NCBI GenBank assembly: GCA_022825185.1
Contig: JAJDYK010000166.1
Span: forward strand, 1-26,960
From: Candidatus Latescibacterota bacterium
Lineage (GTDB): Bacteria; Latescibacterota; UBA2968; UBA8231
DNA length: 26,960 nucleotides
Direction of reading: 5' to 3'
The notes under the pieces were generated by a model that worked only from the letters and a program-made list of their open reading frames with translations, had not been told where the DNA came from and searched no databases. Positions 1 through 26,960 of this stretch are shown one piece after another; positions within the stretch are counted from its first letter, which is position 1; every line of letters begins with the position of its first letter. The translations under genes and the position numbers were made by a program.

Positions 1-1289
1 CATCCGGTGAGGGCCGCTACCGCCGCATCCAACGGCACCGTCAGCGCCATTCCCCCCAAGCCCTGGCGGGCAAAGTCCTGCTTCAGTCCATTGACCAGCA
101 CCCGCTCACCCCCCAACGCAGAGTCTTCGTACGCCGTTACCAGCTTTAGCAACCGCTCGGTAATCGGCGGCGCGAGCAAAGAGACGCGATACGGCTCTCG
201 CGGCCTAAACGCCCCGAGCCGCGGACTGTGCGACGACAGATCCAACCCCACCAAAAAGCGCGTCTCCAGCGCACTGAGCCGCTGCAAAAGCGCAGTCTCC
301 TCCACCTCGCCCTCCCGCTGTCCCGCAGCCGTTAGCAACAACGGCGCAAAATGGCGCATCCCCGCCATGTTCTGGAAGTGCCCAGCCATCCACAGCAACG
401 CAACCGTGCGCTTGGGCGGCCGCTCGGCAAACCCCCGTGCCAATTCCAACAGTGCCGCCGCACTCGCCGCTTGCTCGGCCCCCGGCGCTAACGCGGGCAC
501 CGGCGACACCGCGTCGTAGTGCGCGGCGAGAAAGACGACCTCCTCCTTCAGCGTCGCATCACTCCCAGGGATCACGGCGACCAAATTCTGCGCCGTCACC
601 TCCCGCCACGCCATCCGCCCCCGCAAGCGCACCTGCGCCTGCGACTCTTCCAACACCTGCAACCGCTCCGCCACATCTTTGCGCGCATAGAGCCGTGGCA
701 AGTCGGCCGGCACGTCGAGGAACTTCTGCTCCGCTTCCTTGCGATGCGCCCCAGCCGATTCCAAAAACACCACGGCCGCGGCCCCCAAGTGAAACGCATC
801 CACCCAAGCTGTGCCCGAGACATAGTCGAGCAGGACGATCCGCCCAGCCACCGGCTGCCCTTCGAGTCGGCTGCCATCCCCACCATACACCAACTGCCCC
901 TCAATCCCCTCGGCCGGCAGCGTCGGCGTCCGCACCAAATTGGGCCAAACGCCGAACAATTCGAGCCGCTCGCCGGCGCATTCGAGCCAGAACCCCTCGT
1001 CGATCGGCACCAACACCGGAAACTCGTGCCGGTAGAATTCTGCTATCCCCAAACTCTCCAACTCAGCGACCAGCCATTCGCGAGCTACCGCAGCCCCCGG
1101 ATAGCCCGTCATCCGCGAGTCAGATGCGGATAACGTCTCCACCGTGCGGCGCAGACGCGCCTCCTCGTCACCAATGGCCAGCGATGGAACGAGCAGCACC
1201 GCCAATAACGGAAAAAGGAAAACCCCTAGGCATCGAGGCCCAGAGGCTTGCCCGTATGGCTTGTATCCCAAACGAAGTGATGCTACCAA
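1..1289 (-). CDS. M28-like secreted peptidase, partial, with degenerate active site
   Basis: The frame is open from just after the upstream stop (1296-1298) to the left edge, so the C-terminus is missing. It begins with a hydrophobic signal-like stretch (LGVFLFPLLAVLLVPSLAIG), then a region like the PA insert of M28 peptidases, then NLVAVIPGSD and AAHYD, the usual M28 entry to the zinc site. M28 enzymes next show G-x-D-x-NASG and an EE pair. Here the matching stretches read GAEQAASAAALLE and MAGHFQNMAGMRHF, so the bridging Asp and both Glu appear lost. No ATG lies in frame near the signal sequence. TTG at 1289 (GAGG close upstream) or TTG at 1271 are the candidates. It sits 6 bases after the Nramp-like gene and is probably co-transcribed. 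It may be an inactive scaffold or binding relative of aminopeptidases. Confidence 0.7.
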   Translation of the reverse strand, partial: MVASLRLGYKPYGQASGPRCLGVFLFPLLAVLLVPSLAIGDEEARLRRTVETLSASDSRMTGYPGAAVAREWLVAELESLGIAEFYRHEFPVLVPIDEGFWLECAGERLELFGVWPNLVRTPTLPAEGIEGQLVYGGDGSRLEGQPVAGRIVLLDYVSGTAWVDAFHLGAAAVVFLESAGAHRKEAEQKFLDVPADLPRLYARKDVAERLQVLEESQAQVRLRGRMAWREVTAQNLVAVIPGSDATLKEEVVFLAAHYDAVSPVPALAPGAEQAASAAALLELARGFAERPPKRTVALLWMAGHFQNMAGMRHFAPLLLTAAGQREGEVEETALLQRLSALETRFLVGLDLSSHSPRLGAFRPREPYRVSLLAPPITERLLKLVTAYEDSALGGERVLVNGLKQDFARQGLGGMALTVPLDAAVAALTG

Positions 1290-1295
1290 ACGTCC

Positions 1296-2732
1296 TCACC
1301 CCCAGAGCTTGGGCAACTGCTCCCGCAGCGTGACAAACGAGAAATAGCCGAAGAAGGCGCAGGCCCAAATCAAGGCCACAAAGCGCACCGGGTGCATGGC
1401 CAACGCCCCTTTGAGCACGCGGTTGTTCTGCCACAAGAGCAATACCGAATACAGCAGCATGACCCCCGCGTTGAGCGAGGCGCTCAAAACCAGCAACTGC
1501 ACCGGCTTGTTGTAGTCCGAAAGCATAATCAGCACGCCGAAGAAAATCTGCGCCCACAGCAGGATGAAATAGAGCCGGTTCCGCGTCCACTTGGCATTTT
1601 CGCGCAGCCAGTTCGTCTTGATGATGTCAGTGGAAATGCGAGAGCAGGCGTCCAACAGTCCCAGTTCGGTCGTCAGCAAAATGGCAATGCCCATCCAGTT
1701 GAAAAGGTGCTTGAAAAAGCTGCCGTGTTCCTGCGCGATAAAGTCGCCCTCAGTCCCGACAAACCCCAACCCCTGCTCCAACCCAGGAGCCTGTCGCGTA
1801 GTGGCATAGGCGATAAGCGACAGCAGTATCAGCGACAGAACCGAGAGCGCATAGAAGGTAATCAAATGCTCGCGGTTGGCCGCCTGCCACCAGCCGCGCC
1901 AGCGTCGCATGTTCTCCGGCGTCTGCTCAAAGTGATAGCCAATATCGCCCACGGCCTCTTCTCGCCCGGTCAGCGGACTGGTCAGCCGCCCCACGTACGC
2001 GCCCATGGCATAGCCTTTGTCGCGGACGAAATCGCTCTGCGCCAAGTTCATCGTCCCGCCAGCACCCGCAAAGGCCAAGGCCCCCAAAAAGAGCGGCAAC
2101 TCCATCTCCTCTGGGATGTAGCCGATATTGACGATGCCCTTGCACATGTCCCACACGTGAATTGGCTCTACGACTAAAAAGAAAATGACCACCAGAAAGA
2201 CCAACACCACGGCGATCAGCACCGTCTGGATGCGCTCTACCGTGCGGTACACCACCGGCCCCAAACTCAGCGCCAACCCGACCACCAACAGGCTCGCAAT
2301 CGAATAGCCAACCCGCGTACTCTCGTCGCCGCCGAACTCCCAAGTCAGGATGGTCGCCGCCCCCGACGCCCAGCCCGGCCACATCCACGGAACCACGTTG
2401 CACACCAGAAAAATTCCAGCCCAGCCCGACCATTGGCGGCAAAATCCAGTCACCGCGGTCTCGCCGGTAGCCAAAGTCCAGCGCTCGATTTCCATGTTGA
2501 TGAAATACTGGGTCAGCACCCCCACCATGCAGGCCCAGAACACCGCGAAGCCGAACTTGTACGTTATGTAGGGCCAGAGCACGAACTCCCCGCTGCCCAG
2601 TGAAAGCCCCAACAGCAGAATACTCGGCCCGACCAGCTTGCGCCAGCGGGGCGGCTCGGGGAGGTCGCGGTACTGCCCTGCCGGCAGCCGATCACAGGGG
2701 ATCACCTCATGCGGCACGGGCTTAGTTGTCAT
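1296..2732 (-). CDS. Nramp-like integral membrane transporter
   Basis: A 478-residue polytopic membrane protein, about eleven hydrophobic helices by eye, with a cytoplasm-like N-terminal tail of about 30 residues. The first helix (GPSILLLGLSLGSGEFVLWP) has the placement and flavour of Nramp helix 1, and a later helix (LGALAFAGAGGTMNLAQSDFV) corresponds to the broken helix 6 region. Classical Nramp metal transporters carry DPGN in helix 1 and a Met-containing MPH motif in helix 6. Neither is present, so Mn/Fe transport should not be assumed. Length is close to typical Nramp proteins. Start ATG at 2732 has a weak purine-rich leader (GAGAGAAAG). It lies 30 bases beyond the terminator of the preceding operon and just before the M28-like gene, with which it likely forms an operon. 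Substrate unknown. Confidence 0.7.
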   Translation of the reverse strand: MTTKPVPHEVIPCDRLPAGQYRDLPEPPRWRKLVGPSILLLGLSLGSGEFVLWPYITYKFGFAVFWACMVGVLTQYFINMEIERWTLATGETAVTGFCRQWSGWAGIFLVCNVVPWMWPGWASGAATILTWEFGGDESTRVGYSIASLLVVGLALSLGPVVYRTVERIQTVLIAVVLVFLVVIFFLVVEPIHVWDMCKGIVNIGYIPEEMELPLFLGALAFAGAGGTMNLAQSDFVRDKGYAMGAYVGRLTSPLTGREEAVGDIGYHFEQTPENMRRWRGWWQAANREHLITFYALSVLSLILLSLIAYATTRQAPGLEQGLGFVGTEGDFIAQEHGSFFKHLFNWMGIAILLTTELGLLDACSRISTDIIKTNWLRENAKWTRNRLYFILLWAQIFFGVLIMLSDYNKPVQLLVLSASLNAGVMLLYSVLLLWQNNRVLKGALAMHPVRFVALIWACAFFGYFSFVTLREQLPKLWG

Positions 2733-2763
2733 ATCGTCTTTCTCTCTAAGTTGCCATTACGAG

Positions 2764-2803
2764 AAAAAAGCCCCCAAGGACCAGAGGTCCTGGAGGCTTT
2801 TTT
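2764..2803 (-). terminator. Intrinsic terminator of the receptor/PorV operon
   Basis: The sequence AAAAAAGCC...GGACC-aga-GGTCC...GGCTTTTTT forms a long hairpin with few mismatches, flanked by A and T runs, so it can act on either strand. It lies 23 bases after the PorV-like stop codon and separates that operon from the Nramp-like gene. Confidence 0.9.
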
Positions 2804-2826
2804 CTAAGCGAACCCGCAACGCAGCC

Positions 2827-3849
2827 TCAGAAGCGGAACTGCAAGGAAAACTGATGCACGCTGTCGAGGATGCCAAACGAGGTGAAGGCGTAATCGACCG
2901 TGGCCATGTTCAAATCGAGGCCCAGCCCAGCCGTCAAGCCCTCCTCGCTGCGGCCAGCCGGGACGACCGCGCCGCTGACCTCATCGACTTTCTCGTCCTC
3001 TACGCCCTGGTAATTGTACTTGTAGCCAGAGCGGAGGCTGAGCATGTCGAAAAGCTCCACCTCGGCCGCCGCGTACACGAGCTGCTCGGCGTCTTGCGGC
3101 TTGGTGGCATCGGCGAGCAGGGTCACCTTCATGCCGCTGTCTGGGTCGTCGAGGATGGCGGCGGCCGCGCCAATGCTGAATATCAGCGGCAGCGGCGCAC
3201 CGATGTCGTAGAACGTCAGATCGCTGCCGAGATTGTTGATCCGCGCGCCGATGGTGTACATGGGATTGATGCGGTAGAGCGCGCCGAAATCAGCCGCATA
3301 CGCGGTGGCGCTGACGCCATCGATGGTCTGGCTGACGATCTTGCCGGTCGCTCCTAAGCTGAGTCGGTCGGTGATGTTGCGCGCCCACGTCGCGCCCACG
3401 GCCAAGTCTCGGTAGCTATAGGTGCCCGAGGTCTCGGTGTCGTTGGGATTGAACGTCCCCGCGTCGAGTACGAACTGCGGCACCACGTCGCGGTCGGCGG
3501 CAATGTCGCTCAACCCGAGCGTCACTATGCCAATGCCCAAGGTGCCCATGTCGCCCATATCGCGCGCGAACCCAATGGCGTCGTGCGACAAATCCGCGAT
3601 CCACGAGTTGTGCGACAGTAGCACTTGGCTCTCACCACCGCTCAGAGACGCACCGGCTGGGTTCCAGAACAACTGGTGGACGTCGCCGGCCACGGTCGTA
3701 TAGGCCGAACCGAGCGCGACCGGTCTGGCTCCCACGCCAACCTTGAGAAACGCGGCACCAGTCAGGCCAGACTTGCGCACATCGGCGACTCCGGGTTGCG
3801 CCAACGAGAGGGCCAACCCTAGCACTGCAATGAGTTTTAACACTTTCAT
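2827..3849 (-). CDS. PorV/PorQ-family outer membrane beta-barrel protein
   Basis: A 340-residue protein with a signal peptide (MKVLKLIAVLGLALSLAQPGVA) followed by the conserved opening of PorV/PorQ and UPF0164 barrels: GARPVALGSAYTTVAGD and FWNPAGAS, about 15 residues apart. The rest is alternating strand-like sequence ending in FSLQFRF, a C-terminal aromatic typical of outer-membrane barrels. ATG at 3849 is chosen because GGGGAG lies about 9 bases upstream and the signal peptide starts there; a longer reading to 3888 adds only a non-hydrophobic tail. It follows the secreted FlgD-like protein by 22 bases. PorV in Bacteroidetes is the shuttle protein of type IX secretion, so export or anchoring of the neighbouring C-terminal-domain protein is plausible but inferred. 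Confidence 0.85.
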   Translation of the reverse strand: MKVLKLIAVLGLALSLAQPGVADVRKSGLTGAAFLKVGVGARPVALGSAYTTVAGDVHQLFWNPAGASLSGGESQVLLSHNSWIADLSHDAIGFARDMGDMGTLGIGIVTLGLSDIAADRDVVPQFVLDAGTFNPNDTETSGTYSYRDLAVGATWARNITDRLSLGATGKIVSQTIDGVSATAYAADFGALYRINPMYTIGARINNLGSDLTFYDIGAPLPLIFSIGAAAAILDDPDSGMKVTLLADATKPQDAEQLVYAAAEVELFDMLSLRSGYKYNYQGVEDEKVDEVSGAVVPAGRSEEGLTAGLGLDLNMATVDYAFTSFGILDSVHQFSLQFRF

Positions 3850-3871
3850 TTTCAAGTCTCCCCTGTTCGGT

Positions 3872-6391
3872 TCAGCGCAGAATGGCAAAGTGCCCGGTCT
3901 GTGTCCCGCCCGGGTACTCGGCCACGTAAATGTACAGCCCGCTGGCTACCTCAATGCCGTCCTTGGAAAACATGTCCCAAAACAGCGTGCCGTCGAACGG
4001 GTTGGTACTGTCGAAGTGGAGCACGTCGATGACCTGCCCAGCCACGTCGAAGATGGTGATCTTGGTGCCGGTCGGCAGGTTGATGAAGAGCATCTTGTGC
4101 TCGGTACCCGTATCGTGCAGCGCTCCCTTCTTGTAGGGATTGGGCACCACGCGGATGGAGAACTCGGGGTTGTTTACGAGTTCGTTGGCATCGGCCAGCG
4201 GCGCTTTGAGAATAAACGGCGCGCCAATGGACTTTTGCCCTTCCAAGGTACCGGGGAAAAACGAACTAGCGGTCGCGTAGTGGTACGTGCCCTTCCACAA
4301 CCCATCGCGGCCGTTGAAGTTGTGCCGATGCGTCTCCAGCGAGTTGAAGGGTTGACCATTGATCTCGCCCGACTCGTTGTCATACGCAGCGACATAGTAG
4401 TAATAGGTAAACCCAAAGGTCACCAAGTCGCTGTTATCGGCAAACTTGTATTTGAATTCGCCGCTGTCCGGCCCGTCGTTGAGGTAGTTGCCCAACTCAC
4501 TGCTAGGCACGTGGGCAATCAGCCGATAAGGCCCCCACGCTGCTGGCTCCTGCGGCCTGTAGCCCCCAGAGCTGATGTTGGGGTTGTTGTCGGCACCAAA
4601 GGCGGCCAGTTGCGCGTCCGTGGGATTGACCGCGGTCTGCTCGTGGTAGCGGTCGATGAGGCGCAGACCGACGTCGAGCGAATTGACTCGCGGGAACAGC
4701 GTCGAGCGATAGACCTTGTACCCTGCAAAATCAGATGCCGCTTCGGCGCTATCGTCCCACTTGACATCGACTTTGACATCCGTGTTGGGAGCTACTTCGA
4801 TGTGGGGCGTCGGCGGCGGCGAGGGTACCTCAAAGTTGTTGTTATAGACCCATTGCGCCGTGCTGCGCGCAGCGCGTACCCCTTGCAAGCGGAACCCCGC
4901 GTACTCTATGAGCACCAAGTTGATGGTCTCGCCCACCTCCAAAGAGAATGGGCCGATGCCCACCTGCAACATGCCGTCGAAGCCGTGGCCAATCGAGTAG
5001 CCCTGCGTCCACGCCCAATCGGGCTGGTCGTCCAATGAACGACTCGGATCGACCTCCCAGTTTTGGATGAAAGTGTTGTTGTACTTCATGTCGCCCAACG
5101 GCTGGCCGCGCTCGCCTTCTGGCCGCACGGCATTGACGAACGACAGCGGGTCACCGGGGACGATGTCCGCGTGATCGGGATCGAACCAGTTGGGATCGGG
5201 CACCAAGCTGCTCTCGTTCTGGATGGCCGCGCCTTTGTCCCACGTGCGGCTGCCAATCTGATCGCCATCGAAAAACGTAGCCATCGCATAGATGTGATTC
5301 TCGCGCGGATTGGCGTAGCCACCGTCGTCCTTGAGTACCGAGGTAAACCAACCGCGCTGGCCATCTACGCCAACCGGATGGCTGTCGTAGATGGTGCGCT
5401 TGTCCTCGGCGCTGACGCTGCTGCCGCTTTCTGGCAACGCGCCCTGTTTGGCGGCGATCCACTGCATTCCATTGTAGATGTCGTAGTAGTATCTGCGCCG
5501 ATTCATGGTATTGCCCAACAGGCGCGCACCGTCGGCGGCCCAGCCGGTTGACGTGCCAAAAACCGGATGCGGCTCACCGAGCGTACTCGGCGACGGACCG
5601 GAGAATACCACCGGCACATCCCAAGGTGTACCGTCGGCGTCGGGCGTGGCGTCGTAGCCCGAGGTCGGGCCGGTAAACCACCCCGAAGCACCGCGCCGGC
5701 CATGAACGGCATTGCTCATCGAGTTGATCGGCTCGTTTTGCAAATGCAACGTGAGCGCATGGATGCGATTGTCGGTCTTTTCGGCCGTGCCGTCGCCATC
5801 GGCATCGAGGACGCCGGTGTTGGTCAATTCCAACTCGACGACGATAAAGTCGTTGAGGTTGGCGTGATTGGCGGCAAACTGCCGCATCCGCCAGCGCACA
5901 TCAACGCCGAGGTTGGTCGGCATCGCACCCTCGTAGCGCATTTCATTGCGGTCTTCATCAACCCAGTAGGCACCCGGGCTGGTAAAGTTGCGCGCCGCAT
6001 CGCCAGCCCCAGCCAAATTGCTGGTGTAGAAGCCGTGCAAGTACTGCTTGGCCCGGGGCGCGTTGCTGGCCGTGGTGATATTGATCTCTTCGGGGCTGTA
6101 TTCCGACATCTGCAAATCTTGGCCCCAAGGCAGGTGTAGATTTTCGCCGCCCGGATAGGTCTGGGTCGGCGTCGTCCACTGGCGATCCCAGTTGCCGACG
6201 CGGAAGAGGTTAAAGCGCGCGGTTGGATCGTCATCGGTTTCGCGATACCAAGAGCCGGCGTTGCTAGGGAAGAAGGAATCCCACAGATCGCCAGCCGTGA
6301 ACACGCCGCCCTCTTGCGCGGCAATCGTCCCGGCCGTGGCGACCACCAATACGGTCGCCAGCCGGGACGCAATTTTCATGCGTTTAATCAT
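3872..6391 (-). CDS. Large secreted protein with FlgD-like/T9SS-type C-terminal domain
   Basis: An 839-residue exported protein. The signal peptide is MKIASRLATVLVVATAGTIAAQ. The middle part has no family I recognise; a fibronectin-III-like stretch (HIEVAPNTDVKVDVKWDDSA...FAGYKVYRST) lies about two thirds along. The last 100 residues have the FlgD Ig-like layout: a VVPNPY motif, KITIFDVAGQVIDVL, LFWDMFSKDG, VASGLYIYVAE and a final GHFAILR. In FCB-group bacteria such tails commonly act as sorting domains. Start ATG at 6391 has AGGAGG 9 bases upstream; reading frames extending to 6592 only overlap the receptor gene. It is 13 bases after the TonB receptor stop and 22 before the PorV-like gene, so the three form one operon and probably one envelope system. 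The ligand is unknown. Confidence 0.8.
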   Translation of the reverse strand: MIKRMKIASRLATVLVVATAGTIAAQEGGVFTAGDLWDSFFPSNAGSWYRETDDDPTARFNLFRVGNWDRQWTTPTQTYPGGENLHLPWGQDLQMSEYSPEEINITTASNAPRAKQYLHGFYTSNLAGAGDAARNFTSPGAYWVDEDRNEMRYEGAMPTNLGVDVRWRMRQFAANHANLNDFIVVELELTNTGVLDADGDGTAEKTDNRIHALTLHLQNEPINSMSNAVHGRRGASGWFTGPTSGYDATPDADGTPWDVPVVFSGPSPSTLGEPHPVFGTSTGWAADGARLLGNTMNRRRYYYDIYNGMQWIAAKQGALPESGSSVSAEDKRTIYDSHPVGVDGQRGWFTSVLKDDGGYANPRENHIYAMATFFDGDQIGSRTWDKGAAIQNESSLVPDPNWFDPDHADIVPGDPLSFVNAVRPEGERGQPLGDMKYNNTFIQNWEVDPSRSLDDQPDWAWTQGYSIGHGFDGMLQVGIGPFSLEVGETINLVLIEYAGFRLQGVRAARSTAQWVYNNNFEVPSPPPTPHIEVAPNTDVKVDVKWDDSAEAASDFAGYKVYRSTLFPRVNSLDVGLRLIDRYHEQTAVNPTDAQLAAFGADNNPNISSGGYRPQEPAAWGPYRLIAHVPSSELGNYLNDGPDSGEFKYKFADNSDLVTFGFTYYYYVAAYDNESGEINGQPFNSLETHRHNFNGRDGLWKGTYHYATASSFFPGTLEGQKSIGAPFILKAPLADANELVNNPEFSIRVVPNPYKKGALHDTGTEHKMLFINLPTGTKITIFDVAGQVIDVLHFDSTNPFDGTLFWDMFSKDGIEVASGLYIYVAEYPGGTQTGHFAILR

Positions 6392-6404
6392 CTTACTATT
6401 CCTC

Positions 6405-9400
6405 CTAGAAATCCACGGTGACGCCGAAATTGGCCATGCGCGGGATGTCGTAAATCGCCTGACTCTGGCCAGTGAAGGCCCGGTTGAGGTTGCCCGTCGG
6501 GTCTCCCGCTTCCTCCCACTTGGTGGTAGAGGCGATGTTGCGATTGTCCCACGTGAGGATGTTCTCGCGATCGAACAGATTGCGCACCTCAAAGAAGGCC
6601 CCTAGCGACAAGCCACCCAACGCAAGGCCGCGGTGGAGCCGCAAGTCCGTGCGCATATTCCACGGGGCCTGCTGGGTCTCGCGCGCACGCGGATCGTCCG
6701 TGGTGGCCGTCACATTGTAGTTGAAGCCGCTCTGCGCCGTCGAGATCAGGGTCAAACCAACCTCGGCTGGCAACTCGGCCAACAGGGTAATGGCGAGGCG
6801 GTGGGCCCGGTCGTAGCCGGAAATCAGCGGATTGCCACCGCCGTTGACATTGGCTTCGTACGTGTTGAACCGCTCCTTGTTGGCCAGCGCCGTATCCAAG
6901 GCTTCGTCATCGGCTGGTGCGTTGACCGAAAACGAGTTTTTGTCCGGGAAAGGCGTCGAGTTATTGCCGCTGCGCGATGCCTTGATATAGCTGTACGCGT
7001 AGTTGACGCGACCGTTGATCTTGCTCTGCGACCGGCGCTCCACGCCGAACTCAATGCCGCGGCTGTCGGCGTACCCACCGCTGGTATTGATGCTGTAGTT
7101 GGCAAAGCCAGCGTCGGCTGGGCTGATGGTAAAGCCGAGCCGCCCGTAGTTTTCGATGTCGCGGTAATAGGCCGTAACGTCGAACAAGTACTCGGGCGCG
7201 AAGCTGTACTGCAGGCCCATCTCGTACGCGGTGGCCGTCGTCGGATCCGCCTCGACATCGGGCACGTTCGGCCACGCTGGGTTGGTGAAGCTGTCGTAGT
7301 CCTCGTAGAGGTACGAAAACGACGGCGGCGAGTAGAACTTGCCCCACGAATAGTGCATGGCAGCCTGCTCGCTGATCGGATGCGAGATCCCCAGCCTCGG
7401 CTGCAAATACCAGCGCGTTTCAACCGCCCCACTGCGAATCGGGGTGCGGTAGGTGTGGGCCTGGCCGCTTTCATAGGTGTATTCGCCCTCTTCAGACGGG
7501 CGGAAAAAGTCGGTGAGTTGCTCGGCGTCTGCGTTGAAACTGTCGAGCCGCAAGCCGGCGTTTAGGATGATGCCCTCGTACTCAATTTTGTCCTGCACGT
7601 ACAAGGCCAACTCGCTCGGGCTGCGCTCGTAGTCGGAAATCTCGTACGGCAGGTTGGAATAACCCACCGTAATCTGCGTCCGCTGCATGAGCTTTGAGAC
7701 CGTGTGGCTGCGGTACAGCAGACCGGCCTTGAGCTGGTGGTGGTAGTTGTACTGATGGGTGATGTCGGCCTTGAGCTGCATCACGTCGCGGTTGAGCTCC
7801 TCAAAATAGAAGCCCGCCTGCGCCAAGCGGTACTGATTGTCGCCAAAGGGCAGGTCGAAGTTGCGCGAATTGCCGGGGTTGGTGGTAAAGAAGGTAAAGT
7901 TGCCGTCGGCATCGGCTCCAGAGCCGTCAACGCCTAGGTACTTTTCCGACTCTTCGGCGCTGTCGATGAAGATGAAATCGCCGCTCTCGTTGGCCTCGAC
8001 GATGCCGTCGCCGTTGTCGTCGGAATAGCCGAACTTGCTCATGCGCGTAACCTGCGAGAGCTTTATCTCGTAGAAGGTGTTGTTAGAAAGCGAGTGGCTC
8101 ATCCCCAGATAGGCCATCGTCCCTAGCTTCTTGTTGCCCAAGGCCCCCTCGGGGAAATAGGCGTAGCGACCGCTGAAGTTGCGATTGACCCAACCTCCCA
8201 ACTCACCGCCGTCGTCAATCATCACGTTGCCGGTCAGCTTGACATTCTGGCTGAGCCGATTCGTCAGCTTGAGCGAATAGCGCTGCGAGCGGTTGAGCTG
8301 GTTGGGGAACAGTCCCTCGTCGTTGAGATAGCGCGTGGTCAAGTAGAAATGGGTGCGCGGCAACACTTTGCCGCCCAGCGAAAGCTCCATCTCGGTGGAG
8401 GGATTGTCGCCGTAGGTAACGTCCTCGGGGTCGAAAATATAGTACTTGTCGGCCTTGGCCTTGTCGGCCTCGTCTTCAGAGGCCAGCAAGTCGTCGCGGG
8501 ACTGTAGGTAGCGGTCGAAATAGGTCGTCTCATCGACCGTGCCGTCGTCGGCCGGCTCGGGATTGACCAGCCCAGCATAGACATCCGGCCCGGCATTCTT
8601 GTAGCCGCCGACGCCGCGACGGACAAACAGCCGCCCCTCTAACTCGTCGCCGCCTTCGCGCGTAACTACATTGACGATGCCAGCGCTAGCCGCGTCGTAC
8701 TCGGCGTTGAAGGTACCGGCGATAATGTCCAGCGATTGCACGTTGCTGGCGTTGACGCCGACCGCAGTGAACTCGCCATCCGAGGTGCGATTGACATCTA
8801 CATAGGGGTTCCAAGTGACTAGGCCTTCGCCGGCGCGGAAATACGTATCCGACACGTCGATCCCATCGACGAGCACTTTGGCCTCGGCCTTGCGCCCGCC
8901 GCGAATATAGCCGCGGAACACGCTCGGCGTCGTGTTAATCAGGTCCTGCAAGTCGGCCACCGGCATGGTGTTGTTGAGCTCGGCGCGGCCGATCGTCGCC
9001 CGGCTGGTCGTCAGCGAGCGCTCGACCAGCGGTGCCTCAGCAACCACCGTTATGGCCTCGCCTTCAATCGCCTCGGTCGCCAGCGCGAAATCGACCGTCG
9101 TCGTCAGGTCCAAGCGGACCTCGATCTGGGTCTGGCGCACCGTTTGGTGCCCTATGTAACTAGCTTCGACCGAATACGTGCCGGGTGGAATATTGAGCAA
9201 AAAGTAGCGGCCCATGTCGTCGGCTGTAGTGCCGACCCGCTCGCCACCTACTTCGGCGACCACATTGGCCCCGGGCAGCCCCTGCCCGGAATCGTCTTGT
9301 ACTACGCCAGCGATCTTGCCATTGCCAGCGAACGCCGGCAGGGCAAGCAGGGCGCAAAACAGCGCCACGCCTAGTGCCACCGGCCACTTCCTCCTCTCAG

Positions 9401-9407
9401 TGTGCAT
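6405..9407 (-). CDS. TonB-dependent receptor with carboxypeptidase-regulatory-like N-domain
   Basis: A 1000-residue outer membrane receptor. The signal peptide (ALGVALFCALLALPAFA) is followed by a CarboxypepD_reg-like domain (GKIAGVVQDDSGQGLPGANVVAEV, then GRYFLLNIPPGTYSVEASYIGH), a TonB-box-like EAITVVAEAP stretch, and a plug domain (DLQDLINTTPSVF, VLVDGIDVSDTYF, AGTFNAEYDAASAGIVNVVTREGG). The remainder is barrel strands ending in VDF. The architecture resembles SusC-type and related receptors but no SusD homologue is adjacent; the secreted FlgD-like protein takes that place. ATG at 9407 is chosen for the AGGAGG 6 bases upstream and the immediate signal peptide; upstream codons to 9494 give no signal-like sequence. 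It is the first gene of a three-gene operon. Cargo cannot be told from sequence. Confidence 0.9.
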   Translation of the reverse strand: MHTERRKWPVALGVALFCALLALPAFAGNGKIAGVVQDDSGQGLPGANVVAEVGGERVGTTADDMGRYFLLNIPPGTYSVEASYIGHQTVRQTQIEVRLDLTTTVDFALATEAIEGEAITVVAEAPLVERSLTTSRATIGRAELNNTMPVADLQDLINTTPSVFRGYIRGGRKAEAKVLVDGIDVSDTYFRAGEGLVTWNPYVDVNRTSDGEFTAVGVNASNVQSLDIIAGTFNAEYDAASAGIVNVVTREGGDELEGRLFVRRGVGGYKNAGPDVYAGLVNPEPADDGTVDETTYFDRYLQSRDDLLASEDEADKAKADKYYIFDPEDVTYGDNPSTEMELSLGGKVLPRTHFYLTTRYLNDEGLFPNQLNRSQRYSLKLTNRLSQNVKLTGNVMIDDGGELGGWVNRNFSGRYAYFPEGALGNKKLGTMAYLGMSHSLSNNTFYEIKLSQVTRMSKFGYSDDNGDGIVEANESGDFIFIDSAEESEKYLGVDGSGADADGNFTFFTTNPGNSRNFDLPFGDNQYRLAQAGFYFEELNRDVMQLKADITHQYNYHHQLKAGLLYRSHTVSKLMQRTQITVGYSNLPYEISDYERSPSELALYVQDKIEYEGIILNAGLRLDSFNADAEQLTDFFRPSEEGEYTYESGQAHTYRTPIRSGAVETRWYLQPRLGISHPISEQAAMHYSWGKFYSPPSFSYLYEDYDSFTNPAWPNVPDVEADPTTATAYEMGLQYSFAPEYLFDVTAYYRDIENYGRLGFTISPADAGFANYSINTSGGYADSRGIEFGVERRSQSKINGRVNYAYSYIKASRSGNNSTPFPDKNSFSVNAPADDEALDTALANKERFNTYEANVNGGGNPLISGYDRAHRLAITLLAELPAEVGLTLISTAQSGFNYNVTATTDDPRARETQQAPWNMRTDLRLHRGLALGGLSLGAFFEVRNLFDRENILTWDNRNIASTTKWEEAGDPTGNLNRAFTGQSQAIYDIPRMANFGVTVDF

Positions 9408-9492
9408 GAGTGCCTCCTGTAACGTGCTAGAGGTGAAGTAAAATCTAGCGCACTTGCCGCAAGTTTTGCACAAATGCGCCAGGGAAGTAATC

Positions 9493-9521
9493 AATAGAAT
9501 AAATTAAGGCCACTGAGTCAA
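9493..9521 (-). promoter_or_regulatory. Candidate sigma70-type promoter of the receptor operon
   Basis: On the minus strand TTGACT (9516-9521), a 17-base spacer and TCTATT (9493-9498) precede the receptor gene, leaving a leader of roughly 75-80 bases with a good ribosome site just before ATG. The -35 match is strong and the -10 match weak. Confidence 0.4.
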
Positions 9522-9568
9522 CCTATAAACTAGACGCTCGGGTCTGTTCATCCCCGCAACTCAGCCGC

Positions 9569-10663
9569 CTACCGCCCCTCCCTCCAAGCGACCAACGGAT
9601 GCTCTCGCCGCTGCATGGGGAACTCTACCCGCCCCCCAGTAATCTCCGCCTCGTAAGCCCCTAAAATCATCTCCAAAGCCGCCACCGCATCGCGCGCGCT
9701 CGACAGCGGCTCGCGGTCGGCTTCGGCCGCGTCAATCAAATCGGCGACCGCCAAGTCATTGCCCGTGCTCAGCGCTTCATCCGCCACCTCGTCCAAGGGA
9801 ACCCACTGCTGGCTCGCATCGGTTGGATCAAACACCGGATGCGGGTAGAGCATGGCCGGGCCACTGCCGCCGCCGCGCAGCGCGATCACGCCCTCGCTGC
9901 CCTCGATTTCCATACCCATTCGCGCACCCCCACCTTCAGCGTATTTCCGCGAATCAAAAAAGCCCGCCACCCCGCTCTTAAAGGCGAAGTAGCTATTGAT
10001 GCAATCGCCAGCCACCGGCCCCACCGGCTCGGTCGCCTCGCGCACGTCTTCGACTGTTAGCGTGCGGCCTTCGTGCTCAACGTGCGCCGTCATCCACGCC
10101 ACATCGCCGACAAACAGGCGCATCATATTGAATAGATGCGTCCCCAACACGATCATGTCCTCGCCGCCGCCGCGCCGATCCTGTTTGCCGTGGGCGCGAA
10201 TGGCCTGCACCGCGCCGATCCGCCCCTGCGCCAACACCTCCTTGACGTGCCGGATGCGCGGCAGGTAAGCTCCCTGATGCGCCACCGCCACCTTGCGCCC
10301 GGTCGCCTCGGCCTTAGCCACAATCTGGTCGCCCTCAGCCAAGTTCCACGTCATGGGCTTTTCGCAGTACACGTGCGCCCCCACCTCCAAACAGGCCAGC
10401 ACCATCTCCAAGTGGCAATCGGTCCAGCGCGGCCCAACCGTCACCACCTCCGGCTGCTCGGCCTCTAGCATTTCGCGCCAGTCGGCGTACGCGCGCGGAG
10501 CAGCCAATTCCTCCTGCTTAGCCCGCCGTTCCTCGGCGTCCTCATCGGCGACCGCCACCACCTCAATGCGCGGATGGTTCTTCAAACCCAAGTGCAGCCC
10601 ATGTCCCCAATTGCCCCGCCCGGTCCGGCCTATGGCCGCTGCTCGGTACATCTTGTCGCTCAT
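9569..10663 (-). CDS. Gfo/Idh/MocA-family NAD(P)-dependent oxidoreductase
   Basis: A 364-residue soluble enzyme. The N-terminal Rossmann fold begins AAAIGRTGRGNWGHGLHLGLKNH, a stretched glycine-rich loop, followed by EVVAVADEDAEERRAK (the dinucleotide-binding acidic end of strand 2). The family hallmark EKP appears in HVYCEKPMTWN near residue 100. The C-terminal alpha/beta domain carries GTHLFNMMRLFVGD, matching the position of the catalytic-region histidine in many members. The family mostly oxidises or reduces sugars, inositols and their derivatives. Start ATG at 10663 has AAGGAGG 7 bases upstream. It lies 21 bases downstream of the OPT-like transporter, so transport and oxidation of one small polar substrate may be linked. 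Exact substrate not assignable. Confidence 0.88.
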   Translation of the reverse strand: MSDKMYRAAAIGRTGRGNWGHGLHLGLKNHPRIEVVAVADEDAEERRAKQEELAAPRAYADWREMLEAEQPEVVTVGPRWTDCHLEMVLACLEVGAHVYCEKPMTWNLAEGDQIVAKAEATGRKVAVAHQGAYLPRIRHVKEVLAQGRIGAVQAIRAHGKQDRRGGGEDMIVLGTHLFNMMRLFVGDVAWMTAHVEHEGRTLTVEDVREATEPVGPVAGDCINSYFAFKSGVAGFFDSRKYAEGGGARMGMEIEGSEGVIALRGGGSGPAMLYPHPVFDPTDASQQWVPLDEVADEALSTGNDLAVADLIDAAEADREPLSSARDAVAALEMILGAYEAEITGGRVEFPMQRREHPLVAWREGR

Positions 10664-10684
10664 GTTGAACCTCCTTTGGTAGTT

Positions 10685-12607
10685 TTAGCGCACCCCCACG
10701 TACACCACATTCCCCATCTCTCCGAGACAAAAGTCGATCACCATCCACATGGCCGCGCCCAAGAGCTGCCCGGCGATCAGCCCGACGAAGAGCGGCTTGT
10801 ACGTGAGGTAGCCGCGCGAGCCAGTGAATTTGAATATCACGGCCTTGCACAACCAGCCCAAAAACACCGAAAACCACGCCACGCCCATGACCCAACTATC
10901 GCTCACCGGCAGGCCGATGTAGTGCAGCGGCCACCACGGGAAGTGGTGCTGCATGTAAATCAGCCCGCCCATCAAGGCCGCGCCCACGCCCGTAAACAGC
11001 AGTCGCGGGCGGATGTGATCCCAGCCGACGGGATTGTGGATCTTGTCCTCTAAAAATCGATAGGCCAGCGTCGGCACCCCGAACTGGCGCAGATTAATCC
11101 CACCGTGCGTATAGTTCAAATAGAGGGTGATCCAGAAGGCCCCCATCATGCCGACGACGACCGCGATAACCAGCCCCCAGAACAGGCGGCGGTGATTGGC
11201 TCCATGCCCGTGCGCCAGCTTGAGTGCGTTGGCCGTGGAAGCCATGACCGTGGTGCGCATTTCAGCGGCCCACGAATAGCTCAGGCTAATCGATGCCAGC
11301 CCCTTCCAACCGATGACATCCGTGCCCAAGGTATAGACCGCAAAGGGCTGCGGCAGCATAGTCGAAGAGGTAAAGCCCACGCCGCCTTGGGCGATGACCC
11401 GCGCAATGGCCAAGAAAATGGCAAACGCCCCGCAGAAAAACACCACGGCCGCCACCACTGGCACCCCGCTCAGTAGCAGCCAGCCGAGGAAGTAAGCCGC
11501 GCAGACAATCCACAGCCACACCGCCGCCCGGTACGAGAGAATCTCATCGCCATCGTCGGCTTGGACCCCACGCCTAAACGCCGCACCGAACACTTGGCGC
11601 AAGTGCCCGCGCGCCGTCCACAAAATCGCCGCCACCAGCACCAGCATCGCCCCCATCCCCTGATGCGACAGGGCCACTGAAGAACCCGTCAGCGCCTCAT
11701 TGTGCCCTTTGACCTCAAAGCCGATGACGTTAAAAACCCCGGTCTGGCAACGGCTCAACAAGTGGAAAAACCACACCGAGAAGGCCACGTTGAGATTGAG
11801 GAAATACGCCACGCCAATGATGGCAAAATTGACGAAGATGTGCAGCCGCACGCTATCGCGGAACAGCGTCAGTGGGTCGAACACCAGCCGCACCTCGGGC
11901 ACGTAAAAGAAGTAGTGATTCAGCCCGTCCAATACTTGGATGGCAAAGGGCAACGCAAAACCGACCCACATCAGCGGATTGCGAAACAACTGCGGGAAAA
12001 TGCCCTCGTCGTTGCCGCGCAGCATCTCCAAGGGCACCTGCGCCAGCGGAAAGACCAACCGCTCCTGTTCGACCCAAGGCCGCCGAAAGACGACCATCGT
12101 GGCGATCATCATCAGATAGACCGCTAGCATCGCGCTGCCCCAAGCTGCCAGCGGCACCAGCCAAGCGCCCCACGGAATGCCCATCCCCGCGGGCAGCCCC
12201 TCGTAAAAGAAGCGCGCAGCCTCGGCTTCGTGCGGCGCAAGCCAAGCGGGAATCAGCGGTTGAATCAGCTCGGTCCAGCGGTTTTCTGGCGTGGCGTAGT
12301 AGAAGGGGCGGGTGAGGATGTGGCACAGATTGGTCACCAATCCCCACGTGGGAATCGCCGACGCCACGACCATCATCGCGTACACGACCACCAGCTCGCT
12401 CGTGCGCAGCGCCCAAGACCTGATGGTTACTTTTAACAGGGGGTTGATCAGCCCGACGAGAACCAAAAAGACCATCATCGCGCCAGCCGCAATGTAATCC
12501 GAGGTCAGACCGGCGTTTTGCAGGACGAGTACTGAGTAGGGACAAGCTAAGTTCAAGAAGAGCGCCGCGCCCGCACCCAATACGAGAGCGCGCCGCGTCA
12601 CCTCCAA
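10685..12607 (-). CDS. DUF6785/DUF6784-type (OPT-like) multi-pass membrane transporter
   Basis: A 640-residue protein with about fourteen hydrophobic segments. Recognisable stretches are the N-terminal helices (RALVLGAGAALFLNLACPYSVL), a cytoplasmic-side motif RRPWVEQERLVFPLAQVPLEM and a C-terminal WFSVFLGWLCKAVIFKF. The ERLxFPLAQ motif resembles the entry motif of oligopeptide-transporter (OPT) proteins. I recognise the protein as the DUF6785 + DUF6784 pair common in Planctomycetes-, Armatimonadetes- and Poribacteria-like genomes; substrate is not established. Start is TTG at 12607 with GGAGG 7 bases upstream. It is homologous along its length to the partial gene at the right edge (for example LGWLCKAVIFKF against LAWLCKAIVLKY). 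It is upstream of, and probably co-transcribed with, the oxidoreductase. Confidence 0.75.
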   Translation of the reverse strand: MEVTRRALVLGAGAALFLNLACPYSVLVLQNAGLTSDYIAAGAMMVFLVLVGLINPLLKVTIRSWALRTSELVVVYAMMVVASAIPTWGLVTNLCHILTRPFYYATPENRWTELIQPLIPAWLAPHEAEAARFFYEGLPAGMGIPWGAWLVPLAAWGSAMLAVYLMMIATMVVFRRPWVEQERLVFPLAQVPLEMLRGNDEGIFPQLFRNPLMWVGFALPFAIQVLDGLNHYFFYVPEVRLVFDPLTLFRDSVRLHIFVNFAIIGVAYFLNLNVAFSVWFFHLLSRCQTGVFNVIGFEVKGHNEALTGSSVALSHQGMGAMLVLVAAILWTARGHLRQVFGAAFRRGVQADDGDEILSYRAAVWLWIVCAAYFLGWLLLSGVPVVAAVVFFCGAFAIFLAIARVIAQGGVGFTSSTMLPQPFAVYTLGTDVIGWKGLASISLSYSWAAEMRTTVMASTANALKLAHGHGANHRRLFWGLVIAVVVGMMGAFWITLYLNYTHGGINLRQFGVPTLAYRFLEDKIHNPVGWDHIRPRLLFTGVGAALMGGLIYMQHHFPWWPLHYIGLPVSDSWVMGVAWFSVFLGWLCKAVIFKFTGSRGYLTYKPLFVGLIAGQLLGAAMWMVIDFCLGEMGNVVYVGVR

Positions 12608-12633
12608 ACCAATTCCTCCGTTTGCATGGCCGC

Positions 12634-12662
12634 AAAATAGCCGCTAGCCCCGACGGCGGCAA
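12634..12662 (-). promoter_or_regulatory. Candidate promoter for the OPT-like transporter/oxidoreductase pair
   Basis: Minus strand TTGCCG (12657-12662), a 17-base spacer, TATTTT (12634-12639), with the TTG start 27 bases beyond the -10 box. It lies in the divergent intergenic region shared with the plus-strand cluster. By-eye match only. Confidence 0.3.
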
Positions 12663-12716
12663 CCGCAGCACAACCCCTTGGCGCATAGGACCTATCGTGG
12701 GCAATAGGTTCGCCGG

Positions 12717-12744
12717 TTGACTGAAGGTCGAGTGCGGCTATCTT
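12717..12744 (+). promoter_or_regulatory. Candidate promoter of the CDP-alcohol transferase/MgtE cluster
   Basis: TTGACT (12717-12722), a 16-base spacer, TATCTT (12739-12744), followed after about 35 bases by the GTG start. It points away from the transporter promoter, making 12608-12778 a divergent control region. Confidence 0.4.
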
Positions 12745-12778
12745 TGGGCCAAAAAAATCAGACCCTATAGGAGCACCT

Positions 12779-13495
12779 GTGCGCAAATCCCCGTACACGG
12801 CCGCGGACTTCAAGGCCAGCAAGCCCGAGGTCATGGGGCTAGTCGAAGTCCTGTTCAACCGCCGCCTCTCCACCCTGCTCACCCGCCTGTTGGTCCGCAC
12901 CCCCCTCAGCCCCAACCAAGTAACGGTCCTTTCCTTTCTCGTCATCCTGCCCGGTGTGTATCTGCTCTCTACGGGCGAACGCATGGCCCTCATCGGGGCC
13001 GGCCTGCTCATCCAACTATCCTTTACGCTCGATTGCTGCGACGGCGAACTCGCTCGTTTGCGCGGCCTCAGCTCGCCGTTTGGCGCTTGGCTCGACGGCC
13101 TGCTCGACCGCATCGCCGAACTGGTGCTCTGCCTCGCGTTGGGACGCGCATTGGAGCGCCAAAGCGGCGATCCGCACGCCTACCTTTACTCCTTTGTCGT
13201 CTTCGCTGCGCTGGCCATGACCCACATCGCCACCCTGATGAACGCCACGGCCTTTGGCAAGGGGCAGCTAGCCGAATCCGCGAGCCGCGGCCTGTTTGGT
13301 CGCTTGGCCGACTTCGTGCGCGTTCCGCCGCTGAAATTGCGCAACTATCTGCGCAGCGGCATCGACGTCTATTTAATGGTTTTCGCCCTAGGCGCGGTGT
13401 TTGACCACCTCATGGGGGTCGTCTATTATTTCGCCGTCGTGCAGAACCTCTATTGGTTAGCCATCGTCTTAATGGTGATGCGGCAAAAAAAGTAA
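12779..13495 (+). CDS. CDP-alcohol phosphatidyltransferase family membrane enzyme
   Basis: A 238-residue integral membrane protein carrying the full family signature D-x2-D-G-x2-A-R-x8-G-x3-D-x3-D: D85, D88, G89, A92, R93, G102, D106, D110. These Asp residues bind metal and the CDP-linked donor, so the enzyme should transfer a CDP-activated alcohol headgroup or lipid. SPNQVTVLSFL before the second helix is typical of the family. About six hydrophobic helices follow. The start is GTG at 12779 with AGGAG 6 bases upstream. It is first in a tight plus-strand cluster: 13 bases separate it from the MscS-like gene. Acceptor alcohol (inositol phosphate, glycerol phosphate or other) is not determinable; the length and SPNQ motif also fit phospho-inositol type members. 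Confidence 0.85.
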   Translation: MRKSPYTAADFKASKPEVMGLVEVLFNRRLSTLLTRLLVRTPLSPNQVTVLSFLVILPGVYLLSTGERMALIGAGLLIQLSFTLDCCDGELARLRGLSSPFGAWLDGLLDRIAELVLCLALGRALERQSGDPHAYLYSFVVFAALAMTHIATLMNATAFGKGQLAESASRGLFGRLADFVRVPPLKLRNYLRSGIDVYLMVFALGAVFDHLMGVVYYFAVVQNLYWLAIVLMVMRQKK

Positions 13496-13508
13496 CTGGG
13501 GGTGTCGT

Positions 13509-14345
13509 ATGGAACCTAGCCTATCCGCTGAGATGCTCGCCGTTCTTAGTTCCGTTCAAGAGAGCTTTTTCCGCGTGCTACCCAAATTGGTCGTCGCCCT
13601 AGTCATACTGTTCGTCGGGTGGCTCGTGGCGTGGTCGCTCCGCACGCTCGTGCGCCGAGTGGTCGAGCGTTTTTCCAAGCGGATTACCGCAGGGGCGACT
13701 GCTCGCGCTTGGCAACAGGCCCTAGCCGACCAAGGGGCAGGGCGCGTTTTCTCACGCAGCGTCTATTGGCTCGTCTTGTTGGTCGCAGTCATGGTGGCCA
13801 GTGAGGCTGTCGGGCTCCCGGTTTTAACCACCTATCTGGCCGCTTTAGCACAATACCTGCCTAGGGTCATCGCGGCGATCGTGGTACTGTTCGCCGGCGT
13901 CATCGGAGGTCGCCTCATTAGCGATGCGGCCATGACTACGGCCTTTCGCTTGCTGCCGCATCAAGGGCGGCAATTGGCCCGCCTCGTCCGGGGAATCATC
14001 ATCGGCGCGGCCATTCTCGTGGCAACCAAGCAACTCGGAGTAGATGTATCGCTGCTGACGAACATCTTCTTGATCGTGCTCGCCGCACTCATCGCCGGTG
14101 CGGCCTTTGCGTTTGGGCTGGGTGCCCGCAGCATCATCGCCAACATCCTCGCCATGCACTACGTCAACAAGTCCTACGACGTGGGTCAGCGGATTCGCCT
14201 TGGCGACGACAACGGGCGCATCGTGCGGACGACCTCCACCACCGTTTTTGTCGAGCACGCCGAGGGCGAGTTGGGCATCCCCGGCCAGCAATTCTTTGAG
14301 GAGCGCTGCCTCCGCGTAAGCAAAGGAGAGTCTGGTGAATCTTGA
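13509..14345 (+). CDS. Small MscS-like mechanosensitive channel protein
   Basis: A 278-residue membrane protein. Helices at roughly residues 20-45, 85-105, 120-140, 155-180 and 185-215 precede GLGARSIIANILAMHYVNKSYDVGQRIRLGDDNGRI, which matches the pore helix to beta-domain junction of MscS proteins. The terminal VFVEHAEGELGIPGQQFFEERCLRV is a short beta domain; the usual alpha/beta C-terminal cage is absent. It resembles the conserved-TM-helix subfamily. Likely role: tension-gated release of solutes, or a regulated ion leak. The stop overlaps the next gene by 11 bases, indicating translational coupling with the MgtE-related genes downstream. Start ATG at 13509 is preceded by GGGGGT. Confidence 0.8.
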   Translation: MEPSLSAEMLAVLSSVQESFFRVLPKLVVALVILFVGWLVAWSLRTLVRRVVERFSKRITAGATARAWQQALADQGAGRVFSRSVYWLVLLVAVMVASEAVGLPVLTTYLAALAQYLPRVIAAIVVLFAGVIGGRLISDAAMTTAFRLLPHQGRQLARLVRGIIIGAAILVATKQLGVDVSLLTNIFLIVLAALIAGAAFAFGLGARSIIANILAMHYVNKSYDVGQRIRLGDDNGRIVRTTSTTVFVEHAEGELGIPGQQFFEERCLRVSKGESGES

Positions 14346-15177
14346 ACGACAGCTCCTCGCGCAATTTGCAACCGATCATCCGGCGGAAGTCGCGTCCTCT
14401 CTAGCGGCCATGTCACACCGCGAAGCAGCGCTGGTGCTCGGCGATCTAGCGCCAGCAGTTGCAGCGGGCCTCTTGCACTACCTGCCGTCGCTCTCTGCGG
14501 CCCTCGCCCTAGAGCAGCTAGCCGTCGAAAAAGCGGCCGCCATACTCATTGCCGTGCGTCCAGATATCGCCGCGGCCATCTTGCGGGCGACTCCGAGCGA
14601 GCGCCAAGCCGCAGTCGTCGCTTGCTTTCCCTCGCGCCTCCGAGCCGCGATTTCGAGCCTGCTCATCTACGCCGAGGATACGGCCGGGGCGCTCATGGAC
14701 CCGGAAGTGCTCACCGCATTCGAGCAGGAGCCTGTGCTCCAAGTACTCGAACGGCTCCAGCGCAATCCCGAGCACGCCCTCTACTATCTCTACGTGGTAG
14801 CCGACGATCAGCAGCTAGTCGGCGTCGTCAACATGCGGGAACTAATGGGCGCGCGGCCCGATGCATTGCTCGCATCGGTCTGCACGCGCAATGTCGCATC
14901 CATTGCCGCCAGCGCCACTTGGCAAACCGTGTTGGGGCACCCAGCGTGGGGAAGCGTCCACGCGCTGCCCGTAGTGGACAAGGCCGGCCAGTTCGTCGGT
15001 GTTCTCCGCTACGAAATCGTGCGGGCTTTAGAGCGACGCCAAGCTAGCGACACCCTGACAGATAGCGGCCTGCAAACGGCCTCGGCCCTCGGCGAACTAT
15101 TTGGCCTCGGCCTGCGCGGCGTATTTCACTGGCCTACCTCCGGGACCGCCAGTGGTTCAAGCGAGCGAGAGTCGTGA
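14335..15177 (+). CDS. Stand-alone MgtE N-domain plus CBS pair, no membrane domain
   Basis: A 280-residue soluble protein. Residues about 5-110 form helical repeats of the MgtE intracellular N-domain (HPAEVASSLAAMSHREAALVLGDL), and 110-245 match the MgtE CBS pair (EDTAGALMDPEVLTAF, LYYLYVVADDQQLVGVVNMREL, VHALPVVDKAGQFVGVLR). The expected transmembrane half is absent: the protein ends after about 35 polar residues. In full MgtE this module senses cytosolic Mg2+ and closes the pore. GTG at 14335 has AAGGAG 6 bases upstream. The gene overlaps the MscS-like gene by 11 bases and the next gene by 1-4 bases, so it is made together with the complete MgtE. It may be a separate regulatory subunit or a remnant of duplication, though the open frame and good start argue for function. 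Confidence 0.82.
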   Translation: MNLERQLLAQFATDHPAEVASSLAAMSHREAALVLGDLAPAVAAGLLHYLPSLSAALALEQLAVEKAAAILIAVRPDIAAAILRATPSERQAAVVACFPSRLRAAISSLLIYAEDTAGALMDPEVLTAFEQEPVLQVLERLQRNPEHALYYLYVVADDQQLVGVVNMRELMGARPDALLASVCTRNVASIAASATWQTVLGHPAWGSVHALPVVDKAGQFVGVLRYEIVRALERRQASDTLTDSGLQTASALGELFGLGLRGVFHWPTSGTASGSSERES

Positions 15178-16487
15178 TGGAACAGCTAACTCCGAATCAT
15201 GTCCTCATCCAGCAGTTCGTCGAATACTATCCCGAGGAAGTGGCACTCCAGATGGGTGACGCTGATGTAGATGAAGCCGTCGCCGTGCTGCAGCGCGTGG
15301 ACGATGCGGTCGCGGCAACCGTCTTGCAGCGGATGGAGCTAGAGCGCGGCGCACACATTTTAACGCACTTGGACGACGCGGCTTTGAGTCGCCTTCTCAA
15401 CCAACTCGACCCGGCCATTACGGCAAGGCTAGTGGCGCATCTCGACGAGTCAGCGCGGGCGCGGATCTTCGCGTTGGCAGGCACAGAGCGCGGGCGGGAA
15501 ATCCAAGAGATCCTCTCCTATCCCCCGGGCACGGCCGGATCCCTGATGGACGCTCAAGTCAGCACCTTTGCAGTGGATTGCCCGGTAGCCACCGCGCTAG
15601 CGCGAATCCGCCAGCTCGGCAACCGCCGCGCCATGGCACTCGTGCTGCGCGACGAAAATGATCGCTACGCGGGCTTGGTGCGGCTGCCGGACCTAGTCGC
15701 CGCCGATCCCGAACTGCTGCTCGGCGATCTCCGCGACGGCGCAGCCGTGCAAGTGCAACCCATGACGCCGAGAGACGAGGTCGTCGAACTCCTCAACACC
15801 TATCACCTTACCAGCCTGCCGGTGGTCGATTTTGCCGGACAAGTAGTAGGCGTCATTCGCCACGACGGCCTCGTGAGCGCGGCGCAGCAAGACTTGGCGA
15901 GCGATGTCCAAGAGATGGTCGGTGTATCCGCGGAAGAGCGCGCCCTGTCCAAGCCGTGGGTGGGCATTCGCAGCCGACTGCCCTGGCTCAACATCAACCT
16001 CGTAACCGCCTTTCTCGCGGCTGCGGTCGTCGGCCTCTTCGAGGACACCATTGCCAAGTTTACCGCGCTCGCGGTCCTGCTCCCCGTAGTCGCGGGTCAG
16101 TCGGGCAACACCGGCGCACAGGCCCTCGCCGTGACCATGCGAGGACTCGCGCTGCGCGAAATCCGCACCTCGCACGCGGCCCGCGTCCTTGGCAAAGAGC
16201 TAGCCATCGGCTTTTGCAACGGGCTAGCCATCGCCGTGGTAACCGCGATCGGCGTCTTCATCTGGAGCCAGAGCTTCGGGCTAGCCCTCATCATGCTGTT
16301 CGCCATGCTGGCGTCCATGATACTCGCGTCCATAGCCGGCGCAGCCATCCCGGTCGTGCTGGTCAAGCTGGGCCACGACCCCGCGACGGCGTCCTCAATC
16401 ATTCTCACGACCGTGACCGACATCGTGGGCTTCCTTTCGTTTTTGGGCCTAGCGACGCTGTTGTCCAGTATGCTCCCGACCGGCTAG
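15177..16487 (+). CDS. mgtE: Magnesium transporter MgtE
   Basis: A 436-residue Mg2+ channel/transporter with the standard order: helical N-domain (residues ~1-120), CBS pair (~125-250; LSYPPGTAGSLMDAQVSTF, LTSLPVVDFAGQVVGVIRHD) and five membrane helices from about residue 265. Family hallmarks seen in the membrane part are LLPVVAGQSGNTGAQALAVTMRG and ASSIILTTVTDIVGFLSFLGLA, the latter holding the conserved pore-region Asp. Length is like that of characterised MgtE proteins (about 450). ATG at 15177 overlaps the preceding stop by one base (TGATG); GTG at 15174 is an equally possible start. It is the last gene of the CDP-alcohol transferase, MscS-like, MgtE-N cluster, suggesting co-regulated envelope ion homeostasis. 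Confidence 0.93.
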   Translation: MEQLTPNHVLIQQFVEYYPEEVALQMGDADVDEAVAVLQRVDDAVAATVLQRMELERGAHILTHLDDAALSRLLNQLDPAITARLVAHLDESARARIFALAGTERGREIQEILSYPPGTAGSLMDAQVSTFAVDCPVATALARIRQLGNRRAMALVLRDENDRYAGLVRLPDLVAADPELLLGDLRDGAAVQVQPMTPRDEVVELLNTYHLTSLPVVDFAGQVVGVIRHDGLVSAAQQDLASDVQEMVGVSAEERALSKPWVGIRSRLPWLNINLVTAFLAAAVVGLFEDTIAKFTALAVLLPVVAGQSGNTGAQALAVTMRGLALREIRTSHAARVLGKELAIGFCNGLAIAVVTAIGVFIWSQSFGLALIMLFAMLASMILASIAGAAIPVVLVKLGHDPATASSIILTTVTDIVGFLSFLGLATLLSSMLPTG

Positions 16488-16488
16488 C

Positions 16489-16562
16489 AACAACGGACAT
16501 TGCAACTCTTTAACCTGCTCCATTTCATTCGCAATCCCCACAACGGACATTGCGGCTCTTTA
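16489..16562 (+). repeat. Pair of direct repeats, 50-base period, upstream of the HpcH/HpaI-like gene
   Basis: ACAACGGACATTGC followed by two variable bases (AA or GG) and CTCTTTA occurs at 16490-16512 and again at 16540-16562, exactly 50 bases apart. The second copy runs into the predicted promoter. This looks like a paired protein-binding site or a remnant of a small repeat. Confidence 0.6.
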
Positions 16563-16573
16563 TATTCTATAAT
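16545..16573 (+). promoter_or_regulatory. Candidate promoter with perfect -10 box
   Basis: TATAAT at 16568-16573 is a perfect -10 hexamer 43 bases before the GTG start of the next gene. The hexamer at the usual -35 distance (GGACAT, 16545-16550) is poor and lies inside the second direct repeat, which would fit activator-dependent or repressed transcription. Confidence 0.45.
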
Positions 16574-16615
16574 AACGCAACTACAACACTAAACGAGAAA
16601 CAAGGAGGCACCTAA

Positions 16616-17566
16616 GTGGACGCCATCGCAGCCATCGGCGGCAGCCGGCCCCTCAAAGCCGAGGAATTCGCCCGCCGCGCTTACAATTATGCCCTCAATC
16701 CCGCCCGCAACCCGCTCAAGGAAACCCTCGACCAGTGCGAGTCCGTGGCCAAAACCCCACCCCTGTTGGGCGGCTTCAACGATGTTCCTTGGCACAAACT
16801 GCGCGACGCCGAGGTCCACGCTTGGGCCAAGGCCGGCTGGTCGTGGATAGTCAACGACGCCGAGCACAGCCAGTGGGAAGGCTGGTACGGCCGCGAGCAA
16901 AACGCCGTCCTCTCGCGCCACGGCATCCTGCCGGTCCAGCGCCTAGCCCGCGAGGCCCGCTCCGAACACGGCGACGCCTTCCAACTCGGAGCGCGGGCGA
17001 CCATGCGTCCCTATGGCACCACCTACGAGGAGGCCGAGCGCTACTTCCGCGCCATCAGCTTCCCCGTCCCCGGCCAAGCCACCCCAGACGATCGCGGCGG
17101 GTATCCGGTCCGCGACGGCGAGCGGACCATGATGTTCACACCCGACGAACTGCGCGGCACTGAGACCGAGACCCAGGGCTGGATCCAGTTTGAGACCAAG
17201 GAATACATCATCGACATCGAGATCCGCGACCGCGTCCTCGACCTGATGGCCGCCCAAGGGCGCAACAAGGCCTGCGGCTTTGTCGGCCCGTTCGACGCCA
17301 TCCTGCGCGAGGGCGACCTCCCCGAAGTCAACGACGCAGTCAACGCCCTCTTCCGCGCTGCAGCCGAGCGCGGCGTCCACACGGGCCGCGTCGTGGGGCA
17401 CGGCGCAATGGAAGACCCCCAAGACATCGAAGACGGCATGGTCGAGGCCATCGACAACGGCGCGCGCCTGATCTGCGTGCATCCCCTCACCAGCGACATG
17501 GTCTTTCGCGGGGCCTACGCCATGGCCGAGCCTTTCTTCCGCGCCTGCAAGCGCTGCGGCTTTTGA
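16616..17566 (+). CDS. HpcH/HpaI aldolase-like TIM-barrel protein
   Basis: A 316-residue soluble protein resembling class II HpcH/HpaI aldolases: AKAGWSWIVNDAEH parallels the family D-x-EH segment, ILPVQRLARE the strand carrying the active-site Arg, GWIQFETKEYIIDI the strand with the metal-binding Glu, and GFVGPFDAILREGDL the IGPxDL loop. In family members an Asp precedes that last loop (xDGVFIGP) and binds metal; here the aligned residue seems to be Ala (KACGFVGP), so activity is uncertain. There is also an insert around residues 145-185 absent from short members. GTG at 16616 has AAGGAGG 7 bases upstream. It is preceded by its own promoter and a repeat pair, and followed after 28 bases by a barrel gene. 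Confidence 0.65.
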   Translation: MDAIAAIGGSRPLKAEEFARRAYNYALNPARNPLKETLDQCESVAKTPPLLGGFNDVPWHKLRDAEVHAWAKAGWSWIVNDAEHSQWEGWYGREQNAVLSRHGILPVQRLAREARSEHGDAFQLGARATMRPYGTTYEEAERYFRAISFPVPGQATPDDRGGYPVRDGERTMMFTPDELRGTETETQGWIQFETKEYIIDIEIRDRVLDLMAAQGRNKACGFVGPFDAILREGDLPEVNDAVNALFRAAAERGVHTGRVVGHGAMEDPQDIEDGMVEAIDNGARLICVHPLTSDMVFRGAYAMAEPFFRACKRCGF

Positions 17567-17594
17567 ACATTCCCTCACAATTTTAGGAGACTTT

Positions 17595-18368
17595 ATGCAC
17601 CTGTTTTGCGTACTAATCGGCGTGGTCGCACTAGTGGGCACTGCCGTCCATGCTCAACCCGAAGACGACGCTCCAGCCGAGGAAACGGTCGCGCTTGAGA
17701 CCGTTCAAGTCCCCATTCATGCCCCCCTCAGCTACGACCCCTACTACGTCCTGCCGGGCGGCCTAGGCTACACTAGCGTCGATATTGGCGTCCGCACCGC
17801 TCCGTCCACGTTCAAGGAACTCAAGGACGTGAGCAATATCATCGCCATGGCCAAATTCAATCCTCACGCTCGCGTTGAAGTGGGCGCGCATCTCACCTTT
17901 GGCTTTTTCAAAGATGGAAATTCCAACTTTTCGTCGCTCGTCGTCGGCAGCAAGTACCAACTCGGTATCAACCGCGCGGCAACTGCTAACATTGTGCTGC
18001 CCGCCGGAGACATCGACAATCCCGGCTTGGCCGTCGGTCTCATGCAGACCATGCGCATTGGGCCCGCCTTCCGCTTCAACACTCGGTTGCAGGTCGCCGC
18101 ACTCGAAGGCTACGCTGAGGAGGGGATCGTCGTCGATCTCTTGCTCGAACCAGCCCAAGTATTCAACGAAAAATTCAGCGCGTACCTCGACTTGCTCCTC
18201 ACGTCCAACACCTCCGACTTGGAAGACGACCTCAGCATCCGCTTAGAGCCGAATTTCGACATCGGCATCGGCGATGGCATGGTGCTGAACGCAGGCGTCA
18301 GCGTGGATTTGCGGGGTGACGAACAAGAGGACATGGGGTTGTTCATAGTGTTGTTGCGAGACATGTAG
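17595..18368 (+). CDS. Predicted outer-membrane beta-barrel protein, unknown function
   Basis: A 257-residue exported protein: signal peptide MHLFCVLIGVVALVGTAVHA with cleavage before QPEDD, an acidic linker, then repeated amphipathic strands alternating small and aromatic residues (GYTSVDIGVRTAP, ARVEVGAHLTFGFF, SSLVVGSKYQLGINR, AYLDLLLTSNTSDLEDDLSIRLEPNFDIGIGDG). The pattern resembles small transporter-like barrels of the phenol-degradation MetA type, but I see no diagnostic motif. AGGAG lies 6 bases before ATG at 17595. It is 8 bases upstream of a second barrel-like gene, so the two probably work together, possibly with the preceding HpcH/HpaI-like gene. Confidence 0.7.
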   Translation: MHLFCVLIGVVALVGTAVHAQPEDDAPAEETVALETVQVPIHAPLSYDPYYVLPGGLGYTSVDIGVRTAPSTFKELKDVSNIIAMAKFNPHARVEVGAHLTFGFFKDGNSNFSSLVVGSKYQLGINRAATANIVLPAGDIDNPGLAVGLMQTMRIGPAFRFNTRLQVAALEGYAEEGIVVDLLLEPAQVFNEKFSAYLDLLLTSNTSDLEDDLSIRLEPNFDIGIGDGMVLNAGVSVDLRGDEQEDMGLFIVLLRDM

Positions 18369-18376
18369 GAGATGCC

Positions 18377-18922
18377 ATGCTCATTTTGCGCAGTATCGCA
18401 CTGGCGACTTTGCTAGCACCGGCCATGTTGGCCGCAGATGGCGCGGGCCACAGCGTTGGGTTCGTGGCCGGGCCGACCTACGGTCTAGGACTCAGTTACG
18501 GTCGCCAAAATCCCGCCACCGGCAACGGCTGGCAAGTCTCGGGATTTCCGTATTGGTCCCAAGAGGAACGCTATCTCTTTGGGGGGCTTACCTTGTTCAA
18601 GACCTTGCACCAAGGCGAGTGGGCGCGAGCGTTTTTGTCTGGGGGCGTGGCTGCGTTTTACCGGCGGAGCGAACAATGGAACTTTGTTAGCGGCAGGCTA
18701 GACGTCAAGGTGAAACCAGATATAGAGGTAGGGCTCCATGTCGAAGGCGACAAAGGGATCGACGACCAGCTAGATGTCGTAGCGGGGCCGGGCGTGGGGT
18801 TAGAAATCGGCACCAAAAACATCGCCGTTTCCATGGACGTCCCAATCGCCATCTTCCTCGTGTCCGACGATGGCTTTGCCATTCGTCCCATTCCCAATTT
18901 CGCCTTGCTCTACCGCTGGTAA
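18377..18922 (+). CDS. Small predicted outer-membrane beta-barrel protein, unknown function
   Basis: A 181-residue exported protein with signal peptide MLILRSIALATLLAPAMLA and a body of short amphipathic strands (GHSVGFVAGPTYGLGLSYGRQ, RAFLSGGVAAFYRRSE, RLDVKVKPDIEVGLHVEG, GVGLEIGTKNIAVSMDVPIAIFL) ending in NFALLYRW, a C-terminal aromatic suited to barrel assembly. Size and strand number fit an eight-stranded barrel. AGGAGA precedes ATG at 18377. It lies 8 bases after the other barrel gene. It is the last intact gene before the truncated transporter fragment and the low-GC cassette. Confidence 0.7.
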   Translation: MLILRSIALATLLAPAMLAADGAGHSVGFVAGPTYGLGLSYGRQNPATGNGWQVSGFPYWSQEERYLFGGLTLFKTLHQGEWARAFLSGGVAAFYRRSEQWNFVSGRLDVKVKPDIEVGLHVEGDKGIDDQLDVVAGPGVGLEIGTKNIAVSMDVPIAIFLVSDDGFAIRPIPNFALLYRW

Positions 18923-18931
18923 CGCCCCTGA

Positions 18932-19052
18932 CAATCACCAGCTAAAGATGCGGTTATCGGTCATGCCCGTGCAGGCGTCGATAACCAGCCAGACTCCCGC
19001 GCTAGCAAACTGGCCGAGGATCGCCCCCATGAAGAACGGGCGAACGGCGCGG
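18932..19052. repeat. Left copy of 121-bp direct repeat flanking the cassette
   Basis: Matches 25532-25652 at an exact 6600-base offset without gaps, differing at 7 of 121 positions. It starts 3 bases beyond the transporter stop codon and ends 38 codons inside the gene. All seven differences are third-position synonymous changes in the transporter frame. Confidence 0.95.
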
Positions 19053-19063
19053 TTGGTCTTCAT
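18935..19063 (-). pseudogene. 3'-terminal fragment of a DUF6784-type transporter gene
   Basis: Read on the minus strand it encodes RAVRPFFMGAILGQFASAGV and so on to DNRIFSW-stop, identical in protein sequence to the end of the transporter at the right edge. Homology stops at 19052; upstream codons (MKT N) are unrelated, although an in-frame ATG at 19063 happens to allow a 42-residue reading. The coding changes relative to the right copy are all synonymous, so the fragment came from a gene that was under selection, not from a long-decaying copy. It has most likely been cut off from its 5' part by the cassette. Confidence 0.85.
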
Positions 19064-19278
19064 GGGGTGGTAGCCTCGTTTCGCGCTCTAGTCGTGGGCT
19101 TACCGAAGTGGAGGTCACCGAGGTGGAGTGCTTATGATCTTCTTGACGCCGGCGTACCATTGTGCTAGGTTGATTTTATCCTTTGTTCTTATCAGATCGT
19201 TACCGGCACGAGTAGGTTCCAATATGAATTTCACCGTAGTTTTTAGAAAAATCCCCGAAGGCTGCATCGGATCGAAAG
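19053..19278. other. Left junction region of the cassette
   Basis: Apart from the transporter fragment's unrelated extension, this stretch holds the candidate promoter at 19143-19171 and a 23-residue open frame at 19224-19295 (MNFTVVFRKIPEGCIG...) that overlaps the RusA start. Its opening faintly resembles HicB antitoxin N-termini. No other gene-like signal is seen. Confidence 0.5.
19143..19171 (+). promoter_or_regulatory. Candidate promoter of the RusA/REase-HEPN operon
   Basis: TTGACG (19143-19148), a 17-base spacer, TAGGTT (19166-19171), about 107 bases before the RusA-like start. The same TTGACG-N17-TAGRTT layout occurs before the HerA gene at the opposite edge. Confidence 0.4.
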
Positions 19279-19686
19279 TTGGCCTTACCGTTTGAATGTA
19301 TTATAGACGGTCCTCCTGTTTCACAACAGGCACGTCGCAGAGAGCGCGTACACCAATGGGGACAGGAGGTACGACGTGTAGCAGAGCAGTATTGGTCAAC
19401 AGAAGAATTGCCTGTTGATAGTTCGATCATTATCACCATCACGTACTTCTACGATGGTTCATCTATGGATGTTGACAACCTGCCTAAACCAATCATTGAT
19501 GCTTTAAAAGGACTCATTTTTCTAGACGATGGTCAAGTAACGGATTTACTATGTCGCAAGCGCAGTCTTCGTAGAAAGTTCCGTATTCTGAATCCTTCAA
19601 GCGTTCTTGCTGAAGGTCTAAGTCGAGGGAACGAATTTCTCTACATTGTCGTCGAGGAAGCACCCGATCAAGAGGTGATTAACTGA
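19279..19686 (+). CDS. RusA-like Holliday-junction endonuclease
   Basis: A 135-residue protein with the RusA core DVDNLPKPIIDALKGLIFLDDGQV. D64, D66, K70 and D83/D84 match the spacing of the E. coli RusA catalytic residues D70, D72, K76 and D91. RusA cuts four-way DNA junctions. Start is TTG at 19279: the resulting MALPFECIIDGPPVSQQARRR is a typical N-terminus of bacterial RusA-like proteins, and no ATG lies nearby in frame. The ribosome site is weak. The stop overlaps the next start by one base (TGATG), so expression is coupled to the REase-HEPN protein. RusA genes usually sit in prophages; no phage genes are seen here, only HerA, NurA and methyltransferase genes. Confidence 0.85.
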   Translation: MALPFECIIDGPPVSQQARRRERVHQWGQEVRRVAEQYWSTEELPVDSSIIITITYFYDGSSMDVDNLPKPIIDALKGLIFLDDGQVTDLLCRKRSLRRKFRILNPSSVLAEGLSRGNEFLYIVVEEAPDQEVIN

Positions 19687-20357
19687 TGGAAACAACCATT
19701 ACTCTGGAAAAACAGCATGTCCGTGCTCTCGCCGAAGAATACCGTAGCCAAGGCTATGAAGTGATCGAGGAGCCATCGCAGGAGCAACTGCCGTCCTTTT
19801 TGACTGGCTACTACCCTGACTTGCTGTTGCGTAAAGCAAGTGAAGGGATTGTTGTCGAGGTAAAATCCCGAACGTCTCTGGCTAAAGAATCTCAGGTCAG
19901 AGAGTTGGCCCGGTTGCTGCGAACCCAACCTAAATGGAGCTTCGAGTTGGTCGTGGTAGATGCAGGGGAACAACTCGAGGCTATCGAGGATGTACATCCC
20001 TTCACAAGGGAAGACATTCTGCGCGGTATCGCAGAAGCTGAACAACTACTTTCATTCGAGTTTGCAGAAGCCGCATTGTTGCGGGCGTGGTCATCGGCAG
20101 AAGCAACCGTGAGACTGCTCGTAGAGGAAGAGGGCTTGTTGACCGATCAGCCTACGCCTCGCTACATATTTAAGCAGGCTGTGATAAACGGCGTAGTTTC
20201 AAGAGAAGATTACCGCTTTCTGCTCCAAATACTGAGGCATCGCAACGCACTAGTCCACGGTTTTGCCCCGCCTGATTTCGACGCAACCCTTGTGCGAGCA
20301 CTCATCGACACGACGAAGCGGCTTTTGCAGTCAACAACGTCGATAGAATCGGTCTAA
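19686..20357 (+). CDS. PD-(D/E)XK nuclease-like (AHJR-like) protein with C-terminal HEPN-like domain
   Basis: A 223-residue two-part protein. Residues 1-105 look like a restriction-endonuclease fold: PD at 44-45, then VVEVKSR with E58 and K60, the D...ExK arrangement of archaeal Holliday-junction-resolvase-like nucleases (REase_AHJR-like). Residues ~110-215 are helical and contain RNALVH (R186 to H191), the R-x4-H motif of HEPN domains, which are often RNases in defence and toxin systems. The pairing suggests a nuclease linked to an RNase or dimerisation module. It is translationally coupled to RusA and ends before a terminator shared with the opposing operon. Whether the HEPN motif is catalytic is unknown. 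Confidence 0.7.
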   Translation: METTITLEKQHVRALAEEYRSQGYEVIEEPSQEQLPSFLTGYYPDLLLRKASEGIVVEVKSRTSLAKESQVRELARLLRTQPKWSFELVVVDAGEQLEAIEDVHPFTREDILRGIAEAEQLLSFEFAEAALLRAWSSAEATVRLLVEEEGLLTDQPTPRYIFKQAVINGVVSREDYRFLLQILRHRNALVHGFAPPDFDATLVRALIDTTKRLLQSTTSIESV

Positions 20358-20456
20358 TCACAGTCAACGACCACCACGGCTTTTGCTGCAATGATTTGAG
20401 TACGTTCGACGAGAGGGATGGCGAACCCAACATGCCGCTTGAGGGTTGAGAAAACA

Positions 20457-20492
20457 AAAATGCCCTAGTGCTTTACTGCACTAGGGCATTTT
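20457..20492. terminator. Bidirectional intrinsic terminator between the two cassette operons
   Basis: AAAATGCCCTAGTGC pairs perfectly with GCACTAGGGCATTTT over 15 base pairs around a six-base loop (TTTACT). Its A-rich and T-rich ends let it stop transcription from both sides: the REase-HEPN gene (stop 20357) and the methyltransferase gene (stop 20506). Confidence 0.93.
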
Positions 20493-20505
20493 CTATACGA
20501 GTTGG

Positions 20506-21663
20506 TTATCCCCGAGTACGCAGCTTGGCTGGTCTGAACTGCCGCGTGAATCCTTTTCGTCTGCGTCTCGGTGCCATATAAAGCAAATCAATTTCTCCAG
20601 GCTTTGGTTCGTGGTCTCCGTATAGTGCCGTCTGAGTACTGCCCAGATATGGTGCTGGATTCTCGTAAGGTCTGTGGTCAGGCAGCAATTCGCCCATGAC
20701 GTCAGTAATGATCTTTTTGGTTTGTAATCTGGCGTCGGAGCGAATATACCAGATGGTACGCGGATGGGTCCTTTCTTTAGTCGCTGTCAGGCATTCCCTT
20801 AGCATACGGCGATATGCTTCTGGATTGGCAAACTTTTGCTCTGGGTTCCAATCCGGTAGGCTTGGTCCCTCTCCAAGTGCCCACAGCCTGAGCCAATTGT
20901 CGGCCCGGTAGTTGGTAACGTTGCTATATGGTGGAGAGGTCAGCACTAGGTCAACAGGAGTATAGGTTTCTGGTAAAGCTGCTGCGGAGTCTCCGAGGGT
21001 GACTGTCGGGGTTTTCTCACCGGATGGTCTCGGAGTGCCTTTGGCGTAGCGCCAATCTGCTCTCTTGTGTAGGAATTTCTGCGGGTCTATCTCCGGGGGG
21101 GCGGAGTACCCATTCCGGCACCACCATTCAATACAGTAGCGTGGTGATAGAGCACGTGAGTGGCGCATCTGATTGGACAAGCCGTGTCCTTTTTTATCGT
21201 GCAAGTGCTGGATCAATAGAGTTGCGACGGTTCGATCCAGACTGCTAGTGCGCCAAGCCAATTCCCTACGTGCTATTTTGATGAATGCCAGTACGCTAGG
21301 GCAGAATGCCATTTCCTGAAACTCGCTTTCTGCCTTGCCGTCATCTGGGCCTGCGGCTTCCTGTAATTGACTGATACGGGCTTTCACCTCTTCCAGACTA
21401 GGGTGGGGGTCAGTTTTGGTCTTGGCGTACAGCCAAGCTACTGGATTGACATCGCAACCGATTGCCCTAATACCGTTCACCATTGCGATGAAGGGTACAG
21501 TCCCTCGTCCGCAGAAGGGGTCTATCACTGTCTGTCTAGGTTTTGTATAGAGATCGAGGATGCTCTCGACGAAGGATATTGGAAACATTGCGTAGTAAGG
21601 ACCGAGCCGGGCCCACCGTCCCGCGGCTGTGCTGTAGGAGAGGTCGGCACGGTTTGACTTCAT
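20506..21663 (-). CDS. DNA methyltransferase (N4-cytosine/N6-adenine type)
   Basis: A 385-residue amino-methyltransferase. SAM-binding motif I is DPFCGRGT (residues 48-55), followed by GIRAIGCDVNPVAWLYAK. Catalytic motif IV is TSPPY (242-246) in VDLVLTSPPYSNVTNYRADNWLRLWALG. The SPPY form is most frequent in N4-cytosine enzymes but also seen in N6-adenine ones. Motif I comes before IV with a roughly 190-residue spacer likely holding the target-recognition part. Start ATG at 21663 overlaps the NurA stop by one base (TAATG), so it is translationally coupled, last in the HerA-NurA-methyltransferase operon. No classical restriction enzyme is adjacent; the NurA nuclease or the REase-HEPN protein would be the cutting partner if this is a self/non-self system. 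Confidence 0.9.
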   Translation of the reverse strand: MKSNRADLSYSTAAGRWARLGPYYAMFPISFVESILDLYTKPRQTVIDPFCGRGTVPFIAMVNGIRAIGCDVNPVAWLYAKTKTDPHPSLEEVKARISQLQEAAGPDDGKAESEFQEMAFCPSVLAFIKIARRELAWRTSSLDRTVATLLIQHLHDKKGHGLSNQMRHSRALSPRYCIEWWCRNGYSAPPEIDPQKFLHKRADWRYAKGTPRPSGEKTPTVTLGDSAAALPETYTPVDLVLTSPPYSNVTNYRADNWLRLWALGEGPSLPDWNPEQKFANPEAYRRMLRECLTATKERTHPRTIWYIRSDARLQTKKIITDVMGELLPDHRPYENPAPYLGSTQTALYGDHEPKPGEIDLLYMAPRRRRKGFTRQFRPAKLRTRG

Positions 21664-23015
21664 TACGACGGGCGTGAGTTCGTATCGTCAAAGAGGTTGG
21701 CAAGGATGCGCTGCCCCTGCCGTAGTGGTATTGCGGCATGGGCGTTGGCGCGTATCAATGGAATGAATCCGTCTTGGTACAGATGGGTGTAAAGATCATC
21801 TACGATGTCGAGGGCTTCACCTAGGCGTGGAAAGGCAATCAATTCCGTGCAGTTGGGTTCCCGTCCGGCGGAGTTGACGATAGGTGTCATCACTACTGCG
21901 TGCTGGCCTGTCTGGTTTTTGTAGAGGATTTTGCGTCCATAGTAAACGGCTTGCCCATATGCTTTTTGGGTATCAGGATTAGGCCTGATGTGCCGGTAGA
22001 TATACTCGGTCGTAGGTGCTAAGGCGGTGCTGTTTTGCAACCGCTGGCGTGGCCCTTGGGATTGATGCCAATCCAACTCTTCCAAATGATCTAGAAACTC
22101 GCCAGTTTTCTCCATACCCATTAGGAGCAGTCCTGCGTGACCTTGTTCTACTAGATCATTATGAATGTATGCTATCTCAGTCTGGATGTGTTCTTTTAGC
22201 CAAGCTGGCATCCCAAAGATGGCCAGTGGACCATCCATGACGAATGCTATCTCGTCGAACCATTGTGGAGGATGGTTCTGGTGGAAGTATCTCAGGATAT
22301 TGACCATAAGGAGGTGCTCGGTCACCATACGGAAGGCCGTGAACGCCTGTTCGCTGCTACTATTGTCGTAGAATCGCTCGTGTGTGCGCAGGCTATCCGT
22401 CGGATAGAGTTGCTCACGATCATTGCAGCAGCAGACGGTGTCCTCCCATGGTCTAGAAATTCGATGTTCGCAGTCCTCTAACGGGCACTGGAACTTTTTA
22501 TCCTCACCAACGTGGTCTCTAGTGATGGCAAGAAATGTTTCCAGCAGTGATTCATGCTCCGGGTCTAACTTGAAGTTGAGCTCTTCCCGGATGGTTGAGC
22601 GAAAGAATTTTTTAGGAGTGTCCTCCCCTAGCTTTTTTCCTACCACATTAGGGCCGGGTAGGACTGCACTCATTGTGTGGACTTTTTCTAAGTTGCGGAG
22701 TTGGCTAGGACTGGGGATGTAGTCACCACCAAATTTACTAAGTTCGTCGGTTTTAATGACGATGACGGCAGCGTTAAACAGTGCGGCTTCGGCTTTAGGA
22801 AATCCGTTCTGTACTGTTTTGATAACAGTGGAGCCGTCGATAGCTACGATTCTTCTGATGGTTCTCTGCCTGCGTGGGGGAGAGATGACAGGTGGAAACT
22901 CATAGGATTCCTGTTGGTTCCTGATGCGGATAGCACCTCTAAAATTCTGGACACTTTCGTTGTCTTCCAGTCGCCATAGAGAGTCACCCGTTGCTTTTTC
23001 GTTTTTGTATGGCAT
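21663..23015 (-). CDS. nurA: NurA-domain nuclease with Cys-rich insert
   Basis: A 450-residue protein with the NurA layout: RRIVAIDGSTVIK with metal-binding Asp at 60, IAFVMDGPLAIFG with a second Asp at 261, and a C-terminal FIPLIRANAHAAIPLRQGQRI carrying the conserved His. NurA proteins are 5'-3' exonucleases/endonucleases that work with HerA on DNA ends. Between the two Asp motifs is an insert with C177, C182 and the C195-C197 run, followed by YPTDSLRTHERF, suggesting a small zinc-binding module found in bacterial NurA relatives. The start ATG at 23015 is 18 bases after the HerA stop, without a clear ribosome site. HerA directly upstream strongly supports the assignment. Confidence 0.87.
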   Translation of the reverse strand: MPYKNEKATGDSLWRLEDNESVQNFRGAIRIRNQQESYEFPPVISPPRRQRTIRRIVAIDGSTVIKTVQNGFPKAEAALFNAAVIVIKTDELSKFGGDYIPSPSQLRNLEKVHTMSAVLPGPNVVGKKLGEDTPKKFFRSTIREELNFKLDPEHESLLETFLAITRDHVGEDKKFQCPLEDCEHRISRPWEDTVCCCNDREQLYPTDSLRTHERFYDNSSSEQAFTAFRMVTEHLLMVNILRYFHQNHPPQWFDEIAFVMDGPLAIFGMPAWLKEHIQTEIAYIHNDLVEQGHAGLLLMGMEKTGEFLDHLEELDWHQSQGPRQRLQNSTALAPTTEYIYRHIRPNPDTQKAYGQAVYYGRKILYKNQTGQHAVVMTPIVNSAGREPNCTELIAFPRLGEALDIVDDLYTHLYQDGFIPLIRANAHAAIPLRQGQRILANLFDDTNSRPS

Positions 23016-23033
23016 AGATTGATGGGCTATCTG

Positions 23034-25223
23034 CTAGAACGGTAGCTCGTCTCGTTGCTGCGGACGAGGATGGCTGTTTACCTGATCATCTTCCTGCGGA
23101 GGAGCCGGTGGTGCGGTGAACATGTCCATCTGGACGGGGATAGTATAATAGCTAGAGCGGGTTCTGATTTTGATGAGACCGGCTTCTGATACGTTGATGA
23201 TGCTGCTGGTGAAGTCATCGAAATCATTGAACTTGCGTATCTGATTGGTTTCGTCGGTGTTGTTTAGGTGGGCTATGAACCAGTTCTCGGTATTCTTGAG
23301 GATGTTGGGCTGGAGCGATGATGGTTCTTGGGTGGAGTACACCATCCCGATGTTGAACTTAGCACCTTCTTTGGCAATTCTGGCCCAGATATTGCTATTA
23401 TCGTCTTCGCTGGCTCTCGGTAGCAAGGTATGTGCTTCCTCGGCATAGACGATGACAGGTGGTGGCTTGATTATTTCTTCTGTGTCGGGGGCTATCTGTG
23501 GCTGACTGAAGGAACGCTGTTGTTCTTGGAACAGCCGACGGACGATGCGTTCGGCGGCTTGGCGGTTCATGTCAGGGTCCCCCAGCAGTTGGTCAACAAT
23601 GACCAGTTTTCCTTGACGGACTTGGGTTACGATCTGGTCGGCGTAGTCTGCTGTGGAGCTCAAGTCGTGCCAGACGCGGGTGCTTTGAATGATGGAACGG
23701 GCACGAGTGTTGTCGTAGAATCTAAGCAGTCCTAGCAGGTGGACATCACTCCAATTCCGTCCATCATGGGACGATGCGTAGTTGCTGTCGAAATCTCTGA
23801 ATACGTTCTCTTTGACCCATTTGGCCAGTGCTTTGGTAAAGTTGCCAGCGACTTCCCAGGACATGACGCCAGACTGTAGTGGACCGACGTACTGTCTCAT
23901 ATCGTCAGACTCGCTCATACGCGAGCGTATGTTGTCGCCGAATAAGCCTCTAACGTTAGCGTCTCCTTCGTATTGAAATCCGGTTTCGGCCAGTATGCTG
24001 CGATACACGAACAGCCGGCGGCGGAAGCGAGTATATTCGCCGCGCTCGGTGATATGCGCTTCGGTGGATACATCGGCGTTGCGAAATGCTTCGATGTAAC
24101 CACCGCTCTCTTCAGCCAAGGCGTCGTTGATTATTTGCTTTCCCTGGTACAAGGTGCGCAACTGCTCGTTCAGTGCTTCCTGACTAGGCGGCGATGTCGG
24201 TTCATATGCACCGTAGAAATTGAACTTGGTGATGTGCCGACTTTCGTCATAGGGATGTTCAAATGACCCATAGGTATGGACTTCCTCAGCAAACTCTTGC
24301 CTCTCGTACTTCAGATTGCGGATGCAGCCTTGGTCTTGAGGGTTGTCGTTGGCGTACTCACCGTTGGGGTCGAAAATTAGTTGACCAACGCGTGTTCCGC
24401 TTGGGGATTGTCTGAGTTTGAACAAAGCAGCGGCAATGGTCTTGGTAGTGTTGGACTTGCCGGTTCGAGTCATTCCGAATAGAGCGGTCCGCTGGGCGAT
24501 AAAGTCTTCCGCCGTGATTTCAACAGGCGCTGATTCGGGTGTGTTATCCTCTTTTATAGCGGCAGAGTAGCGGAGGCGACCGATGCGCGTAGTCGGAGTT
24601 TGTCCTGGACCGTTACTACGATAGTTGACAATTCTTTGCAAGGCGTCGCCGTTTGGCTTGTAAATCTTCATGCCCTGTCCGGCATAAAAATTGTCGATGT
24701 CAGCACCGAAATGTAACTGCCATTCGTCATTCTGTTCTGGCTGGTATATCCGAAATGTACCCAAAATGCGGCATTTTACACCGGCGTACCGGAGCAGATT
24801 CAAAGTGAATTGGTCTGTCTGCTGAGCATCGTCATAGTTTTGCCCGGTGTCGTTGGAGCGTTGCACAATCTCGAACCTGGTCTTATCGAGGTCGATATCC
24901 GAGTTAAGCTTGGTGCCGCCGGATACTCTAAGCAACAGTAGAGATACACGGCTGTCCGTCAGGTCCGTTATGGGAGGGTCGTCAGGAGTTATCCGACTTG
25001 CGATAAGCAAGCAGCCGTGAGGTACGCCGTTCGCACGGTTTTTATGGCTGTCATGGATGAGTATCTCGGCGGAGTCGTAATCTAGGCTGAGTAGGTCACC
25101 GATGTACTGGTCCGAATTGATGAGGCTGACAAGTTCTAGTAAGGTCGCGGATTTTTTATCCGCGGCTATGTCATCACTTACTCCCGTAAGAAAACCTGTT
25201 TCCCCGTTTTCCGGTATGGTCAT
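23034..25223 (-). CDS. herA: HerA/DUF87-family DNA-translocating ATPase
   Basis: A 729-residue ATPase. The N-terminal ~220 residues form a HAS-barrel-like region; Walker A is GMTRTGKSNT at about 247-256; LIFDPNGEYAN is the HerA-specific motif after it; Walker B is VIVYAEEAH near residue 595; and KFNIGMVYSTQEPSSL is the sensor region, close to the family's RKY/RKF segment. HerA forms hexamers that pump DNA for NurA resection. A proline-rich acidic tail (PPAPPQEDDQ) ends the protein. ATG at 25223 is preferred because AAGGG lies 7 bases upstream; a TTG at 25241 would add six residues. First gene of the minus-strand cassette operon, preceded by a good promoter. Confidence 0.9.
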   Translation of the reverse strand: MTIPENGETGFLTGVSDDIAADKKSATLLELVSLINSDQYIGDLLSLDYDSAEILIHDSHKNRANGVPHGCLLIASRITPDDPPITDLTDSRVSLLLLRVSGGTKLNSDIDLDKTRFEIVQRSNDTGQNYDDAQQTDQFTLNLLRYAGVKCRILGTFRIYQPEQNDEWQLHFGADIDNFYAGQGMKIYKPNGDALQRIVNYRSNGPGQTPTTRIGRLRYSAAIKEDNTPESAPVEITAEDFIAQRTALFGMTRTGKSNTTKTIAAALFKLRQSPSGTRVGQLIFDPNGEYANDNPQDQGCIRNLKYERQEFAEEVHTYGSFEHPYDESRHITKFNFYGAYEPTSPPSQEALNEQLRTLYQGKQIINDALAEESGGYIEAFRNADVSTEAHITERGEYTRFRRRLFVYRSILAETGFQYEGDANVRGLFGDNIRSRMSESDDMRQYVGPLQSGVMSWEVAGNFTKALAKWVKENVFRDFDSNYASSHDGRNWSDVHLLGLLRFYDNTRARSIIQSTRVWHDLSSTADYADQIVTQVRQGKLVIVDQLLGDPDMNRQAAERIVRRLFQEQQRSFSQPQIAPDTEEIIKPPPVIVYAEEAHTLLPRASEDDNSNIWARIAKEGAKFNIGMVYSTQEPSSLQPNILKNTENWFIAHLNNTDETNQIRKFNDFDDFTSSIINVSEAGLIKIRTRSSYYTIPVQMDMFTAPPAPPQEDDQVNSHPRPQQRDELPF

Positions 25224-25531
25224 GTCTTTACCCTTGCTCAATAGATCAAATAAGGCGGCTTGGTAATCGCTAATCTATGTGGGCTGTGTCGTATCGTCAA
25301 ACAAGGCTTGGGGGTATCTCATGGGCGAAATGGCCGCGTTGCTGGCCAGAATTAGGCGACGAATTCGAGCCCATACGAGCGCAATCGGTGGGGCTGTACA
25401 GACAGGCTAACGCCGTCGAGATAGAAATGAATCGAATGAGCCTCATTAAGTGCTGCGACGATTCACAGGTACCCACCATTCGGTGATGTCGATGGCGAAC
25501 ACGCAGGCAAGTAAGTTGGCGATGCGGGGAG
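25224..25531. other. Right junction region of the cassette
   Basis: About 300 bases between HerA and the transporter gene. It holds the HerA promoter (25272-25300). Short open frames exist on both strands (25277-25486 plus, 25297-25479 minus) but none has a convincing ribosome site or a family I recognise. Confidence 0.5.
25272..25300 (-). promoter_or_regulatory. Candidate promoter of the HerA-NurA-methyltransferase operon
   Basis: On the minus strand TTGACG (25295-25300), a 17-base spacer, TAGATT (25272-25277), about 48 bases before the HerA ATG. Five of six -35 and four of six -10 bases match sigma70 consensus. Confidence 0.55.
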
Positions 25532-25652
25532 CAATCACCAGCTAAAGATGCGATTATCGGTCATGCCGGTACAGGCGTCGATAACCAGCCAGACCCCAGC
25601 GCTGGCAAACTGGCCGAGGATCGCCCCCATGAAGAACGGGCGCACGGCGCGG
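25532..25652. repeat. Right copy of 121-bp direct repeat flanking the cassette
   Basis: The 3' end of the partial transporter gene plus three bases past its stop. It aligns without gaps to 18932-19052, with 114 of 121 identical bases. Confidence 0.95.
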
Positions 25653-26960
25653 AAACCGCGCGGCCCCCAGTATTTGAGGACGATGGCCTTGCACAGCCAC
25701 GCCAAAAAAATCGAAAACCAAGAGTGACTCATCAGCCAGAGACCGGCGATGGGGAAGCCAATGGGGTGTACGGGCCACCACGTCAGGTAGTGCCGGGCCA
25801 GCATCAGACCGCTCATGATCGCCGCGCCGATCCCCGTAGAAAACCAACCCTCCCAACTAGGCCCGGTGGGGTTGAGCAAGAGGCGGGCGACAAAGCTCTC
25901 GAATGGGGCGCGGGCACCGCCGCCAAAAAACCAACGGTTGAGGTTGATGCCGCCGTAGCGGTAGGACAAATCGAGAATCGCCCACATCGAACTAACCATG
26001 CTGACCAGCACTGCCAGCATCAGCGCCCAGAAGAAGAGGCGGTGGCGTCCCGGCTGGCCGTCGAGCAGCTTGAGGGCGTGGGCGGCCGAGGCCATTACCA
26101 CGACGCGCAGTTCAGTGGCCCAAGTAAAAGAGAATCCGAGAGCAGTAATGCCGGTTTCGCCGACTGCGGTTGTGCCAATTCCCGTGGCGACGAAGCTCTG
26201 AGGCATCATCGGCGTGCGCGCTTCGGGCACCCCACTTTCGGCGACGATGCGGGTCAGCGCCACGAAAATGGCAAAGGCACTGAGCAGGAAGAGCAGGGCA
26301 ACCAGCGGCGGCATGCCGCTCAGATAGAGCCAAACCCCGGCAAAACCCAAGCTGGCCAGCGCGCCACAGACTGCGACGCGGTAGGAAAGGATCTCGTCCG
26401 AGTCATCGACATCTTCGGCATTGAAAAACGCCTTGCGGCACACGTCCTTGAGGTGCCCGCGCCCCACCCACAGCGTAAGAGCGACTAGCGCGATCAGCGC
26501 CCCCATTTCCTGGTGGGCAATCGCCGGTGGATTGACGCTAAAGGTGTCTAATGCCTCGCCAGAAGTGACGCCGAGCACGCCGTAGAGTCCCTTTTGCACA
26601 TTGACCAGCACGTTGCAAAACCACAGGCTGAACGCGATCTCGAGGTTGATCAGATAGGCAAAGCCGAGGACCGGGAAGCTGAGCACCACCGGCAGATGCA
26701 CACTGTCGCGGAAAAGACTGATGCCCGAAGAAAGCTGGATTTGCGGAAAGACGTGGAAGTAGTTGTGGAAGGCATTGGTCGAAGAGATGAGGCAGGGAAT
26801 GGCAAAACCAATCCACAAACTCGCGCTTTTGAAGAACGGCGGCAGCCGGCTCTCGTCGCTTTGGCGCACCATGTCGAGCGGCAATTGCGCCAGCGGATAG
26901 ATGAGCTTTTCGCGCTCGATCCACTGGCGGCGCAGGACCACGGCCACGCAGATCATGGCG
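25535..26960 (-). CDS. DUF6785/DUF6784-type (OPT-like) transporter, partial (5' end outside window)
   Basis: About 475 C-terminal residues are present; the frame runs off the right edge. It is a polytopic membrane protein homologous to the transporter at 10685-12607: RRQWIEREKLIYPLAQLPLDMVRQSDE matches that protein's RRPWVEQERLVFPLAQ region, and GGINLNRW, LTWWPVHPIGFPIAG and WFSIFLAWLCKAIVLKYWG match its C-terminal half. The last 38 codons are duplicated at 18935-19052 on the far side of the cassette. If the cassette integrated inside the gene, this end could be an element-supplied replacement that restored the reading frame. Substrate unknown. Confidence 0.78.
   Translation of the reverse strand, partial: AMICVAVVLRRQWIEREKLIYPLAQLPLDMVRQSDESRLPPFFKSASLWIGFAIPCLISSTNAFHNYFHVFPQIQLSSGISLFRDSVHLPVVLSFPVLGFAYLINLEIAFSLWFCNVLVNVQKGLYGVLGVTSGEALDTFSVNPPAIAHQEMGALIALVALTLWVGRGHLKDVCRKAFFNAEDVDDSDEILSYRVAVCGALASLGFAGVWLYLSGMPPLVALLFLLSAFAIFVALTRIVAESGVPEARTPMMPQSFVATGIGTTAVGETGITALGFSFTWATELRVVVMASAAHALKLLDGQPGRHRLFFWALMLAVLVSMVSSMWAILDLSYRYGGINLNRWFFGGGARAPFESFVARLLLNPTGPSWEGWFSTGIGAAIMSGLMLARHYLTWWPVHPIGFPIAGLWLMSHSWFSIFLAWLCKAIVLKYWGPRGFRAVRPFFMGAILGQFASAGVWLVIDACTGMTDNRIFSW

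Follow-up and report, generated by a model that had tools for sequence, protein, structure and literature searches.

A conserved HerA-NurA-methyltransferase gene triad on an inserted island of a Candidatus Latescibacterota bacterium: a candidate defence system

Three adjacent genes for a HerA-type ATPase, a NurA-like nuclease and a DNA methyltransferase, located on an inserted island in Candidatus Latescibacterota DNA (contig JAJDYK010000166.1; the whole stretch of 26,960 nucleotides is referred to as the window hereafter), constitute a conserved core. This triad looks like a defence system, because it is conserved, patchily distributed, inserted, located among genes matching defence-gene models, and nearest to TdpAB. 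The NurA-like gene was located in 17 species-genome loci; the methyltransferase gene adjoins it in all 17, and the HerA gene is present in 16. The other two island genes, which encode a RusA-like endonuclease and an REase with a HEPN-like part (REase-HEPN), are found at none of these loci, and no gene cluster beyond the triad is common to more than two of them. Thus, the five island genes are not one system. The first-pass annotation had proposed a modification-guided HerA-NurA defence composed of all five: the proposal still suits the triad, and the anticipated co-occurrence within 10 kb fails for five families and holds for three. A five-gene system, in which RusA and REase-HEPN act with the triad, was therefore rejected and is hardly credible, although all five genes share one insertion: RusA and REase-HEPN form a recurring pair of their own, which also exists without the triad, and three genomes (G030, G031 and G399) contain the triad as well as REase-HEPN, but on different contigs or far apart. 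The pair would be a second, independent cargo of the island. No literature was found on a RusA-HEPN resolvase pair in defence.

The island is 6.6 kb long and represents a clean insertion: the empty site, with a single repeat copy, was found in all eight relatives fetched. Table 1 gives the positions of its features. The two copies of the 121-bp repeat differ at 7 positions (L051, 118 bp, was left out of the repeat comparison), and the GC content is 0.49-0.53 within the island versus about 0.58-0.66 outside. According to the ORF list, the island carries the five DNA-processing genes only, and no integrase, relaxase or secretion gene lies within it. Because an integrase is absent, we infer the mobility of the island, and the way in which it moved, from the empty sites. 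The genes are tightly arranged: the RusA stop overlaps the REase-HEPN start, the NurA stop overlaps the methyltransferase start, and HerA and NurA are separated by 18 bp, a spacing that suggests co-transcription of the triad. The hairpin between the two operons has a folding energy of -26.9 kcal/mol (z -7.1; none of 200 shuffles folded equally well), and A's precede it and T's follow it. The ORFs, hairpin, GC content and repeats thus confirmed the layout described earlier, namely five DNA-processing genes forming a pair of coupled operons that converge on a terminator, in a low-GC segment with duplicated flanks.

Table 1. Positions of the island features in the window
Feature	Position	Strand	Remarks
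Left 121-bp direct repeat	18932..19052	.	Left island edge; copy of the 3' terminus of transporter-like gene 25535-26956
RusA-like endonuclease	19279..19686	+	Begins with TTG; leads the separate RusA/REase-HEPN pair
AHJR-like REase with HEPN-like C-terminal part	19686..20357	+	PD..EVK and RNALVH motifs
Terminator-like hairpin, two-way	about 20456..20493	.	Between the converging operons
SAM-dependent amino-methyltransferase	20506..21663	-	Core gene 3; motif I DPFCGRGT precedes motif IV TSPPY
NurA-fold nuclease	21663..23015	-	Core gene 2; cysteine cluster C177/C182/C195/C197
HerA/DUF87 DNA-translocase-type ATPase	23034..25223 (ATG); TTG start at 25241 possible	-	Core gene 1; GMTRTGKS and YAEEAH motifs
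Right 121-bp direct repeat	25532..25652	.	Right island edge; lies in the 3' terminus of the transporter-like gene, which is intact
Transporter-like gene, multi-copy	25535..26956	-	Open at the window's end; its 3' end is the insertion site

Pfam matches were obtained for HerA (DUF87/HerA, 2.1e-11), the methyltransferase (N6_N4_Mtase, 7.1e-12), RusA (7.7e-11) and the AHJR-like REase (1.4e-27). RusA contains a DVDN..K..DD stretch, which we take to be catalytic. The HEPN part matches Pfam HepT-like at E 0.018 only, but of 13 aligned proteins 12, among them that of the window, retain the R[N/D]xxxH motif. For the NurA-like protein encoded in the window, Pfam, PADLOC, NCBIfam and PHROGs gave no match at the thresholds used, and it scores over the gathering cut-off for no family, PF09376 included; sub-threshold PF09376 matches occur in 8 of 21 members of its family (best E 0.003). 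The NurA assignment is based on these matches together with fold similarity; NurA profiles gave nothing meaningful against PDB sequences, and the fold search alone was informative. Among the PADLOC single-protein models, HerA and MTase_II models match, while NurA, RusA and REase-HEPN match none. Since the nuclease is unmatched by any PADLOC (2023) model, such systems may be under-counted.

Versions of the triad exist in distantly related bacteria and on a plasmid of an archaeon; its distant relatives are carried by plasmids and temperate phages. In IMG/VR, 99 stretches matched a pattern and none encodes a NurA relative, so that viral carriage rests on two near-identical Vibrio records. The genes neighbouring the triad loci match more defence-gene models than the controls do (156 families versus 16), a comparison that counts models, not proteins, so that a single methyltransferase can match many. 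All 16 control matches are 12 methyltransferase models, 3 RtcR models and 1 DEDDh. For the controls, a fixed position on contig 1 was sampled in each of 16 genomes (other contig 1 places for six), leaving out the genome of L022 (the Bradyrhizobium SZCCT0231 locus, from a cultivated relative) and, from the control ORFs, L069 (1452 bases); the neighbour tally used an unpicked protein set, which replaced ten hand-picked proteins.

The role traditionally given to HerA-NurA is DNA end resection, and the classical names of the two proteins would suit a second pair for double-strand-break repair unrelated to defence. Against this reading, the triad is patchy, inserted and linked to a DNA methyltransferase, whereas a canonical PF09376 NurA occurs widely across the lineage (40/60) and is situated elsewhere in two genomes that hold both NurA types (G031 and G045); the triad NurA is accessory and not lineage-wide. 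In addition, the resection role has itself been questioned by recent biochemistry (PMC12977600). A resection-only role was thus disfavoured, and such a repair pair is very improbable.

We regard it as somewhat probable that the triad is a restriction-modification-like system: methylated bases, not phosphorothioation, would identify the host's own DNA, and HerA-NurA would destroy DNA lacking this mark. The methyltransferase would modify bases of the host DNA at the sites that it targets. The pump HerA, whose relatives form a hexameric ring, and the nuclease NurA would load on DNA, thread it and degrade it; the self mark would block loading, translocation or cleavage, and unmarked phage or plasmid DNA would be destroyed. 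The mechanism would resemble that of TdpAB, with methylated bases taking the place of phosphorothioation. Its products presumably assemble, are sensitive to methylation and act against phages. As in type II restriction-modification, the set includes a DNA methyltransferase, which carries motifs I and IV; a cognate site-specific endonuclease conserved beside it was not found at the 17 loci.

Several observations argue against this methylation-guarded reading. One is that three cyanobacterial plasmid relatives have HerA-NurA without an adjacent methyltransferase. Another is that the Vibrio relatives use a methyltransferase of a different family on the opposite strand, and the window methyltransferase has no tblastn match to the Vibrio locus. 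A third is found in the decayed G030, in which the methyltransferase is matched by a fragment alone and HerA lacks about residues 89-239; decay therefore does not always spare the methyltransferase. The last is that the closest operon studied so far, tdtA of Thermus, functions in DNA donation. Identity correlations indicated that methyltransferase lineages switch beneath similar HerA-NurA (15 loci and the window; truncated L026 and L020, with NurA in two frames, were left out, the L015 HerA was entered without its N-terminal part, which is in another frame, and the L010 HerA begins at a contig edge). HerA segments 31-54 and 566-588 were considered as co-varying with this exchange, leaning to the other lineage in L014 and L020; we make no claim on them, because L014 and L020 are alike, many segments were inspected, and the L020 HerA is overall a near tie (55 vs 54%).

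The lineage switches and the cyanobacterial relatives would also agree with a HerA-NurA that attacks the ends of phage DNA, free or replicating, and reads no mark, the methyltransferase being a co-selected orphan or regulator. Thermococcus HerA-NurA degrades both strands whatever the end structure, and the authors of that study suggest an antiviral use (PMC12977600). However, a methyltransferase adjacent at every locus of the clade is too constant for an orphan, and we consider this explanation unlikely.

The composition of the triad has a precedent in the Thermus thermophilus ICETh1 tdtA operon (TTC1877-1880; PMC5365140), which encodes a nuclease resembling NurA, an ATPase of the HerA/FtsK type and an N4/N6 methylase. 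The element that carries this operon has lower GC, and its direct repeats match the 3' end of a tRNA. The likeness is by composition only. The gene order there is NurA-HerA-methylase, as compared with HerA-NurA-methyltransferase in the window, and ICETh1 has a type IIG enzyme, Tth111II, and an integrase, both absent from the window island. The operon was studied as a DNA donation module, and donation falls when either the nurA-like gene or tdtA is lost (PMC5365140). By analogy, HerA might export or transfer cellular DNA, NurA process it and the methyltransferase protect or mark it, the island being a reduced ICE; in the window island, too, the repeats match the 3' end of a gene. Nevertheless, this possibility is decidedly unlikely: besides the gene content of the island itself, no integrase, relaxase or secretion family is among the 25 most frequent of 127 neighbour Pfam families, the neighbours lean to defence genes, and the nearest solved kin is TdpAB.

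The conserved triad on an inserted island ties HerA-NurA to self/non-self marking and raises the testable question of whether base methylation stops a HerA-NurA machine. Tentatively, a widespread class of modification systems may exist, in which ordinary base methylation, in place of phosphorothioation, holds HerA-NurA off host DNA without a site-specific endonuclease, the pump or the NurA cysteine cluster is the putative mark reader, methyltransferase families are swappable, and the ICETh1 operon is included. If true, phosphorothioate-based and methylation-based defences would be joined, and the ICETh1 operon, until now investigated in a different role, would be re-read as a member of this class.

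In the open-access papers searched, no named defence system composed of HerA, NurA and a methyltransferase was found. The MADS gene set, mad1-mad8, is represented among the five proteins by domain-level matches only, to mad2 (5.9e-5) and mad8 (1e-14). The methyltransferase of a Vibrio relative (L030) matches PADLOC PD-Lambda-5_B (5.5e-120), a model absent from the best 25 of 53 PADLOC matches listed for the window methyltransferase; PD-lambda-5 is described as a compact prophage RM+Abi system (PMC9519451). HerA/FtsK capture systems, DndFGH and BRC likewise combine a HerA/FtsK ATPase with nucleases against invaders but differ in having Orc/Cdc6, wHTH, REase, PglZ or SF3 helicase parts, as far as the relevant parts of PMC10853773 and PMC12839542 go, and the word NurA is absent from the main texts of both. 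HerA-SIR2 (Nezha) and HerA-DUF4297 also pair a HerA ATPase with an effector; their solved structures rank under TdpA, and neither SIR2 nor DUF4297 is found among the five island proteins (Pfam, PADLOC). Canonical HerA-NurA shares the NurA fold and HerA ATPase with the triad, whose NurA differs in being below the Pfam cut-off, methyltransferase-linked and accessory.

The closest resemblance is to TdpAB, which acts against phages and is linked to phosphorothioation of DNA. The best PDB matches of the HerA and NurA-like proteins are TdpA and TdpB of one complex (8wet, 8wfd; HerA by profile and fold, NurA by fold). Both systems consist of a HerA-like ATPase and a NurA-fold nuclease; this is similarity only and does not imply orthology, the identity in structural alignments being as low as 16-20%. 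The window NurA is longer than its counterpart (450 vs 358 residues) and has a cysteine cluster. Tdp systems have a linked phosphorothioation enzyme, whereas no phosphorothioation gene lies within the island, whose five proteins match no such family in Pfam, PADLOC, NCBIfam or PHROGs; instead, the window operon adds a SAM-dependent base methyltransferase.

The five genes lie on a 6.6-kb island bounded by 121-bp direct repeats. The RusA/REase-HEPN operon converges on the methyltransferase/NurA/HerA operon, the neighbouring genes either overlap or are 18 bp apart, and a strong two-way hairpin separates the two operons. Two converging operons with a shared terminator-like hairpin, lower GC and duplicated flanks, as described in the first-pass annotation, were thus borne out by the ORFs, the hairpin, a GC content falling to 0.49–0.53, and the repeats.

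Features of the island (window coordinates)
Feature	Position	Strand	Basis or remark
Left 121-bp repeat	18932–19052		Copy of the 3′ end of the transporter-like gene
RusA	19279–19686	+	ORF reading and family match
AHJR-like REase with HEPN-like end	19686–20357	+	ORF reading and family match
Methyltransferase	20506–21663	−	ORF reading and family match
NurA-like protein	21663–23015	−	ORF reading
HerA ATPase	23034–25223 or to 25241	−	ORF reading and family match
Right 121-bp repeat	25532–25652		Within the 3′ end of the intact transporter-like gene

In all eight relatives compared (one locus each, L044–L051), the site is empty: a single repeat copy connects the left flank, as far as 19052, with the right flank from 25532 onwards. 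The island is therefore an insertion of 6,600 bp that duplicated its target. Of the two repeats, the right one is closer to the relatives in 7/7 full-length comparisons, with a margin of only 1–4 differences. No integrase was seen in the island. The insertion site is the 3′ end of the transporter-like gene at 25535–26956, which resembles another at 10685–12607; DNA resembling the former is multi-copy in relatives (27 matches in genome G001).

At E 0.001, 457 homologues of the NurA-like protein were found, and scanning its family profile against one genome per species provided 17 loci. The methyltransferase adjoins the NurA-like gene in all 17 and HerA in 16, while RusA and REase-HEPN were found near it in none (up to 10 kb examined on each side). 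Thus, of the proposal that five families co-occur within 10 kb as one system, only the HerA-NurA-methyltransferase part stood: the conserved unit comprises three genes, not five. At the locus without HerA (L026), NurA is truncated and the methyltransferase is still present; elsewhere, NurA is split over two frames (L020) or the N-terminal part of HerA lies in a different frame (L015). A wider NurA profile matched 5 of 385 relatives and outgroups, and HerA and methyltransferase sequence adjoins NurA in all five. In one of them, G030, the methyltransferase survives only as a fragment, NurA is shortened and about residues 89–239 are missing from HerA; the locus of G045 appears to be L010 itself. 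Fragments of HerA, one of them interrupted by an internal stop, also occur in two genomes without a NurA match (G028, C1:4049572–4049985; G040, C66:4388–5455), and are possibly remains of decayed modules.

RusA and REase-HEPN are a separate, recurring two-gene unit, because they are found paired in other genomes and at none of the 17 triad loci. REase-HEPN is present in 8/100 relatives, with RusA directly upstream in five of the eight. When RusA was the query, 6/50 genomes matched; all five strong matches directly precede REase-HEPN, and the sixth genome gave weak matches only. Among 16 triad-bearing genomes searched, five carry REase-HEPN (preceded by RusA in three), in none of them inside the triad locus. 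The HEPN R[N/D]xxxH motif is retained in 12 of 13 aligned proteins; the L034 protein has another residue in place of the glutamate in the REase EVK motif. The direct order RusA then REase-HEPN is seen in the window (19279–20357) and at L034–L036, L040, L042, L059 and L061–L063. In the nearest relatives, RusA is more conserved (49–63%) than REase-HEPN (36–39%). A literature search for this unit found no paper.

Within the triad (15 loci and the window), the identities of HerA and NurA correlate at 0.97, as against 0.75–0.79 between the methyltransferase and either of them. The L014 locus is of mixed lineage: its methyltransferase belongs with L016/L019 (61–69% identity), whereas its NurA is closer to L015, L017, L018 and L024 (59–63%) than to L016/L019 (53–56%), and its HerA slightly so (54–58% versus 51–52%). 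From these sequence comparisons, HerA-NurA behaves as a single unit and the methyltransferase as an exchangeable part. HerA residues 31–54 and 566–588 may co-vary with the methyltransferase lineage (L014 and L020 versus L016 and L019).

Distant NurA relatives (21–26% identity) occur in seven plasmid or phage records, all with adjoining HerA. A related methyltransferase accompanies them in two (Halorarius and Deferribacter), and one of a different family in two near-identical Vibrio phages. No methyltransferase adjoins HerA-NurA on the three cyanobacterial plasmids (L027, L031, L032; operon order HTH-HerA-NurA); on one of them, an annotated methyltransferase gene lies about 7 kb downstream. In the Vibrio phages (L030, PQ189353; L033, PQ189371), the genes lie between an annotated integrase and excisionase; the L030 methyltransferase is PD-Lambda-5_B-like, and the annotation splits HerA into two ORFs in PE002 and gives a single one in PE001. 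On the Deferribacter megaplasmid (L029, 4141–7939), an IS200/IS605 TnpA-TnpB element splits the HerA gene.

Several observations bear on a defence role. One is that the module is patchy (3/100), in contrast to the canonical PF09376 NurA, found in 40/60 relatives and in 10/11 genomes of the nearest genus. Both occur together in G031 and G045. Another lies in the surroundings of the 17 loci: at 1e-20, 156 PADLOC models find matches among the 115 ORFs no more than 5 kb away, against 16, of which 12 are methyltransferase models, for 124 control ORFs of the same genomes. Among the 25 models listed out of the 156 are Zorya II, type I and IIG enzymes, PtuA, DarG, TmtA and PDC-M01A. Since one protein can match many models, this excess shows a trend, not a rate, and many neighbours are ordinary metabolic genes. 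At L025, the type II Zorya genes ZorA2 and ZorB2 (12988–15014) follow the triad downstream at a distance of about 0.5 kb.

By analogy with TdpAB (a HerA-like ATPase and NurA-fold nuclease complex) and Thermococcus HerA-NurA, we propose that HerA-NurA would thread and degrade DNA without the methyl mark, and we infer that it is sensitive to methylation. The TdpAB mechanism serves as the model for this action. Thermococcus HerA-NurA degrades both strands irrespective of the end, according to PMC12977600. The main rival with experimental backing is a role in DNA donation: in the Thermus thermophilus element ICETh1, the same three protein types, encoded in one operon, serve this process, as described in PMC5365140. 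Defence and donation need not exclude each other. Among the five proteins, HerA and the methyltransferase are recognised by PADLOC single-protein models, and the NurA-like, RusA and REase-HEPN proteins by none. Searches of open-access papers showed no named defence system of HerA-NurA-methyltransferase composition. TdpAB and the ICETh1 operon are close kin or parallels of the triad.
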